A stretch of 60,615 nucleotides of DNA from Nitrospira sp. (GTDB lineage: Bacteria > Nitrospirota > Nitrospiria > Nitrospirales > Nitrospiraceae), in the NCBI GenBank assembly GCA_016788885.1, contig JAEURX010000007.1, positions 1 through 60,615 on the forward strand, in the 5' to 3' direction. The position numbers and the translations under genes are program-made. The number at the start of each line of letters is the position of its first letter. Positions within the stretch are counted from its first letter, which is position 1. Positions 1 to 60,615 of the stretch are shown here, piece by piece. The notes below the pieces were generated by a model. That model did not search any database. It was not told where the DNA came from and saw nothing but the letters and a program-made list of their open reading frames with translations.

Positions 1-48
1 TAGGCGCGCCGCCAGCGTTCGTTCTGAGCCAGGATCAAACTCTCATAA
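1..48 (-). rRNA. 16S rRNA, 5' end only (partial)
   Basis: The reverse complement reads GAGAGTTTGATCCTGGCTCA followed by the usual GAACGCTGGCGGCG block, the universally conserved 5' end of bacterial 16S rRNA and the binding site of common 27F primers. Only about 48 nt are inside the window; the gene runs leftward off the edge. The mature 5' end is placed a few nucleotides before the GAGAGTTTG motif by analogy with E. coli, so it is accurate to about 5 nt. Confidence 0.97.
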
Positions 49-114
49 AGGTTCTACTTGAATTGGACCCGAGGGCCACCTCTTCAATACACCTTACCTT
101 ACTCATTTCTCGCT

Positions 115-134
115 CTATTCAGTTGTCAAAGAAC
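115..134 (-). promoter_or_regulatory. rRNA leader boxA-like antitermination site
   Basis: On the minus strand the rRNA leader contains GTTCTTTGACAACTGAATAG, matching the boxA-type element (consensus near TGCTCTTTAACA) found between rRNA promoters and 16S genes in many bacteria, where NusB/S10 bind. It lies about 70 nt upstream of the mature 16S end. A nusB gene is present at 52221-52694. The motif is visible; the antitermination role is inferred from the family. Confidence 0.7.
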
Positions 135-180
135 CGTTTCACGCTTCGGAACGTTTCTTCGTTCCCCACGCGAGCCGCGC

Positions 181-209
181 ACTTTACTATGCGCGCCTGA
201 CCTTGTCAA
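181..209 (-). promoter_or_regulatory. Sigma-70 promoter of the rRNA operon
   Basis: Reading leftward, TTGACA (204-209) is followed after exactly 17 nt by TAAAGT (181-186), then by the GC-rich stretch GCGCGGCTCGCG where transcription should start. A perfect -35, optimal spacing and a GC-rich discriminator are typical of stringently controlled rRNA promoters. A 7-bp inverted repeat (CCTGACC 196-202, GGTCAGG 213-219) brackets the -35 hexamer and could be an operator or chance. Confidence 0.75.
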
Positions 210-371
210 GAGGGTCAGGATTTATTTTTTGATCTGGGGTTCCTGAGAATCCGTCGCAGGTCTTACAACCGCATCGGCCACTAGGCTGGATCAAACGTGC
301 ACTCTTATACCAATCTGGAATTTCGGAGTCAAGCCTTGAAAAGATCTTTTTAATATCGCAGAGTAATTCTT

Positions 372-1400
372 ATGGAACCTTGGTTCAGTTTGAAACGACG
401 CAGCCTCTTAAAGCTCACTGGAATTGCGGCTACCGCTGGCCTCATCGGTGGCTGCGACGGGGTCGGATCTTTTTTCGGCCGGATGTTTGCCGTGCCCGCT
501 CGCGACACAAATTACTTTACCGAAAACAAAAAATTCTACGTTGTGAACTATTCAGACTCGCCATTTAATGTTTCTCGCGACCTAAGACAGGACGAGTGGA
601 GATTGGCCGTGAAGGGAGAGGTGAAAAAACCACTGTCCCTGGGTTGGCGGGAATTGTTAAACCGTGAAAACTTCGAACAAATTTCTACGCTCATGTGCAT
701 TGATACGCTGCCCGGTGGAGACAGCCTCGGCAATGCGCGCTGGCGCGGGATTTCCCTGAAAAAATTGCTGCGAGAAGCGGAAGTCGATGAAGACACGACA
801 CGCGATATCGTGTTTCGCGGCGCGGATGCCTACGACGACAGCATTCCGCTCGCACGCGCAATGCGGGATGACGTCATGCTCGCGTTCTTAATGAACGGCG
901 AGAAATTGCCCAAAGAGCATGGTTTTCCACTCCGTCTGCTCGTACCCGGTCTGTATGGCATCAAAAACGTGAAGTGGATCGTGGAAATCGAGGCGTATGC
1001 CGGGGATTATAAAGGTTATTGGCAGCGCAAAGGATGGACGGACGATGCCACGATCAAGACATTCTCCCGCATCGATTCGCCCGGCCACTATCAAACTTTG
1101 CGCGGCCCCGAACAACGATTCCGCGGCATCGCCTTCGGCGGACCGAACTCCATCAGCAGAGTAGAAATCAGCCTGGATGCAGCAAGAACCTGGGACTCCT
1201 GCGAAATTGAAACACCCATGTCACCCTATTCATGGGTCATCTGGAATTATACGTGGCGCCCACAAAAACGCGGCAAGTATCAGGTTGCCGTCCGCGCCAT
1301 TGACAGCAAGGGCCAACTACAAATTGCCGAATTGATCAGGCCGCAACCAGCCGGCTCGAGCGGATTACACACAATTATTGCCGACGTGGAAAGCCTGTAG
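372..1400 (+). CDS. Exported sulfite oxidase-type molybdopterin oxidoreductase
   Basis: A 342-residue protein of the sulfite oxidase/YedY-SorA superfamily, which oxidises sulfite or reduces oxidised substrates at a molybdenum-pterin site. The N-terminus has a twin-arginine-like signal (KRRSLLKLTG, RR at 9-10) followed by IGGC, a possible lipobox with Cys28. Cys109 in STLMCIDTLPGG is the expected molybdenum-ligating cysteine. Residues about 250-340 resemble the immunoglobulin-like Mo-co dimerisation domain of true sulfite oxidases (conserved SRVEISLDAARTW), which argues against plain YedY. No haem domain is visible, so electrons must go to a separate partner. It is divergent from the rRNA promoter and has no evident operon partner or strong ribosome binding site. 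Confidence 0.85.
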   Translation: MEPWFSLKRRSLLKLTGIAATAGLIGGCDGVGSFFGRMFAVPARDTNYFTENKKFYVVNYSDSPFNVSRDLRQDEWRLAVKGEVKKPLSLGWRELLNRENFEQISTLMCIDTLPGGDSLGNARWRGISLKKLLREAEVDEDTTRDIVFRGADAYDDSIPLARAMRDDVMLAFLMNGEKLPKEHGFPLRLLVPGLYGIKNVKWIVEIEAYAGDYKGYWQRKGWTDDATIKTFSRIDSPGHYQTLRGPEQRFRGIAFGGPNSISRVEISLDAARTWDSCEIETPMSPYSWVIWNYTWRPQKRGKYQVAVRAIDSKGQLQIAELIRPQPAGSSGLHTIIADVESL

Positions 1401-1437
1401 ATTCCCTACGGCCTCAACGCGTCTCCCAATGCCCGCC

Positions 1438-1748
1438 TCACGTTACTCCGGACACACGAGCCTCATCTCGCACACGTACCATCAAACCCAGACCGGGCCG
1501 CTCGAAACACGAATCGTCCGACAGGCAACCTGCTTGACCGAACATCAACGCAGGTTCGCACAGGTCGTAGGCCAGCAAGCGTGTGCCGAACGCCTCCTCT
1601 TGAGCCAAGGATCTGCTTGAGCACCGCCCGCTGAGCGGTCTCCGGATGGTTCGTCTTGTCGAGGAAGGGATGCCAGTCCCGATACCGGGTCACCACCCTG
1701 GAAAGATACAGAGGGAGGTCCGTGAAGAAGGAGGCCAAGCCGGATCAC
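1438..1748 (-). pseudogene. Frameshifted coding remnant, possibly GH3-like
   Basis: Two minus-strand frames together look coding. The first, from a GTG/TTG that overlaps the hydroxylase stop (1745-1747), carries HPETAQRAVLKQIL. Near 1590 the coding-like frame changes to one beginning EEAFGTRLLAYDLCEP that ends at 1438. The pattern PE-x2-Q-R-x-VL-x2-IL followed by an FG resembles the N-terminus of GH3 acyl-adenylase-like proteins, but the remainder does not continue that family and only about 100 codons are left. I read it as a truncated, frameshifted remnant of a gene once coupled to the hydroxylase. Family assignment is weak. Confidence 0.3.
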
Positions 1749-3081
1749 CTCGCGCGTGTATCAAAACCGGGAACGAACGGAGCCAACATCTGGGCTGCAA
1801 ATCCGTCCGGATAGGCTCGATTGACCAATCCCAATGCGCCGACCGCGCGTGCCGTTGGCAAGTATCGCGTGCCGAATAGAACATCCCAAACAATCAGATG
1901 ATTGCCGTAATTGTGATTCGATTCCTCTTTGTGAACCGAGTGGTGCCATTGATGCAGCTCCGGTCCGCTGACCAGATAATTCAACCAGCCCAGCCGCACA
2001 TCCACGTTGGAATGTTGAAAGAATCCGTTCACGGCATACCAGACAACATACGCGCTCAACACGTCTTTTTGAACGCCGAGCGCGAAGAACGGCAGTGCGT
2101 CACACACAAACTGCAGACTCTTATCCACCGGATGAAACCGTCCGACGTTCAGCGTGTAGAGCGTTGCGAGGCATGATGCACCGCATGAAATCGCCAGAGA
2201 AACTCCTGCTCATGACTCAGGCGGTGCAACCAATATCGGACCCCATCGACGAGCACCACCATCAGCACCGTCTGCGCCAACACCGGCCAATCCTTCGGCC
2301 ACCAGAACGCTATCGGCCAACGTTGTCCATCAACCCATGCAAACAGGAAGACTACTACCGCAACGCCCAACGCCTTCGGAAGCAGTACATGCACACGAAC
2401 CACATACCTCGAATCTTGAGCGGCCTCCAGCCATGATGGCCGCCACTCTGGGCGATAGGGCAGCGTGCGTTCACACCCCATGACCACGAGCGTCCCCACC
2501 GTGACAGGCACATAGGTTGCCAGCAGTACACCTGCCCCCTCCCGCAACAACATCATGTTTCCGATCACGCAGGACAGAAGGACCACCGGATACGCCGTAT
2601 ACCGGATGAAGGCAACAACTCGAACTGGTCCTCCTACATCGAGGGAAGGCCGCCCACCGTAGGTCGCATGGAACATCCCCCAGACCAGCAGGAACGACGC
2701 GAATACCAGGTGGAAAAGGGTTGGAAGGGTTGCGCCAAACCAGAAATGAGTCGGTGCAATGGCAAGCCCGATTAGGAGCCTGATGCCCATCACAGCACAA
2801 TAAGCCCAGCCGATGCTTAGCAGCAGCCGTCCGAGCTTGGGCGAGAGAACCAGGGAACCGGACAAGAAGGTCCAAACCACACGGGCAGCACCGGCCAGAA
2901 TCAGGACTTGCACACCAACCAGGACGGGGTACGGAAGCGCACCGCTTTGCCAGGCATGGAAAGGAGGAAGCACCGCCACCGGCGCGACCAACTGAATCAT
3001 CTGCGCCAGCACATGAAATAGAAAGAGTAGCAGCAACCCAAGCAACCACAGTCCGTAGGATCGGGCTACGCGCTGGACCAA
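1745..3081 (-). pseudogene. Sterol desaturase/fatty acid hydroxylase, frameshifted
   Basis: A multi-pass membrane di-iron hydroxylase (fatty acid hydroxylase superfamily) split by a one-base deletion. The upstream frame (3081 to 2149) has about seven hydrophobic segments, then HRLSH (HX3H) and HAVHH (HX2HH), and stops shortly after HHASQR. The next frame resumes exactly where the family continues (LYTLNVGRFHPVDKSLQF) and carries the third histidine box HQWHH before ending at 1745. Restoring one G near 2160 (CAACG-G-CTCTAC) rejoins both parts into a protein of about 445 residues. All iron ligands are intact, so the break is recent or is a sequencing error. A short remnant is coupled downstream. 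Confidence 0.8.
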
Positions 3082-3244
3082 GTCTGCACCAGACAGAGTC
3101 CGTGTATTCTAGGATACATCCCCAGGCAGACAAGAAAACAGCGAGTCTCCGGGCTCAAGCGGGATCGATCGGCGGGAGCTTTCAACGCACAGGCGGTACA
3201 CTCACGAAACGATATGCAGTGGATGGCTCAATGACGGAGCGACA

Positions 3245-3787
3245 CTACCGCGCGCCGCCATCGGCACGTGCGCTGGCGAAGGTGGCCGCAAACAACTCGA
3301 CCATGGCGCGCACGCCCTTGCGCACGGCGTCGGAGACTTCGTCCTTCGGCCCGTAGCCGAGTATGGCTTGGTTCCAGAGGCTGCCGGGCGTCTTTTGGGT
3401 CGTATAGGAACCTGCGTTGCAATCGACGTGATAGGCGGCGATGTATTGATCTCCCACCGTCCACACCTCGCAGGTGAAGAAGCCGAGTTGATTGAGACGT
3501 TCAGGCGCGTCGGGAGCCGGTCCACTCGAGCCTTCGAGCGCGATCCCCGGCACTTTGTTAAGGAGGGTCACCCTGGTCACATCAGTCAACTCGGCACCAC
3601 TGATGCCAAGCTTCTCGGCAGTGCCTTGGGTCTGAACTTCAACCGCGACAAACTTTTTGATGTGCCGCATGTCGGCCACAGGAACAAGCTCGGGGCTGGC
3701 GAGCGCCTCAGACAGAGCAGGTAATACACCGGTCGCGAGCAGCATCAGCACGGACAATCGGCATATCACACCCACAGGTCTCCCCAT
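3245..3787 (-). CDS. Hypothetical exported protein
   Basis: A 180-residue protein of unknown function. The start at 3787 is chosen because GGGAGGAG lies 7 nt upstream and because it gives a clean Sec signal peptide (VICRLSVLMLLATGVLPALS, cleavage near ALA). The mature part has two cysteines (FFTCEVW and HVDCNAG), compatible with a periplasmic disulfide, and a C-terminal amphipathic helix. No catalytic motif or known domain was recognised. It stands alone between the decayed hydroxylase and a deaminase pseudogene. Confidence 0.6.
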   Translation of the reverse strand: MGRPVGVICRLSVLMLLATGVLPALSEALASPELVPVADMRHIKKFVAVEVQTQGTAEKLGISGAELTDVTRVTLLNKVPGIALEGSSGPAPDAPERLNQLGFFTCEVWTVGDQYIAAYHVDCNAGSYTTQKTPGSLWNQAILGYGPKDEVSDAVRKGVRAMVELFAATFASARADGGAR

Positions 3788-3962
3788 GATCAATCTCCTC
3801 CCGCCACGGCACCGCAATAGGTCTACCGCCTGTTGTCTCGCCTGATATACCTCAGCGAGGCCCTTCATATCTAGTTCGCCGCTCGGATCGGTCACACGAC
3901 GCAGCCGGGAGACTACGCAGGACGCCACCGGAAACTGCTCCAGGTTTCACACGCCCGGGTCA

Positions 3963-4480
3963 GTACCGAATCATTCCAGGCATGGCGTCATACTCGCAAC
4001 CACGCGCAAGCTTCCTTCGCCATACCTGGACCTCGGAGATCTTGCGCCGCTGCAGAAAGGAGGTCCGCTGTCGGGAAAAGACCTCATCGTCACAACCGAT
4101 CGCAGCCGTGTCCTTGACGCTGGTTCCGTACTACACACGAACGATACACGCCCAATAGGCCTCGCCCCAACACAGCGGACACGGTTGAGCACTGGTGTAA
4201 AAATCACCGCCTGCACGAGTGAATGAACCCAATGGCCTGGCTGCGGCACGAATCGCCTCCATCTCGGTATGGGCCGTGGGGATCATTGGTGCTACCCACG
4301 CGATTCCACCCTTTCTCCAACGATCTTTCCCCCCATCTCGACTACGGCTCCGAAAGGACCGCCGAGCAACCATCGACGAGTACACAGGCCCTCACTTCGT
4401 CTCAGCGCGCGACCACCTGCCCCATGCCCGTTACCGCTCATCACTTCCCTCTTCGTCGGCATCTCATCGGTTGCCCCTTC
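3963..4480 (-). pseudogene. Nucleoside/guanine deaminase pseudogene
   Basis: A degraded member of the cytidine/guanine deaminase-like family. Pieces in three frames line up in order: GGPFGAVVEMGGKIVGE, then WNRVGSTNDP, then TAHTEMEAIRAA with YTSAQPCPLCWG, then YGTSVKDTAAIGCDDEVF. The zinc/catalytic residues are recognisable (H and E in HTEME, both Cys in PCPLC). At least two frameshifts (about 4275-4300) and an in-frame TAG at 4131-4133, where the family has Tyr, interrupt it; the frame closes at 3963. With three separate lesions this is a true pseudogene rather than a single sequencing error. The 5' end is not well defined. Confidence 0.8.
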
Positions 4481-4504
4481 CAGCCGCAGTACCAATGTTG
4501 GCCC

Positions 4505-5095
4505 TTACGAACCGACGAGTTCGGCCATCTCCTGCGCGGTAAGATCCCGCCAGTGACCGGGCCGGAGATCTCCCACGGTGATCGGTCCGATCGCCACACG
4601 CACAAGCCGCAACGTCGGATGCCCGACGGCAGCTGTCATTCGCCGAACCTGCCGGTTCATCCCTTCACGCAACGTGAGTTCCAGCCAGGCCGTCGGAACA
4701 TGCTTACGAAATCGAATCGGAACGGGCCGTTCAGGTAAACAGGGGGGAGCTTCCAACAGCCGGGCTTGCGCAGGCCGCGTGCGGGTTCCGGCAATCACGA
4801 CCCCGCTTTCGAGGCGCGCCAAGGCAGCGGCATCAGGCACGCGCTCAACCTGAACCAGATAGATCTTGGGAAGATGATGTCGAGGATCGGTAACGTGATG
4901 GGCCAACCGGCCGTCTGAGGTCAGTAACAGCAACCCCTCGCTGTCCAAGTCCAATCGACCCGCGGGGTAGACGTCAGGCACATCGACATACGCGCTCAGC
5001 GTAGGCCGCCCTTCAGGATCGGTAAAACAGGGCAACACGCCGTAGGGTTTGTACAAGGCGAGGGTCCGACCGACGCGGGACAGCGTCATGACCAT
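4505..5095 (-). CDS. rluE: 23S rRNA pseudouridine synthase, RluE-like
   Basis: A small RsuA/RluB-family pseudouridine synthase of about 196 residues that lacks an S4 domain, as RluE does. RluE isomerises U2457 of 23S rRNA. The catalytic aspartate is Asp49 in AGRLDLDSEGLLLL; NRQVRRM and the LVRVAIGP tail are family motifs. The start at 5095 (ATGGTCATGACG) is chosen because homology begins just after it; two Met codons are close together and no strong ribosome binding site decides between them. An open frame continues upstream but does not look coding. A larger paralogue lies at 13787-15025. Confidence 0.85.
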   Translation of the reverse strand: MVMTLSRVGRTLALYKPYGVLPCFTDPEGRPTLSAYVDVPDVYPAGRLDLDSEGLLLLTSDGRLAHHVTDPRHHLPKIYLVQVERVPDAAALARLESGVVIAGTRTRPAQARLLEAPPCLPERPVPIRFRKHVPTAWLELTLREGMNRQVRRMTAAVGHPTLRLVRVAIGPITVGDLRPGHWRDLTAQEMAELVGS

Positions 5096-5215
5096 GGATG
5101 ACTCACATGCCCGTGACGACCAATTCGCGGCCATGACACAGGGTGTGTGGAAGGAAACAGAGCGGCACCACACGTGACTGGGGAAAGAGACTGACGCGAT
5201 GCTTCAAGCCTCGAA

Positions 5216-5839
5216 CTAATCGAGCCGCCTGAAACGAGCCGCATATTCTTCGGGCGGGATCGGCGTACTGAAAAACGCCGACTTGCTCTGATTGACGATC
5301 CGTGTTTTGACGAGTAGGCTCCCGTCCCCTTCCACCGTCAATTCTTGCGCAAACTCCGAAATGTTGCGAAGGGGCTCCTCCGCCACACCGCCTTCAGCCC
5401 GTGTCCGATGGATCAGGATCTGGTTCTGACGGCACGTCACCCGATCTTCCGGCCGTAAATCCAGTTGATGAGCGGTAATGGCGCCATCATAACGATTCAC
5501 CAGTTCCAAGGTATCGTCGTGAACCAATTCCACCCGCACGGCCTCTCGCGCGGCCTCCGCAGGCACTGGCACCCCCAGCATCGCATTTAAGGTGAGTTTG
5601 CTTTCACGGTTCCGGTAGAACCCCACGGTACCCGGCAACGCCTCGCCATGCAATTCGTACATGCCTCCCAACTTGGGACAGTCCGGCCAGGCTAAACTCG
5701 GTTTCAACGTCGGGGGCAACGGCGTGCCTGGTGCAGTTTGGCAACCGGCAAACCCGAGGATTCCAGACAGGGCCATCAGGGCAACGGCGCCCTGCCATCC
5801 CGACTGTCCAAGCTGCCTGGGGCTCAACGTGGTGCGCAT
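5216..5839 (-). CDS. Hypothetical lipoprotein
   Basis: A 207-residue protein with a lipoprotein signal: a basic N-terminus, a hydrophobic stretch and the lipobox GFAGC, giving lipidation at Cys33. The mature part begins with a Pro-rich linker and a short motif with PDCPKLGGMYELHGEA, then a mostly beta-predicted region. I recognise no domain. It probably sits in the outer membrane or periplasm. It stands alone, divergent from the YpfJ-type metallopeptidase at 6132. Confidence 0.65.
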   Translation of the reverse strand: MRTTLSPRQLGQSGWQGAVALMALSGILGFAGCQTAPGTPLPPTLKPSLAWPDCPKLGGMYELHGEALPGTVGFYRNRESKLTLNAMLGVPVPAEAAREAVRVELVHDDTLELVNRYDGAITAHQLDLRPEDRVTCRQNQILIHRTRAEGGVAEEPLRNISEFAQELTVEGDGSLLVKTRIVNQSKSAFFSTPIPPEEYAARFRRLD

Positions 5840-6131
5840 ACGGCAAGTCTAACGAAGCCATCATCTACCTGTCTAGTCAGAATCTCCGGAAATCGCCTTC
5901 GATCACACACACGGCTGCGACTGTCGCACACGTGAACCAGTCACCAGCATGACGTGAGATCCGGTTGACCTTCGTGCGATGAGCAGGTCACAACTGCCTG
6001 GAAAGGCAGGTGGAGATGATCGCCGTGGGGATTTCCAGGCTTGCTCGCCTACGGAAAATGTGGTTCCATCGAGCCCTGATTCGGCACAGTACAGTCGATG
6101 CCACTCACGGCCCTCACCAAGGAGTTCCCTC

Positions 6132-6998
6132 ATGAGATGGGAAGGACAACGGGAAAGCCATAATATCGAAGACCGCCGAGGGATGGGCGTCACCCGATCC
6201 GGCGCAGGACTCGGATTGGGCGGTCTCGTGCTCATCCTCGCGGTCAGCTTTCTCACCGGCACCAATCCGCTCACGCTGCTGAATTTGCTAAACGGTGTCC
6301 AGGAGATGACGGTCCCATCTGAACCGGACCGTCCAGGGCCGATCGGCGCGCCACAGGACGAACTCGGCAAATTTGCCGCGGTCGTACTCGCGGATACGGA
6401 AGCCACGTGGCAAACATTGCTCCCCCGCATGGGCCGATCTTACGAAGATCCTCGTCTGGTGCTGTTTACTGGAGCGGTGCGGTCGGCGTGCGGGACGGCG
6501 TCATCCGCGGTCGGGCCGTTCTATTGCCCGGGCGATCACAAGGTCTATCTCGACCTGTCGTTCTTTCAAGAGTTGGCACAACGTCTCGGCGCACCAGGCG
6601 ACTTCGCCCAAGCCTATGTCATCGCCCATGAGATCGGCCACCATGTCCAGAACCTGTTGGGCGTCGCCGACAAGGTGACCCGGATGCAACAGCGCGGCTC
6701 GGCCGCAGAGCGAAATGCGCTGTCCGTCCGTCTAGAACTGCAGGCGGACTGTTTTGCCGGAGTCTGGGGATACCATGCCAGGAAGAACCGCAATCTCATC
6801 GAGCCAGGCGATTTCGAGGCGGGCCTGCGTGCTGCCGGGGCGATCGGTGACGACCGACTGCAGAAGATGTCACAAGGCCATGTGCAACCGGAAAGTTGGA
6901 CCCACGGGTCATCCGAACAACGGATAACCTGGCTGCGGCGTGGTTTGCAATCCGGCGATCCCGCTGCCTGCGACACATTTACCGATGGACAGTTATAA
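6132..6998 (+). CDS. YpfJ-type neutral zinc metallopeptidase
   Basis: A 288-residue putative neutral zinc metallopeptidase (YpfJ family). The N-terminus has the family signature W..RRESHNIEDRRG followed by one membrane segment at about 28-44, so the catalytic part is probably periplasmic. The zinc motif HEIGH is at 166-170, with further conserved LQADCFAGVW and the C-terminal GSSEQRITWLRRG block. The start at 6132 is set by AAGGAG 7 nt upstream and by the family N-terminus; the frame is open further upstream but has no ribosome binding site. Substrate is unknown for the family. It is followed closely by a FUN14 gene on the same strand. Confidence 0.85.
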   Translation: MRWEGQRESHNIEDRRGMGVTRSGAGLGLGGLVLILAVSFLTGTNPLTLLNLLNGVQEMTVPSEPDRPGPIGAPQDELGKFAAVVLADTEATWQTLLPRMGRSYEDPRLVLFTGAVRSACGTASSAVGPFYCPGDHKVYLDLSFFQELAQRLGAPGDFAQAYVIAHEIGHHVQNLLGVADKVTRMQQRGSAAERNALSVRLELQADCFAGVWGYHARKNRNLIEPGDFEAGLRAAGAIGDDRLQKMSQGHVQPESWTHGSSEQRITWLRRGLQSGDPAACDTFTDGQL

Positions 6999-7067
6999 CG
7001 CCATGGCGCAGCACATCAACGAAGGCTTGGTTTCAGGACTGGCGTTCACTTGGAGAGAGGGAGGCAC

Positions 7068-7511
7068 GTGAGCTTCCTCGGCCTTTTCTCATCCGCTGCC
7101 GGAGCTGCAGCAGAGGACGCCTTCACCCCAGAGCCTCCCTGGAAGGCTAAGACCGTCGTGGCGACTGGCATGGCCACATTGGCAGGAACAGCCGGCTGGA
7201 TTTCTGACATCATCTCTCCAGCGGTGGCACGCTTCGGCGGAAGCTATATCGCCGGGTTTTTTATCGGTTGGGCCTTCCGTCGTTTCGTCATGTTCGTGAT
7301 GGTGATGGGGGCTGTGGCCATCGCCGGGATCGCGTTGCTGAAAAATGCCGGCTGGTGGACGACCGATTGGGCAGCGCTCGAACGGCATGTCACCCACAGC
7401 CTCACGGCGCTGCAACAGGGGGCACACGGGCTCAAGCAGTTTCTGGCCGGCTACCTGCCCTCGGCCGGTGCAGCCGCAGCCGGATTGTTCATGGGGTTCC
7501 GAAAGAAATAA
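7068..7511 (+). CDS. FUN14 family membrane protein
   Basis: A 147-residue protein with the glycine-rich transmembrane segments of the FUN14 family (SYIAGFFIGWAFRRF, then FVMVMGAVAIAGIALL, and a C-terminal LPSAGAAAAGLFMGFRKK). Prokaryotic FUN14 proteins have no established function. The GTG at 7068 is chosen because GAGGGAGG lies just upstream; a TTG at 7050 in the same frame would put that site inside the gene. It follows the metallopeptidase by 69 nt and may share its transcript. Confidence 0.7.
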   Translation: MSFLGLFSSAAGAAAEDAFTPEPPWKAKTVVATGMATLAGTAGWISDIISPAVARFGGSYIAGFFIGWAFRRFVMFVMVMGAVAIAGIALLKNAGWWTTDWAALERHVTHSLTALQQGAHGLKQFLAGYLPSAGAAAAGLFMGFRKK

Positions 7512-7611
7512 TCGGAAGAAACCGTGCGGGACACACTAGACCCTGCCGGATCGTGAAGATCATCGCACGCAAGCTTGCGACATACTCGTGAGCATCGCTG
7601 GCACAGGTTTC

Positions 7612-8169
7612 TCAAAAGCCGATGCTGATGCCGCCGCCACTGCGGCTCCCACCACCACCGAACCCGACACCACCGAATACGCCCCACCAGGGGCCGGAGG
7701 CGCGAGGATGATCCTCTCGCCGGCGATCCCAGCGGTGTAGATGCCTCACCTCCAGCGTGGGAAAACGGTAATCGGCCTCGTCCATCTTTTCGACCACTGC
7801 ACCCGTGACCTCTCCCACAATGGTCACTCTAGTACCATCAACAATGGTCGCCGGATCAAGAAATTCCTTGTGCAACGCCAGAAATCGCCCCTTCGAGTGC
7901 ATGCGATCCAGGTCGGGCTCCTGGTCGTCATCCAAGGGAAGTTGTAACACCTCCAATTGAGTCCCGCCCTTCATGGCCTTGGCTTTGAGAACCTCCCCGC
8001 CCAACAGGACCACCTTGCCCCGATGCGAATCGGGGGATTCCAGAATCTGCTCAAACGTCACGGTCTTCTCAACCTGCGACTCCAAGGCTTCCGGGATGAC
8101 TCGTGTGGACGCACATCCGGCCGTCGTGATCAAGCACCCAATGGCTATCCACTGAAGAACACGCATCAT
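7612..8169 (-). CDS. Slp family outer-membrane lipoprotein
   Basis: A 185-residue lipoprotein of the Slp (starvation lipoprotein) family. It begins MMRVLQWIAIGCLITTAGC, with lipidation at the lipobox Cys. The body shows the family pattern GKVVLLGGEVL, then LEVLQLPLD, then GRFLAL and a G..VTIVGEVTG block. The C-terminus is a Gly/Ser-rich tail after an Arg-rich RWDRRRED segment. Slp proteins are outer-membrane lipoproteins linked to starvation or acid stress in enterobacteria; the role here is unknown. The start at 8169 is preferred over upstream in-frame codons because it gives a short standard signal peptide. Confidence 0.8.
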   Translation of the reverse strand: MMRVLQWIAIGCLITTAGCASTRVIPEALESQVEKTVTFEQILESPDSHRGKVVLLGGEVLKAKAMKGGTQLEVLQLPLDDDQEPDLDRMHSKGRFLALHKEFLDPATIVDGTRVTIVGEVTGAVVEKMDEADYRFPTLEVRHLHRWDRRREDHPRASGPWWGVFGGVGFGGGGSRSGGGISIGF

Positions 8170-8324
8170 AGAGCCAGTATAACGAACCTCGACGAACGAT
8201 ACTACGACCATGGTCTCCTCGTGGAATCGCCCACACGGCGCCGCGACAACGACATTTCTTCCAACCCCGGCACTGGTCTATACTGACATTCTGACAGTGT
8301 CCCTATCGAAAGGAACGGCCCTCT

Positions 8325-9359
8325 ATGTCGCGTATGCCTTCTCGTTGCTCGCCTCCGATCGTCCGTTGTGCGGCACTCGTGCTGGCCACCGCTGCCTTCA
8401 TGACAGCTCTGGGTCCAGATGAAGCCGCCGCCATTGAAGCCGCCAAGCTGGAACGCGCCAAACTCGCAACCATCGGAGTCCTGGAAGACACACAGGACCA
8501 GCGCACTCCGGACAAACCGGGCAAGATCCTTGTGCGCGGTACCGGTTTTCATTTGCGCGATGGCTACATCGTCACCGCTCGCCACGCAGCGGAAAAGCAG
8601 GACGTCACGACCGGCACCACCATTCAGAAACAGATTCGCATCCTGACGATAGATCTCCATGAACTGACGGCCGATCTCGTGGGCGACAGCGCATTCATGG
8701 ATGTCGTGGTGTATCGCGTGACCGAAGCCCATCGCCCCAAACTCCAGACATCGGTGTCTTTTGCACCCGGCGATGTCCAGCCGGGGCAGGAAGTGTTCAC
8801 CGTCGGCTATCCCATGGGCTGGGGGCCGACGATGTCGTTCGGACATCTGGGCAACACGAACACCTTCCTCCAGACGGTGGATACCCGCCTGATTCAGGCC
8901 GACGTGGCAGCCTGCAGCGGCAACTCCGGTGGCGGGCTCTTCAATGAGAAGGGTGAGGTCGTGGGGATCATGCACGCGATCATCCAAACGGAACGCGACG
9001 ACTCCACCGCCCATTGCAGTCGAATGGCCTTTGCCATCCCGGCTATTCTGGCCGAACGCATCGTGACCGCCGCACTGGACGGCAAGCCGTTGACATTTTC
9101 CAAGATGGGTCTCCAGATGGTGGCCGTAAAAGACGGCACCAGGTGGAGAATGGCAGTGAAGGATGTGCTGGAACCGGCCAAATCCGCCGGCATTGAGAAG
9201 CACGACATCATCATCGCCGTGGATGACACCGACATTCAGGATGCCGCGCACCTGAAGAACTACTTGATCGAACGAACCAAGCCCGGCCAACAAGTGAGCG
9301 TCAAAGTCCGTCGCATCGACACCAACCTGACGTTTACCGTGACACTGGGAGGAGGATAA
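8325..9359 (+). CDS. Trypsin-like serine protease with PDZ domain
   Basis: A 344-residue exported HtrA-like protease. After a signal peptide (cleavage near residue 36) come a trypsin-type catalytic domain with His87 (TARHA), Asp126 (FMDVVVYRV) and Ser201 (CSGNSGGGLF), and a C-terminal PDZ domain at about 255-342 (SAGIEKHDIIIAVDDTDI). The order matches DegP/DegS-type periplasmic proteases, but with one PDZ and little similarity outside the catalytic motifs. It probably acts in envelope protein quality control. It stands alone and is divergent from the Slp gene. A long open frame antisense to it is a coding shadow. Confidence 0.88.
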   Translation: MSRMPSRCSPPIVRCAALVLATAAFMTALGPDEAAAIEAAKLERAKLATIGVLEDTQDQRTPDKPGKILVRGTGFHLRDGYIVTARHAAEKQDVTTGTTIQKQIRILTIDLHELTADLVGDSAFMDVVVYRVTEAHRPKLQTSVSFAPGDVQPGQEVFTVGYPMGWGPTMSFGHLGNTNTFLQTVDTRLIQADVAACSGNSGGGLFNEKGEVVGIMHAIIQTERDDSTAHCSRMAFAIPAILAERIVTAALDGKPLTFSKMGLQMVAVKDGTRWRMAVKDVLEPAKSAGIEKHDIIIAVDDTDIQDAAHLKNYLIERTKPGQQVSVKVRRIDTNLTFTVTLGGG

Positions 9360-9506
9360 TCGCCTGCGAAGGACGCTCGTCTGGTGTGGCGACACGCGAC
9401 CGGTTCATGATGCGCGGCCTCTGCATATCGAAAGGAGGAACGCCGCAGGAATGGTGTACCGGCATACTGGAGAAGCCTGAAGCCGGCAGAAGCCTTCGCT
9501 ATTCTG

Positions 9507-10793
9507 CTAAACGGGCAAGGCTTGATACCAGCCGTTGGCGCGCACCAGCGTCACCGGCTGGTCGAAGAGCCGGCTGAGATTCACATCCGTGAGCAGATTG
9601 ACCTTGGCACCATCAGCGACGACTTCACCGTCCTTGAGCAGAACCACGCGTTCGATCTCCGGTGGAATTTCGTGAAGATGATGCGTCACGAGAAGAATCG
9701 TTTTCCCTTTGCGGATCTGCGCACGAAGAAGGTCGAGATATTGAAAGCAGGCCTTGAGGTCGAGCCCGCTCGTGGGCTCATCCAGCACCAGCACGGACGG
9801 ATCGTGCACGAGAGCACGCCCCAACAAGAAGCGCCGTTGTTCGCCCGTCGAAAGATGGCCAAAGGTGCGGCCGGCTAACTGATCAATCCGCAATTCTCGC
9901 ATCACCTCTCGTGCACGGTCGATCTGATCCAGGTCGAAGGTTTGGTGCTCATAGGTATCGTTGCTGGCATAAAAGCCGGACAGAATGACATTCAGGCCTT
10001 CAGCGCAAATCAAGTAGTCCCGCTGCAGGTCGTGCGACACAATCCCCAGCTGCTTCCGAACGTCCCAGACGCTCCAGCGCTCCTGGCCGAATAGATTGAC
10101 CTTGGTGGCATCCAGAGCCAGAGGATGCACTTCACCGGATAACAACTTCAGCAGCGTGGACTTCCCGGCGCCATTAGGACCGACGATCGCCGCATGTTCC
10201 CCTTCATGAAGAGCGAAGGAAAAATCGGAAAAGACGCGGGTCTCTCCTCGATAGACAGTCGCATGTTGAATGTCGAGAACCGGACGACAGGTGACTGCAG
10301 GTCGAAGCGCCTTGGGCGGAGCGGGAACAGATGTCGCAACCGGATGTGTCATCGACTTTCCAGCACGACGCGACTGCTCAAGTCCAGCACGAGCTAATGC
10401 GTCTACTCGTTCATTGTCCACATGGCCGTTGTGTCCTCTGACCCAATGCCATTCAATGGTGTGGCCGGAGGCCAGTGCGTCCAGACGACGCCATAAATCT
10501 TCATTCTTGACCGGCTCCTTCCCGGCTGTTTTCCATCCCCGGCGTTTCCAGCTGTGAATCCATTCGCTGATGCCCTTTTGTACATACTGAGAATCTGTGT
10601 AGACGCGGGCCTTCACCGGTTGCGTGAACCACTGCAGCGCCTCTATCACCGCGAGCAACTCCATGCGATTGTTGGTCGTTGCCGGCTCGCCGCCACAGAG
10701 TTCCGTTTCCTCCCCGTCAATACGCAGCAGCACGCCCCAGCCTCCTGGCCCGGGGTTTCCACTACAGGCTCCATCTGTATAGATGTCGATCAC
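9507..10793 (-). CDS. rnhA: RNase HI fused to an ABC ATPase
   Basis: A 428-residue fusion. Residues 1-148 are a full ribonuclease HI, which removes RNA from RNA-DNA hybrids: Asp7 ([14 protein letters not shown]), Glu45 ([13 protein letters not shown]), Asp67 (YTDSQYV), His121 and Asp131. After a short Pro/Ala linker, residues 170-428 are one ABC ATPase with Walker [10 protein letters not shown] (205-213), signature LSTGEQRR, Walker [13 protein letters not shown] and an H-loop, closest to ModF/YlmA-type proteins. No stop separates the halves, but the junction reads AAGTCGATGACA, so an ATGA overlap would reappear with a one-base shift. GTG 10793 is chosen for GGGGA upstream. It follows aroC by 52 nt. 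Confidence 0.85.
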
Positions 10794-10845
10794 GTCATTC
10801 CCCAGGGAGTTAACACGGAAGGCGGTTTCAGGAAGCCACGCGCCA

Positions 10846-12009
10846 CTACGCTTCTGCAGGATCGGCGTTGATCTTCGGCGAAGATTTCTTGTCGGGGACA
10901 GAACCAGATTTCTTGATCGAGCCAGCCACTTTGGGGGTTGCGGTCGTGACATCTGCGTTTTGCGCGCGATGCAGGAGGGCATGATCCATCAGCACCAGCG
11001 CCATCATGGCTTCGGCAATGGGGGTCGCACGAATGCCGACGCAGGGGTCATGGCGGCCGTTCGTCTCGACCAAAACGGGCTGTCCGGCCTTATCGATCGA
11101 CCGACGTGGCACGCGAATACTCGAGGTGGGCTTGATGGCGATGGTCACCACCACATCCTGGCCGGTGGAGATACCGCCGAGAATGCCGCCCGCATGATTG
11201 GTGACGAAACCCTCAGGTGTGAGTTCGTCGCCATGCTCGGATCCCCGCTGGGCCACCGAGGCAAAACCTGCCCCGATTTCAACCGCCTTCACGGCGTTGA
11301 TGCTCATCATGGCCCCGGCCAGATCCGCATCTAACTTGGCATACACCGGAGCGCCCCACCCGACCGGCACATGCTCCGCAACCGTGGTAATTTTTGCGCC
11401 GACAGAATCGCCCGCCTTCCGCAATTCGTCCATGAAAGTTTCGAGCTTCTCCACCACCGCGGCATCAGCGGAAAAAAACGGATTTGTCCCGACCGTATCC
11501 CAACTCTGAAACGGTACTTCGATGGGACCAAGCTGACTCAAATACCCACGGATGACGATGCCATGTTTCTCGCGCAACCATTTTCGAGCGATGGCCGCCG
11601 CCGCCACGCGCACCGCTGTTTCACGAGCGGAGGATCGTCCCCCGCCGCGGTGGTCGCGGATGCCGTATTTCTGCCAATAGGTGTAATCCGCGTGGCCCGG
11701 ACGAAAGGTGTCGATGAGATTGCCGTAATCACGGCTGCGCTGATCTTCGTTCCGGATCAGGAGAGCGATGGGAGTGCCCGTGGTGTTGCCCTCAAACACG
11801 CCGGAGAGGATTTCAACACGGTCGGATTCCTGTCGCTGTGTGACATGACGGGAGGTACCCGGTTTACGCCGATCCAGATCCTGCTGAATATCTTCGGCCG
11901 TGAGTGCAAGTCCCGGAGGACAGCCGTCGACGACGCAGCCGATAGCCGGTCCATGGCTTTCGCCGAATGAGGTGACGGTGAAGACTCGGCCCAACGTATT
12001 GCCGGCCAT
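10846..12009 (-). CDS. aroC: Chorismate synthase
   Basis: Chorismate synthase, about 387 residues, converts EPSP to chorismate with reduced FMN, the last step of the shikimate pathway. It starts [20 protein letters not shown]; the GESHG motif, the [12 protein letters not shown]-like block ([13 protein letters not shown]) and the [15 protein letters not shown] motif are all present. Length agrees with the family apart from a C-terminal tail of about 35 Lys/Pro/Ala-rich residues. The start at 12009 matches the conserved family N-terminus. It begins 17 nt after the aspS stop and is probably cotranscribed with guaB-guaA-rluB-aspS and the rnhA fusion. Confidence 0.96.
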
Positions 12010-12026
12010 GAATGGGATGGCTCCTG

Positions 12027-13790
12027 CTATTCGACGAGATCGAGCTTGATGCGCAGTTCTTTCAATTGATCGGCGCTGACAGCCGACGGAGCTTCGGTCA
12101 TGGGGCACTGCGCGCGTTGGGTCTTGGGGAATGCGATGACATCCCGGATCGAATCGGCGCCGCCCAGGAGCATGATCAGCCGATCGAGGCCGAAGGCGAT
12201 TCCACCATGTGGAGGAGCGCCATATTCCAGGGCTTCCAGCAAGAAACCGAACTTCGCCTGCGCCTGATCCTTCCCGATGCCCAACAGGTCGAGGATCCGG
12301 AACTGAATATCACTGCGGTGATTCCGTATGCTGCCGCCGCCGATCTCGCTGCCATTGAGCACCATATCGTAGGCCTTGGCTCTGGCCTTTAATGGCTCGG
12401 TGTCGAGGAATGGGACGTCTTCATCCATCGGCGCCGCAAAGGGATTGTGCATGAAGACATAGCGCTTTTCTTCCGGCGAATAGTCCAGGAGTGGAAACTC
12501 CGTCACCCAGAGCGGCTTCCAGGCGGTCTTGTCGATCACATTCAATTCCTCCCCCAGCAGCAGACGGATCCGCCCCAGCACATCGTGCACGATGGCCGGT
12601 TTATCCGCGCCGAACAGCACCAGGTCGCCCGGTTTTGCCTCCGGCAAGGCTGCTGCAAAGGCCTGGGCATCGAGAAACTTGGCGATCACAGACTCCAACT
12701 GCCCCTCCGCGGTCACCTTCAACCAGGCCAACCCTTTGGCCCCGAAACTTTTGGCCGTTTCCCCTAACGCATCGATACGGCTCCGGGCGATGGTGGCCCC
12801 GCCGGACACGATCAAGGCCTTGACGAGCCCGCCCTTCGTCGCCGCGTCTTTGAAGACTTTGAAATCACTCTTGGCGGCGAAGGCAGTTACATCATGCAAC
12901 GGCATATCGAACCGCAGATCCGGCTTGTCGGAACCGTAACGCCCCATCGCCTCGGCATAGGTCATCCGTGGGAACGGCGCCGGCAATTGCACTCCGCCCG
13001 CATCCTTGAAGACGGAGACGATCATCCGCTCCATGAGGGACATCACCTGCTCACGATCCACGAACGACATTTCCAGATCGATCTGGGTGAATTCCGGCTG
13101 GCGGTCGTTGCGTAAGTCTTCGTCACGAAAGCAGCGGGCAATTTGGTAATACCGATCCACCCCACTGACCATCAAGACCTGCTTGAACAACTGCGGCGAC
13201 TGCGGCAGCGCGTAGAACATCCCCGGATTGACGCGACTGGGCACCAGATAATCCCGCGCGCCTTCCGGAGTGCTCTTCGTCAGCACCGGCGTTTCTACTT
13301 CGAGGAACTGCTCCGCATTCAAAAACCCGCGCACAGCCTGCATGATCCAGTGCCGCAATCCCAGCAACCGTTGCATTCGGGGTCGCCTGAGGTCGAGATA
13401 GCGGTATTTCAACCGCAGCGCTTCGGTGATTTCGATGTCGTCTTCGATCATGAACGGCGGCGTTTTCGCCTCGTTCAGAATCTCCACGGCATCGACGAAG
13501 ACTTCAATCTCGCCCGTCGGCAGATGCGGATTGCGGGACTCCTCGGGACGGGCCATGACCTGGCCGGTGACCGACACCACGCATTCACTACGGAGCGTAT
13601 GCGCAGCTTGATGAACGGCGGCATTTCGCTCGGCGTTGAACACGACCTGCGTCAGTCCGGTTCGATCACGCAAATCGATGAACAGCACCATGCCGTGATC
13701 CCGACGCCGTTGCACCCAACCGTTCAATACCACTTGCTGACCGACCTGCGCTTTGGTCAACTCCCCGCATCGATGGGTCCTGATCTTCAT
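12027..13790 (-). CDS. aspS: Aspartyl-tRNA synthetase
   Basis: A 587-residue bacterial-type class II aspartyl-tRNA synthetase: an N-terminal OB-fold anticodon-binding domain ([10 protein letters not shown]), motif 2 ([19 protein letters not shown]), a GAD insertion at about 280-420 and motif 3 ([13 protein letters not shown]). It charges tRNA-Asp; whether it also charges tRNA-Asn cannot be read from sequence alone. The ATG overlaps the rluB stop by 4 nt (ATGA), indicating translational coupling. Confidence 0.97.
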
Positions 13791-15025
13791 GCTCTTCTCC
13801 GCGTCGAGTTCCGCGATGGTTTCGCAGGGCCCCGTGTTCCCTGACGCGACGCCGAAGGACCGCCACGTCGGTTCTGTTGAAATTTTTGACTTGCGCCCGG
13901 ACGACCTGGGGCCGCACCGCGACCTGAACCTTGGGGTCGTGACGATGGTCCTCGTTCACCCTGAGGGCGTTGAGGTTTCCGTATCCCTCCTGAAGAAGGC
14001 CCATTGACGTCGCCGGCCTCCCGCTTAGGCACCCGGTTTTCTCCGGTTAATGTCGTGCGACGCCGAAACTTCGCACCGTGACTCATCGGACGTTTCGTCC
14101 CGCCAAGCCCCGGACGTGAGGGTTTCCGCTCCGCTCGATCCTGCTGCGGCCGGCGGCCTTGTTCGGGTCGCTGCACTCGTGGCCCTCGCCCTGTTCGCGC
14201 AGGCTGCGGCGGTCTTGGCGGCGCAGGCTCGGTGGGCGGCGTCCAGCGCACCGGCTTTCCTGACGCGTCCAGTTCCGGACGTTCGGCGCGGGCGATTCGA
14301 TCCCCCACCAGTTCCCGCAAGCGGTTCGCCTCTCGGTCTGTTAAAAACCGGTATTCTCCCGCGGCAAGATCGCCAAGCAGCAGCGGCCCCATTCGCACAC
14401 GTGTCAGCTTGATCACCGCATGACCGACGGCTTCGAGCATGCGCTTCACTTGATGTTTTCGTCCCTCATGGATCGTCACTTCCAACCAGGAATTGCTCTC
14501 CGCCCGACTGATCTTCTGCACCTTCGCCGGAGCCGTCAGGCCATCTTCCAGTTTAACGCCCCGCTCCAGTGTCCCGATTTCGGCATCGTCGAGTACACCC
14601 TTGACCTTGATCAGATACGTTTTCGGGACATGGTACCGTGGGTGGAGAAGCGCCTGGGCGAGGTCCCCGTGATTCGTCAACAGCATGAGTCCTTCACTAT
14701 CGAAATCCAGGCGGCCGACCGGAAATACGCGCACCGACACGCCGCGCAGAAAATCTTTCACGGTCGGGCGGCCTTCGGGATCCTCAAGCGTGGACATCAC
14801 GTTCTTCGGCTTGTTCAACAAAACATAGACATAGGGCTGTGCGGCGCGCAGATGCTTGCCGTCGACTTTGACATGGTCGCGGTCAGGATCGACCTTCGTG
14901 CCGAGTTCTCTGACCACGCTGCCGTTGATCGTGACGCGGCCGGACGTGATCAATTCTTCAGCCTTACGCCGGGAGGCCAGGCCGGTTCCCGCAATCAACT
15001 TTTGCAGTCTGATTTCCACAACCAT
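13787..15025 (-). CDS. rluB: RluB-type pseudouridine synthase with long basic tail
   Basis: A 412-residue RsuA/RluB-family pseudouridine synthase. Residues 1-60 are an S4 RNA-binding domain ([20 protein letters not shown]), followed by the catalytic domain with Asp107 in [10 protein letters not shown] and the KHQVKRML motif. The RluB family modifies U2605 of 23S rRNA. From about residue 245 the protein continues for roughly 165 residues as a low-complexity tail rich in Arg, Pro, Gly and Lys, likely disordered and RNA-binding; the same kind of tail is known in RluB/RsuA homologues but this one is long. It couples to aspS by an ATGA overlap. Confidence 0.88.
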
Positions 15026-15105
15026 CCTTTACTGACGCGCACCTGGCATCTCGTCACACATGCCGCCTGCTCTCGCGATGCAGACGCATGGTTCACCGAC
15101 AGCAC

Positions 15106-16662
15106 TTACTCCCACTCAATGGTCGATGGCGGCTTCGAGCTGATGTCATACACGACACGGTTGACGCCCTTCACTTCGTTGATGATCCGGCTCGACATTT
15201 TTCCCAACACCTCGTTCGGGATCTTGGCCCAGTCGGCAGTCATCCCGTCGAGGCTGGTGACAGCACGAATCGCGATCACATGCTCATATGTGCGCTGATC
15301 GCCCATCACACCGACGGTTCGAATCGGCAACAAGACCGCGAAGGCCTGCCAAATCTCACGGTAGAGTCCTGCGGCCCGGATCTCCTGATCGACGATGGTT
15401 TCCGCCCCCCGCAAGATCGCCAATCGTTCCTTGGTGACGGCCCCCAGCACCCGAATCGCCAACCCCGGACCGGGAAACGGCTGCCGCCAGATAATCTCAT
15501 CCGGCAAGCCCAGCTCATGACCCAACACGCGCACTTCATCCTTGAACAATTCGCGAAGCGGCTCCACCAGTTTCAACTTCATTCGCGTCGGTAATCCACC
15601 CACGTTGTGATGGGTCTTAATCGTCGCCGACGGCCCTTTGAAGCTGACGCTTTCGATGACATCCGGGTACAAGGTGCCCTGGACCAGGTATTTCACCCCT
15701 TTGAACTTCTTAGATTCGGCTTCAAAATTTTTGATGAACAGGCGCCCGATGATCTTCCGCTTCCGCTCCGGATCCGTCACATTCTTCAGCGCCGTGAGGA
15801 ACTGACTGGTGCGATCGAGAATCCGCATGTTCAAATGCAGCTGGGAAGCGAAAGTCTTTTCTACCTGATCTCGCTCGCCGGCTCGCAGCACCCCGTTGTC
15901 GACGAATATGCAGGTCAACTGATCGCCGACCGCACGATGTGTGAGTGCGGCCGCGACAGAGGAATCCACCCCGCCGCTCAATGCACAGATCACACGCTCA
16001 GTCCCTACCTGCTGTTTGATTTGTTCTACCGCCGTGTCGACATAGGAGCGCATGGTCCACGTCGGCCGACACCCACAGATATCGTAGACGAAATTTTTCA
16101 GCATCATGGCGCCCTCGGTCGTGTGCGCCACTTCCGGATGGAACTGCAGGCAGTAAATGCGTTGCTTGGCATCATGCCGCTTCATCGCGGCAATGGGAGA
16201 ATTGTCGGTGTGCGCGATGGAGCGAAAGCCCGGCGGCATCCGCTGGATGCGATCTCCGTGCGACATCCAAACAATCGTCGAACCACTCGGGCCAATGCCC
16301 TTGAACAGGTCCGACCGATCATCGAGGCTCAGCTCAGCCCGGCCGAACTCTCGGTGCTGCGCCTTTTCCACGTCGCCACCCTGAAGGTGGGTCACCAGCT
16401 GCATGCCATAGCAGATGCCAAGAATCGGAATGCCTTGCTCGAACAGCTGCTTGGGGACCTTTGGCGCCTTCTTATCGTAGACGCTCGAGGGTCCGCCGGA
16501 AAGCACGATGCCCTTGGGACGATAGGCCAGGATCGTGGCGAGCGGTACCGTGCACGGCAGGATCTGCGAATAGACCTGCGCTTCGCGGATGCGTCGTGCG
16601 ATCAGCTGCGTGTATTGGGAGCCGAAATCAAGAACCAGAATTCGATCGTGCCAAAGTTCCAT
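15106..16662 (-). CDS. guaA: GMP synthase (glutamine-hydrolysing)
   Basis: A 518-residue two-domain GMP synthase that aminates XMP to GMP. Residues 1-195 are a class I glutamine amidotransferase with nucleophile Cys84 (GICYGMQ) and the FHPEVAHT histidine-glutamate motif. The synthetase part has the PP-loop [10 protein letters not shown] and the C-terminal GMP synthase dimerisation domain ending PPSTIEWE, the usual family end. It follows guaB by 87 nt on the same strand, forming the expected guaBA pair. Confidence 0.97.
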
Positions 16663-16749
16663 AAGCGCGTGAGATGTAACACGTTAGAGGTTCAGTGCGG
16701 GGGATGAAGAACAGGGGAAGGGAAGCTTCACCTCCCGCCTGTATGCGTG

Positions 16750-18216
16750 CTATTCCCAATCGGTGCGATAATTGGGTGCTTCCTTGGTGATGATGACGTC
16801 GTGGACGTGTCCCTCCCGAAGGCCGGCCAATGTCTGGCGAATGAACGTGGCCTTCTGCTGCAGTTCAGGAATGGTCTTGCACCCGCAGTAGCCCATGCCG
16901 GATTTCACGCCACCAACCATTTGGTAGATATGCGGGGCCAGGAGCCCCTTGTACGGGACACGGCCTTCGATACCCTCGGGAACCAGCTTCGGGGTCGGTC
17001 GCCCTCCCTGTCCGTATCGATCGCCACCACCCCGTTCCATGGCTCCAATCGACCCCATTCCACGATAGACCTTGTAGGTCCTGGCTTGGAACAGCACAGT
17101 TTCTCCCGGAGCTTCTTCCGTCCCTGCCAGCAAACTTCCCAGCATGACGACTGACGCACCAGCCGCTAAGGCCTTGGTGATATCGCCCGAGTATTTGATC
17201 CCGCCATCGGCGATGACCGGAATATTGGAACCAGCCAAAGCCCTGGCACAATCGCCGATTGCCGTCAATTGCGGCATCCCGGCACCGGACACCATCCGTG
17301 TCGTACAGATCGAGCCAGGCCCGACTCCGACTTTCACGGCATCGACGCCGGCTTTGACCAAATCTTTGGCCGCCTGGGCGGTCGCAATATTTCCCGCAAT
17401 GATGTCCAGCTGCGGATAGGCTTTTCTGACCATCTTAACCGTATCGAGCACTGCCTGGGAATGCCCATGCGCCGTATCCACCACGACGACGTCCACTCCG
17501 GCTTTCACGAGCAAGGCCACCCGATCCGACGTATCAGGACCGACGCCCAACGCGGCGCCAACCCGCAAACGCCCATGGGCGTCCTTACAGGCATTGGGGT
17601 ATTTAATCCGCTTTTCAATGTCCTTAATCGTAATGAGGCCCTTGAGTTCAAATTGTTTGTTGACCACCGGCAGTTTTTCGATCCGGTGCTCATGCAAAAT
17701 CTCGCGGGCCTTTTCCAGGCTGGTCCCTTCGGGGGCGGTAATGAGTTTGTCGCGCTTCATCACTTGGGAAACCTTCAGATCCATTCTCGTCTCGAAGCGC
17801 AGGTCACGATTCGTGAGAATGCCGACCAGCTTCCCGGCCTTGGTGACCGGAATACCGGAAATCCGATACTTAGCCATCAAATCATGGGCATCACGAATGG
17901 TCTGATCCGGGGAGATGGTAATGGGATCGAGGATCATCCCGCTTTCGGACTTCTTGACCCGATCGATTTCAGCCGCCTGATCCGTCGGAGACAACACCCG
18001 GTGCACGATGCCGATGCCGCCTTCCTGTGCCATGGCAATGGCCAGGCGCGCTTCGGTCACCGTGTCCATGGCGGCACTCACGATGGGAATGTTCAGCTGG
18101 ATGTTGCGAGACAATCGGGTACGGGTGTCGACCTCAGTCGGGAGGACCTGCGATTTAGCCGGAACCAAGACGACATCGTCATAGGTCAACCCGAGCCGAA
18201 TCTCCTTCTCTAACAT
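16750..18216 (-). CDS. guaB: IMP dehydrogenase
   Basis: A 488-residue IMP dehydrogenase, which oxidises IMP to XMP with NAD+, the committed step to guanine nucleotides. It is a TIM barrel interrupted by a pair of CBS domains (about 95-205: [22 protein letters not shown]). The catalytic Cys lies in [10 protein letters not shown] and the flap arginine region is GGGDRYGQG. Length and motifs agree with the bacterial family. It is the first gene of the leftward guaB-guaA-rluB-aspS-aroC-rnhA run. Confidence 0.97.
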
Positions 18217-18254
18217 CAGTCGCCACCCTCTCCCGGGCTTCTTGCCCGTTCCCG

Positions 18255-21224
18255 TTAGACCTTCGTGGTAGTATCCATCTGCCCCAGCTCTGCTGCGGCA
18301 TCCGCTTCTTCCTGCAACCGCTCGCTGCCTTCCTCGGCCGGCATGAATTGCTGCACTCTAGTATTGCCGCTGTCGACCGCAAAGACACTGCCTCGCGGGT
18401 CGACGACAATGCCATACGGGAAGTTGAACTGCCCGTCCCCGCCGCCAAATCCACCCCACTGGGCGATGAAGTTGCCTTCGCGATCAAATTTCTCGAGGCG
18501 ATGATTGCCGGTGTCGGTGACGTACACGTCGCCCTGCCCATCGACGGCAATGCCCCAGGGTGACCGCAATTGCCCGGCCTCCTGCGCCAACGGGCTGCTG
18601 GCGTGGCCGGCCTCGGAGCTGCCGCCCCATTTGGTCAGCAACTGCGGCAACACGTTGGTGCTCGTATCGAATTTCTGGACGCGGTGATTGCCCATATCCA
18701 CGACGTAGACGGTGCCGTCTGCCTGATCGACGGCAATTCCACGCGGGAAGTAGAACTGGCCATCGCCATTTCCGAAGCTCCCCCACGACATGATGAACTC
18801 TCCGCTCATGTCGAATTTCTGCACGCGGAAATTGGCGCTATCAACAACGTAGATGTACCCACGCACCCGGTCGATGGCGATGCCCCACGGCGCATTGAAC
18901 TGGCCTTCGCCGTTTCCTCGCGAACCGAACTTCATGAGGTAGCCGCCCAATTTGCCGTCGAATTTCTGCACGCGGTGATTGTTCGTATCGACCACGTAGA
19001 CATCGCCTTTGGCGTCGCAGGCAATGCCGGTCGGATTGTGGAAGTTCGCATTGGCGGCGCCGAAATTTCCCCAGAGAATAATGAAATTCCCGTTACGATC
19101 GAACTTTTGAATACGGTTGTTTCCATTGTCGACGACAAAAATAGACCCTTGCTGATCGATGGCCAGTCCATACATCGGCGCCATGAATTCGCCGCCGTGC
19201 AACAAGGATGCGCCGCGACCCGGCTTACCCCATTTCGACACGCAGAGGTACCCGGACGTATTGACGAGAATGCTGGCGCTGGCCGGCGTCGAGATGTTGT
19301 TGCCGAGATCCTTAAACCAGACAATGACGGTTTTCTGTCCGTCCGCCGGAGAAAGAATAAAGGGGATCGTCGCGCCAAACTTAATGGCCGGCGGAACCTC
19401 AACCCAGCCAGGGGTTCCTGCCATTGGGGTCATCGGATTTTCAGAAATGTAATAGGCCGCAACCCCGGTATCGAGGTCTGTAGCGGAAATCGTCACCACG
19501 ACTTCCGGCGAATTCGTCATGAATGCCCCATGATTGACCACGGCATAGGGCGTTTGGGGCGCCGTAATGTCGATCAGGACCGGCGTCGCCGACACTTCTT
19601 CCGACAATGTGCTTTCGGTACCGTCCTCATAGACCGCCGTCAGGGCATAGAAATACGCCTGGTCGTTGGTGAGGCCGCTGTGATTGTAAGGGCTGGTCAC
19701 GCCCTCAATCTTCGTCCCGCCCTCCTGCGTCACATTCGGCGAGGTATGGAAGTAGAGGTTATAGGAAACCGCCTTCGGCACATCCAGCCAGCTCAAGAAG
19801 GTTTCCGTATCGCCCGGCTTGATGGCGAGATTCCCCGGAGCGGGATACTCGCTGACCAGCTGCGCCCGTTCGCGTTCTTCCTTTCCACGATTCAGTTCTT
19901 CATCGGTCGGCACATACTTAATGACGCGATGATTGCCGCTATCGACGACGTACACTGCGCCTTCCTTGTCGACCGCTACGCCGGAGGGAAAGTTGAGCTG
20001 CCCTTCGGTTTTGCCGCGATTTCCCCACGAGCACAGGAACGTACCGTTCCCATCAAACTTTTGGATGCGGTGGTTCCCCTGATCCACGACATACACATTT
20101 CCTAAGGCGTCACACGTCACTCCCCAGGGAGCCTTGAACTGCCCAGGACCGCTACCTTCGCGACCCCACTTGGTCAAAAAGCTGCCGCGCGTATCGAACT
20201 TCTGGATCCGGTTGTTCCCTTCATCCGCAACGTACGTATTTCCGACGAAATCGACGGCCACACCGCGGGGAAAGAAAAATGCACCGTCGAAGCTCCCGTC
20301 TCGCCCCCACTTCAACAACGGGGTGCCATCGCCTTTAAACTTTTGAATCCGCGCATTGTTGGTGTCCGTGACGTAGATGTTACCTTCCTGGTCGGTTGTC
20401 ACGCCCCACGGCGCGTCGAATTTATTCATATCGGCCCCGCGCCAGGCAAACCCGAATTTCCCCCAGGTTTTCATCGGATTGCCGTCAACATCGAGACGTT
20501 GCACACGATTGTTGCCGGTGTCGGCGACATAGACCTGCCCGTCGCTATTCGTGGTCAGTCCGCGAGGGTAATAGTAGCTTCCCTCTGCGCTGCCCGCCTC
20601 TCCACCCCAGCGCCCGATAAACGTTCCGTCCTTATCGAATTTCTGGATGGAGTGGTTGTCCGTATCGGCCACGTAGATATTTCCGTCCTTATCCACCGCA
20701 ATGCCAGTCGGAGAACTCAACTCACCGTCATCGACACCTTCTTGACCGATCACCTTGGCAATCAGATACGGCGCCGGAATCGCCATGACCTCTTGCGACT
20801 CAGGGCTTTCGCCTTTTTGAGTCACCACCGTGACGACATAGTGATAACAGGTGCCGTTCGCCAAATCGTCATGCATGAAGGGAGACTGAGCGCCTTCGAT
20901 GCAGGTTCCTTTTTCCTTTGTCACACCGATGACGGTCTTAAAATCCTCTGCGCTGGCGATGGGGCGTGTAAGTTCGGAAAACTTGATCTGCACGCCTTTG
21001 GTGGTCATGAAATACAAGTTGTAATACATCGCATCCGGCACAGCATCCCAGGTAATCATCACCCGGCCATTTCCGGCTTTGGCAGCGACCCCGGTCGGCG
21101 CAGGAGGCAATTCATCCTCCTCGGCTACGGAGTCCCCGGCGCCCCACTCGCTCTGACTTCCTTCTACGGCAAGATACCGTCGGTCAAACCGAAACATTTC
21201 GTCGAGCAGCCAAGCCTTGATCAT
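18255..21224 (-). CDS. Large NHL-repeat protein with fibronectin III-like segments
   Basis: A 989-residue protein built from repeats. Residues about 40-140 are fibronectin type III-like ([18 protein letters not shown]). About 150-455 hold six NHL repeats ([20 protein letters not shown] and variants), about 465-550 a second FN3-like unit, about 555-660 an Ig-like unit, and about 670-965 a second set of six NHL repeats. Two beta-propellers joined by Ig-type domains suggest a scaffold or binding protein of the cell surface or a secretion route. No ordinary signal peptide is visible at [13 protein letters not shown], which is odd for this composition. The start is supported by GAGGAAC upstream. 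No enzymatic motif is seen. Confidence 0.85.
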
Positions 21225-21530
21225 GGTGTTCCTCGTGATACGAGATTGGTGAAGATTGGCGGATGTTTCAATAACTTAGATCGGCGAGTCTAACAAAGCG
21301 AAAAGAAGGGAGTCAAGGCAAGAGCGGCATGTGCCAAGACCGTTTTCACGCACTGAACCAAGGCTCGCGGGCCGGTCATGCGGGCACTCCAGCACGAGGG
21401 TTTGGCAGTAGGCTTCCATACCCCCTAAGCTGGATGGACGCATTTCTTTCCAATATCATAGGCTCTGCACTCCAGACGGTCACACTAGGCGCACGTCATT
21501 AGAGCAAGGCGAACCAATCGGAGGTCTACC
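21225..21530. other. Divergent intergenic region
   Basis: This 306-bp gap separates the leftward NHL gene from the rightward DUF4124-like gene. It holds a candidate leftward promoter (listed separately) and the GGAGG site of the rightward gene at about 21520. I see no RNA gene and no coding-like frame in it. Confidence 0.5.
21288..21316 (-). promoter_or_regulatory. Candidate sigma-70 promoter of the NHL gene
   Basis: On the minus strand TTGACT (21311-21316) and TTAGAC (21288-21293) are separated by 17 nt, about 65 nt upstream of the NHL gene start. The -35 is good, the -10 is weak. Placement and spacing support it; no operator was recognised nearby. Confidence 0.45.
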
Positions 21531-22100
21531 ATGTGGTCATTACGGCTGATGCTCGCGACTCTCACCATGAGTCTCCCTCTCCAACTCGACGTCCATGCAT
21601 TTGAGTCCGCGGCGGTCGATATGTGGGAATGCCCCGGCCCCGAAGGCACGGTGCTCTATACCAACAAAGAACGCCCCAATTGCCAACCGAAAGCCCTGCA
21701 GGCGCTCTCCGTCGTACCTTCGTTGCCGCATCTACCGCTCCCGCCTTCCATCGGCAATTTCCCCTCTCAGCAGTCCCCCGCAACCAATGACTTCGCGTAC
21801 GACACCCCTATCGGAGCCTTACGAAACTTCTCGCAGATTCCCGATTCGGGACGCGACTGGTATGCGGCAAACGCCGGCAACGGGTCGGTGCAGACTGAAG
21901 TCTGCAGCATGTACGCGGAATGGCTTCATCTGAACCAAAACACCCGCGGGGGACACATCTTCGGAACAGATCCGTCTTACGGCGGCAACCCAACCGCCCA
22001 AAACTGGTATGCGCCAAGTTACTCCTTCTACGACAATGCCCGCTATCTGGCGCTCTCACGGATTTTCGGCGCAGGCTTCATTCCGATCGGCTGCCGGTAG
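21531..22100 (+). CDS. Hypothetical exported protein with DUF4124-like N-terminus
   Basis: A 189-residue protein with a signal peptide (cleavage near VHA at residue 23) and a short segment WECPGPEGTVLYTNKERPNC that resembles DUF4124, a small Cys-containing envelope domain usually reading Y-W-x-G-x-V-x-Y-x-D. After a Pro-rich linker, the C-terminal 100 residues (GRDWYAANAGNGSVQTEVC...GAGFIPIGC) have two further cysteines and many aromatics. Function is unknown. GGAGG 8 nt upstream fixes the start. It faces scpB convergently across an inverted repeat. Confidence 0.65.
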   Translation: MWSLRLMLATLTMSLPLQLDVHAFESAAVDMWECPGPEGTVLYTNKERPNCQPKALQALSVVPSLPHLPLPPSIGNFPSQQSPATNDFAYDTPIGALRNFSQIPDSGRDWYAANAGNGSVQTEVCSMYAEWLHLNQNTRGGHIFGTDPSYGGNPTAQNWYAPSYSFYDNARYLALSRIFGAGFIPIGCR

Positions 22101-22119
22101 CCTGCCTTTCGCAACAATG

Positions 22120-22170
22120 GAAAGGCCTTCGGGAGCCAGCCAGATCCGCTGGACCACCCGAAGGCCTTTC
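22120..22170. terminator. Perfect 14-bp inverted repeat between convergent genes
   Basis: GAAAGGCCTTCGGG (22120-22133) pairs perfectly with CCCGAAGGCCTTTC (22157-22170) across a 23-nt loop that itself contains CCAGC...GCTGG. It lies between the DUF4124-like gene and the convergent scpB stop, where a bidirectional terminator is expected. Neither side has a clear T-run, so it may work as a strong stem or with Rho. Confidence 0.5.
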
Positions 22171-22223
22171 GCCTGTCAGCACTCAATCAATCGCGACTGA
22201 GTTGAACCACAGAGAGAGCGTTG

Positions 22224-23165
22224 TCAGGACTCTTCGGCCACCTCGGCAACCATCAAGTCATTCTGCGCTTCACTCTCCGGTGTCAAGGGAGAATCTTCCG
22301 GCACCGCCCCGCCGTAACCGTTCATCTCAATCCCCTCGAGCGACTCTGCTACTACTGCAGCGACGGCCTCTTCCGGCACTTCTGTCGCCTGGATAACAGT
22401 GTCCCCTCCCAAGGATTCGGACTCCTCGATAGGCAACATGGCCTGCTCCGACTCGCCTAATTCCTTAAACTCTCGGAGCGGGGGCAATTGCGAAAGATCC
22501 CGCAGACCAAAATGCTCTAAGAACGTCTTGGTCGTGCCATACATGATCGGCCGTCCGGGCTCTTCCTTACGACCCACGATGCGCACGAGCTTGCGCTCCA
22601 ACAACGTCCGGATCACACCAGAGGTCTCAACACCACGAATTTGCTCGACCTCCGCACGGACAATTGGTTGCTTGTAGGCGATGATCGCAAGAGACTCCAA
22701 GGCGGAGCGAGACAGTTTCGAGGGAGCCTTCACCTTCTCCAGCCGCTTGAGCCATGGAGCAAACTCTGCTTTGGTCACGATGCGATAGCCTCCGGCGACC
22801 TCGGCCAGTTGAAGCCCTCGCCCCTCTTGCTCATAGTCATGCCCAAGGCTCACCAATGCCTGCTCCACCTCTTGTTTCGTCACAGCACCCAACAACGCCA
22901 ACAATCGCGTCAGGGGAATGGGCTCAGCGGTCACAAACAAGAGGGCTTCCAGAATGCCCTTCAACGCCCGGACGTCTGACAAGGCAGGATCGGACGCCGG
23001 TGCGGACACTTCCGTCGGAACCGACAGCTCGGCCGGTGCGGACGCATCAAGCGCCGTGTCCATGCCCTGGTCGACAGTCGGTAGGGCCGACTCCGCAATC
23101 ACTTCCGGCGCTTCGGCAGACTGCACGATGTCGTCCTCGGTGCTGAGACTTACGGGTTCTTCCAT
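22224..23165 (-). CDS. scpB: Segregation and condensation protein B
   Basis: ScpB, a winged-helix kleisin-associated subunit of the SMC condensin complex. The core (about residues 65-235) has the family pattern LKGILEALLFVTAEPI, YRIVTKAEFAPWL and SALESLAIIAYKQPI...GRPIMYGTT. It is 313 residues, longer than usual, with an acidic N-terminal extension of about 60 residues and an acidic C-terminal tail of about 75, both probably disordered. It overlaps the scpA end by 16 nt, so the two are cotranscribed and probably coupled. Confidence 0.93.
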   Translation of the reverse strand: MEEPVSLSTEDDIVQSAEAPEVIAESALPTVDQGMDTALDASAPAELSVPTEVSAPASDPALSDVRALKGILEALLFVTAEPIPLTRLLALLGAVTKQEVEQALVSLGHDYEQEGRGLQLAEVAGGYRIVTKAEFAPWLKRLEKVKAPSKLSRSALESLAIIAYKQPIVRAEVEQIRGVETSGVIRTLLERKLVRIVGRKEEPGRPIMYGTTKTFLEHFGLRDLSQLPPLREFKELGESEQAMLPIEESESLGGDTVIQATEVPEEAVAAVVAESLEGIEMNGYGGAVPEDSPLTPESEAQNDLMVAEVAEES

Positions 23166-23929
23166 TCAGACTCCTCCACAAGGTCGCCTTCCGCCACCGC
23201 CGTAAACGCACGAGAAACCAGAATCGTTCCAAAGGTCTCTGTTTGAAACACGCGCACGACTTTAATGCGAATCAATTCCAGCAATGCCAGGAACGTGACG
23301 ATCACGACCAACCGATGGCTCGACGCGTCGAACAGCGCCGTGAACGGCATGGAATCCTGCACTTCGAGCGCTTCGATAATAGCGCTCATGCGGGTACGGA
23401 CGGTCAAATTATCCGGGATAATTTCGACCAAACGTTTTCCCGGATGGCGCGACAGCACCCCCTGGAGCGCATCGACTAGATCAAACAGTGAAATCTCATC
23501 GAGCAGGCTTTCATCTTTTGTCACTTCCACCAGAGGACCGGGCTCGCGACCAAACGTATCCCGCCAGAGACGCTCCTTATAATCCAATTGCGACGCTGCT
23601 TCTTTGAACTGCTTGTATTCGAGCAATCGCCGGACGAGTTCCTCACGAGGATCCGGTCCATCTTCTTCATCCACCGCAACTTCGTCCACCGGCAACAGCA
23701 TGCGGGATTTAATGTGTAACAGCGTTGCCGCCATCACCAGGAATTCTCCCGCGACGGCAAGGTTTAACTCCTTCATCACCGACAAATAGTCCAAATACTG
23801 CTGAGCGATCAGCGCGATCGGAATATCGTAGATGTTGATTTCGTTCTTTTTGATGAGGTGCAAGAGGAGATCGAGCGGACCTTCGAACTTCTCGATCTTG
23901 ACTTGGTAGGGCAGTTCAGGTTGGTCCAT
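23150..23929 (-). CDS. scpA: Segregation and condensation protein A
   Basis: ScpA, the kleisin subunit of bacterial condensin, 259 residues. The N-terminus YQVKIEKFEGPLDLLLHLIKKNEINIYDIPI is the typical SMC-head binding part, and the C-terminal winged helix includes VVIVTFLALLELIRIKVV. A candidate promoter (minus strand TTGCCC, 18 nt, TATAAG at about 23960-23990) lies upstream. It is followed by scpB with a 16-nt overlap. Confidence 0.94.
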   Translation of the reverse strand: MDQPELPYQVKIEKFEGPLDLLLHLIKKNEINIYDIPIALIAQQYLDYLSVMKELNLAVAGEFLVMAATLLHIKSRMLLPVDEVAVDEEDGPDPREELVRRLLEYKQFKEAASQLDYKERLWRDTFGREPGPLVEVTKDESLLDEISLFDLVDALQGVLSRHPGKRLVEIIPDNLTVRTRMSAIIEALEVQDSMPFTALFDASSHRLVVIVTFLALLELIRIKVVRVFQTETFGTILVSRAFTAVAEGDLVEESEWKNP

Positions 23930-24010
23930 CAGGTACCAGTCGCTCCCTTGGACAAATTTTCAATCTTATACCAATTTATGGGGGAATGGGGCAAGGCCAA
24001 AACTATATAT

Positions 24011-24025
24011 TGGGGGTTCTCCCCA
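24011..24025 (-). terminator. Weak stem-loop downstream of the pentapeptide gene
   Basis: TGGGG (24011-24015) pairs with CCCCA (24021-24025) across a 5-nt loop just after the stop of the leftward pentapeptide-repeat gene. On the minus strand it is followed by an AT-rich stretch without a clean T-run, so it is at best a weak terminator. Confidence 0.3.
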
Positions 24026-24026
24026 C

Positions 24027-25187
24027 TCACTTTGCCTTGAGGACGTAGATGAGCAGTCCAAGAGCGGCGACAAACAAGGCAACCGTGCCAACCTGAGAGA
24101 ATGGAGCGGCCTCCGGACGGCCTGGCACGGCCGGCGTCACCCTGGTGGTTCTGGTGAGCACCGGGGTGCGCACGAACGTCGCCTGGGCCAGATCATCGGC
24201 TTCCTTAAACGACGCATCGGAAAAGTCGGTTTGGGCCTGAAACCGTGCCGAGGCAAACGTCACAGTACGGTCGAACCGAGCAAAAAGAAAAAACGCCTCC
24301 CGGTCAAACTGCGTCGATGAGAAATCGCACTTGGCCCGGCACTGGGCACCCGAGAACCCGGTCCCCATGTGAAACGCGGCGCGGGAAAAATTGGCATCCT
24401 GTTCAAAGACTACTTCCAAGAATTCGGTCAGACCGGGAAAGTCAGCGCCGCGAAAAATAGCCGGCCCGGTAAACATCGAGCGATGGTATCGGGCATGGGG
24501 GCCAAATCGGGTATCTGAAAACATGGCGCCCTGCGTGAACCGATCCTGGACAAAATAGCTTTCCTGTTCGAATTTGGCGTGTGATCCATCCACCAAGCCG
24601 AGAAATATTGTTCTCGACAGATCCACGGCACCGGAGAACCCGCTATGAATCAACACCACCGGTCCGGTGATCAGCAGAAACCCCTGCTTGAGCCGGTTGA
24701 CGAGCCGCCCCTTGACCCGAGAATGCTGAATAACGAAGGGGCCTCGAATGACATGCACCTCCTCATCGTTCAGCCCTTCGAGGAGGCGACGATCCTCCAA
24801 CGACAGGCCCTTCACCGCCGCGACCTTCTGTGCCGGCAACTCATCAAGAAGCAGGTCCCCCTGAATCACTACACCCGATAGATCGACGCCCTTCCCGGCT
24901 GCAAGCGCCTGCATCAGATCTTTCGCGGAAACGGCACGCGCTTCCCGTTCCGCCTCTGTGCAGGTTTTGCTCAAATGCAGAGTAAACACCGTGGCGGCAG
25001 TAGTTCCTTCCGTCTCAACCTTGCAATCCGCCTGGGCCAAAACCGGAAACAACCAGATCCCTAACACCACGCTCAGCACCCAGACAGAACGTCGGCACGA
25101 CCGACTGCGGGCCTTCAACGATACATCGGTCTGACTACGCCCGAACCAGCCGGCAAGAAACTGTGCTCGCACTTTACACCATCCCAC
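24027..25187 (-). CDS. Membrane-anchored pentapeptide-repeat protein
   Basis: An exported protein of up to 386 residues. Residues about 36-54 are a signal segment (SVWVLSVVLGIWLFPVLAQA). The middle (about 160-330) contains degenerate pentapeptide-like repeats with A/F-x-F spacing (DLSRTIFLG, ANFSRAAFHMG, CDFSSTQFD, TDFSDASFKEADDL), predicted to form a right-handed beta-helix. A C-terminal membrane helix (GTVALFVAALGLLIYVL) anchors it. Function is unknown. The ATG at 25187 lies only 22 nt from the divergent start at 25210, so the true start is probably internal, nearer the signal segment. Confidence 0.7.
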   Translation of the reverse strand: MGWCKVRAQFLAGWFGRSQTDVSLKARSRSCRRSVWVLSVVLGIWLFPVLAQADCKVETEGTTAATVFTLHLSKTCTEAEREARAVSAKDLMQALAAGKGVDLSGVVIQGDLLLDELPAQKVAAVKGLSLEDRRLLEGLNDEEVHVIRGPFVIQHSRVKGRLVNRLKQGFLLITGPVVLIHSGFSGAVDLSRTIFLGLVDGSHAKFEQESYFVQDRFTQGAMFSDTRFGPHARYHRSMFTGPAIFRGADFPGLTEFLEVVFEQDANFSRAAFHMGTGFSGAQCRAKCDFSSTQFDREAFFLFARFDRTVTFASARFQAQTDFSDASFKEADDLAQATFVRTPVLTRTTRVTPAVPGRPEAAPFSQVGTVALFVAALGLLIYVLKAK

Positions 25188-25209
25188 GCTTTGCTAGACT
25201 CACGCTCAT

Positions 25210-25896
25210 ATGGTCACCACCAATGCTCGCCGCTGCACGCACCCACCATTACGCCTGCTCTGGCCATGTATCCTCTGCTTTTCTTCGATGGTCACGAGCG
25301 TTCCCTGGGCATCCGCAGAGTCTGTGGTCGAAGTGCCGATGTTGGCTGCGATCCACGCCAACAACCTCGGCGTCTTCGAAGTACTCTTGCTACGCTGGGA
25401 TCACCAACCGTCCCCTTCCCCAATTATGCTGCAGTGGCAAGGCGGCAATATCGAACAAGGACCGACGAATCTTGGCTCCATGATCACCGCCTTTCAATAT
25501 GCCGTCGAGCATACGCCGACCATTGACCATACAGGCACCGTCAGTGTCGTCGGTATCGCGTATGCCGCAACCGGCACTGACGGACCAAGCGCTGGAGGCG
25601 TCATGACGGTGGGATTCGCCGCACTGCTCAAAGGGGATCGGATCCGGCGCGGCATTGCGCTCACGGGCACCATCTCGAAGGATGGCTCGATCGGTCCGGT
25701 AGGAGGCATTCCCGATAAAATCCGAGCCGCAGCCCGCGAGGGCTATCGCACCATCCTGATTCCTCAAGGCCAACACGACGATCCGCGTTGGAACCTCACC
25801 CGGCTGGCGTGGGAACTCAATGTTGAGGTCAAAGAAGTCAGCACGGTCGAGGAAGCCTACCATCTCATGACCGGAGGCACGCTCGAGTCACCCTAG
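25210..25896 (+). CDS. Exported stand-alone Lon-type (S16) protease domain
   Basis: A 228-residue protein that is essentially one Lon (S16) proteolytic domain without the ATPase. The catalytic dyad is Ser127 in TDGPSAGG and Lys170 in GGIPDKIRAA; their 43-residue spacing equals that of E. coli Lon (S679, K722). A hydrophobic N-terminus ending VPWASAES looks like a signal peptide, so it should act outside the cytoplasm, where ATP is absent. Similar secreted Lon-like proteins occur in archaea and some bacteria with unknown substrates. No good ribosome binding site is seen at 25210; Met27 is an alternative start. Confidence 0.82.
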   Translation: MVTTNARRCTHPPLRLLWPCILCFSSMVTSVPWASAESVVEVPMLAAIHANNLGVFEVLLLRWDHQPSPSPIMLQWQGGNIEQGPTNLGSMITAFQYAVEHTPTIDHTGTVSVVGIAYAATGTDGPSAGGVMTVGFAALLKGDRIRRGIALTGTISKDGSIGPVGGIPDKIRAAAREGYRTILIPQGQHDDPRWNLTRLAWELNVEVKEVSTVEEAYHLMTGGTLESP

Positions 25897-25916
25897 GGAC
25901 ATGTGTCAGGCCCCGG

Positions 25917-26369
25917 TCACTGCCCGGATCCCAACCCATCGACAATCGCCCGATATTCCACATCCGTCAGCCGATGCATGCCGAGACTGAGCCGTCGGGA
26001 CAGTTCTGACTGCTCTTCAATGGCGAGCACCTGCTGAAGCAGCGCCTGACATTCCGGCGCGTGAGCCTGCCACCGTCGCACCGGCGTCACTCGCACAAAC
26101 CCATAGCGAGCCTCCGTCCTGACTTCGTCCTTGAGTAGATCGTCCAGCGCTTGGAATGGTTGGACCGGCGACATGATGGCGAATTCCGCACGGATGCCCT
26201 CCTTGAGGACATACACCAATCCGCGAGACTCCGGCGTCAGGAACTTATGCAGATTGTCGCGAATTAGGGCGGTGCAGAGCCCCCAGATTCCGGCTCCGAG
26301 CTGAAGCTCGGCACTGTCCGGAGAGCTTCGTTCGCGCAACGCCCCGGCGATAAATAGAAAGTGGCTCAT
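25917..26369 (-). CDS. Hypothetical protein
   Basis: A 150-residue protein I do not recognise. The start at 26369 (MSHFLFIAGALRERSS) is chosen because the sequence becomes coding-like there. It has no signal peptide or membrane helix. The composition is helical with basic and acidic residues mixed and a Cys in WGLCTALIRDN. The end (LTDVEYRAIVDGLGSGQ) is convergent with the Lon-type gene, 20 nt apart. Confidence 0.5.
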   Translation of the reverse strand: MSHFLFIAGALRERSSPDSAELQLGAGIWGLCTALIRDNLHKFLTPESRGLVYVLKEGIRAEFAIMSPVQPFQALDDLLKDEVRTEARYGFVRVTPVRRWQAHAPECQALLQQVLAIEEQSELSRRLSLGMHRLTDVEYRAIVDGLGSGQ

Positions 26370-26572
26370 GCAAGGTATCAGAAACAAGAAGGGTTGAGAG
26401 CAGCGACGCGCCGTGGCTCGGCCAGATCATCAACACCAACCGCGCAGCGATGGAGGACGTTAAGAACGGTCAGCCATCTGGTAGATTCCGCGAAGCCTTC
26501 ACTGGCTGGGAGACGCCAGGCTCATCAGGTGTTGCCTGAGCCCAATCCGGCAAGCCACGACAGTCACCTACG

Positions 26573-27160
26573 CTAATTGTTCCGGTATTCGTCTGCGTCG
26601 TCGAGCAGATCTTCCGATTTTTCCAGATAGTCGACGTCGTCGTCGTCTTCACGATCGAGTCCGAGTTCTTCTTCCATCTCCTCTTCCTCGATCTCTTCCG
26701 ACACGTCATCCAAGTCTTCCGCCATGTCCTCTTCATCGTCAAGGTCCAACTGCTGCGGTTCGGCTTCCACCTTAGCCGGCCGCGCCGCTTCCGGAGCAGT
26801 GGGCTTCACCGGTTTCGTGTCCGGAACCGCGACCGGAGATTCGATCCGGGTTTTCGCTTTTGGAGCTGCCGGCTTGGACTTGGGCTTTGGTTTTGCCGCA
26901 GGCTTTGCGGCTTTTGGCGCCGGCTTCACCTTGCCGGACCGCACGGGTTTCGCCGCAACCTTGGCCTTCACGCTTTTCTTCGCTGGCTTCTTGGACGCCT
27001 TGCCGGCAGCCACCTTCTTGGCTGGAGTTGTCTTTTTCGCCTTGGCAGGCTTCCGAGCCTTCGCAGCCTTCTTGGGCTTCACTGCTTTTTTTGCCACGGT
27101 TTTTTTCGGCCGTGTAGCTTTGGCAGCGGGGCGCTTTTTCTTCACGATCTTCTTTGCCAT
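26573..27160 (-). CDS. Charge-bipolar histone H1-like protein
   Basis: A 195-residue low-complexity protein with two opposite halves. Residues 1-120 are Lys/Ala/Pro-rich with many AKK and KPAK motifs, like the C-terminus of eukaryotic H1 and bacterial H1-like proteins that coat DNA. From about 140 onward it is strongly acidic (LDLDDEEDMAEDL, EEIEEEEMEEELGLD). A DNA-binding tail joined to an acidic tail suggests a chromatin-like or chaperone function, or self-association. AGGAGG before ATG 27160 fixes the start. It is divergent from the cupredoxin gene. Confidence 0.75.
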   Translation of the reverse strand: MAKKIVKKKRPAAKATRPKKTVAKKAVKPKKAAKARKPAKAKKTTPAKKVAAGKASKKPAKKSVKAKVAAKPVRSGKVKPAPKAAKPAAKPKPKSKPAAPKAKTRIESPVAVPDTKPVKPTAPEAARPAKVEAEPQQLDLDDEEDMAEDLDDVSEEIEEEEMEEELGLDREDDDDVDYLEKSEDLLDDADEYRNN

Positions 27161-27387
27161 TCCACGTCCTCCTCTCAGGTCTTCAGCGTGGCACGTCGGT
27201 GGTAAAGCGGCCTCCATCTAGCATGAACAAGCGGGTTCTTGCAACCGTATGGGACGCAGGCTCCATCCTACTCGCCACCGGGCCAACCCATCACCACTTC
27301 GCCTGCGCCACCGCGTTGAATCCTTCCGCATCAGGGCTGTCTCTATGTATAATGGAAGGTGTACCCATTCACTGGAGCCACGACTCG

Positions 27388-27762
27388 ATGAATTCGCACG
27401 TGACATTCCTTGGCCTGGTTACGGGCATGGTGCTGGCTTGGCCTTCGTTCGCAACCCCACCGGCAACCCAAGTGCTGATGGACAGCGGCTCACCCTACTA
27501 CGTGCCGGCAGCCGCAACTGTCACCACGGGCGGCGCTATCCGTTGGGACAATCCGACCCCCACCCATCACACGGTCACCCATGACGGCTGTTTTGAGGAG
27601 AGCGGGCGGTGCGCCTTTGATTCCGGTGCGGTCGAGCCGGGCGGCACGTATACGATCCCCAGCCTCCCCCCCGGTCGATACCCTTATCAATGCCGCATCC
27701 ACCCCATCATGCGCGGTATGATCATCGTGACAGACTCGCCGATGCTTCCCTCCCAAACCTAG
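27388..27762 (+). CDS. Exported plastocyanin-like cupredoxin
   Basis: A 124-residue exported type I copper protein. A signal peptide (cleavage after SFA near 22) is followed by one cupredoxin domain. Predicted copper ligands are a His in THHTV, Cys in YQCRIHPIM, the His three residues later and the Met of the same motif. This C-x2-H-P-x-M pattern is common in small periplasmic electron carriers. It may serve the respiratory chain or copper handling. The start at 27388 is preferred because it gives a compact signal peptide; an upstream in-frame ATG at about 27352 is possible. Confidence 0.82.
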   Translation: MNSHVTFLGLVTGMVLAWPSFATPPATQVLMDSGSPYYVPAAATVTTGGAIRWDNPTPTHHTVTHDGCFEESGRCAFDSGAVEPGGTYTIPSLPPGRYPYQCRIHPIMRGMIIVTDSPMLPSQT

Positions 27763-27845
27763 ACGGACACGATCGAGGTCCTTGCAGGTCGGCGTGAGCC
27801 TCGTGTAGGCTGCGGCTGCTCGTTTATACTGGACTGCCGTTTCCG

Positions 27846-29339
27846 ATGAAAGCTGCCGCCGCCATTCAACAACCGCTCACGCTGAGCGGCGACGTCCTCA
27901 ACCTCATCGCCTGGCGCATTCCCGACCTGGTCGCCTACCAGCATGCCTTTGACGAATGGTGGCTGGCGCCCCTGGACGACGATTTTCCACTCGTTCGTCT
28001 CAACCGGGTGGGGATCGAGATGCTCACGTCCATGAACGGGCATATCACCGTCGGCGCACTCCTGGAAAAATACGGCGACAAAATTTGCGGGCCCGACGGG
28101 CAACCTGGCGCCTGGCATCTGGAACGGTGGTCGATCCCCAATTATTCGCTCTGCTATTTCGGAACCGAACCGCCGGGAGGTCATCGACACAAGGCCAAAT
28201 GGGACCTGCTGCTGCAACAGATCCGGGAAAGTTGGTCCGGGCAACAGGAGTTCGAAGGAGAGGAACATCTTGAGGCCTTCCACGTCCACGAACTGAAAGA
28301 GAGTGACCTCGAGGACGGCCATTTCGATCTCGTTGAAACCACCGTCTCCCACCTGTTCCGCGAACCCTGCGAGGCGCTGGGCGGGACGACTTACGGACGC
28401 CTGCTGATGCGGCAATTGCGCCGGCTGGGGTGGTTCAAACCAAAACCGAAAGTGATCGTGGAAATCGGCGGCGGCCTCGGCTACGTCGCCCGCGAATTGG
28501 GCCAGGAACTGCTGCCGTTCGAAAAGCAGGGTATCCAATACATCTCGCTCGATGTGACCCGTCCATTCCTGCAACTCCAAACGAAACGAGCCAAGTCCGG
28601 CGGGTGGACCGTCACCGGCACCCATGCCAACGGGGAATGTCTGCCGTTCAAAGATAACTCCGTCGACCTCATTCTCGACAATGAGAACATGGCGGATATG
28701 ACACCCGTCAAACTCAGCCGCCAGGAGCTCACGGAAGGACGCGGGACAACGGCCCAGCATCAGGAGGCGCTTGATTGGATCAGGCGACTACGCGTACCAC
28801 TCGACAGCGAACTGCCGGACGAAGTGATTTTCAATCTTGGACCCATGCGATTCGTGGCCGAGGTGTGGCGCGTGCTCAAACCCGGAGGGCGTGCATTCTT
28901 GACGGAATTCGGCATTGAGGAAGGCTGGCCCGCGGCAGTCAAACTTCCACATCACACCGAGTACGAAGTGCAATACAGCCACCTGCGGCAAGCCGTGCGC
29001 TGGCTGGGTTTTCAGGAGCGGTATCTGTCGCTGCCACAATTTCTGCAGATCAAACCGGACACGAAGGTCTTGTGCACCGGCGCGGCCTATACCATTCAGC
29101 GCTTTTGCCAGGGACTCGGACAACATTTTGCCGTGAGAGCGTACACCGAACCTGAGCTCACGAAGACGCTGGGCGACGTCCTCCCGAAACTCCAAGGCTG
29201 CCACTATCACGACATCGCCGATCCGGCATGGTTCGGCCTCATCGACTTCAAGGTCTTACTCCTGGAAAAACCAGGGGGAATCCCACAGCCCAATTTCACT
29301 GAACAAAAGGGCGGTTTCCGCTGGTATTCCCAACGGTAA
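27846..29339 (+). CDS. SAM methyltransferase with PqqD-like N-terminal domain
   Basis: A 497-residue protein. Residues about 202-420 form a class I SAM-dependent methyltransferase: motif I VEIGGGLGYVARELG (205-219), an acidic turn in SLDVTRP, and FKDNSVDLILDNENMADM where the catalytic face usually lies, then LKPGGRAFLTEFG. Residues about 48-80 (FPLVRLNRVGIEMLTSMNGH, then TVGALLEKYGDKI) have the PqqD-like/RRE pattern used to bind RiPP leader peptides. The C-terminal 80 residues are unassigned. It stands alone between a cupredoxin and ppx, so no substrate is suggested by context. Confidence 0.75.
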   Translation: MKAAAAIQQPLTLSGDVLNLIAWRIPDLVAYQHAFDEWWLAPLDDDFPLVRLNRVGIEMLTSMNGHITVGALLEKYGDKICGPDGQPGAWHLERWSIPNYSLCYFGTEPPGGHRHKAKWDLLLQQIRESWSGQQEFEGEEHLEAFHVHELKESDLEDGHFDLVETTVSHLFREPCEALGGTTYGRLLMRQLRRLGWFKPKPKVIVEIGGGLGYVARELGQELLPFEKQGIQYISLDVTRPFLQLQTKRAKSGGWTVTGTHANGECLPFKDNSVDLILDNENMADMTPVKLSRQELTEGRGTTAQHQEALDWIRRLRVPLDSELPDEVIFNLGPMRFVAEVWRVLKPGGRAFLTEFGIEEGWPAAVKLPHHTEYEVQYSHLRQAVRWLGFQERYLSLPQFLQIKPDTKVLCTGAAYTIQRFCQGLGQHFAVRAYTEPELTKTLGDVLPKLQGCHYHDIADPAWFGLIDFKVLLLEKPGGIPQPNFTEQKGGFRWYSQR

Positions 29340-29424
29340 TTTCCACAGGGAGAGAGAGCCCTCTCCGCTTCGCCGGTCCCTCAGGAAAAAGAACGCGTTG
29401 AGTGAGCATCTCTCACGTAGGTGG

Positions 29425-30390
29425 CTAGGTGTGATCCTCGTCCAATCGAGTAGCCAGATCCAGCAAGACCCCTTCGCGAAGACCGAGATCGCTGACGAGA
29501 AGGCTCGGTATCCTCACCGTCTCCATCACCGTCCGTAGGATGATCGCGCCGGCAGCGATGACCTCCTCTCGATTCGCTTCCAATCCCGGCAAACCCACTC
29601 GTTCAGACTTCGTGCGGGCCAGTAGCGTCGATTCCAACTCCTCCACGACCGTCCGCGCAAGTCGATAATTGTGAATGCGAGCCGGTTCGTAGGTCGGTAA
29701 CTGCTGTGCCATGGCAGCCAGGGACGTGATCGTTCCTGCGGTCCCGACAAAGGTGAGTCCGACCGGCAACGTCATCTCTCCCACTGCCGCCACCGTCTCG
29801 GCTCTCACCCACTCACGCGCCTGATGGATTTCCTCGCTGGTGGGAGGATCGTGGCGCAACAGGCGCTCGCACAGGCGAACCACGCCGATATCGACCGAGC
29901 GCATCATCGGTGTCTGACCTGGTCGGTCCAGAATAAATTCCGTACTCCCCCCACCAATGTCCAACGCCAACACATCGCTCACGCCGGCAGGCAGACCGGA
30001 CCGAATCCCGAGGATGGTCCGTCGCGCTTCCTCTTCTCCGGAGAGAATCTGGATCTCAAGCCCTGTCTGCCGGTGAATGAGCCGCACGAACTCCTCGCGA
30101 TTTCCGGCATCGCGCACCGCACTCGTGGCCACAGCGATCGATGCATCCACCTGGTACCCCTCCATGAGGGTGCACCATTCTTTCAGCGTCTCCGCAACTC
30201 GTGCCATGGCGTCGCCCCGCAGCATGCGATCCCGATCGACTCCCTGCCCCAGCCGCAGAATACGCCGGTCAGATCGCACCTCTCGCAACGTCCCTGAGGG
30301 CGCGAGTTCGGCAATGAGCAGACGACAGGTCAAAGTTCCGATATCGATGCCGGCTAGAATCCGAGGGGAGGACGTCTGGTGGGCATTCAT
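29425..30390 (-). CDS. ppx: Exopolyphosphatase/pppGpp phosphatase (Ppx/GppA)
   Basis: A 321-residue actin-like phosphatase of the Ppx/GppA family that degrades polyphosphate or converts pppGpp to ppGpp. It has GIDIGTLTCRLLIAE, the catalytic region GEEEARRTILGI, the phosphate loop LALDIGGGSTEF and GTAGTITSLAAM. It lacks the C-terminal HD domain of long Ppx, like the short GppA-type proteins. ATG 30390 has GGAGAGTGAG upstream; an in-frame ATG at 30411 overlaps the previous gene. It is coupled to the coiled-coil gene 10 nt upstream. Confidence 0.88.
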   Translation of the reverse strand: MNAHQTSSPRILAGIDIGTLTCRLLIAELAPSGTLREVRSDRRILRLGQGVDRDRMLRGDAMARVAETLKEWCTLMEGYQVDASIAVATSAVRDAGNREEFVRLIHRQTGLEIQILSGEEEARRTILGIRSGLPAGVSDVLALDIGGGSTEFILDRPGQTPMMRSVDIGVVRLCERLLRHDPPTSEEIHQAREWVRAETVAAVGEMTLPVGLTFVGTAGTITSLAAMAQQLPTYEPARIHNYRLARTVVEELESTLLARTKSERVGLPGLEANREEVIAAGAIILRTVMETVRIPSLLVSDLGLREGVLLDLATRLDEDHT

Positions 30391-30400
30391 CGGATGGTGC

Positions 30401-30727
30401 TCACTCTCCATCCACCGCGATGTCATTCATCTCCAGCAGCAGCTTCGTATGTTCATCCTGCAATGTCCGCACGTGTTGCATCATACGTGTAATCTCGCCG
30501 TCGGACAGGATGCGCTCAGCCACTTCTCCACGACCATGCAACTCAATAGTGCGCTCACCGATATCGGCGTGAAGATCGCTCAACTGTTGTTCCACCTTGC
30601 GCAGTTCCAGTCGGTAGCGAAGTAGTTCGCCTTCTTCCAATGCCCGTGTCGCGGCCTTCGCCGTGCCATGCCGTAAGGTCACCCATCCGGCGCGAAGATC
30701 GTGAGTCAATCGTTGCAGCAGTCCCAT
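30401..30727 (-). CDS. Small coiled-coil protein of unknown function
   Basis: A 108-residue, mostly helical, charged protein with heptad-like patterning (LEEGELLRYRLELRKVEQQL, then MMQHVRTLQDEHTKLLLEM), no signal peptide and no cysteine. It lies between recG (38 nt after its stop) and ppx, and is probably part of a recG-small-ppx operon. I cannot assign a function. Confidence 0.65.
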   Translation of the reverse strand: MGLLQRLTHDLRAGWVTLRHGTAKAATRALEEGELLRYRLELRKVEQQLSDLHADIGERTIELHGRGEVAERILSDGEITRMMQHVRTLQDEHTKLLLEMNDIAVDGE

Positions 30728-30765
30728 CGGTCCTCCACTATGCAGGTCGGCCGCATGTCAGCGGT

Positions 30766-33327
30766 CTAACTGACAGCCCCCAATGCAAGCTTGCTTTTCC
30801 AACGACGCAGCATGGCTGCTTTGAATGTCTGGTGTTGCGGCAGCGTCAACCCAGGATCCTGCTCCAGCAACGCAGACGCCTCCTGCCTGGCCAGCTCCAA
30901 CAAGTGTGTGTCCCGTATCAAATTGGCCGCGCGAAACTCCGGCATGCCCCACTGGCGCAACCCCAGAAACTCACCCGGTCCACGGATACGAAGATCCTCT
31001 TCGGCGATGACAAACCCATCCTGCGAGTGAACGAGAGCGGCCAACCTCTGCTGCGCGTTGGAACGATCGGCCTCCGGGCTTCCGTCACGGTTAAGCCGCG
31101 GCCTCGCCTCTCGCGGAAGGTACGAGGCCATCAGGACGCACGCGGACTGATGTGCGCCTCGGCCAACTCGCCCCCGTAACTGATGCAATTGTGCCAACCC
31201 GAATCGCTCAGCATGCTCGATGACCATGACCGTGGCATTGGGTACGTCTACCCCAACCTCAATCACGGTCGTCGCCACCAGGATCTGGATGGCGCCGGCC
31301 TTGAAGGCCGCCATCGTCTGCTCCTTGTCAGTCGCCGACATTCTGCCATGCAGCAACCCCACCCGCGCCTGCGGGAAGACCTCGCGCTGCAGCTGTTCCG
31401 CGCCCTGCATCGCAGCTTTCACATCGACCTTCTCAGATTCCTCGACCAACGGATACACGATATACGCCTGGCGACCATCTCGGAGTTCGTCTCTCACGAG
31501 TTGCCAGGTCTTGTGGCGCTGCCCCTCCGTATACAGCATGGTGCGCACCGGCTTGCGACCAGGGGGCAGCATGTCGATCACCGACACATCCAAATCTCCA
31601 TAGACCGTCATGGCTAATGTGCGTGGAATCGGCGTGGCCGTCATGACCAGCACATCCGGTCGATACCCCTTATCGAGCAATGTCTTACGCTGCAACACGC
31701 CAAACTTATGTTGCTCATCGACGACCACGAGCCCCAAGCTGGAAAATTTCACCCGCTCCTGAATCAACGCATGGGTACCAATCGCCACCTGCGCCTCACC
31801 CGATGCAAGCTGCTTCAACACGGCGCGGCGGGCCGGTGCTGTCCCCCTACTGGTTAACAGCACCGCGTTGAGGCCAACAGACTCCAGGAGCGGTTTGAGC
31901 GTCAGGTAATGCTGCTCTGCCAGAATTTCCGTGGGTACCATGAGCGCCGCCTGACAACCTGAGCCGCACGCCATCACCAACGCATGCAGGGCGACAACGG
32001 TCTTTCCCGACCCGACGTCTCCCTGCACCAACCGATTCATCGGCCTGGACGTCACCATATCCGACTGGATCTCCCGCCACACCCGCTCCTGCGCGGCAGT
32101 CAGCGTGAATGGCAACAGCCGGGCAAGCTCTCTCAAGGATTCCACCTGGGGGTTGAATCGGAACGCCTTGGGTTCTTCCTTCAACTCCCGCTGGCGAAGC
32201 GCCATCGCAGCCTGCAGGAGAAAGAGCTCTTCAAATGCCAGCCGGCGATGGGCGCCAGTCACACCATGATCGAGGGCCGCAAGGTCGGTGTTTGGTGACG
32301 GAAAATGCACCTGTTGTATCGCCTCACCGATCGGAAGCAATCGATGCCGCGCCCGCACCGATCGGGGCAGCACTTCCTCCAACTGAGCTCCGTGCTCAGC
32401 CAGGAGGCTGTGCAAGAGGATCCGCATCTGGCGAGACGTCCAGCCCTTCGTCTCATGATAGATGGGCACGATCCGCCCAACATGCAGCAACTCATCATCC
32501 GTCCCACTCAGCACTTCGAACTGCGCGGCCTCCAACCGCAGATCCATCCATCCCTGTCGACCGGCAACGACCCGGCCGGCAATCATTACCCGCACCCCCT
32601 CCCTCAAGACCTCTTCTAAATAGGGCTGGTTAAAAAACACGGTGTGTACCGTACCGGTTGCGTCCTGAACCGCCACGTCAAGTATCGACAGGCGACGCGA
32701 CCGCGCACGGGTCATCTTCGCTCGAATGATCTTCCCGCACACGCAAGAGGTATCGCCGGGAACCAGTTTAGCCACCGGCGTGATGACCGAGCGATCGTCG
32801 TACCGCCAGGGTAACGTCCACAACGCTTCTTCGACCGTGATGATTCCCAATCGCTGTAACAAGAGGCTTCGCTTCGGACCAACCCCCTTCACAAACTGAA
32901 TCGGCAGGTCCCACAGGTGCCTTGCCGAATCGGTACCCGAGGGAGCCGAAGGGAGCGGCTGCTTCTCGGAGACGCTTCTCAACGGCTGTGTCCGCAGTGG
33001 CCCGTCTTGCAGGCGGCGAAGGAGGGCAAGTGCTTGCGTCAAACGTTCCCGCTGCTCGGCTGGCGAGAGTTGCGCGTAGAAGTCTACAAACAGATTTCGT
33101 AACGAAAGTAGCTCGACTTCGATTGGTCGAGGATAGAGATGCTCGCCGAGTGCGCCGATCACCTGTTCCGAGACGAAACGGTCAAGGTTCTTGACGTTTG
33201 GAAGATGGGCATGGGCATCGCGACAGGCAAACTCGATGGGCCGAATCACACGATGCAGGAATGCTCGGAGGGGGTCGTGGACATCGGAAGAATCAGGACG
33301 TGGCATCCTGGGGCGTGATGGTATCAC
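30766..33327 (-). CDS. recG: ATP-dependent DNA helicase RecG
   Basis: RecG, about 853 residues from GTG 33327 or 846 from ATG 33306, remodels stalled replication forks and Holliday junctions. It has an N-terminal extension of about 130 residues typical of non-enterobacterial RecG, a wedge/OB domain (VVAGRQGWMDLRLEAAQFEVL), Walker A QGDVGSGKTVVALHAL, the VVDEQHKFGVLQR motif II, TATPIPRTLAM, and C-terminal helicase motifs ending QLRGRVGRG and RGPGEFLG. The GTG has AGAAGG just upstream; the ATG has only AGG adjacent, so the exact start is open. Confidence 0.95.
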   Translation of the reverse strand: MIPSRPRMPRPDSSDVHDPLRAFLHRVIRPIEFACRDAHAHLPNVKNLDRFVSEQVIGALGEHLYPRPIEVELLSLRNLFVDFYAQLSPAEQRERLTQALALLRRLQDGPLRTQPLRSVSEKQPLPSAPSGTDSARHLWDLPIQFVKGVGPKRSLLLQRLGIITVEEALWTLPWRYDDRSVITPVAKLVPGDTSCVCGKIIRAKMTRARSRRLSILDVAVQDATGTVHTVFFNQPYLEEVLREGVRVMIAGRVVAGRQGWMDLRLEAAQFEVLSGTDDELLHVGRIVPIYHETKGWTSRQMRILLHSLLAEHGAQLEEVLPRSVRARHRLLPIGEAIQQVHFPSPNTDLAALDHGVTGAHRRLAFEELFLLQAAMALRQRELKEEPKAFRFNPQVESLRELARLLPFTLTAAQERVWREIQSDMVTSRPMNRLVQGDVGSGKTVVALHALVMACGSGCQAALMVPTEILAEQHYLTLKPLLESVGLNAVLLTSRGTAPARRAVLKQLASGEAQVAIGTHALIQERVKFSSLGLVVVDEQHKFGVLQRKTLLDKGYRPDVLVMTATPIPRTLAMTVYGDLDVSVIDMLPPGRKPVRTMLYTEGQRHKTWQLVRDELRDGRQAYIVYPLVEESEKVDVKAAMQGAEQLQREVFPQARVGLLHGRMSATDKEQTMAAFKAGAIQILVATTVIEVGVDVPNATVMVIEHAERFGLAQLHQLRGRVGRGAHQSACVLMASYLPREARPRLNRDGSPEADRSNAQQRLAALVHSQDGFVIAEEDLRIRGPGEFLGLRQWGMPEFRAANLIRDTHLLELARQEASALLEQDPGLTLPQHQTFKAAMLRRWKSKLALGAVS

Positions 33328-33469
33328 AGCCTTCTCGACTGCTCAACGATTGCCTCACCCCCCAAGCCGGTGGCCGATCACCGACGCACGACGGCTTTTC
33401 CGACTTTCCTTGGACCTCCCTCCGCTGAATGCTAGAGTGGTTTCGTGTAGGACTGATGGAAGGACACCT

Positions 33470-34912
33470 ATGTATCGACGCAATATCAAGCATATTCTCG
33501 GGCCATTAGCTGTGCTGATCGCCATCTTCATTTTCTATCAGTCATGGCTCAAACCTCGATATTTCCACGACACTCCAGCCCTGCCGCCACAAATCGTGGC
33601 AGAAGATGGCGCAACGGCCCCCACGGCCCCGGTGGCACCACCACAAGTTGCACCACTGGGAGAGATCAAGCGATCCCGAACGATCGATCCTGTGAGCATT
33701 CCAGTCCCTCGACACTCCGATCTGCTCGGCGCGATTCATGAGGAACTGGAGAAATACAATATCAGCGCAGCAGAGGCAAAACTCGCAGAACTGCCCGCCT
33801 CGATCCTTACCGAGTCTGCCACCAAGCGCCATGTCGCAATTTTATGGAATAACCTGGGAATTCTGCAGGAAAAAACCGGCGGAACTGAAGTGTCCGTCAA
33901 AGCCTTCAAAAAGGCCGTCGCCCTCGATCCTCAAAACCCGGTGGCGCATCTCAATCTTGCCCACGCCTACTGGGGCCTGCGAGACCCGGCGCTTACCGAA
34001 GAGTTTCTACAGAAGGTCGTGGCCCTGACTCCCGAGGAGCCGTTCCCACATGTGGCACTCGCCGATCTCCTCCAGGAAAAGGATCGTCTTTCAGAGGCGG
34101 GGAAACATCTAGCCCAAGCCAAGGATCGACTGAAGAAAGACCCTGGATTGCAGTCGTACGTCAAAACAGTGACTGCAAAGGTCCACCGGACAGAAAAGGC
34201 GGAGGAGAAGTTTTCCACGCACAGGAGTGTCCACTTCACCGTCAAATATGATGGAACCGAGGATCCTGAAACGTGGACGGCCGTTCTCGATATTCTTGAG
34301 GAAGCGTACCGGGACATCGGCCAGAAGTTCAACTTCTTCCCATCAAGGCCAATCATAGTCGTGCTTCACACGAAGAACCAGTTTCAAGGTGCCACCGGAA
34401 GTCCGAATTGGGCAGATGGGCTGTTCGATCCCGTTCTCGGGCGCATTCAGATTCCCACCCAGGGTGCTGGAACAGATCGAGTCTGGCTCGCGAGAGTCCT
34501 TCGCCATGAATTCGTTCACGCATTGATTCAGGAAGAATTAGGAGCAACCGCTGGATCAATTCCCACTTGGCTGAACGAAGGATTAGCCATGCAGCTCGCC
34601 GGTGATCCATGGCAAGACATCACGAGTATGCCGCAAGGAGAACACCATCTGGTTCCATTAGCGGTGCTTGAGGGGAGTTGGGAAAATCTCCCGGCCGACA
34701 AAGTGAGCTTGGCCTACAACGAAGCCAACGGCGCCACCCATTACCTGATTGAACGATTCGGCATGCACAAGATTCAGGAGGTTCTCGCCCACCTCAAGGC
34801 CAGGCAAACGATTGCGGCAGCAATGCAGGACCGGTTGCTGCTTTCCTACGAGAGCTTCCAGCAGCAATGGGCAGAAAGCCTTGGGGCGACAGTGTCTCCG
34901 GCAAAATCGTAA
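33470..34912 (+). CDS. TPR protein with peptidase MA-like metalloprotease domain
   Basis: A 480-residue membrane-anchored protein. One helix at 9-23 (ILGPLAVLIAIFIFY) anchors it, a Pro/Ala-rich linker follows, then TPR-like repeats (about 85-225). The C-terminal half is a gluzincin-type metallopeptidase resembling peptidase MA: HEFVH at 346-350 with the third zinc ligand Glu370 in WLNEGLA. It probably acts in the periplasm; substrate is unknown. GGAAGG upstream supports ATG 33470. It ends 3 nt before the convergent gene at 34916. Confidence 0.82.
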   Translation: MYRRNIKHILGPLAVLIAIFIFYQSWLKPRYFHDTPALPPQIVAEDGATAPTAPVAPPQVAPLGEIKRSRTIDPVSIPVPRHSDLLGAIHEELEKYNISAAEAKLAELPASILTESATKRHVAILWNNLGILQEKTGGTEVSVKAFKKAVALDPQNPVAHLNLAHAYWGLRDPALTEEFLQKVVALTPEEPFPHVALADLLQEKDRLSEAGKHLAQAKDRLKKDPGLQSYVKTVTAKVHRTEKAEEKFSTHRSVHFTVKYDGTEDPETWTAVLDILEEAYRDIGQKFNFFPSRPIIVVLHTKNQFQGATGSPNWADGLFDPVLGRIQIPTQGAGTDRVWLARVLRHEFVHALIQEELGATAGSIPTWLNEGLAMQLAGDPWQDITSMPQGEHHLVPLAVLEGSWENLPADKVSLAYNEANGATHYLIERFGMHKIQEVLAHLKARQTIAAAMQDRLLLSYESFQQQWAESLGATVSPAKS

Positions 34913-34915
34913 CGC

Positions 34916-35914
34916 TTAGCGAAGGACCGCCTTGAACGCAGTCGCCGCAGAACCGTCAAGGGAACGGCGGAATGGAATACTCTGCGGCTGAGTATCTGTG
35001 TCCGGCCGCCCGCTTGACTCCTCGATCTGATCCAGTTGTTCAAACGAATCCTCCCAGAGTAGTCTTCCTGAACGCTGATCGTACGTTCGCACGATCAGAT
35101 CAAAAATGTGAGCGATGGGATTATTGGTCGGCTTCAGGAGTGAGGCACTGAGCGACACCCTCTCTGCTCGCCCTCGCCGCCTGCTGCCCGGAGCAAACTG
35201 ATCCTGCCAAACGAGGCTTCCCGTGACAGGATTGACCGCTCGCAGGGAAAAGATCGTGTCAAAGGCCGCCGGAGAGCTGCCTGCGACCTGAAGGACGGAG
35301 GGGCGGATCGAGGTAATACTGGCCTTCACTTGCGAGACGCCTTCATCGTCGACTTTGAGCAAATTCAGTTGGCCCTCCCAGAGAAACCTCCCGCTTTCTG
35401 CATCATACACGCTCAACATGAATTTGGAATTCCCGCTTGGATCAACCCCGATTCCCCCGGCAAAGATACGTCCGTTCTTTGCTTCCGCCTCAACACCGCC
35501 TTCCTCTTTGACACTCACATCAAAAGAGTCATCAGTCAAAACGACACCGGTCAAGGCATCGTATGTCCTAACCATGATGACCGAAGCCCCGGCAGCCTGA
35601 AACCCAAAGCCTGCCGCCAGCACCTCGGCATGGGCGCGAGGAGTTGGATCAGCTGGTTCAATAACAGGAGCAGAACCCCGGACGTGGTGGATGGACATCT
35701 CTCCTGATGCAGCGATGGGAGAACCGAGCGCGAAGCAAGCAGCAACCGCAGAGGCAAGCAGGATGCATAACCGTCGTTTGGAAACTCTATGGTGAGAGGG
35801 ACGCGGTACCGCGGAACGTTCTAGGTCCACAAACGAACTTACCGTCCTTCCCCACAGTGTTTGCAAGATCACTTGTGCCTCCCTGATGAGAGGCGAATTT
35901 TCTCCCAGTGACAC
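34916..35914 (-). CDS. Hypothetical exported protein with PQQ-propeller-like repeats
   Basis: A 332-residue (from GTG 35914) exported protein. The hydrophobic signal segment CILLASAVAACFALG is at about 49-63, so the real start may be further in. The mature part has recurring blocks of the form YD-x2-SG-x-LLWED (VYDAESGRFLWEGQL, VNPVTGSLVWQDQF, TYDQRSGRLLWEDSF), reminiscent of PQQ-like beta-propeller repeats, but with too few units for a full propeller. Function is unknown. It is convergent with the metallopeptidase. Confidence 0.6.
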   Translation of the reverse strand: MSLGENSPLIREAQVILQTLWGRTVSSFVDLERSAVPRPSHHRVSKRRLCILLASAVAACFALGSPIAASGEMSIHHVRGSAPVIEPADPTPRAHAEVLAAGFGFQAAGASVIMVRTYDALTGVVLTDDSFDVSVKEEGGVEAEAKNGRIFAGGIGVDPSGNSKFMLSVYDAESGRFLWEGQLNLLKVDDEGVSQVKASITSIRPSVLQVAGSSPAAFDTIFSLRAVNPVTGSLVWQDQFAPGSRRRGRAERVSLSASLLKPTNNPIAHIFDLIVRTYDQRSGRLLWEDSFEQLDQIEESSGRPDTDTQPQSIPFRRSLDGSAATAFKAVLR

Positions 35915-36238
35915 AACCTTGGTAAATCACCCGGCGGGTCTAGCTGGCCCCTCGAACGGTGGGAACAGACTTATTGGATACCTGATTGGAGCAAACCAGA
36001 TCGGTCGCGAGAAGGAATTCCGTTGCGCCAAACTCCCCTGGCTCGAGTGAGCAGATGGCAAAAATCTGCCCCCATCCTCCAATAGCGTCACTCCATAGCC
36101 ATTAGAGAACCCACGCTTCGTCGGTTCGTCGATCGGAAGCCCTCTCCAGTCAACACGTCGGTAGCAACAGATTGTCTTGGGACATCGAACGCAAGACGGT
36201 AGCTTGCGGCAGGCGAAGGCTAGGATTATAGTGCGATC
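35915..36238. other. Intergenic region
   Basis: This 324-bp gap separates a leftward exported-protein gene from a rightward membrane-protein gene. A TATAGT at about 36227-36232 with TTGCGG some 18 nt upstream could be a promoter very close to ATG 36239, which would make that transcript nearly leaderless. I see no RNA gene, repeat or coding-like frame. Confidence 0.4.
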
Positions 36239-36661
36239 ATGAACAATGAACCGCGTTCTGTAATCGTCTTATTCGTCTTATTGACCGCACTAGAGATCAT
36301 TCTCTTTCTGTTGCAGTCTCCTGCTTCAGTGGCAACCATCCGTGATGGGGTCCTCTTAGGATTTTTGTTCGGGGTCCCGGCCCTGCTGATAGGCGGACTC
36401 ATCATAGTCCGAAAACATTGGATCGTAATGGCAGCCGTGATGTACAGCACGATTGCTTTGGCCCTGGATTTGGCCACCATTGTTCAAGAAGTCAGTCAGA
36501 CCGCCCCTCGCACAACGATCGTCCTTCTCACGGCAGGAAGTAGTCTTTTGAATTTCCTCATCATGGTCTTCGGCGGGCGTTACGCACTGACCTTTCAACC
36601 GAACGAACAGCCTCCAAGAGCCCCCCATCCCAATCTTCACTTCCCTTCTTCGCCCTCATAG
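36239..36661 (+). CDS. Small four-helix membrane protein
   Basis: A 140-residue protein with four predicted membrane helices (IVLFVLLTALEIILFLL, LLGFLFGVPALLIGGLII, MAAVMYSTIALALDLATIV, IVLLTAGSSLLNFLIMVFGG) and a short Pro-rich cytoplasmic tail. No family was recognised. No Shine-Dalgarno sequence is seen, and a TATAGT lies about 10 nt before the ATG, so translation may be leaderless. Its last 101 bp overlap the convergent methyltransferase gene, which is unusual but both frames look coding. Confidence 0.6.
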   Translation: MNNEPRSVIVLFVLLTALEIILFLLQSPASVATIRDGVLLGFLFGVPALLIGGLIIVRKHWIVMAAVMYSTIALALDLATIVQEVSQTAPRTTIVLLTAGSSLLNFLIMVFGGRYALTFQPNEQPPRAPHPNLHFPSSPS

Positions 36662-37634
36662 GCCTGATTTTCACAAATCCCGCCTCTCTCAGCCACTCAA
36701 CCGTCTCACGACGCGAATAGGTATTGCCTCGCTCTGTAAACAACAACATACTCACGGCAAAAAGACTGACCTCTTGTGGATATAACCCCTGAGGATCCTG
36801 AAGAAATGCATCCTGGATGATAAGGCGGCCACCGGGGACGAGGGCCGCATGCACTCGCCTGAACAATGCTCGGTTTTCTTCTGCGGAATAGATATGCAGC
36901 ACGTTGGAATACCAGACGACATCGTACTGCCCCGGCAACACATCTTTCATAAAATTGAGCGCCAGGTACGACAGTCGTTTTCTTGCGTTCAGCCTCTTCG
37001 CGATCCTCCTGGCCACCGCCAGCGCTGCCGCACGATCACAGACAGTCGCCGTGAGATATGGATTCCTGGCGAGAAAGGCCATGGCATAGGTACCAGGCCC
37101 TCCCCCGAGATCCAACAACGTCCTGGCCTTGTGTAAATCGATCTGTGCGGCGATCCTTGAGGCCACGTCGAAGGAGCGATCGTGCATGGCCCAGGTGAAT
37201 CGGCGTCGGGAAGCCGGAGTATCAGGCTCATCCCCATCCAGTGGACGGCCGCTACGTACAGTCTGAGTCAGATGGGACCAATCCTCCCAATGGCTTGTGA
37301 GCAGCTCAAGATAGGCCCCCCGATACTGAGGATGGGCCGCGTTTAATACTGTTGCCCCAAACGAAGTCGCGCGATAGGCTCCGCCACGTTTTTCCAGGAG
37401 TCCGCCGGCCGCGAGATTTCGACACAGAATCTCCAATCCGCGAGTGCTCACGCTGAGGGCCAAAGCCAGTTTGGGGATAGACCACGTCTTCCGGCCCATG
37501 ACGGTGAAGAGTTTGAGCTCGAGGGCCGTCAGGATGACTCGTGGGAAGCGGTACGCGCCAAGTGCGGCACGAAACGCTTCAAGACTGGTAATGGGGGAAA
37601 TGCTCACAGATAGCCTGACCGCTTCGGCTCGCAC
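36561..37634 (-). CDS. O-methyltransferase with winged-helix dimerisation domain
   Basis: A 357-residue SAM-dependent methyltransferase of the AcemE/O-methyltransferase-2 type. Residues about 15-110 are a winged-helix dimerisation domain (LELKLFTVMGRKTWSIPKLA, GLEILCRNLAAGGLLEK). The Rossmann domain has motif I LLDLGGGPGTYAMAFL and ends EDWDGGLLEAV. Such enzymes methylate small phenolic or polyketide-like molecules. The GTG at 37634 shares its G with the TAG stop of the upstream gene, so translation is coupled; a GTG at 37607 is an alternative start. It is last in the leftward block from the peroxiredoxin. Confidence 0.8.
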   Translation of the reverse strand: MRAEAVRLSVSISPITSLEAFRAALGAYRFPRVILTALELKLFTVMGRKTWSIPKLALALSVSTRGLEILCRNLAAGGLLEKRGGAYRATSFGATVLNAAHPQYRGAYLELLTSHWEDWSHLTQTVRSGRPLDGDEPDTPASRRRFTWAMHDRSFDVASRIAAQIDLHKARTLLDLGGGPGTYAMAFLARNPYLTATVCDRAAALAVARRIAKRLNARKRLSYLALNFMKDVLPGQYDVVWYSNVLHIYSAEENRALFRRVHAALVPGGRLIIQDAFLQDPQGLYPQEVSLFAVSMLLFTERGNTYSRRETVEWLREAGFVKIRPMRAKKGSEDWDGGLLEAVRSVERSVRNARRRP

Positions 37635-38071
37635 TAATGCGATGACTTAAACAGCGTCTGGCACCAACGTACAGTGGCAAGAACCTCATCAAATCGCTGA
37701 AAATCGAGCAGCTTGAGGAAAGTAATCGCAACGTATTCGTCATTCATCTCTGTCTGCTCTGCGAATCCTGCCTTGAGAAGAGCCGGACGCTTCTTGGATA
37801 CCGCCGGACCCAAAAAATACTTGGCCTGCTTCGCGACTTCATCGGTGCCAAGATCTTCGGTCGTGCCATCACACATCAAACTTTTGACGTCATCCATGGC
37901 GATCCCGTGCTGGCAGAGGAATTGGCCGTTTGCTTTTACCTCCACTAGCCACCCGTCGTCCCCCAAATCCAGGGCCAGTGCACCGCCAGATTCCAACTCG
38001 TAAAATTGGGGAATGGTCTCACGCAGTCTAGCCCGAATGTCCTCCCAACCTTTGCTTGACGAAGCATTCAT
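37634..38071 (-). CDS. Hypothetical protein in a coupled operon
   Basis: A 145-residue soluble protein of unknown family. It has GGALALDLGDDGWLVEVKAN and a Cys-containing segment FLCQHGIAMDDVKSLMCDG. ATG 38071 overlaps the TGA of the TPR gene (ATGA), and its own stop overlaps the methyltransferase start, so all three are translationally coupled. No membrane helix or signal peptide is present. Confidence 0.6.
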   Translation of the reverse strand: MNASSSKGWEDIRARLRETIPQFYELESGGALALDLGDDGWLVEVKANGQFLCQHGIAMDDVKSLMCDGTTEDLGTDEVAKQAKYFLGPAVSKKRPALLKAGFAEQTEMNDEYVAITFLKLLDFQRFDEVLATVRWCQTLFKSSH

Positions 38072-38892
38072 GCCTGTGACCGCCTCGGTTGAGAGATGGG
38101 GCCTTCGGATTTCAGGCGGGCACGAAGACACTCCAGTCGAGTCACGTTCTCGCCCAACTTAGGCAGGTTGTATTTACGATCCATCCGTACGACGTGCTCC
38201 ATTAACTCAGCAGCAATCTCTAGTTGCCCCAGATCCTCATAACATTGAACCAGCACATACCGTGCGCCACCCACCCGTAATTCATCGTGGCTGCGCTCCG
38301 CGATCGATTGGCTAGTTTGGCAGCAGGCGATGGCATCTTCGTAGCGCTTCTGAATGGCGAACGTTCGCCCCATCATTCGCCAGGCATCCGCCACACCACC
38401 CTGATTGCTCAAACGCCGCATGAGCACCAACGACTGTTCGTAGAAGCGCAATGCCTCTTCACACTGCCCGGTTTCTCGTGCGACCAGGCCGAGGTCGGAA
38501 AACAACACGGCCTTGCCCAGTTCATCATGCACTCGAGTCATAATGTCGAGAGCCTCGAGGTAGTAGGCTCGTGCTCGATCCCACTCTCCAGCGTCTGCAC
38601 GCAGATTCCCCAAATTGGCCAGAGTCGTTCCGATACCCTTCTCGTCGCCTAATACTTTTTGTAACTCAAGTACTTCCTGGTAATAACTCTGTGCTGACTC
38701 CCGACGCCCACTGACGGCGCAAATATTGCCCAGGTTGCCCAACGTGGCGCTCAACGCACGATGGTCGCCGGTCAAACGGTCGCACTCCAAGGCTTTGGCA
38801 TAACAGGCATAGGCATCCGTGTAATGCCCACGGGCAAAGTGTTCGTTCCCTTGACGGTTTAGCTCTTCTGAGAGCCCGTTGCGGAGAGGCAT
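38068..38892 (-). CDS. TPR-repeat protein
   Basis: A 274-residue protein made of about six tetratricopeptide repeats of the kinesin-light-chain/LGN type (NRQGNEHFARGHYTDAYACY, ATLGNLGNICAVSGRRESAQ, TTLANLGNLRADAGEWDRAR, LFSDLGLVARETGQCEEALR, DAWRMMGRTFAIQKRYEDAI). TPRs bind other proteins; no enzymatic domain is attached. It lies 6 nt downstream of the MBL-fold gene and is coupled by ATGA to the next gene. Confidence 0.82.
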   Translation of the reverse strand: MPLRNGLSEELNRQGNEHFARGHYTDAYACYAKALECDRLTGDHRALSATLGNLGNICAVSGRRESAQSYYQEVLELQKVLGDEKGIGTTLANLGNLRADAGEWDRARAYYLEALDIMTRVHDELGKAVLFSDLGLVARETGQCEEALRFYEQSLVLMRRLSNQGGVADAWRMMGRTFAIQKRYEDAIACCQTSQSIAERSHDELRVGGARYVLVQCYEDLGQLEIAAELMEHVVRMDRKYNLPKLGENVTRLECLRARLKSEGPISQPRRSQA

Positions 38893-38898
38893 CGGTCT

Positions 38899-39495
38899 TT
38901 ATCCCTGGAGAACCTGCTCCACTGCCTGCTTGGCTCCGAATATGATGCTGGCTCCATCGCCCACGAGAATCGAGTCAAAATTATATTTTAACAAGCGCCG
39001 GAGCCCCTCTTTAGCCGCCTGCGGGTCTTTGTATTTCTCGGAAGGCAGGAGACTCAGTGCGCCCGGTGGCTTACCAATCAGCGCGTCACCGACAATCAAT
39101 ACCCCTTTTCCCTGCTGAATAAATAGGGCTGACTCACCTGGGGATTTTTGATCTTTGAGCTGTACGACCCAAATCCCTCCTGGTAGCAACTCACCATCTT
39201 TAAACGTCTTGGACGGCTTGATGTCCATCTGAGCCAGATCAGCTTCAGGTACCTGTACCTGACAGCGGAATTCAGCCTGATAGGTAGCAGCCTCGCGCAG
39301 GTGATCCCGATTCGTAACGATAATATAGTCCACGCCTCCTTGCCGCCGAATCAGCGTACTCGCCTCGGCCGTCAGAAGCGGCGGATCGATCAATACGCGA
39401 TGCTCGCCCACGTTGAGAAACAACCCGTTGAAATCAATCTGCTTCTCCTCGGAAAACCACGACCATTGCCAAATCCCTGGCAGAACCTGTTTCAC
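38899..39495 (-). CDS. MBL-fold protein with altered metal site
   Basis: A 198-residue protein with the layout of a metallo-beta-lactamase-fold hydrolase: strands around NGLFLNVGEHRVLIDPP, a turn at YIIVTNRDHLREA, and GVLIVGDALIG near the third metal motif. The usual HxHxDH is replaced by TNRDHLREA, keeping one D and one H, and the final His becomes part of LVGDGAS. It may be a non-classical MBL with another metal or function. Spacing to its neighbours (24 nt and 6 nt) indicates an operon. Confidence 0.65.
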   Translation of the reverse strand: MKQVLPGIWQWSWFSEEKQIDFNGLFLNVGEHRVLIDPPLLTAEASTLIRRQGGVDYIIVTNRDHLREAATYQAEFRCQVQVPEADLAQMDIKPSKTFKDGELLPGGIWVVQLKDQKSPGESALFIQQGKGVLIVGDALIGKPPGALSLLPSEKYKDPQAAKEGLRRLLKYNFDSILVGDGASIIFGAKQAVEQVLQG

Positions 39496-39519
39496 TTGTG
39501 CGTCCTTCCCCCCGGCAAA

Positions 39520-39759
39520 CTACAAAGCGACCATCGCATCTTGCAAAGTCTTCGTAACTTTCGCGCATATGCCGGCTTCAACCGGGAGATCGATAATATC
39601 GTCTTCCGACACAGTGATAAACTTCCGATTTGAACCTTTGGTCAAAGAAATAAGGAACATACTGTTCGTCGGCTTTGTCGGAATCACCACAGCCACGGAG
39701 GGATCAAGCCCCTTCACGACTTCAAGAAACTTCTGCTTGCCTTCACCCCATTCATCCAT
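39520..39759 (-). CDS. Small hypothetical protein
   Basis: A 79-residue soluble protein with one Cys and no recognised family (MDEWGEGKQKFLEVVKGLDP, ...FLISLTKGSNRKFITVSEDD). It starts 15 nt after the peroxiredoxin stop and ends 24 nt before the MBL-fold gene on the same strand, so it belongs to that operon. Coding status rests on operon position and amino acid composition. Confidence 0.5.
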   Translation of the reverse strand: MDEWGEGKQKFLEVVKGLDPSVAVVIPTKPTNSMFLISLTKGSNRKFITVSEDDIIDLPVEAGICAKVTKTLQDAMVAL

Positions 39760-39774
39760 AAATCCTGCTCCCCA

Positions 39775-40320
39775 CTACATCGCCCCTGCGCCCCCCATAG
39801 GGGCGGAAGCTAATAATTTTTCAACTTCTTGAATAATGACGTCGGCACCGGCCAGTTCCATATTCCCGACACGTTGCCATCTGATTACTCCTCGCTGGTC
39901 AATCACATACACGTTAGGGATAAACTTGCCGCCGCCATAAAGCTTATCGGTGGTCTTACTTGGATCAAGGAGGTAGGGATACGTCACCTTCACAGGGAAC
40001 GCGCTCAAAAATTCACCCACGTCTCGCTTCGAGTTTCCCGATGAATTGATGCCGACGACCGCGATATTTTTCTCAGCCATCGCCTCATACACCTTCTGCA
40101 AATTCGTACCTTGCATCATGCAGGGGTCACAGATATGAAACAGGCCCAAGACCACGACCCTCCCGCGCAATTGCTCAAGCGAGACGACATCGCCAGTGAT
40201 AGACGTGAGCGTAAATGCCGGGGCAGGCTCCCCAACTTTGAAAAACCCGGCAGCGAATGCTACATGGTAGGCCCACAACGGAACCAGTGCCATCGTGAGG
40301 GCAATCAGAACGCGTTTCAT
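39775..40320 (-). CDS. Exported AhpC/TSA-type peroxiredoxin (thioredoxin fold)
   Basis: A 181-residue thioredoxin-fold protein with a signal peptide (MKRVLIALTMALVPLWAYHV, cleavage near AFA). The active site is CDPC in GLFHICDPCMMQG; the pattern of FxVGEPAPAFTLTSITGD and INSSGNSKRDVGEFL fits TlpA/redoxin thiol-disulfide proteins of the periplasm. A Met/Gly-rich end is odd but short. AAGGAGG upstream fixes ATG 40320. It is the first gene of the leftward block 40320 to 36561. Confidence 0.82.
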   Translation of the reverse strand: MKRVLIALTMALVPLWAYHVAFAAGFFKVGEPAPAFTLTSITGDVVSLEQLRGRVVVLGLFHICDPCMMQGTNLQKVYEAMAEKNIAVVGINSSGNSKRDVGEFLSAFPVKVTYPYLLDPSKTTDKLYGGGKFIPNVYVIDQRGVIRWQRVGNMELAGADVIIQEVEKLLASAPMGGAGAM

Positions 40321-40346
40321 CAGGGCCTCCTTCCTCGCAGAAATAC

Positions 40347-40375
40347 AAAGTATCCAACTAGGCGATACTGCCCAA
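40347..40375 (-). promoter_or_regulatory. Candidate promoter of the peroxiredoxin operon
   Basis: On the minus strand TTGGGC (40370-40375) and TACTTT (40347-40352) are 17 nt apart, about 25 nt upstream of the peroxiredoxin start. A perfect 10-bp palindrome lies 27-50 nt further upstream and might be an operator. Hexamers are imperfect, so confidence is moderate. Confidence 0.4.
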
Positions 40376-40401
40376 TTCCAAGCGGCACTAGGCACTACCC
40401 A

Positions 40402-40431
40402 GCATGCTAGGCATCCTAGCATGCGATTTTT
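40402..40431 (+). terminator. Palindromic stem-loop with T-run
   Basis: GCATGCTAGG (40402-40411) and CCTAGCATGC (40415-40424) form a perfect 10-bp stem with a 3-nt loop, followed on the plus strand by GATTTTTTT. That is a textbook intrinsic terminator, but it faces rightward in a gap where both flanking genes run leftward. It may block antisense transcription, terminate leftward transcription inefficiently, or be an operator for the peroxiredoxin promoter. Confidence 0.55.
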
Positions 40432-40510
40432 TTCTGGAGCAACCATTACGGAAGGAAGAACCGAAGACCTGTTGACACAGAATAGGAAGAGGGTTATCGG
40501 CGCCGTGCCA

Positions 40511-41806
40511 TCAACCGGAGCTCTGAAGCCACCGTACAATCACTTCTCGCATGCGAACGAAAAGGACCCACTTGGCGACGAGTCGCTGAATTGGCTTGAG
40601 ACAGTGGGAGAGGATACTCAATTGATGTTGGTAGCGAAACCAGGGCAAAGAGCGATTTACCACGTCGGTCTCGGCCCGACACAACTCTACACCAAGCTTC
40701 CAGCGCTCCCACCGAGAATCTTTGACCATCATATACAGAGCTTCTGCGCAGCTCTCATCAATGCCCTGCTCTGGACTCTTCAGCAACTGCTTGGGCATGG
40801 TCTGCATCAAGGCGGGTATATCCCTGTCTGCCTCGATCTCTTGAGCCACCAGACGTGGCAACGCGGTATCGAATAAGGTCTGCGCCAAACTTAAACCGAG
40901 TAATACTGCCCGTCGACACCTCCACTCCCTTGCCTGAAACAATACCCGGCTCCAGTCCAATGCCGGCCGGCGCCTCACAAGTTCGGCGACGTCGCAAATC
41001 CACTTCAACTGCTCCCAAGCATGTTTGGTCCCATGCACGCACAGCAGGATCAACAAGTCTTCAGGAGCCAGTCCCATCACCGATTTTGTTGGCAAATGTA
41101 CCGGCTTCAGTCTTCCCCGGAACTCTCCTCGGTCAAGCCGGAACCCAAAGTGTTGACGAGCCATCACCCACTGCAGATCGACGGCGACAATACCGTTTCT
41201 CTTCTGAAAAAAATGATAGGGCTCTTCAGACTCCTCTCCCTTCCCGGTATCGCGGCTGGTCAGCTGGTAGCCTTGAGACCACAGAACTTTTCTCGCCTGA
41301 GGAATCGCCTCCTGCTCCACGATCAAATCAATGTCTGCACACTCACGCAGGCTGATATCGCCATAGGCTATCTGCGCAAGTGTCACCCCCTTGAAGGGAA
41401 TCGCTCGTATGCCTTTGGCAGCTAACGCATCGACGAGTGACACGAGTTCTCTTGCTAGGAGCGTGTTCAGAAGCACGTTCGCCTGATTGCGCCGACGAAA
41501 GGCCTCATGAATTGTTGAGGGTACCGCCTTAGGACAGATCGTGACCAAATTGCGATACACCAGCGAGGCTACCCCATGCACCCGTGAAAGCTGCCAAATG
41601 ATGTCCCAATTGATGCCATCAGAAACCAGGTCCCCCACTTCAACGCGGGCGAACTCACTCATCGTCGTTCGTGCACAGAGGACGAGCAAACGCCCCTCCG
41701 CATGCATCCGAGATAAGGCTGTCGACGACTCGCCTCCCTTACGGCCACCAACCCCCATCCGTAGCGATCTCCGACTGACGGATGCAGACCCCGACTGCTG
41801 TCCCAT
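40511..41806 (-). CDS. Nucleotidyltransferase family 5-like RiPP-associated protein
   Basis: A 431-residue protein of the uncharacterised nucleotidyltransferase type (NTP_transf_5-like). The diagnostic block is IPFKGVTLAQIAYGDISLRECADIDLIVEQ (acidic residues D and D in ADIDLIV bind metal). The N-terminus GINWDIIWQLSRVHGVASLVYRNL is also typical. Such proteins recur beside lasso/RiPP B2, PqqD and HprK-like genes and are presumed to nucleotidylate or polyphosphorylate the peptide. The ATG lies 2 nt after the kinase stop (TGAAATG), so translation is coupled. Substrate is inferred from context only. Confidence 0.75.
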   Translation of the reverse strand: MGQQSGSASVSRRSLRMGVGGRKGGESSTALSRMHAEGRLLVLCARTTMSEFARVEVGDLVSDGINWDIIWQLSRVHGVASLVYRNLVTICPKAVPSTIHEAFRRRNQANVLLNTLLARELVSLVDALAAKGIRAIPFKGVTLAQIAYGDISLRECADIDLIVEQEAIPQARKVLWSQGYQLTSRDTGKGEESEEPYHFFQKRNGIVAVDLQWVMARQHFGFRLDRGEFRGRLKPVHLPTKSVMGLAPEDLLILLCVHGTKHAWEQLKWICDVAELVRRRPALDWSRVLFQAREWRCRRAVLLGLSLAQTLFDTALPRLVAQEIEADRDIPALMQTMPKQLLKSPEQGIDESCAEALYMMVKDSRWERWKLGVELCRAETDVVNRSLPWFRYQHQLSILSHCLKPIQRLVAKWVLFVRMREVIVRWLQSSG

Positions 41807-41807
41807 T

Positions 41808-42848
41808 TCAGCTTGGCCTCTTCGTTGAATGTTTGTCTAGGAGGGGCGTCACCAGCCAGGGCAAGTCCATGACGTCACGACCGAAGTGAAGCCGGTAGCA
41901 GTCAGTTTGCTGTACAAGCCGTGCCAATGCTTTGAATTCCTGCCGCGCGATCTCTGGCTCATAGACAAGGAGTGAATGCGGAAGAATCATCTCCAAAGCT
42001 AATGGTTTCGGTAGGGGTTCAAGGCAGCTGTGGGGAGCATCTATAACGGAAGGAAACAGAATAATTCTGGGAGGACAGGGCTGCCCGAGCGGACCGGGAT
42101 ACAGATCCTCCGCGTAGAAGTAACTTTTGGGAATTCCTGGATGGATCACCGCAGAGGGTGCATCACGCAATTCAGGGAAAAACGAGATGGTTTGATTGGT
42201 TACGTTAATTTTTAGCGGATAGGGAAGTAGTTCCACGCCGGTGTCGGTTACCCGAAAGAAGGGATGATCATCGGAGAGGTAGCGATATCCAGATCGCAGC
42301 AACGAGAGGAAGGAAGTCGTTTTCCCCCGCCCACTAAATCCGGGAATCAGCACTCCGTTCCCATTGTATTCGAGAGCCGTCGCATGGAAGGTAAAGACCC
42401 CCCTTCGTTTCAATAGTTCAGTCATGGCGAAATGCACGAAACTATTCCGGATATCCGGCGCCATAATCTCAGGACGCACGAGATACCCCTGCACAGAGAG
42501 AGCGCGGCCATCGATCACCACGAGACCCTCGTCATGAAAGTCAGCAATCAACGCACCGCGATCTGAATAGACATCGCATAACCAGGTGGTTTGACTCCCT
42601 GTACCGATAACGAGGCCGGACCCGCTGTGCAGCAACTGTGCTTCCGGGGAGATCCGTACAGGAATGTCGCTTCGTCGATGAACTGCATCGAACTGCATCA
42701 GCATGCGCTGAGTCGTGAGCGTCTCGCATTTGAAATACCGGAGGAACGACTCCACTGAATGCGCCAACTCAGGTGAGTTCGTCGTGAATGTCATCTTCGT
42801 GTCATGAATAGACAGCGGAATCTCATTCATTGTCGACATCGCACACAT
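41808..42848 (-). CDS. HprK-like kinase of the RiPP cassette
   Basis: A 346-residue kinase related to HPr kinase/phosphorylase. The P-loop is GFSGRGKTTSF (170-180), preceded by FHATALE like the HprK HASAV region and followed by YRYLSDDHPFF like the HprK SDD motif. HprK-like proteins of RiPP clusters (PadeK, ThcoK) phosphorylate Ser in lasso peptides; some are grouped as HPr-rel-A kinases in public family sets, as I recall. GGAG 8 nt upstream supports ATG 42848. It begins 109 nt after the precursor stop and is coupled to the nucleotidyltransferase. Confidence 0.78.
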   Translation of the reverse strand: MCAMSTMNEIPLSIHDTKMTFTTNSPELAHSVESFLRYFKCETLTTQRMLMQFDAVHRRSDIPVRISPEAQLLHSGSGLVIGTGSQTTWLCDVYSDRGALIADFHDEGLVVIDGRALSVQGYLVRPEIMAPDIRNSFVHFAMTELLKRRGVFTFHATALEYNGNGVLIPGFSGRGKTTSFLSLLRSGYRYLSDDHPFFRVTDTGVELLPYPLKINVTNQTISFFPELRDAPSAVIHPGIPKSYFYAEDLYPGPLGQPCPPRIILFPSVIDAPHSCLEPLPKPLALEMILPHSLLVYEPEIARQEFKALARLVQQTDCYRLHFGRDVMDLPWLVTPLLDKHSTKRPS

Positions 42849-42900
42849 TGATCTCGCTCCTTATCAAACGTTCATCTCGCCCAGTGCTCCTTCAGTCGTA

Positions 42901-42935
42901 GCGGGAACTGTCTGCAATTGCAGGCCAGTCCCCGC
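42901..42935 (-). promoter_or_regulatory. Hairpin between RiPP precursor and kinase
   Basis: GCGGGAACTG...CAGTCCCCGC folds into an imperfect hairpin of about 14 bp with an AATT loop, one bulge and one mismatch. It lies just downstream of the precursor stop (42958) and upstream of the kinase start (42848). No T-run follows on the minus strand, so it is probably an mRNA-stabilising or attenuating stem that keeps precursor levels above those of the downstream enzymes, as in many RiPP operons. Confidence 0.5.
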
Positions 42936-42957
42936 CACGCACAAAACGCCTGACTTA

Positions 42958-43071
42958 TTACGCAGGCTGTTGTCCGACTACGCGCGATAATTGAATCGCC
43001 GTTACGTCGCGCAACAACTCGTGTTTCACAAGTTGCGGCTGCACGTACGTCACTTTCTTCTGTTGCTCCAT
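42958..43071 (-). CDS. Lasso-like RiPP precursor peptide (37 residues)
   Basis: A 37-residue peptide too short for standard gene finders. AAAGGAGGTGAG lies 5 nt before ATG 43071, a near-perfect ribosome binding site that overlaps the PqqD stop; two TAA codons end it. Residues 9-24 read YVQPQLVKHELLRDVT, which has the spacing of the lasso leader motif Y-x2-P-x-L...T (Tyr9, Pro12, Leu14, Thr24), except that the usual Gly at +9 is Glu18. Cleavage after Ala25 would leave a 12-residue follower (Ile26-Ala37) with one Ser29 and no Asp or Glu, so a classical lasso macrolactam cannot form. Confidence 0.75.
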   Translation of the reverse strand: MEQQKKVTYVQPQLVKHELLRDVTAIQLSRVVGQQPA

Positions 43072-43076
43072 CCGAC

Positions 43077-43394
43077 TCACCTCCTTTCAGTATGAAGTAA
43101 TCCCTCTTGGCAAAGCTGGTTAATCAGATCCAGGCCGTCCGACTGAGCCCGATCAGGCATCACATCAAAATGTTGAGAAATGGAAGAAAGTACCTGCGCT
43201 AACGAATGACTGCCAGTACATTGTTCCCACACATACGAACCGACAGCATTCAACGTGTAGTAGCGGCCTGTGCTCAGATTGAGCAACACACACTCCCCAT
43301 CAAGAACCGCCCCGTGCACATCTTCGTGATGCACAGGAAACAAGCGGGATAGATCGGCTTGATCCTCAACACAGATAGGTACCTCAACAGACAT
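43077..43394 (-). CDS. PqqD/B1-type RiPP recognition protein
   Basis: A 105-residue stand-alone PqqD-like protein (lasso B1/RRE type) that should bind the leader peptide and present it to the B2 protease. The core AVLDGECVLLNLSTGRYYTLNAVGSYVWEQ and the helix SLAQVLSSISQHFDV match the family. GGAGGTG before ATG 43394 fixes the start. Its stop is 5 nt before the precursor ATG, and its last codons carry the precursor's ribosome binding site. Confidence 0.85.
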   Translation of the reverse strand: MSVEVPICVEDQADLSRLFPVHHEDVHGAVLDGECVLLNLSTGRYYTLNAVGSYVWEQCTGSHSLAQVLSSISQHFDVMPDRAQSDGLDLINQLCQEGLLHTERR

Positions 43395-43726
43395 AGTGCA
43401 CCTCCAGTATCTGCGGGTTCGGCAGAACGCACGTCGTGACAATGCAGGTGGTTCTCTTCCGAACCGGTTCGAGCGAGATGTTGATTCTCAAGAAAGGGCT
43501 CGCTAAATGCCTCTTCACGACTGCAAAGATATCTGGCCATTCACGACTTCTCTATTACCAGTGAGGATGGCTGGCTGGCACTTTAGAGGGGGACACATCC
43601 TGCACCGCGAGTAGCGTGAGTCCAGAAGGCACCAGGCTCACCTTGGCTGGCAGCGCGAGCCTCGCAACACACAACGCAACGGATGACAACCAGATGCTGT
43701 CGGAGAGAGGACTGAAACCAACCAGA
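43395..43726. other. Gap between B2 and PqqD genes with ambiguous open frames
   Basis: A 332-bp stretch inside the RiPP cassette. Directly after the B2 stop a minus-strand frame without a good start encodes a hydrophobic run (SIWLSSVALCVARLALPAKV) ending at about 43550, and short frames from 43540 and about 43525 run into the pqqD start. None has a ribosome binding site and a recognisable family. The stretch may be a decayed gene, a leader, or nothing. Confidence 0.4.
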
Positions 43727-44161
43727 CTATAAGTCCTGGTCGATCTCCGGGGAAACCGAGCGGGGAAACGTGAGAGTTACCGTGAAGGCTTTCCAGTAAG
43801 GGGATGGTTCGAGAAAATCACGATTATTGAGTGTCAGCCACGCATGTCCTTCGAGGTGGTGATCAAGCTTCATCACGCCACAATGAAATTGAACGGGAAT
43901 TCCTGCGCGACAAGCGTAGAAGAAGAGGGTAAGAGCACGCGGGAAACAGTTCCCTTTGGGATGATAAGGAAACATCCCAAGCCACCGATCAAGGTAGTAG
44001 GCCACATCCTCGATGGATGTCTCGCTACCGCATACCGGCACTGGTTTGCAGGCCAGCCAATGGAGCAACCGTTTCAGACTAACCAAGCGCAAGGCTAGTC
44101 GAACTCCACACATGACCAATCCGATGCCGAAGATCAGTCGATATTTTCTGAACAACAGCAT
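43727..44161 (-). CDS. Lasso-type B2 protein (transglutaminase-like leader peptidase)
   Basis: A 144-residue transglutaminase-like cysteine protease of the lasso peptide B2 family, which cuts off the leader. The catalytic Cys72 lies in GNCFPRALTLFF and His106 in LEGHAWLTL; the FLEPSPYW region follows as in the family. An N-terminal hydrophobic stretch (LIFGIGLVMCGVRLALRL) is also common in B2. It begins 63 nt after the purF stop on the same strand with only a weak GAGG upstream and no terminator between, so it may be read from the purine transcript. Confidence 0.85.
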   Translation of the reverse strand: MLLFRKYRLIFGIGLVMCGVRLALRLVSLKRLLHWLACKPVPVCGSETSIEDVAYYLDRWLGMFPYHPKGNCFPRALTLFFYACRAGIPVQFHCGVMKLDHHLEGHAWLTLNNRDFLEPSPYWKAFTVTLTFPRSVSPEIDQDL

Positions 44162-44224
44162 GCCTCAGTCTAACAAGGCATAGAAGGAAGTCCAGACGAT
44201 CTTCTGAAACACCCAGGAATGCGG

Positions 44225-45655
44225 TCAGCGCGACGTTTCAAACAGCCCGAGTTGAAGTTCCTCGGCCCTGGTAAAAGAAATGGGATAGCGCTCAGTAAAA
44301 CAGGCATCGCAATACTGCCCGGGGATACCTGGGGCAGCGCTCACCATGCCGTCGAGGCTCAGATAGGCGAGACTGTCAGCAGTGATGTACTTGCGGATCT
44401 CTTCCCTCGTATGACTGGAGGCGATCAGTTCTTTCTTGGTCGGGGTGTCAATGCCATAGAAGCAGGGAGACACGATCGGCGGTGAGCTGATACGCATATG
44501 CACTTCTTTGGCACCGGCATGGCGCAGCATTTTGACGATTTTTCGACTCGTCGTCCCACGAACTAATGAGTCATCGACCACGACGACTCGCTTGCCTCGG
44601 AGCACCTCGGGAACCGCGTTCAGCTTGACCTTGACCCCGAAGTGACGGATCGACTGCTCCGGCTCGATAAACGTACGCCCGACATAATGATTTCGAATGA
44701 GTCCGGTTTCGAAGGGAAGACCTGACCCTTCGGAATACCCCAGCGCGGCAGGCACTCCCGAATCCGGAACCGGAATCACGATGTCTGCCGATACCCCAGA
44801 CTCCTGTGCGAGCTGCCGCCCAAAAGCCTTACGAATCGAGTACACGGCCCCCCCACCAAAAATGCGACTATCAGGACGGGAAAAATACACAAACTCGAAT
44901 ACGCACATGGCCGGCTTGGTCGGAGCAAAAGGCTTATAACTCGTCACGCCCCGATGATCCAGCACGACCAACTCGCCAGGCTCTATCTCTCGCACGTATT
45001 CGGCATCAAGCAAATCAAATGCACAACTCTCGGAGGCCACGATCCAGGAATCGCGAAAACGTCCCAAGCAGAGCGGCCGAAACCCATGGGGATCCCGGGC
45101 TGCGACAATTCCCTGATCCGTCATGATGACCACGGAGAATGCGCCGCGGACTTGCGTGAGCGAATCGATCACCCGGTCAAGAAGCGTGTCCGCCCGCGAA
45201 TGAGCAATCAGATGAATGATGACCTCGGTGTCTGATGTCGATTGGAAGATTGCACCATAGGCTTCCAGCTCACTGCGGAGCATGGTGGCATTGATGAGAT
45301 TGCCGTTGTGTGCCACCGCAAGATTCCCGAAGGCGAAGTTGACGCTCAGGGGCTGGACATTTTTCAACCCTGCGCCACCCGCCGTCGAATAGCGGTTGTG
45401 CCCAATGGCCATCGTGCCGGGCAACCGTGACAACGCCTGTTGCGAAAAGATATCGGCGACAAGCCCTTGGCCTTTTTCAATGTGAAACTGTTCGCCATCG
45501 TTCGACACGATGCCGGACGCTTCCTGCCCCCGATGCTGAAGCGCATAGAGGCCAAGATAGGCGAGGTTCGCGGCTTCCTTATGACCGTAGATGCCGAAGA
45601 CGGCGCATTCCTCGTGAAGCTTGTCTGAAGCAAACATCGGTAACTCTTTGGCCAT
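44225..45655 (-). CDS. purF: Amidophosphoribosyltransferase
   Basis: PurF, about 476 residues, makes phosphoribosylamine from PRPP and glutamine, the first step of purine synthesis. A propeptide of 16 residues precedes the nucleophile Cys17 in [10 protein letters not shown]; the glutaminase part has HRGQEASGI and NRYSTAGG, and the PRTase part has the PRPP loop [14 protein letters not shown]. It uses Cys ligands typical of Fe-S-containing PurF (late Cys pair in [12 protein letters not shown]). ATG 45655 is chosen; ATG 45637 is an alternative. It follows purL by 11 nt. Confidence 0.96.
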
Positions 45656-45666
45656 GACGCGGTATC

Positions 45667-47913
45667 CTAGTCCTGACCTAACGCGCGAGGGATAGCTGAC
45701 GCCCAACGATCATGCAGGTCGTTCAGAGAAAGGTCGATGGTGCAGCCCTCTGTGCGTTGATCACCCTCCACACGGAGCACAAATCGACTGCCGCCCACGG
45801 TGCCGATTCTGGCGGCAGGCACACCGGCATCCCAGATCTGATTCAAGACCGTTTCAGCCTGTTCCGGTTTGACCGACAGCACTATGCGAGACTGACTTTC
45901 TCCAAAGAGCACGGCATCGCGGCGCAAACCATCAACTGACAATTGTACCATAGCCCCCAAATTCCCATTCGGACCTGACATACAACATTCGGCCAGGGCG
46001 ACGGCGAGTCCTCCATCAGAGCAATCGTGAGCTGACTGCAGCAACCCTGCGCGGATCAGGCGAATCGTACAAGCCTGCACCGCCTGCTCCTCCTGAAGAT
46101 TGAGCAGGGGCGGCGATCCCTGTTCGCGATGGTGCATTACTTTGAGATATTCCGTCCCACCCAAATCTTCACGCGTCCGTCCCAGCAAAAGGATCACGTC
46201 ATCGGAAGTTTTGAACCACTGCGTCACCGTGCGTTCAGCCTCTTCGATCAAACCCACCATGCCGATCATCGGGGTGGGATAAATCGACAGCTCGTTGGTC
46301 TCATTGTACAGGCTCACGTTTCCACTGACGATGGGCACACCAAACGCCTCGCAGGCATCCTTAAGACCTTCAATGGCCAGCACCAACTGCCACATGACTT
46401 CCGGCCGCTGAGGATTACCAAAATTCAGGCAATCCGTGACACCGATCGGTTCCGCTCCCGAACAGGCCAGATTGCGCGCACACTCTGCGATGGCGATCTT
46501 GGCGCCTTCATACGGATTCAGCAGGCAGTATCGACCGTTGCAGTCGACCGATAGCGCCAACGCTTTGTTCGTGCCCTTCACTCGTAAGACCGCTGCATCC
46601 GATCCTGGACGCACCATGGTGTTGGTACGCACCATGTGATCGTATTGCTCGTACACCCAGCGCTTGCTGGCAATGCTGGGCGAGGCCAAGAGGGCGAGCA
46701 ATGCTGCGTTGGCATCCTTCACGTCAGGTAGTGCGTCATAATTCAGCGCCTGCAACATATCCTGATACGCTGGTGGCGCGCTGGGCCGGTCGTATCGTGG
46801 AGCGTCATCGGCCAGAGCCTTAGCTGGAATCTCCGCCACCACTTGCCCATTCTCTTTCAGCACAACCTTGCCCGTATCGGTCACACGGCCGATCACGGCG
46901 ACGTCCAAGTCCCACTTACGACAAACCGTGATGACCTCCTCCTCACGACCAGCCTTGGCCACCATCAGCATGCGCTCTTGCGATTCCGACAGCATGATCT
47001 CGTATGGAGTCATGCCCGGCTCACGGCGCGGCACGTGCGCCAACTCCAATTCAACGCCGGTCCCCTCTCGGGAAGCCATTTCACAAGCGGAACTCGTCAA
47101 ACCCGCAGCGCCCATGTCCTGAATCCCGACCAGACAATCACCGGCCATGAGTTCCAGGCACGCCTCCAACAACAGCTTCTCCGTGAAGGGATCGCCGACT
47201 TGCACGGTCGGTCGCTTCTGTGCAGCCGCATCATCGAACGAGTCCGAGGCCATGGTCGCGCCGTGAATCCCATCCCGTCCGGTCTTCGATCCGAAGTAGA
47301 TCACCGGATTGCCCACGCCGGCCGCCTTTCCGAGAAAAATCTTGTCCTTCTTCGCGATGCCCAGGCAAAACACGTTCACCAACGGATTCAGTGCATAAAT
47401 GTCGTTGAAGACGATCTCGCCTCCCACCGTTGGCACTCCCATGCAATTCCCGTAGCCCGCAATGCCCGCCACGACCCCCTTCAGGAGATGGCGCGTGTTT
47501 GGAGTATCCAACGCCCCAAATCTCAGAGAATTTAACAGCGCGATGGGCCGGGCCCCCATCGTAAAGATGTCGCGCAGAATCCCTCCGACCCCGGTCGCCG
47601 CTCCCTGATAGGGCTCGATGAAGGACGGATGGTTGTGCGACTCCATCTTGAACACCGCACAGAGGCCGTCACCAATATCGACCGCGCCAGCATTTTCCCC
47701 CGGTCCCTGCACAACTCGCGGCCCGGTCGTCGGGAGTTTCTTCAGATGGATGCGCGAGCTCTTGTAGGAACAGTGCTCGCTCCACATTGCGGAGAACATA
47801 CCCAGCTCGGTCCAGTTGGGTTCACGTCCGAGAATGCTGAGAATTTTTTTGTATTCCTCCTCGCTCAGCTTATGCTGCTCGAGGATGGCCGGCGTCACAA
47901 CAAAGGCTTTCAT
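45667..47913 (-). CDS. purL: Phosphoribosylformylglycinamidine synthase, PurL subunit
   Basis: The 748-residue small-type PurL, the synthetase subunit of FGAM synthase, working with PurQ and PurS found just upstream. It has [11 protein letters not shown], the ATP-binding [24 protein letters not shown], and the repeated half with [10 protein letters not shown] and [14 protein letters not shown]. Length agrees with the Gram-positive-type complex (PurLQS) rather than the long fused PurL of enterobacteria. It follows purQ by 66 nt. Confidence 0.97.
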
Positions 47914-47979
47914 ACGTTACACATGCTCAAGGATAGAGGGTTACGGCGAGTCCGGGGTCACGGCACATCCGCAGGCCTA

Positions 47980-48702
47980 TCAGGCCCGAACCAGCCTGCT
48001 CTGTAACTCGGACTTGCCGAACGCACTCAACATGGACAGGAAAATCAACCGTCCGTCTTCGTTGCCCAGGATCGTTTCTGCGTTTCGCTCCGGATGAGGC
48101 ATCATTCCCAGCACATTTCCATCGGCATTCATGATACCGGCAATGTTATCCAACGAGCCGTTCGGATTTGCCGCGGACGTCACCTTCCCGTCTTCAGTAC
48201 AATAATGGAACAGCACCTGCGCATTGGCTTTGAGGCCCCCGAGCGAAACCGGATCGGTATAGTAGTTGCCGTCGGCATGAGCGATTGGGAGCTTCAACAC
48301 CTGACCGGATTCACACCGGTGAGTGAACCGGGTCGCGGCATTTTCCACTTTCACATATACATCCTTGCAGATGAAATTCAGGGACGTGTTGCGCAGCATC
48401 ACACCGGGTAACAAACCGGCCTCGAGGAGAATTTGAAAACCGTTGCAGATGCCGATCACCAGGCCGCCCTTGTTGGCAAATGCCTTGACGGCTCCCATCA
48501 CCGGAGAAAATCGCGCAATCGCACCTGTTCGCAGATAGTCTCCGTACGAAAACCCGCCCGGCAACACGATCGCATCAAGCCCTGACAACAGCGTTTCCTT
48601 GTGCCAGACCATCTCCACAGACTGGCCCAAAACATCTTTAAAGATGTACGCGCAATCGTGATCACAATTGCTGCCGGGAAATACCACGACGCCGATGTTC
48701 AT
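47980..48702 (-). CDS. purQ: Phosphoribosylformylglycinamidine synthase, PurQ subunit
   Basis: A 240-residue class I glutamine amidotransferase that feeds ammonia to PurL. Nucleophile Cys86 lies in [17 protein letters not shown]; the His/Glu pair is in [13 protein letters not shown] 48702 is chosen because GAGGTAGG lies 4-10 nt upstream and [16 protein letters not shown] is the family N-terminus; an open frame upstream is not coding-like. It lies 124 nt downstream of purS. Confidence 0.96.
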
Positions 48703-48826
48703 CCCACCTACCTCACCAATTCTTGCACCGAGGCCACGAACCGCGTTCGCACCGCGCCTCTCGCACGCATAGCCTCCGTAGCCATCCGCCGCGCGAGCGG
48801 CAGCCCACGCTTTCCATCCGGAAATG

Positions 48827-49066
48827 TCACTGGAGCTCGTATCGATAGTCCTCGATGACCGTATTCGCAAGCAACTGCTCGCACATCTGCTTCACTTGCG
48901 CGTCGGCCTTGGCGCGGTCCGGCTCATTCAGGTCCACTTCCATGTACTTGCCTACCCGCACATTTGCGGCATGCGTGAATCCGAGCGAGTCCAACGCGTG
49001 TTCAATGGCCTTCCCCTGCGGATCCAAGATTCCCTGCTTCAACGTCACATGAATTTTGGCTTTCAT
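48827..49066 (-). CDS. purS: Phosphoribosylformylglycinamidine synthase, PurS subunit
   Basis: The 79-residue PurS subunit, which bridges PurL and PurQ. The sequence [20 protein letters not shown] and the pattern GKYMEVDL with a C-terminal ANTVIEDY are typical. Its ATG overlaps the stop of the small membrane-protein gene (ATGA). Confidence 0.93.
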
Positions 49067-49290
49067 TGTATCTTTCCCGCCTGCTGCAGTGCCTTCATAC
49101 TGCTCTTCACGTATCTGCGTATCCAGAAAATGACGCCCACTGTCCCGAGCCCCGCCAGCGACAGCAGAATGAACGCCCAACGCCAGGGCGACTCCTCGAG
49201 ATGGTAGGCCATCATCGCAACCGTGGCGGCCCAAACCAAAATCGCCAGCACTAAGCCGTAATTCAGGAAGAGCTGCAGGAACCGGCTCAT
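49063..49290 (-). CDS. Small two-helix membrane protein in the purine operon
   Basis: A 75-residue protein with two hydrophobic helices (YGLVLAILVWAATVAMMAY and WAFILLSLAGLGTVGVIFWI) and a basic C-terminus. It is coupled on both sides by ATGA overlaps, to purC upstream and purS downstream, so it is translated with them. I do not recognise a family; its placement between purC and purS is unexplained. Confidence 0.6.
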   Translation of the reverse strand: MSRFLQLFLNYGLVLAILVWAATVAMMAYHLEESPWRWAFILLSLAGLGTVGVIFWIRRYVKSSMKALQQAGKIQ

Positions 49291-50000
49291 CCACACACCC
49301 GCTTCAACACCTCCTGATAGGCCTCTTCGATCTTTCCCAAGTCCTTGCGGAACCGGTCCTTATCCATCGATTCCTTCGTAGTCTGATCCCAGAACCGGCA
49401 GGTGTCGGGAGACACTTCGTCGGCCAGAATCAGGCGATTGTGAAACACGCCGAACTCCAGCTTAAAATCAACCAAGAGCATTCGCCGTTCTTTGAAAAAC
49501 GGCAGCAACACCGCGTTGATCTTGTGGCCCAACTCCCGCATCTCCCGCAGCACCGCCGGAGTGGCCACATTCAGCAGGCGCAGATGATCGTCGTTCACCA
49601 ACGGATCTCCCAACGCATCATCCTTGTAATAAAATTCGATGATGGCCGGCTCGATCGCCGCGCCGTCCTTCAGCCCCAGCCGCTTGGCCAAACTGCCCGC
49701 GACCACATTCCGAACCACGACCTCAACGGGTACGATCGTGACTTTCTTGGTGAGCATCTCGCGATCGCTGACACGTTCGATGAAATGGGTCGCGATGCCA
49801 TGCTGTTCGAGGAGTCGGAACACGCGCTCCGACACCTTGTTGTTGACCACGCCCTTCTCGACGATGGTCCCGCGTTTCTGCGCATTAAAGGCCGTCGCGT
49901 CATCCTTAAAATATTGCAACACCTGATCCGGCCGCTCGGTCGCGAAAATCTTCTTAGCCTTGCCTTCGTAAATCATGGTCCCCGTTGGTTCGCCAGCCAT
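49287..50000 (-). CDS. purC: SAICAR synthetase
   Basis: PurC, 237 residues, joins CAIR and aspartate with ATP. It begins with the usual beta-strands (TMIYEGKAKKIFATE), has VEVVVRNVVAGSLAKR and LVDFKLEFG, then DEVSPDTCRFWD. Length and motifs agree with the bacterial short form. It starts 17 nt after the cld stop. Confidence 0.96.
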   Translation of the reverse strand: MAGEPTGTMIYEGKAKKIFATERPDQVLQYFKDDATAFNAQKRGTIVEKGVVNNKVSERVFRLLEQHGIATHFIERVSDREMLTKKVTIVPVEVVVRNVVAGSLAKRLGLKDGAAIEPAIIEFYYKDDALGDPLVNDDHLRLLNVATPAVLREMRELGHKINAVLLPFFKERRMLLVDFKLEFGVFHNRLILADEVSPDTCRFWDQTTKESMDKDRFRKDLGKIEEAYQEVLKRVCG

Positions 50001-50017
50001 CTCCGCTCCTCCACCTA

Positions 50018-50812
50018 CTACCGCGCGAACAACTCCAAGATGTCATCCAGCGGCCTGATCGTGCCCAACAACGTCGGATGACCGAATCGCCGGTCATGCC
50101 GATACTCTTTCACCTGCTCCAGCGAACGGATCAGAGACTGAAAGTCTTCGAGCTTGTCTGTCTCAAAGTAGGTGATGAAGTCGAAATCGTCGAGACCACT
50201 CGAGTGATACAGCTTTCGTTTCACCGTCGCGCGATACGGCAGCGCTGCCTGCGTGTGCTCCTGCATGAGCGCTCCACGGCTCACCTGATCGAGGGCCCAC
50301 CAATCAGCATCTTTTCTGATCGGGATGACGATCGCATAGGATTTGGTGCCGCCCTCGCCTGGCGCCAGCAATTCCTGTTTCATGTCCTCAGGAAACCCGG
50401 GCACGTAGGTCGCCTTCCTGGTCAAACCGTGCAAATAGCTCGTGGCAACCAGATGTCGCCCGAAGCGGGTACCCAGCAGAGAGGCGAGAAATTGCTGCGT
50501 ATCCGACAAGGCATGCGCATGGACGCGGAACATCAAGTCGGCATGGTCAGAGAGGCCGCGGAGCAGATACGATTCGATCACGATCTTATGCGAGAATTGC
50601 TCGATCAATCCCTTGACCTCAGACACGGCGATGACACGCGCTTCGCCAGTGAGATCCCACCAGTCGTGATCCATCTGGAACGCGGCGAAGGTGCCGTAGA
50701 TACCAGGCTGGGTCAACAAAGCATCCCGATCGGTCGCCTGAACCGGCAAGGCGGTCGCCCCGAACATCAGCGCCACCATTAATACTATTCTCATCATGGG
50801 CCTGGGCATCAT
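50018..50812 (-). CDS. cld: Chlorite dismutase (periplasmic)
   Basis: A 264-residue haem enzyme that splits chlorite into chloride and O2. A signal peptide ends near LPVQA, residue 26. The mature protein matches, from memory, the crystallised Cld of Candidatus Nitrospira defluvii over its length (YGTFAAFQMDHDWWDL, ESYLLRGLSDHADLMFRVHA, RRFGHPTLLGT). The proximal ligand is His186 (LMQEHTQAALPY) and the distal, activity-linked Arg is Arg199 (VKRKLYHS), corresponding to H160 and R173 of the mature enzyme. It is pentameric-type by length. The ATG overlaps the purB stop by 4 nt and purC follows by 17 nt, so it is embedded in the purine operon. Confidence 0.95.
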   Translation of the reverse strand: MMPRPMMRIVLMVALMFGATALPVQATDRDALLTQPGIYGTFAAFQMDHDWWDLTGEARVIAVSEVKGLIEQFSHKIVIESYLLRGLSDHADLMFRVHAHALSDTQQFLASLLGTRFGRHLVATSYLHGLTRKATYVPGFPEDMKQELLAPGEGGTKSYAIVIPIRKDADWWALDQVSRGALMQEHTQAALPYRATVKRKLYHSSGLDDFDFITYFETDKLEDFQSLIRSLEQVKEYRHDRRFGHPTLLGTIRPLDDILELFAR

Positions 50813-52143
50813 GAGCGCCTCCTTCGGCGTCGCCTCGCCGGAATCGCACGGGCGCCGAAGACCCGGCGGAATACCTGATCGAGATGCCGCAGATAATACA
50901 TGGGATCGAAACAGGCGGTGATCTCGGTCGGCTTCAAATGAGTCGTGATGAACGGATCACGCCGAACCAATTCTTGAAATCCAACCCCGCCTTTCCAGGC
51001 GGTCATGGCATTGCGTTGCACCGCCTCGTACGATTCTTTGCGCTGCGCCCCCTTGTCGATCAAGGCCAGCAAGAGTCGTTGCGAATACACCAGTCCCCCG
51101 GTCAAGTCGAGGTTCCGCTGCATGCGCTCAGGGTACACCACCAGGTTCTTCACCAGGTCCGTGACGCGAGCCAACATGTAATCGACCAGAATAGTGCTAT
51201 CAGGCATGATCACCCGCTCCACTGAAGAGTGGCTGATATCCCGTTCATGCCACAGCGCCACATTTTCGAGCGCCGCCAGACTATTGCCGCGTACGAGACG
51301 TGCCAGACCGCACAGATTCTCCGACGCAATCGGATTGCGCTTGTGCGGCATCGCCGAGGACCCCTTCTGCCCTTCTGAAAAGTACTCCTCCGCCTCCAGC
51401 ACCTCCGTCCGCTGCAAGTGGCGGATTTCGGTTGCGATCTTCTCAATGGTGGCGGCCAGCAACGCCAGTGCGGAGGCATAGGCCGCATGCCGGTCGCGTT
51501 GCACGATCTGGTTCGAAACAGGATCTGAGGCCAGCCCCATCTTGGCGCAGACATACTCTTCGATTTCAGGGCCTTGATGCGCAAACGTTCCCATCGCACC
51601 GGACAGTTTACCGACGGCAATGTCTTTTCTCGCCGCTTGCAGCCGCGTCCGGTGCCGGCAGGCCTCTTCGTACCAAATCGCCAACTTGAAGCCGAACGAG
51701 ACGGGCTCGCCATGGATGCCATGTGACCGGCCCACCATGACCGTATGGCGGTGCTCCAGCGCGCGCTTCTTCAAAACCGCAATCAACTCGTCGAGATCTT
51801 CGAGAATCAGGTCCAGCGCTTCGGTCATTTGCACCGCAAGGGACGTGTCCACGATATCGGACGAAGTCAGCCCCATGTGCAGAAACCGATGCTCGGGCCC
51901 GACGGAATCCATGAGCGATTCGAGAAAAGCAATCACATCATGCTTCGTGACCTTTTCGATCTCGGCGATGCGCGCCACGTCGATCTTGGCCTTTTTACGG
52001 ATCTTGGCGCTGGTACCTCGCGGAATCTGACCGGCCCACTCAAATGCGGCACAGGCCTGTAGTTCCACTTCCAACCAAATCTCATATTTATGCCTCAGAT
52101 CCCAGATGGCGCTCATCCGGGGGCGAGTATATCGATCGATCAT
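50809..52143 (-). CDS. purB: Adenylosuccinate lyase
   Basis: PurB, 444 residues, catalyses two purine steps (SAICAR to AICAR and adenylosuccinate to AMP). The signature GQKGSSAMPHKRNPI and the HMGLTSSDIVDT block are intact. The end is an Arg-rich tail (ARRRRRRRRS-like) that overlaps the cld start. It lies 77 nt downstream of nusB. Confidence 0.96.
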   Translation of the reverse strand: MIDRYTRPRMSAIWDLRHKYEIWLEVELQACAAFEWAGQIPRGTSAKIRKKAKIDVARIAEIEKVTKHDVIAFLESLMDSVGPEHRFLHMGLTSSDIVDTSLAVQMTEALDLILEDLDELIAVLKKRALEHRHTVMVGRSHGIHGEPVSFGFKLAIWYEEACRHRTRLQAARKDIAVGKLSGAMGTFAHQGPEIEEYVCAKMGLASDPVSNQIVQRDRHAAYASALALLAATIEKIATEIRHLQRTEVLEAEEYFSEGQKGSSAMPHKRNPIASENLCGLARLVRGNSLAALENVALWHERDISHSSVERVIMPDSTILVDYMLARVTDLVKNLVVYPERMQRNLDLTGGLVYSQRLLLALIDKGAQRKESYEAVQRNAMTAWKGGVGFQELVRRDPFITTHLKPTEITACFDPMYYLRHLDQVFRRVFGARAIPARRRRRRRS

Positions 52144-52220
52144 CTCTTCCTCGTTATTCGTCGCTCGTGAAGCGTCGTTCGGTCAAGAAGTCCAAAGGGG
52201 AAATCCCCGCGAACGACGTT

Positions 52221-52694
52221 TCACGTTTCACGCGTCACATCACTGTCGGAACCCACCACCGGCAGTTCCGGGAAGGCACGTTTTCGTTCCAATCGCGCAT
52301 CCTTCCCCAACACCTTGTCGAGAATCCCGTTCACAAACTTCGACGCTTCCTCATCACCGAAACATTTCGCCAGTTCGATCGCTTCATTCAGCGTGACCTT
52401 GGCCGGCACCTCAGGGACATGCAGCAACTCAAAACAGCCCAGGCGCAAAATGTTCCGGTCGATGATCGGCATGCGGTCCACTTTCCAATTGGTCGCATAC
52501 GAGCCGATCAGCGCATCCAACTCCTTCACATGAGTTCGGACGCCGGCCACCAGCCGCTCCGCGAACGTCCGCAATTCCTCGGTAAGCGGATACTGGACCC
52601 AAAAGTCGTCCAGCCATGGACCTGGCCGGCCATGAATATCGTATTGAAAGAGAATTTGTACGGCCCGTTCCCGGGCTTGATGTCGAGAGGCCAT
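52221..52694 (-). CDS. nusB: Transcription antitermination factor NusB
   Basis: A 157-residue NusB that binds rRNA boxA with S10. It has [19 protein letters not shown] at the start, [15 protein letters not shown] and [29 protein letters not shown]. The ribH-nusB order is the common one in bacteria. It starts 13 nt after ribH. Confidence 0.94.
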
Positions 52695-52707
52695 AGTGCC
52701 ACGCTGG

Positions 52708-53250
52708 TCAGCGTTTCGCCCTCACGGCCGAACGCCCGACCCGTCGCGCGGAGACAGCAGCAGGCGGCACGTCCCCGGTCACATCCTTTTTGAGCAACCG
52801 CATCACGTTGACCATTTCGATCGCCGTTTTGGCGGCATCGGCCCCGCGGTTCAGTTTCTCCGGGTCCGCTCGCTCGAGCGCCTGCGCCACGGTGTCGGTC
52901 GTCAGCACGCCAAAAATCACCGGCACATTCGATTCCATGGAGGCCTGGAGAATGCCCCGAGTGACCTCACGACTGATGTATTCGAAATGGGGCGTATCGC
53001 CGCGAATCACGGCACCGAGACAAATGACGGCATCGAACCGACCAGACCGAGCCAGCTGTCGGGCAACCAAGGGAATTTCAAACGCACCCGGTACCCGGAC
53101 AACCTCCACAGCGTCGTCCGCCACCCCGGCTTTCCTCAAGGCTTTCACACACTCGGTCAACAACCGGCTGGTGACGAACTTATTGAACTTGCTCGCCACG
53201 AGGCCGACCGCCAGGCCTGTCGCGTCTTGGGAGCCTTTACGAAGCTTCAT
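52708..53250 (-). CDS. ribH: 6,7-dimethyl-8-ribityllumazine synthase
   Basis: RibH, about 180 residues from ATG 53250, makes lumazine from DHBP and the ribityl-aminopyrimidine. It has [50 protein letters not shown] and [23 protein letters not shown]-terminal basic tail of about 25 residues is longer than usual. A GTG 12 nt upstream (53262) is an alternative start; neither has a strong ribosome binding site. Confidence 0.93.
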
Positions 53251-53407
53251 GGAATGCAACACCGAGTGAGACGTCTCATGGACTCTGCGTGTGTCGAAGA
53301 AAGAGGGGGATCATACCTGGAATCATCCCCAAATGGCTACTCGTTTCAGGCCGCATCAGGTCGTCGGTTTCTAGAGAGAGCGGCGGGGAACGAGACGCAG
53401 CGACAGG

Positions 53408-54616
53408 CTAGACCTTTTTCAGCAGATGACCGAGCTTGGCCTTTTTCGTGCGGAGATATTTTTCATTGGCGGCGCGAGGAGGGATCTCGATCGGCACCCG
53501 TTCGACAACCTTCAGGCCATAGCCTTCAATGCCGACGATTTTGCGTGGATTGTTCGTAATCAGGCGAATTCGATGCAGCCCGAGTTGCACCAGAATCTGC
53601 GCGCCGACACCATAGTCGCGCAAGTCGGCCTTGAAGCCAAGCTGGAGATTCGCCTCCACCGTATCGCTTCCTGAATCCTGCAATCCGTAGGCTCGGATTT
53701 TGTTCAAGAGACCGATTCCACGCCCTTCCTGGTTGAGATAGAGCAACACTCCACGGCCGTCTTTTTCGATGATCTCCATCGCCCGATGGAGCTGCTCGCG
53801 GCAATCGCAACGCAGCGACCCCAATACGTCCGCAGTCAGGCAGCCGGAATGGACCCGCACGAGCATGGGGGTGTCCGGATCCACCTTGCCCTTCACCAGG
53901 GCGATATGGGTCGCGCCGTCGATGTCATTCTCGAACGCGATCGCTTCAAAGTCGCCGAACGTCGTCGGCAGGAAGGCGCTGGCCGCCCGCCGCACGAAGG
54001 TCTCGCGATGCATCCGGTACTCGATCAAGGCCTTGATGGTGACCATCTTCAACTTGTGACACTTGGCAAACTTGGCCAACTCCGGCACGCGGGCCATCGT
54101 GCCATCCTCATTCATGATCTCGCAGATGACGCCCGCGGGATACAGCCCCGCCAACCGAGCCAGATCGACCGACCCCTCGGTCTGCCCCGCCCGCCTGAGC
54201 ACCCCACCCACTTGCGCCTTGAGGGGGAAGATATGCCCGGGCCGCGCTAAGTCCGCCGGTGTGCAGCGAGGGTCGATTGCGACATGGATCGTCGTGGCGC
54301 GGTCAGCCGCTGAAATGCCGGTGGTAATTCCCTTACGGGCATCGATGGAGACCGTGAACGCCGTCCCAAACGTGGCCGTATTCTCCACCGCTTGTGGGGC
54401 CAGCTGCAGCTCTTCCACCCGTTCCGGCGTCAGCGCCAGGCAAATCAGGCCGCGGGCATGTTTAGCCATGAAGTTGACGGCCTGCGGCGTGACCTTCCCG
54501 GCCGCCATCACGAGATCGCCTTCGTTCTCCCGATCCTCATCATCGACGAGGATGATGAACTTCCCTTTTTTGATATCCTTGATTGCGTCTTCGATCGAAT
54601 CGAACGGTGTCGCCAT
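53408..54616 (-). CDS. ribBA: Bifunctional DHBP synthase/GTP cyclohydrolase II
   Basis: A 402-residue fusion of RibB (residues 1-205; [18 protein letters not shown] and [11 protein letters not shown]-like [15 protein letters not shown]) and RibA (about 208-400; [20 protein letters not shown] with the zinc cysteines, [16 protein letters not shown]). It supplies both precursors of lumazine, made by ribH downstream (157 nt). Confidence 0.96.
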
Positions 54617-54684
54617 ATTCCCCCGAATCTCTACGGACCGGCCTGCATTGGGTGGCCCAGCTAACTCTTTTCAAACCGCCCCTG

Positions 54685-55914
54685 TCAACGGGAAAAACCG
54701 CCGACGGTAGGTGTCGGGGCGCCCCCCGGTGGGCCCCACCTCAGGACAGGGCTCACCGTCATCGCCGCAATCACGCTGGCCGCGGCCAGGCACACAAAAC
54801 CGAACACAAACGTCCCCGTACCCTCCCGCAAGAGGCCGAATCCGATCGGCACCAGAAACCCGCCAATCCCTCCGGCCGCACCCACCAGCCCCGACGCCAA
54901 ACCGATCTCCCGTGGAAACCACTCCGACACGATCTGAAAAATCACGCCATTCCCGAACCCCATCACCGCAATCGTCACCACCAAGACCGCCAGCGCCCAG
55001 GGCAGCGCGGGCAGTGATCCGGCAAGAGCCGTGATCAGCGCCAGCAACACGAAGACGCCGGCCAATACCGGCACCCCGCCCCATCGATCCGCCACCGCCC
55101 CTCCGACCGGGCGGATCAGGCTCCCCACCAATCCACAGAGCGCGGCCATGCTACCGGCGAGAATCGGGTCACTGCCATAGTGATCATGCAAGAGCACGGG
55201 CAGAAAACTAGTCAGCCCGACGAACCCGCCGAAGGTAATCGCATAAACCAGGCACAACCACGCCACCGATCGCACATGCATCATCCCCCAGGCCTCGTGC
55301 CACCAGCCTCCCCCTGCGGCAGAGCCTTCCCGCGGGACTTCCTGGACCACGAACGCAAACAGACCAAAGACCATCGCAACGGGGAAGGCCAGAATTCCGC
55401 AGGCCCCGTGCCATCCCAACATTGGCTCCCACCGCGGAGCCAGCAACAGGATCAGCACGGTCCCGATATTCCCGGATGCCACCAACCCAAGAACCAGACC
55501 TTGATGGGCCGGCGGATAGGCCCGACCGGCGACCGGCATGGCGACGGCGAAACTAGCCCCGCCGGCCCCCAAAAGCAGCGCAATGCCGAGCAGTTCCACA
55601 AAACTCGTCCCGCCGAGCGCAGCCCAGAGTATCGCGACCAGCTCAAGCCCCAGCACCAGCAATCCGGTTCGCTTGGCGCCAAACCAATCGCAAGCCCAGC
55701 CCGCAACCACGCGCAGGATGGCCCCGCTCAGGAGCGGCAATGCGACGAGCACGCCCTGCTGCCCCGCGGTCAGATGCAACGCATCCCCAATCGCCACGGC
55801 CAGGGCGCCGAGCAACAACCACACCATGAAACTCACGGTCAGATGCAACCAGGCGCCGACCAACGTCGGCCAATGCCCGCTACGAAGGGCTGCCTTGACG
55901 GAATTCAGACTCAT
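54685..55914 (-). CDS. narK: NarK-type nitrate/nitrite transporter
   Basis: A 409-residue major facilitator protein with about 12 helices. The signature GFGNGVIFQIVSEWFPREIG and GLVGAAGGIGGFLVPIGFG matches the NNP nitrate/nitrite porter family. In Nitrospira such carriers import nitrite or exchange it with nitrate. ATG 55914 is chosen because GGAG lies 9 nt upstream; an in-frame extension starts further upstream. It begins the leftward run that continues with ribBA. Confidence 0.9.
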   Translation of the reverse strand: MSLNSVKAALRSGHWPTLVGAWLHLTVSFMVWLLLGALAVAIGDALHLTAGQQGVLVALPLLSGAILRVVAGWACDWFGAKRTGLLVLGLELVAILWAALGGTSFVELLGIALLLGAGGASFAVAMPVAGRAYPPAHQGLVLGLVASGNIGTVLILLLAPRWEPMLGWHGACGILAFPVAMVFGLFAFVVQEVPREGSAAGGGWWHEAWGMMHVRSVAWLCLVYAITFGGFVGLTSFLPVLLHDHYGSDPILAGSMAALCGLVGSLIRPVGGAVADRWGGVPVLAGVFVLLALITALAGSLPALPWALAVLVVTIAVMGFGNGVIFQIVSEWFPREIGLASGLVGAAGGIGGFLVPIGFGLLREGTGTFVFGFVCLAAASVIAAMTVSPVLRWGPPGGAPTPTVGGFSR

Positions 55915-56098
55915 GGCGACACATTCTCCGGCACCGCCGGCCTCAACCGGAACCTGTCGACGCACTCACAACGTTCACGCACTATACGAGGCGTTCTTTC
56001 GGAGACGCAAGGGACGCAGGGGGTCTCGCCACGTCTCCTTGTTGCCTGACACCCGACATCTGGTATAGTCAGCCCTGAACCGCGCAAATCGACACGCT

Positions 56099-57115
56099 AT
56101 GGCACAGCCGAAACACAAGAAAGATTCCGACATCGAGGCACAACTGGACGACGACGCGCTCGAACCCGAAGTCCTGGAGCCGACGGACGAGGAGGTCACG
56201 GAAGAGCATGACGCGGCCGACCGGCACCCGTCGAAGGAGACGTCGTCCGCGCCATTGAGCACGTCCCTGGTCCCCGTCACCACCCTGCAGCAGTACCTGA
56301 CGGAAATTCGCCGCTACCCCTATCTCAGCAAGGAAGAAGAGTTACGCCTCTTCGAGGAATATCAGCGGTATGGAAGCCGTGATGCAGCGATGAAGCTCAT
56401 CCTGGCCAATCTGCGCGTGTCCGTCTCCATCGCCTCCGAATACCTGCACACCGGCGCCGACCATATGGACCTGATCCAAGAAGGGAACGTCGGCCTGCTG
56501 CAGGCGATTAAGAAATTTGATCCGACGAAAAACGTGCGCTTTTACGCCTATGCGGCCTGGTGGTCGAGGGCCTACATCCTCCGCTATCTGCTGAATACCT
56601 ATCGGCTGATCAAAGTCGGCACGACGCAGGACCAACGCAAACTCTTTTACAACCTGAAAAAGGAGAAGGCGAAACTCGAACGGGAAGGATTCGTTCCGGA
56701 CAGCAAACTGCTGGCTGATCGCCTCAACGTCCGCGAACGCGATGTCATCGAGATGGATCAGCGCCTCGGCAGTTGGGAGTTGTCCCTCGACCAACCCATC
56801 GGCCAGGAGCACGACGGCACACTGATGGACATCCTGCCCGCGCACGAGCAACCGGCGGACGAACGCCTGGCCGATACCCAACTGAAGGCGCTCTTCCGGC
56901 GCAAACTAGCAGAATTCACCAAGACCCTCGACGAACGGGAAGAAGACATCCTTCGCAATCGCATCCTGTCCGAAACTCCGCTCACGCTGGAGGATATGGG
57001 CGCCAAATATGGCATCACGAAGGAACGGACCAGACAGCTGGAGGCCCGGATCATCAAACGGCTTCGTGAGTTCATTAAGAAGGACGTGAAAGACTTTGAC
57101 CGTTTGCGGATGTAA
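56099..57115 (+). CDS. rpoH: Heat-shock sigma factor RpoH-type (sigma-32)
   Basis: A 338-residue sigma-70-family factor of the RpoH group. After an acidic N-terminal extension of about 55 residues come region 1.2/2 (PVTTLQQYLTEIRRYPYL, LANLRVSVSIASEYL, LIQEGNVGLLQAIKKFDPTK, RFYAYAAWWSRAYILRY), the RpoH box (TQDQRKLFYNLKK) and region 4.2 (TLEDMGAKYGITKERTRQLE). It would direct RNA polymerase to heat-shock promoters; groES-groEL lie 1.9 kb downstream, fitting this. The stop overlaps the next gene by 20 nt. Confidence 0.9.
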   Translation: MAQPKHKKDSDIEAQLDDDALEPEVLEPTDEEVTEEHDAADRHPSKETSSAPLSTSLVPVTTLQQYLTEIRRYPYLSKEEELRLFEEYQRYGSRDAAMKLILANLRVSVSIASEYLHTGADHMDLIQEGNVGLLQAIKKFDPTKNVRFYAYAAWWSRAYILRYLLNTYRLIKVGTTQDQRKLFYNLKKEKAKLEREGFVPDSKLLADRLNVRERDVIEMDQRLGSWELSLDQPIGQEHDGTLMDILPAHEQPADERLADTQLKALFRRKLAEFTKTLDEREEDILRNRILSETPLTLEDMGAKYGITKERTRQLEARIIKRLREFIKKDVKDFDRLRM

Positions 57116-58655
57116 TCCGGAGCGGCAGGGCCGCCTCGCCCTCACCGGGCTCCTGCTCGCCACACTGTTCACCCTCACCAGCGTCCGTCCCGCCCATGCC
57201 ACCTCCCCGATCACGCTGGAAAATGACCGGCCCGGCCAATCCGACTGGGTTCTGACCGATCCCGCCGAGCATGAAGTCGAGGGCTACGCCTCAGCCACCA
57301 GCATCAATCGTGGCGAGCCGCTACGCTTCTACATTCATAGTACTGACCCCACAGTCAGAGTCGCGATCTACCGTATGGGCTGGTACGGAGGCAGCGGCGC
57401 AAGGTTGATGCGCGGCGGCATCACGATCCCGGGAGTCCGGCAACCCATGCCCACGGCCGACCCGGTCACCGGCCTCATCGAGTGCGACTGGCAGGTCTCC
57501 TATACACTCAGCACGAGCACAGACGAGCCACAGGACTGGCTCAGCGGAATCTATCTCGCCAAACTGACGGGCGCGGCGAGCGGAAAACAAAGCTACATCA
57601 TCTTCGTCATCAGGGAAGACGACCGGCCTGCCGATATCCTATTTCAATCCAGCGTCACCACCTTTCAGGCCTACAACAGCTGGGGCGGCAAATCGACCTA
57701 TCCGTCGAACAGTCTCGAAGAGCGCTGGGCGCGGAAAGTCTCGTTCAACCGTCCCTATGCTCGAAGCCAACATCCTCAGGGCGGCAGTGGCGTGGGTGCG
57801 GGAGAGTTCCTCACCGCCATGTCCATCCATCCAACCCGAGCCCTCTCGACTGCCGGTTGGGAATACAACATGGTGCGCTGGTTAGAACGCCAGGGATATG
57901 ATGTGACCTATAGCACCGATCTCGACACACACAGCCGGGCGGATTTCTGGAAGGGCCACCGGGCGTGGCTCTCAGTCGGCCACGATGAATACTGGTCACA
58001 GGACATGCGGCGCCATGTGGAGAAAGCGCGCGACCAGGGGCTCGGCCTTGGATTTTTCTCCGCAAATACCTGCTATTGGCAGATCAGGCTGGAGCCCAGC
58101 CCGCTTACGGGCGAGCCGAACCGGACCATGGTCAGTTATAAGGAAGTGGCCCTGCAGGAAGATCCCCTGGCCCTGGACGGCGATCCATCGAACGACCATC
58201 TGATCACAGTGCAGTGGCGGGAGCCGCTCGTCAATCGTCCCGAACATCATCTGCTGGGCGTCATGTTTGCAACCGTCCCGATTGATGGAGACATTCTCAT
58301 CACGGATCCCGAGCATCCGCTGTTCGACGGTGTGGATCTGCCGCCCGACCATCGCCTTCTCGGCCTCCTGGGGTACGAAATAGATCGAGCGTTTCCCGGC
58401 GGACCAGCCGGGTTGACCATCCTGGCGCATTCTCCATTTGAGAGGGATGGCCACGTCGTCCATAGCGATATGACCCTCTATCGGGCTGCCGATGGGGCTC
58501 CGGTGTTTGCTGCGGGGACGATCCAGTGGAGTTGGGGGCTCGATGACTATAATGCCCCCTCCCTACGAACCGCCCGATCCAGTGTCGCAGCACAGCAACT
58601 GACCGTCAATGTGTTGAAACTGCTCACACACAAGGCCGTTCCGGCACTTCCATAA
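57096..58655 (+). CDS. Exported N,N-dimethylformamidase beta-subunit-like protein
   Basis: A 519-residue exported protein resembling the C-terminal domain of N,N-dimethylformamidase large subunits (DUF6605-type): YRMGWYGGSGARLM, then SSVTTFQAYNSWGGKSTY and SVGHDEYWSQDMRRHVEKARDQG. An N-terminal signal (RLALTGLLLATLFTLTSV, cleavage after AHA) puts it in the periplasm. DMF cleavage is not implied; most homologues are uncharacterised. The TTG start at 57096 overlaps the rpoH end by 20 nt and has GAAGGACG upstream. Confidence 0.75.
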   Translation: MTVCGCNPERQGRLALTGLLLATLFTLTSVRPAHATSPITLENDRPGQSDWVLTDPAEHEVEGYASATSINRGEPLRFYIHSTDPTVRVAIYRMGWYGGSGARLMRGGITIPGVRQPMPTADPVTGLIECDWQVSYTLSTSTDEPQDWLSGIYLAKLTGAASGKQSYIIFVIREDDRPADILFQSSVTTFQAYNSWGGKSTYPSNSLEERWARKVSFNRPYARSQHPQGGSGVGAGEFLTAMSIHPTRALSTAGWEYNMVRWLERQGYDVTYSTDLDTHSRADFWKGHRAWLSVGHDEYWSQDMRRHVEKARDQGLGLGFFSANTCYWQIRLEPSPLTGEPNRTMVSYKEVALQEDPLALDGDPSNDHLITVQWREPLVNRPEHHLLGVMFATVPIDGDILITDPEHPLFDGVDLPPDHRLLGLLGYEIDRAFPGGPAGLTILAHSPFERDGHVVHSDMTLYRAADGAPVFAAGTIQWSWGLDDYNAPSLRTARSSVAAQQLTVNVLKLLTHKAVPALP

Positions 58656-58969
58656 CCGGCCCTCCCCCATGCGCTCGCACCGTCGCAAACCATCCTCTGC
58701 AGGAGTCTGGCACCGGAAACTTTCCGCCCCCAACGCCACACACCTCAACCGACCTAGAAGAATCAACGACTTACGCTACACTTTCCCATTGCTTCTGCGA
58801 GAAGAATAATTTTATAGTCCATCACTTGACTTGCCTCTTCCTGGCGCTATCTATGTGTCGAGTTTTCTGCAGGTAGCCCTTGCAGTAACACGTCAGAGCT
58901 GAATTTCCAGCTTTCACACAACTGTACATCAGGGCCGAGACGCTCACTAATCTAAGAGGAGGATTGGGT
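58656..58969. promoter_or_regulatory. groESL upstream region with candidate promoter
   Basis: The 314-bp region contains TTGACT (58826-58831) and TATCTA (58848-58853) 16 nt apart, a sigma-70-like pair; the -10 part GCGCTATCTA and -35 CTTGACT also partly fit the sigma-32 consensus (CTTGAA, CCCCATNTA). I see no CIRCE inverted repeat. GAGGAGG at 58955-58961 is the groES ribosome binding site. Confidence 0.5.
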
Positions 58970-59272
58970 ATGGCTACGGAATCGAAGGAGAAGAAGTCGA
59001 CGGCTGCGAAGAATTTCCAGCCCCTGGGTGATCGTCTGTTCGTCACCTATACCGAGGAAATGGAACGCACGGCCGGCGGAATTTATGTGCCGGATTCTGC
59101 GAAGGAAAAGCCGCAACGAGGCATCGTGCAGGCGATCGGCAAGAAGGTCGAGAACATCAAGGTCGGCGATCAGGTGTTGTTCGACAAGTATTCCGGCAGC
59201 AAGCTGCGGATCGAAGACGAAGAGTGCCTCATCCTCAAGGAAGAAGATATCCTGGGCATCTTCACCCACTAA
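58970..59272 (+). CDS. groES: Co-chaperonin GroES
   Basis: A 100-residue GroES with an N-terminal charged extension (ATESKEKKSTAAK) before the conserved NFQPLGDRLFV start; the mobile loop EEMERTAGGIYVP and the end ILKEEDILGIF are typical. It caps the GroEL chamber. ATG 58970 is chosen over an in-frame TTG at 58964. groEL follows by 48 nt. Confidence 0.96.
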   Translation: MATESKEKKSTAAKNFQPLGDRLFVTYTEEMERTAGGIYVPDSAKEKPQRGIVQAIGKKVENIKVGDQVLFDKYSGSKLRIEDEECLILKEEDILGIFTH

Positions 59273-59290
59273 TCCTACTCACCCGACTAA

Positions 59291-60615
<1,325 letters not shown>

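Follow-up and report, generated by a model that had tools for sequence, protein, structure and literature searches.

A cyclase-free cassette with lasso-type leader-handling proteins in Nitrospira that probably directs production of a linear phosphopeptide

The question raised by this locus is what a gene set for lasso-type leader recognition and removal could produce where no lasso cyclase accompanies it. In the window (the whole 60,615-nucleotide stretch of Nitrospira DNA that was analyzed), the initial annotation had described five leftward genes encoding a B2 protease, a PqqD-like B1, a precursor, an HprK-like kinase (K), and a family-5 nucleotidyltransferase (N), and all five were found in their places on the minus strand at 40511-44161 (Table 1). 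It had further read them as a pathway in which a linear peptide is phosphorylated and its leader recognized and cut off, with no lasso cyclase taking part, and the sequence evidence supports this reading. We put at about 0.7 the probability that lasso-type proteins handle the leader here, no lasso cyclase acts, and a linear phosphopeptide results, through a chemistry that we infer. No RNA family was matched in an Rfam search of 39700-45000, and the promoter and terminator scans gave 2 and 5 matches, where 2.8 and 3.4, respectively, were expected by chance.

Table 1. Coordinates of the cassette genes and of the sites discussed in the text.
Feature	Positions	Strand	Remarks
B2, lasso-type cysteine leader protease, 144 aa	43727..44161	(-)	Cys72, His106, Glu118
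B1, PqqD-like RiPP recognition element (RRE), 105 aa	43077..43394	(-)	PF05402 match
Shine-Dalgarno AAGGAGGTGA of precursor	43077..43086	(-)	read directly; overlaps B1 stop
Precursor peptide, 37 aa	42958..43071	(-)	kept in 20/29 genus genomes; pN/pS 0.32
YxxP leader motif (Tyr9, Pro12)	43036..43047	(-)	register as in lasso leaders
Thr24-Ala25, predicted leader end, Thr at -2	42997..43002	(-)	position from lasso B2 systems (PMC10368454)
Ser29, predicted phosphorylation site	42985..42987	(-)	Ser in 20/20 genus precursors
K, HprK-like kinase, 346 aa	41808..42848	(-)	His155, Lys176, Asp193, Asp194
N, NTP_transf_5 nucleotidyltransferase, 431 aa	40511..41806	(-)	Lys139, Asp158, Asp160, Asp210

The features of lasso-type leader handling, namely a B1 RRE, a B2 protease, and a YxxPxL leader with Thr at -2, are present in the cassette. 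B2 scores 59.5 bits against Pfam Transglut_core3 (PF13471) and 44.6 bits against NCBIfam lasso_biosyn_B2 (NF033537), above the cut-off of 33, while a sequence search against solved structures returned no match. Its Cys72, His106, and Glu118 show no variation across 14 aligned sequences, in keeping with the earlier identification of a leader protease relying on Cys72 and His106. B1 matches PqqD (PF05402) at 64.3 bits, and the solved structures closest to it are lasso RREs, with TbiB1 (5v1u) first and TfuB1 (6jx3) also among them. Asn49 of B1 is invariant and Asp86 nearly so, with a spacing of 37 residues; by this spacing only, they are the putative counterparts of Asn33 and Asp70, through which LppB binds its leader (PMC13381572).

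The window precursor, MEQQKKVTYVQPQLVKHELLRDVTAIQLSRVVGQQPA, matches no NCBIfam model. Its full Shine-Dalgarno sequence, AAGGAGGTGA, is invariant in six aligned members of the genus, and about 6 nt separate the B1 stop from the precursor start in most clusters. The 96 distinct precursors that were collected share a single leader type, with the consensus YxxPx[L/V]xxHELLRD[I/V]T[A/G], and have hypervariable cores. Tyr and Pro of YxxP occur in 96/96 precursors, but both were largely fixed by the pattern used for collecting; the motif stands in the same register as Tyr(-17)/Pro(-14) of lasso leaders (PMC10368454). Within the variable cores, a hydroxyl residue is nearly invariant at core position 3, being Ser in 49/49 precursors of the TA type and Ser or Tyr in 25/27 of the TG type. 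In the genus of the window, the corresponding residue is Ser29, at core position 4 if the cut falls after Ala25 and at position 3 if it falls one residue later, and Ser occupies this site in all 20 genus precursors. The hydroxyl frequency here far exceeds that of neighboring positions. The C-terminal Ser, which is the paeninodin site, occurs in just 6/95 precursors, and phosphorylation of the paeninodin type was rejected on this ground.

The sequence match of K to HprK is weak, and the HprK/PEPCK fold is assigned with confidence: the structure model (pLDDT 87.6) aligns with HprK 1ko7 (Z 13.2) and PEPCK 1j3b (Z 14.7). K exceeds the cut-off of no named kinase model and reaches about 60 bits (60.1) against TIGR04352 (HprK_rel_A), below the cut-off of 200 that marks the kinases of HPr-rel-A gene sets. 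A plasmid search with K gave a single weak match, to a cyanobacterial HPr kinase. The spacing of His155, Lys176, Asp193, and Asp194 equals that of His148, Lys169, Asp186, and Asp187 in BsfK, which phosphorylates Ser3 of a lasso peptide in a reaction accelerated by B1 (PMC10368454). The bsf lasso cluster of Bradymonas sediminis resembles the Nitrospira cassette in having A, B1, B2, K, and N (PMC10368454) and an equal YxxPxL leader register, but it also has the cyclase BsfC and the transporter BsfD, neither type of which is present in the window cassette, and Ile rather than Thr at -2. Pseudomycoidin and paeninodin are likewise made with an HprK-like kinase carrying the catalytic His-Lys-Asp-Asp residues (PMC9266682), and pseudomycoidin with a nucleotidyltransferase as well, but both clusters encode a cyclase, and the modification falls on the C-terminal Ser, which is not conserved in Nitrospira.

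The closest parallel in kind is provided by the linear polyphosphorylated peptides (LPP) of the Paenibacillus alginolyticus lpp cluster (Popov et al. 2026, May 2026, PMC13381572), which were reported as confined to Bacillota and whose cyclase-free clusters combine an RRE, an HprK-like kinase, and an NTP transferase. In that system, LppK places phosphate on Ser3 in the core of a linear RiPP (PMC13381572), and the near-invariant hydroxyl at core position 3 of the Nitrospirota precursors (position 4 in the genus of the window) is the predicted phosphate acceptor. The window cassette shares with LPP a discrete RRE with a YxxP leader, the kinase, the NTP transferase, and the absence of a macrolactam cyclase, and Tyr, Pro, His, and Thr of the LPP leader (YxxPxVLxHQxIxFETxxS) stand in the register of the Nitrospira leader. 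An MsbA-like exporter, as in LPP, is found in sister genera only. Unlike in LPP, where the leader peptidase is the SpI-like signal peptidase LppS, the protease in Nitrospira is a lasso-type B2, and no SpI-like LppS occurs among the window cassette genes; sister clusters in Nitrospirota also add ATP-grasp and hydroxylase genes. The set was initially thought to be undescribed, and this holds in part: the kind is known from Bacillota, but a B2-containing Nitrospira version was not found in the literature searched. The Nitrospira set looks like a new branch of the linear phosphopeptide kind described in 2026.

From these comparisons, a plausible pathway can be drawn. The precursor would be translated just after B1, to which it may be coupled, from the strong ribosome site seen in the sequence. 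Motif register and homology suggest that B1 grips the leader through Tyr9 and Pro12. K would then place a phosphate on Ser29, possibly more than once, an assignment made because this Ser is invariant, the kinase motif is present, and BsfK and LppK have shown Ser3 activity. In the least certain step, N might extend the phosphate with a group that is nucleotidyl, sugar, or sugar-phosphate in nature. Finally, B2 is predicted to cleave after Thr24-Ala25 and free the linear 12-mer IQLSRVVGQQPA.

Dozens of Nitrospirota genomes contain related gene sets, and in the genus of the window the order B2-B1-precursor-K-N is conserved. Among 29 genus genomes, the precursor was found in 20 and an intact B2 in 19, and all 19 of the latter carry the precursor, which answers the concern raised at the outset that relatives keeping B1 and B2 might lack it. 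Averaged over the genus, pN/pS is 0.31 for B2, 0.36 for B1, 0.32 for the precursor, 0.24 for K, and 0.23 for N, by which measure the five genes are under purifying selection. Sister genera additionally have an ABC exporter (MsbA is among its best-matching models), and loci with a second, TG-type precursor carry an ATP-grasp ligase and a hydroxylase. The exporter gene, of ~600 aa, had also been considered as a cyclase and was rejected as such. The genus of the window has no orthologue of this exporter (best match elsewhere, 31% identity), so the product may act intracellularly or leave the cell by another route.

Next to a precursor, K and N retain their catalytic residues; several lineages in which no precursor was detected no longer have them. 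Five genomes of a different genus, which form one clade, encode a K with His155Tyr and Lys176Arg, and N carries Asp160Glu with Asp210Asn/Lys in four genomes (G208, G303, G299, and G307) that may have a common origin; neither group has a detected precursor, and the changes represent few independent events. In line with the linear phosphopeptide reading, the genes also decay jointly: B2, B1, precursor, and K are all broken in G018, and remnants are left in G306. Nor was a precursor found in the cassette-less loci L178-L186 or the K-only loci L066, L071, L114-L116, and L127 by tblastn, small-ORF reading, and searches with the leader pattern (positive controls, L036 and L187) and motif fragments, although a strongly diverged one could escape. 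It is unlikely, but consistent with the survival of altered K and N and with the missing exporter, that the peptide is part of a K/N module with a regulatory or intracellular function and is not a secreted natural product; the leader protease and RRE are retained along with the precursor, and the sister clusters combine exporters with hypervariable cores, as is typical of secreted RiPPs. A degenerating relic of the larger sister clusters, making no product, is improbable. Genes for the exporter, the ATP-grasp ligase, and the hydroxylase are indeed absent from the genus of the window, and several members have a broken or missing cassette, but the five genes are intact in most members and under selection.

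N scores 227.7 bits against NTP_transf_5 (PF14907), its sequence matches no solved structure, and its structure model (pLDDT 85.2) has MenT1 and ANT(2'')-Ia as the best folds, with FKRP lower. Its catalytic residues are retained in all K-adjacent copies compared except one, while second copies adjoining TRX in sister genera have Asp160Val and Asp210Glu. The closest characterized relative is PsmN of pseudomycoidin, which has been connected with the addition of a hexose to phosphoserine (PMC9266682). Nucleotidylation of the peptide, as first proposed, is thus possible but unproven, given the role of PsmN and the finding that deletion of lppN altered no detectable product (PMC13381572). With its site and fold intact, N could in principle act on the serine directly, leaving K another target; this is very unlikely, as characterized kinases of K's type target a core Ser and PsmN is tied to a Ser already phosphorylated. 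Purifying selection on N is also seen in genomes whose precursor, B2, and K are gone, and one of these (G112) retains the three Asp residues of N, which may therefore have a function beyond the peptide.

As first noted, no lasso cyclase is present in the window, and no Asn_synthase gene lies inside any of the related Nitrospirota cassettes examined. The concern that a cyclase elsewhere might be conserved together with the cassette was not borne out: 0/29 genus genomes have a gene above the cut-off of the lasso cyclase model NF033535, and Asn_synthase-like genes are equally common in genomes without the cassette. That one of the two full-length Asn_synthase genes in the genome cyclizes the peptide in trans is hardly credible, since both lie on another contig and best match the XrtA/PEP-CTERM amidotransferase model, though under its cut-off, and the core expected from a cut after Ala25 offers neither ring donor nor acceptor (no Gly, Ala, Ser, or Cys at position 1 and no Asp or Glu at 7-9).

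If the linear phosphopeptide reading is correct, linear phospho-RiPPs extend from Bacillota to abundant nitrite oxidizers, and the lasso leader protease B2 works independently of a lasso cyclase. The cassette is present in "Ca. Nitrospira defluvii", which makes the reading testable, and sharp, testable predictions follow from the invariant hydroxyl and from the loss of active sites in K and N when no precursor accompanies them. More tentatively, and with some doubt, the Nitrospirota systems might form a separate RiPP class in which one leader serves a kinase and a transferase whose target is the third core residue (Ser, with Tyr as an alternative in the TG type), cyclizing enzymes (ATP-grasp, or radical SAM in Methylomirabilota) are optional, and the genus of N. 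defluvii has been reduced to a non-exported linear phosphopeptide. The split between TA and TG types suggests that ring-forming enzymes have been swapped on one leader system. Unlike graspetide clusters, the window cassette has no ATP-grasp gene, and its leaders are of the lasso/RRE kind; the ATP-grasp of the TG-type sister clusters matches TIGR04187 and the MvdC/MvdD models, below their cut-offs.

In the window, contig 7 from a genome of 3.92 Mb, five minus-strand genes flanked by purF and a thioredoxin-like gene (TRX) encode a lasso-type leader protease (B2), a PqqD-like leader-binding RRE (B1), a 37-residue precursor, an HprK/PEPCK-fold kinase (K), and a family-5 nucleotidyltransferase (N). 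A full Shine-Dalgarno sequence overlapping the B1 stop codon precedes the precursor and is invariant across six genus members, and the close spacing of these two genes is seen again in most related clusters. A plus-strand palindrome resembling a terminator, with a T-run after it, lies at 40402-40424 in the stretch that separates N from TRX.

Genes of the cassette in the window
Gene	Position	Strand	Basis
B2	43727-44161	-	Transglut_core3 and lasso B2 family matches
B1	43077-43394	-	PqqD family match
Precursor	42958-43071	-	start ~6 nt past the B1 stop
K	41808-42848	-	HprK match, weak
N	40511-41806	-	NTP_transf_5 family match

The complete set, in a single gene order, occurs in most of the genus loci first fetched, and Ca. 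Nitrospira defluvii (FP929003.1) carries the cassette. A lasso cyclase co-conserved with these genes, which the initial annotation had named as refuting, was not found, with 0 genes over the lasso cyclase cut-off in the 29 genus genomes. The initial annotation had also named absence of the precursor from relatives that keep B1 and B2; the precursor is present in 20/29 genomes and an intact B2 in 19/29, and all 19 genomes with intact B2 encode the precursor. Mean pN/pS in the genus is 0.23 to 0.36 across all five genes, and in one genome (G018) B2, B1, the precursor, and K are all broken together.

For the chemistry, we infer each step by analogy: K would act on Ser29 of the precursor, N would work after K, and B2 would cut after Ala25. 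A lasso precursor is phosphorylated at Ser3 by BsfK in a reaction accelerated by its B1 (PMC10368454). Ser3 is also the residue that LppK phosphorylates, in a linear RiPP whose cluster encodes an RRE, an NTP transferase, and an MsbA-like exporter but lacks a cyclase (PMC13381572). For pseudomycoidin, the attachment of a hexose to phosphoserine has been linked to PsmN (PMC9266682). The K model (mean pLDDT 87.6) matches HprK 1ko7 with Z 13.2 over 139 residues and PEPCK 1j3b with Z 14.7 over 278 residues, while the N model (mean pLDDT 85.2) matches polymerase-beta-type nucleotidyltransferases, with MenT1 (Z 12.7) and ANT(2'')-Ia (Z ~11) as the best folds and FKRP ranking lower (Z 7.4). On these predicted models, the substrate of K or N cannot be read from the common fold alone. 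The nearest relatives of B1 are lasso RREs, with TbiB1 at the top.

Linear polyphosphorylated peptides (LPP), described as restricted to Bacillota (PMC13381572), are the closest kind to the Nitrospira family, with logic and leader register in common. However, the protease is a lasso-type B2 rather than the SpI-like LppS, and no counterpart of the MsbA-like exporter of LPP was found in the window's genus. Because these two defining features are lacking, we term the Nitrospira set LPP-like, a variant differing from LPP. No published description of it was found in the open-licence literature searched. Such sets may be commoner, as a leader peptidase and cyclase accompany only about half of the ~8,000 proteins that the discrete lasso RRE model of RRE-Finder retrieved (PMC7470986).

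A kinase scan of named genomes gave matches nearly all in Nitrospirota, the others being two from Methylomirabilota, two weak ones from WOR-3, and one from a record that bears the label Nitrospinota. Sister genera carry one or more precursors, B1, K, N, B2, and an MsbA-like ABC exporter, at the purF-TRX place or adjoining a PhoD-like gene; no orthologue of this exporter was found in the window's genus (best 31% identity). None of the related cassettes examined contains an Asn_synthase gene, and the one lying ~4 kb from B1 at locus L070 best matches the XrtA type. In Methylomirabilota, a radical SAM/SPASM protein is encoded together with B1, B2, K, and N at L129:91-4554, where a candidate precursor has KQPYTKPTLTKHKPLRDITAAAPSGQPG as its C-terminal end.

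By leader pattern, 96 distinct precursors were gathered; because Tyr, Pro, His, and adjacent residues were specified in this pattern, their conservation is partly by construction, and the core lies outside it. Among the types distinguished by leader end, Ser stands at core 3 in 49/49 TA-type precursors and Tyr or Ser in 25/27 of the TG type, and Ser stands at core 4 in 20/20 from the window's genus. An ATP-grasp gene accompanies 15/15 loci with TG-type precursors versus 0/36 TA-only loci, and a fatty-acid-hydroxylase-like gene 14/15 versus 0/36, although these counts are not independent because the loci share descent. In the kinase tree, sequences from TG loci, TA loci, and the window's genus form separate groups, the branch uniting the genus with the TA group being weak. 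In a distant cluster (L072, L120), an ATP-grasp gene and partner, a GMC oxidoreductase, and gluconate dehydrogenase subunit 3 adjoin TG-type precursors.

In cassette-less or K-only loci, no precursor was found by tblastn, reading of small ORFs, or the leader pattern of the 96, which recovered the known precursors of the positive controls L036 and L187; a strongly diverged precursor may be present. Of the five cassette genes, five genomes of another genus (L066, L071, L114-L116) retain only K at the purF-TRX place, as a K-like protein whose His155Tyr and Lys176Arg substitutions mark it as a putative pseudokinase; K of L127 carries His155Asp. Members of the window's genus at L178-L180, L183, and L184 retain N with precursor, B2, and K all gone (N only in G112 and G303; B1 and N in G208, G299, and G307). 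N is under purifying selection in such members (pairwise omega 0.14 to 0.29), and it carries Asp160Glu and Asp210Asn/Lys in four of the five (G208, G303, G299, G307) but retains the Asp residues in G112. Recent loss can leave catalytic sites intact, as in N of G018, G245, and G306, where the catalytic residues are retained. K-adjacent N retains all three Asp, with the sole exception of L086, where N and K are 342 nt apart. In sister genera, a second N copy adjoining TRX has Asp160Val and Asp210Glu, and at L048, L051, L052, and L126 this copy sits behind fatty-acid-hydroxylase-like genes.

Follow-up and report, generated by a model that had tools for sequence, protein, structure and literature searches.

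A short RiPP precursor with a lasso-like leader in a cyclase-free, kinase-containing locus of Nitrospira

Gene organization of the locus

The window, the whole 60.6-kb (60,615-nucleotide) stretch of Nitrospira DNA analyzed here, contains five minus-strand genes between purF and a tlpA-like gene, in the order B2 leader peptidase, PqqD, precursor peptide, HprK-like kinase, and NTP transferase. The B2 gene (43727..44161) encodes a transglutaminase-like cysteine protease that matches PF13471 and NF033537 above cut-off. Its residues C72, H106, and E118 are kept in 38 of 40 aligned rows, the other two being the broken copies L139 and L053. Next is the gene for a PqqD-type RiPP recognition element (B1/RRE; 43077..43394; PF05402, 64 bits), for which the nearest solved chain is TbiB1, followed by PbaB1 and LppB. 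A second, weak PqqD-domain match occurs elsewhere in the same genome, inside a 725-aa open frame (G000:C20:11863-12057). Downstream of the precursor gene, the kinase gene (41808..42848) adjoins the gene for an NTP_transf_5 nucleotidyltransferase (40511..41806; PF14907, 228 bits), which is found in 29/29 genomes of the genus. The original prediction left the kinase and NTP transferase unmentioned, and we add them here as a pair that suggests the chemistry of the product.

The best NCBIfam match for the kinase, TIGR04352, scores 60 bits (cut-off 200), and PF07475 scores 21.6 bits, below its cut-off of 33.3. Because these family scores are low, the assignment draws on motif and context, which suggest an HprK-like enzyme. 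Residues H155, K176, D193, and D194 are present in 47/47 aligned rows, and the spacing of H155-G170-G173-G175-K176-T177-D193-D194 is identical to that of H148-G163-G166-G168-K169-S170-D186-D187 in BsfK, a kinase whose phosphorylation target is core Ser3 of a lasso precursor (PMC10368454).

A lasso cyclase (LasC, PF00733) is absent from the cluster. No SpI-like leader peptidase was found in the purF-tlpA interval, where B2 is the sole protease, and in the genus the cluster has no dedicated exporter, an exporter search there having returned generic ABC transporters only (~30%). We rejected a PQQ-like cofactor as the product of the locus because PqqD occurs there alone, with no radical SAM protein.

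The precursor gene and its ribosome binding site

The precursor gene (42958..43071, minus strand) encodes a peptide of 37 residues, MEQQKKVTYVQPQLVKHELLRDVTAIQLSRVVGQQPA. It is intact in 20/29 genus genomes, always at this position of the operon, and six of the 20 carry tandem pairs. In a separate collection, 11 named genome records contain it, all titled Nitrospira and including the completed chromosome of Candidatus Nitrospira defluvii. Searching the PDB with the precursor, either as a single sequence or as a profile, gave no matches. The translation bears out the predicted positions of Tyr9-x2-Pro12-x-Leu14, Glu18, and Thr24, as well as the predicted composition of the 12 residues C-terminal of Ala25, which include no Asp or Glu and a single Ser, Ser29.

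The Shine-Dalgarno sequence AAAGGAGGTGA (43077..43087, minus strand) contains the pqqD stop codon TGA, an overlap that had also been anticipated. Its anti-SD pairing energy is -13.2 kcal/mol, compared with -10.6 for PqqD, -7.4 for the kinase, -5.8 for the NTP transferase, and -5.6 for B2. The earlier description of this site as far stronger than those of the enzyme genes thus applies to three of the other four operon genes and not to PqqD, and the adjoining tlpA-like gene has a nearly equal value (-12.3 kcal/mol). The GGAGG at the pqqD/precursor junction is kept in 19/19 genus loci where the junction is visible, and is absent from the last pqqD codons in 3/3 loci that kept pqqD and lost the precursor.

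Selection on leader and core

The leader (residues 1-25, Y..P.L..HE....VT-A; 42997..43071, minus strand) has a YxxPxL motif with Thr at -2, and its predicted cut site after Thr24-Ala25 follows from the rule that Thr is the penultimate leader residue in lasso B2 cleavage (PMC10368454). The predicted core, IQLSRVVGQQPA (42961..42996, minus strand), includes Ser29 (codon 42985-42987) and a free tail at residues 32-37. Residues Y9, P12, H17, E18, R21, D22, V23, T24, and A25 are invariant in 26/26 genus precursors, partly by construction because the search patterns required the leader Y, P, and H and a D-V/I-T end. Ser at T+5 is also invariant (26/26), and the patterns did not demand it. The broken copies of L145, L057, and L139 were left out of the precursor lists.

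Across the 26 precursors, from 20 genomes, pN/pS is 0.44 in the N-terminal stretch and falls to 0.09 across Tyr9-Thr24; it is 0.21 across Ala25-Val31 and reaches 0.81 over residues 32-36. The leader is therefore strongly constrained and the last five tail codons are nearly free. This outcome agrees with the original prediction, which had proposed aligning related Nitrospira loci and expected a conserved leader with a variable tail; equal conservation of every codon, which it would have taken as the mark of a non-precursor small protein, was not observed. The constrained block extends seven residues beyond Thr24 and includes the invariant Ser, so that the free tail is only ~6 residues long. Tail length varies among genus precursors, and tandem copies differ in their tails.

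Loss of the precursor together with the kinase and B2

The precursor profile matches 21/29 genus genomes, comprising the 20 with an intact gene and one in which it is frameshifted (G011). In all, the precursor is lost or broken in eight genomes and cut by a contig end in G009. The kinase is readable in 20/20 intact genomes (as two pieces at contig ends in G016). Of the 18 intact genomes with a visible B2 gene, 17 have it in a single frame, the exception being G016, in which it is split. Kinase and B2 are each absent or broken in 8/8 precursor-negative genomes. PqqD persists in 3/8 of these. A Fisher test (p 3e-7) assumes independence of the genomes, an assumption that does not hold here, and an NTP-transferase tree, with five of the losses in one clade and three apart, points to ~4 losses. 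The coincidence of precursor loss with loss of the kinase and B2 argues for their functional linkage, and the repeated losses mean that the system is dispensable. Frameshifts in relatives, which the original prediction would have counted against a precursor, do occur, with outright losses, in 8/29 genomes, where they accompany loss of the kinase and B2. Judged by its constraint pattern and this co-loss, the 37-residue ORF is a genuine RiPP precursor with a lasso-like leader, as first proposed, and no chance ORF.

The NTP transferase is intact in 29/29 genomes, including the eight without precursor, kinase, and B2. Because it outlasts the other genes in every loss genome, it may not belong to the pathway and may act outside it.

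A hairpin between the precursor and kinase genes

An intercistronic hairpin (42901..42935, minus strand; z -4.8) separates the precursor and kinase genes and is the only minus-strand hairpin of such strength in the window. In 23 loci, namely those of the 20 intact genus genomes plus G029, G224, and G197, a stem begins 20-35 nt 3' of the final precursor, and strong stems also lie behind most sister-genus precursors. No such hairpin is found in the precursor-kinase interval of 8/8 decayed loci. Among 14 distinct hairpins, 97.4% of cells pair and 7/11 pairs changed on both sides, values reached in 0/500 shuffles. These 14 come from 21 aligned rows, from which we left out two near-duplicates as well as the window and its four nearest relatives, whose 3' arms were shifted out of register by MAFFT. 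A separate pairing count over all 21 rows used each sequence's own predicted structure, which favors pairing. In the tandem loci (L036, L037, L039, L040, L041, and L053), the last copy is followed by a strong hairpin and the first copy mostly is not.

No T-run follows the hairpin in the window sequence, and we therefore read it as a putative transcript-stabilizing or dosage element. No Rfam family scored above threshold in the locus, one sub-threshold CRISPR-repeat match (E 0.32) being disregarded, and a sigma-70/terminator scan of the locus was at background level.

Related clusters in the family

The precursor profile matched 37 of 295 phylum genomes, all in the same family and in 3/135 genera. 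In the sister genus g6, genomes have up to five precursor matches and two types of cluster. Type A clusters encode PqqD, precursor, kinase, NTP transferase, B2, and an ABC exporter, which is MsbA-like in 4/4 sister-genus loci examined (two confirmed by Pfam). The leaders of the 35 type A precursors end in DIT-A (DIT-T in one), and their hypervariable cores are 12 to 38 residues long. Outside the genus, Ser is found at T+4 in 35/35 of these precursors.

Type B clusters, found in g6 and also in genus g2, have two ATP-grasp-like ORFs, fatty-acid-hydroxylase-like proteins, and their own PqqD, kinase, and NTP transferase. The second ATP-grasp ORF is RimK by Pfam, and the first is so labeled from sequence reading only. 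The leaders of the 18 type B precursors end in T-G, and at T+4 there is a Tyr in 11 of them and a Ser in the other seven. Loci L056:7919-12618 and L119:12018-18396, for example, have the leader ESYxEPVLxAHELLRD[VI]TG and cores such as QKYKEK... or GGASGVK.... Type B looks like an undescribed RiPP branch. In trees of the kinase and of PqqD, the genus sequences, type A, and type B fall apart from one another. At a further locus of G001 (L061:4607-10154), a pair of radical SAM proteins is encoded together with an HprK-like kinase, PqqD, and an NTP transferase.

Proposed pathway and alternative explanations

We consider it likely that the peptide gives rise to a linear RiPP phosphorylated on Ser, with PqqD presenting the precursor, B2 cutting it, and the NTP transferase perhaps adding a decoration. 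By analogy with characterized relatives, PqqD would bind the leader at Tyr9-Pro12-Leu14 and present it to the HprK-like kinase, which would phosphorylate Ser29, and B2 would cleave after Thr24-Ala25 to release the 12-residue core. More speculatively, the NTP transferase might then decorate the phosphate. The Shine-Dalgarno sequence that overlaps the pqqD stop, together with the hairpin, may raise precursor output above enzyme output, the dosage role of the hairpin being a speculative part of this scheme, as is any biological role of the product. The phosphopeptide reading draws on the invariance of the Ser, the BsfK-like motif spacing of the kinase, a Tyr-Thr spacing like that of LppA, the co-loss, and the missing cyclase. 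Counting against it are the kinase scores below family cut-offs, a genus cluster without a dedicated exporter, and a Ser-Thr distance in the genus that is one residue more than in the sister genus and two more than in linear polyphosphorylated peptides (LPPs).

The same phosphorylation could instead serve a short regulatory peptide that is modified on Ser29 like HPr and retained in the cell as a state signal, a reading that we regard as unlikely. Syntenic retention in the genus, the conserved IQLSRV block, the HprK-like kinase, and the generic nature of the best ABC matches would all accord with a switch of this kind. However, the B2 protease and free tail suit processing, and sister-genus relatives have hypervariable cores, multiple copies, and an ABC exporter. 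An intracellular switch and a secreted product may both be compatible with the data. A bolder version, to which we likewise attach low probability, is that nitrite-oxidizing Nitrospira has a conserved phosphopeptide that lost its exporter and serves intracellularly as a signal or cofactor carrier. The locus would then be what is left of a RiPP system spanning the family, to which the undescribed ATP-grasp/fatty-acid-hydroxylase branch with the same leader also belongs.

A lasso peptide with its cyclase supplied from elsewhere in the genome is improbable. The lasso-type leader, RRE, and B2 fit such a product, full-length PF00733 proteins are encoded elsewhere in the window's genome, and Asp or Glu is found at core positions 7-9 in 11/26 genus precursors. 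The original statement that there is no ring-forming acid thus applies to the window copy and not to the family. In a type A subgroup (L120, L121, L123, L124, and L125), the cores, GQSGYNC[DE]D...RRWWNND, have Gly1, Ser3, and often Asp8 with a WW tail, resembling a phosphorylated lasso core, and no cyclase was found nearby. Yet the position of the acid is not conserved, only ~4 residues would remain behind Asp8, and the window core starts with Ile. Moreover, a search of 18 further genomes for PF00733 proteins closer than 10 kb to the cluster found none except in G236, where one is ~4 kb away with unrelated ORFs between. We therefore rejected a lasso peptide proper on both cyclase and ring acid, and the term "lasso" fits the leader and protease only.

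Also improbable is an unprocessed small structural protein or PqqD partner: constraint does reach V31, but the tail has a pN/pS of 0.81 and changes in length, tandem copies differ there, and the leader motif and B2 point to processing. As for a chance ORF, the leader motif occurs in one of the window's 313 small ORFs and 11 times in 40 triplet-shuffled windows (~0.28 per window), so that the motif alone is weak evidence and conservation decides, and the purifying selection seen across 26 precursors, together with synteny, leads us to reject this explanation with near certainty.

Comparison with known systems

Nitrospira has a central part in the oxidation of nitrite during wastewater treatment (PMC9765116). 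The same source reports that antiSMASH detects several RiPP clusters in every Nitrospira genome and does not mention lasso peptides, so the precursor locus may have been flagged generically among those clusters. Within open PMC articles, we found neither literature on this Nitrospira system nor a characterized Nitrospira peptide product, and PMC8939145 and PMC12710340 mention neither Nitrospira nor HprK. The locus widens the range of cyclase-free, kinase-tailored RiPPs beyond Bacillota to nitrifying Nitrospirota, and it suggests that the B2 protease of lasso systems can also work in a pathway that has no cyclase. Its 12-residue cores with one invariant Ser are named substrates for kinase and protease assays.

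The phosphorylated lasso peptides (Bsf, PMC10368454; paeninodin; pseudomycoidin, PMC9266682) share with the window B1/RRE, B2, NTP transferase, kinase motif spacing, and Thr at leader -2, and sister-genus cores have Ser3 like BsfA. In pseudomycoidin, the NTP transferase is required for a hexose on phospho-Ser, with nucleotidylation not excluded (PMC9266682). Unlike these systems, the window cluster has no macrolactam cyclase and no fixed ring acid, and it cannot be classed with lasso peptides despite the corresponding RRE, B2, and leader. Graspetides are comparable only with the type B sister cluster, outside the window, where ATP-grasp-like enzymes adjoin the precursors; in contrast to graspetides, type B has a lasso-type leader, PqqD, and HprK.

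The closest likeness is to LPPs, which combine an RRE, HprK-like kinase, NTP transferase, SpI-like peptidase, and MsbA-like exporter without a cyclase (Popov et al, 2026; PMC13381572). Their product is linear and phosphorylated on core Ser3, with a leader running from Y-16 to T-1, and they are described as restricted to Bacillota, with Nitrospira unmentioned in the text (PMC13381572). The window likewise has an RRE, HprK-like kinase, and NTP transferase without a cyclase, a YxxP leader with a Tyr-Thr spacing of 15 (equal to Y-16 to T-1 in LppA) and His at +8, and a conserved Ser just beyond the predicted cut. Compared with the LPP leader YxxPxVLxHQxIxFETxxS, Y, P, H, and T are equally spaced, V and L are swapped, Q is replaced by E and I by L, and F-E differs. 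However, the window uses a B2 cysteine protease where LPPs use the SpI-like LppS, its core has 12 residues rather than the 45 of LppA, and Ser lies at T+5 in the genus and T+4 in the sister genus rather than T+3. The Nitrospira system belongs to Nitrospirota and is syntenic within the genus, whereas LPPs are patchy, and an MsbA-like exporter is present in the sister-genus version only. The window system therefore probably works like an LPP system and differs from that class in peptidase and exporter. New here are the B2-using variant, its occurrence in Nitrospirota, the hairpin that follows the precursor gene, and the sister cluster with ATP-grasp-like enzymes.
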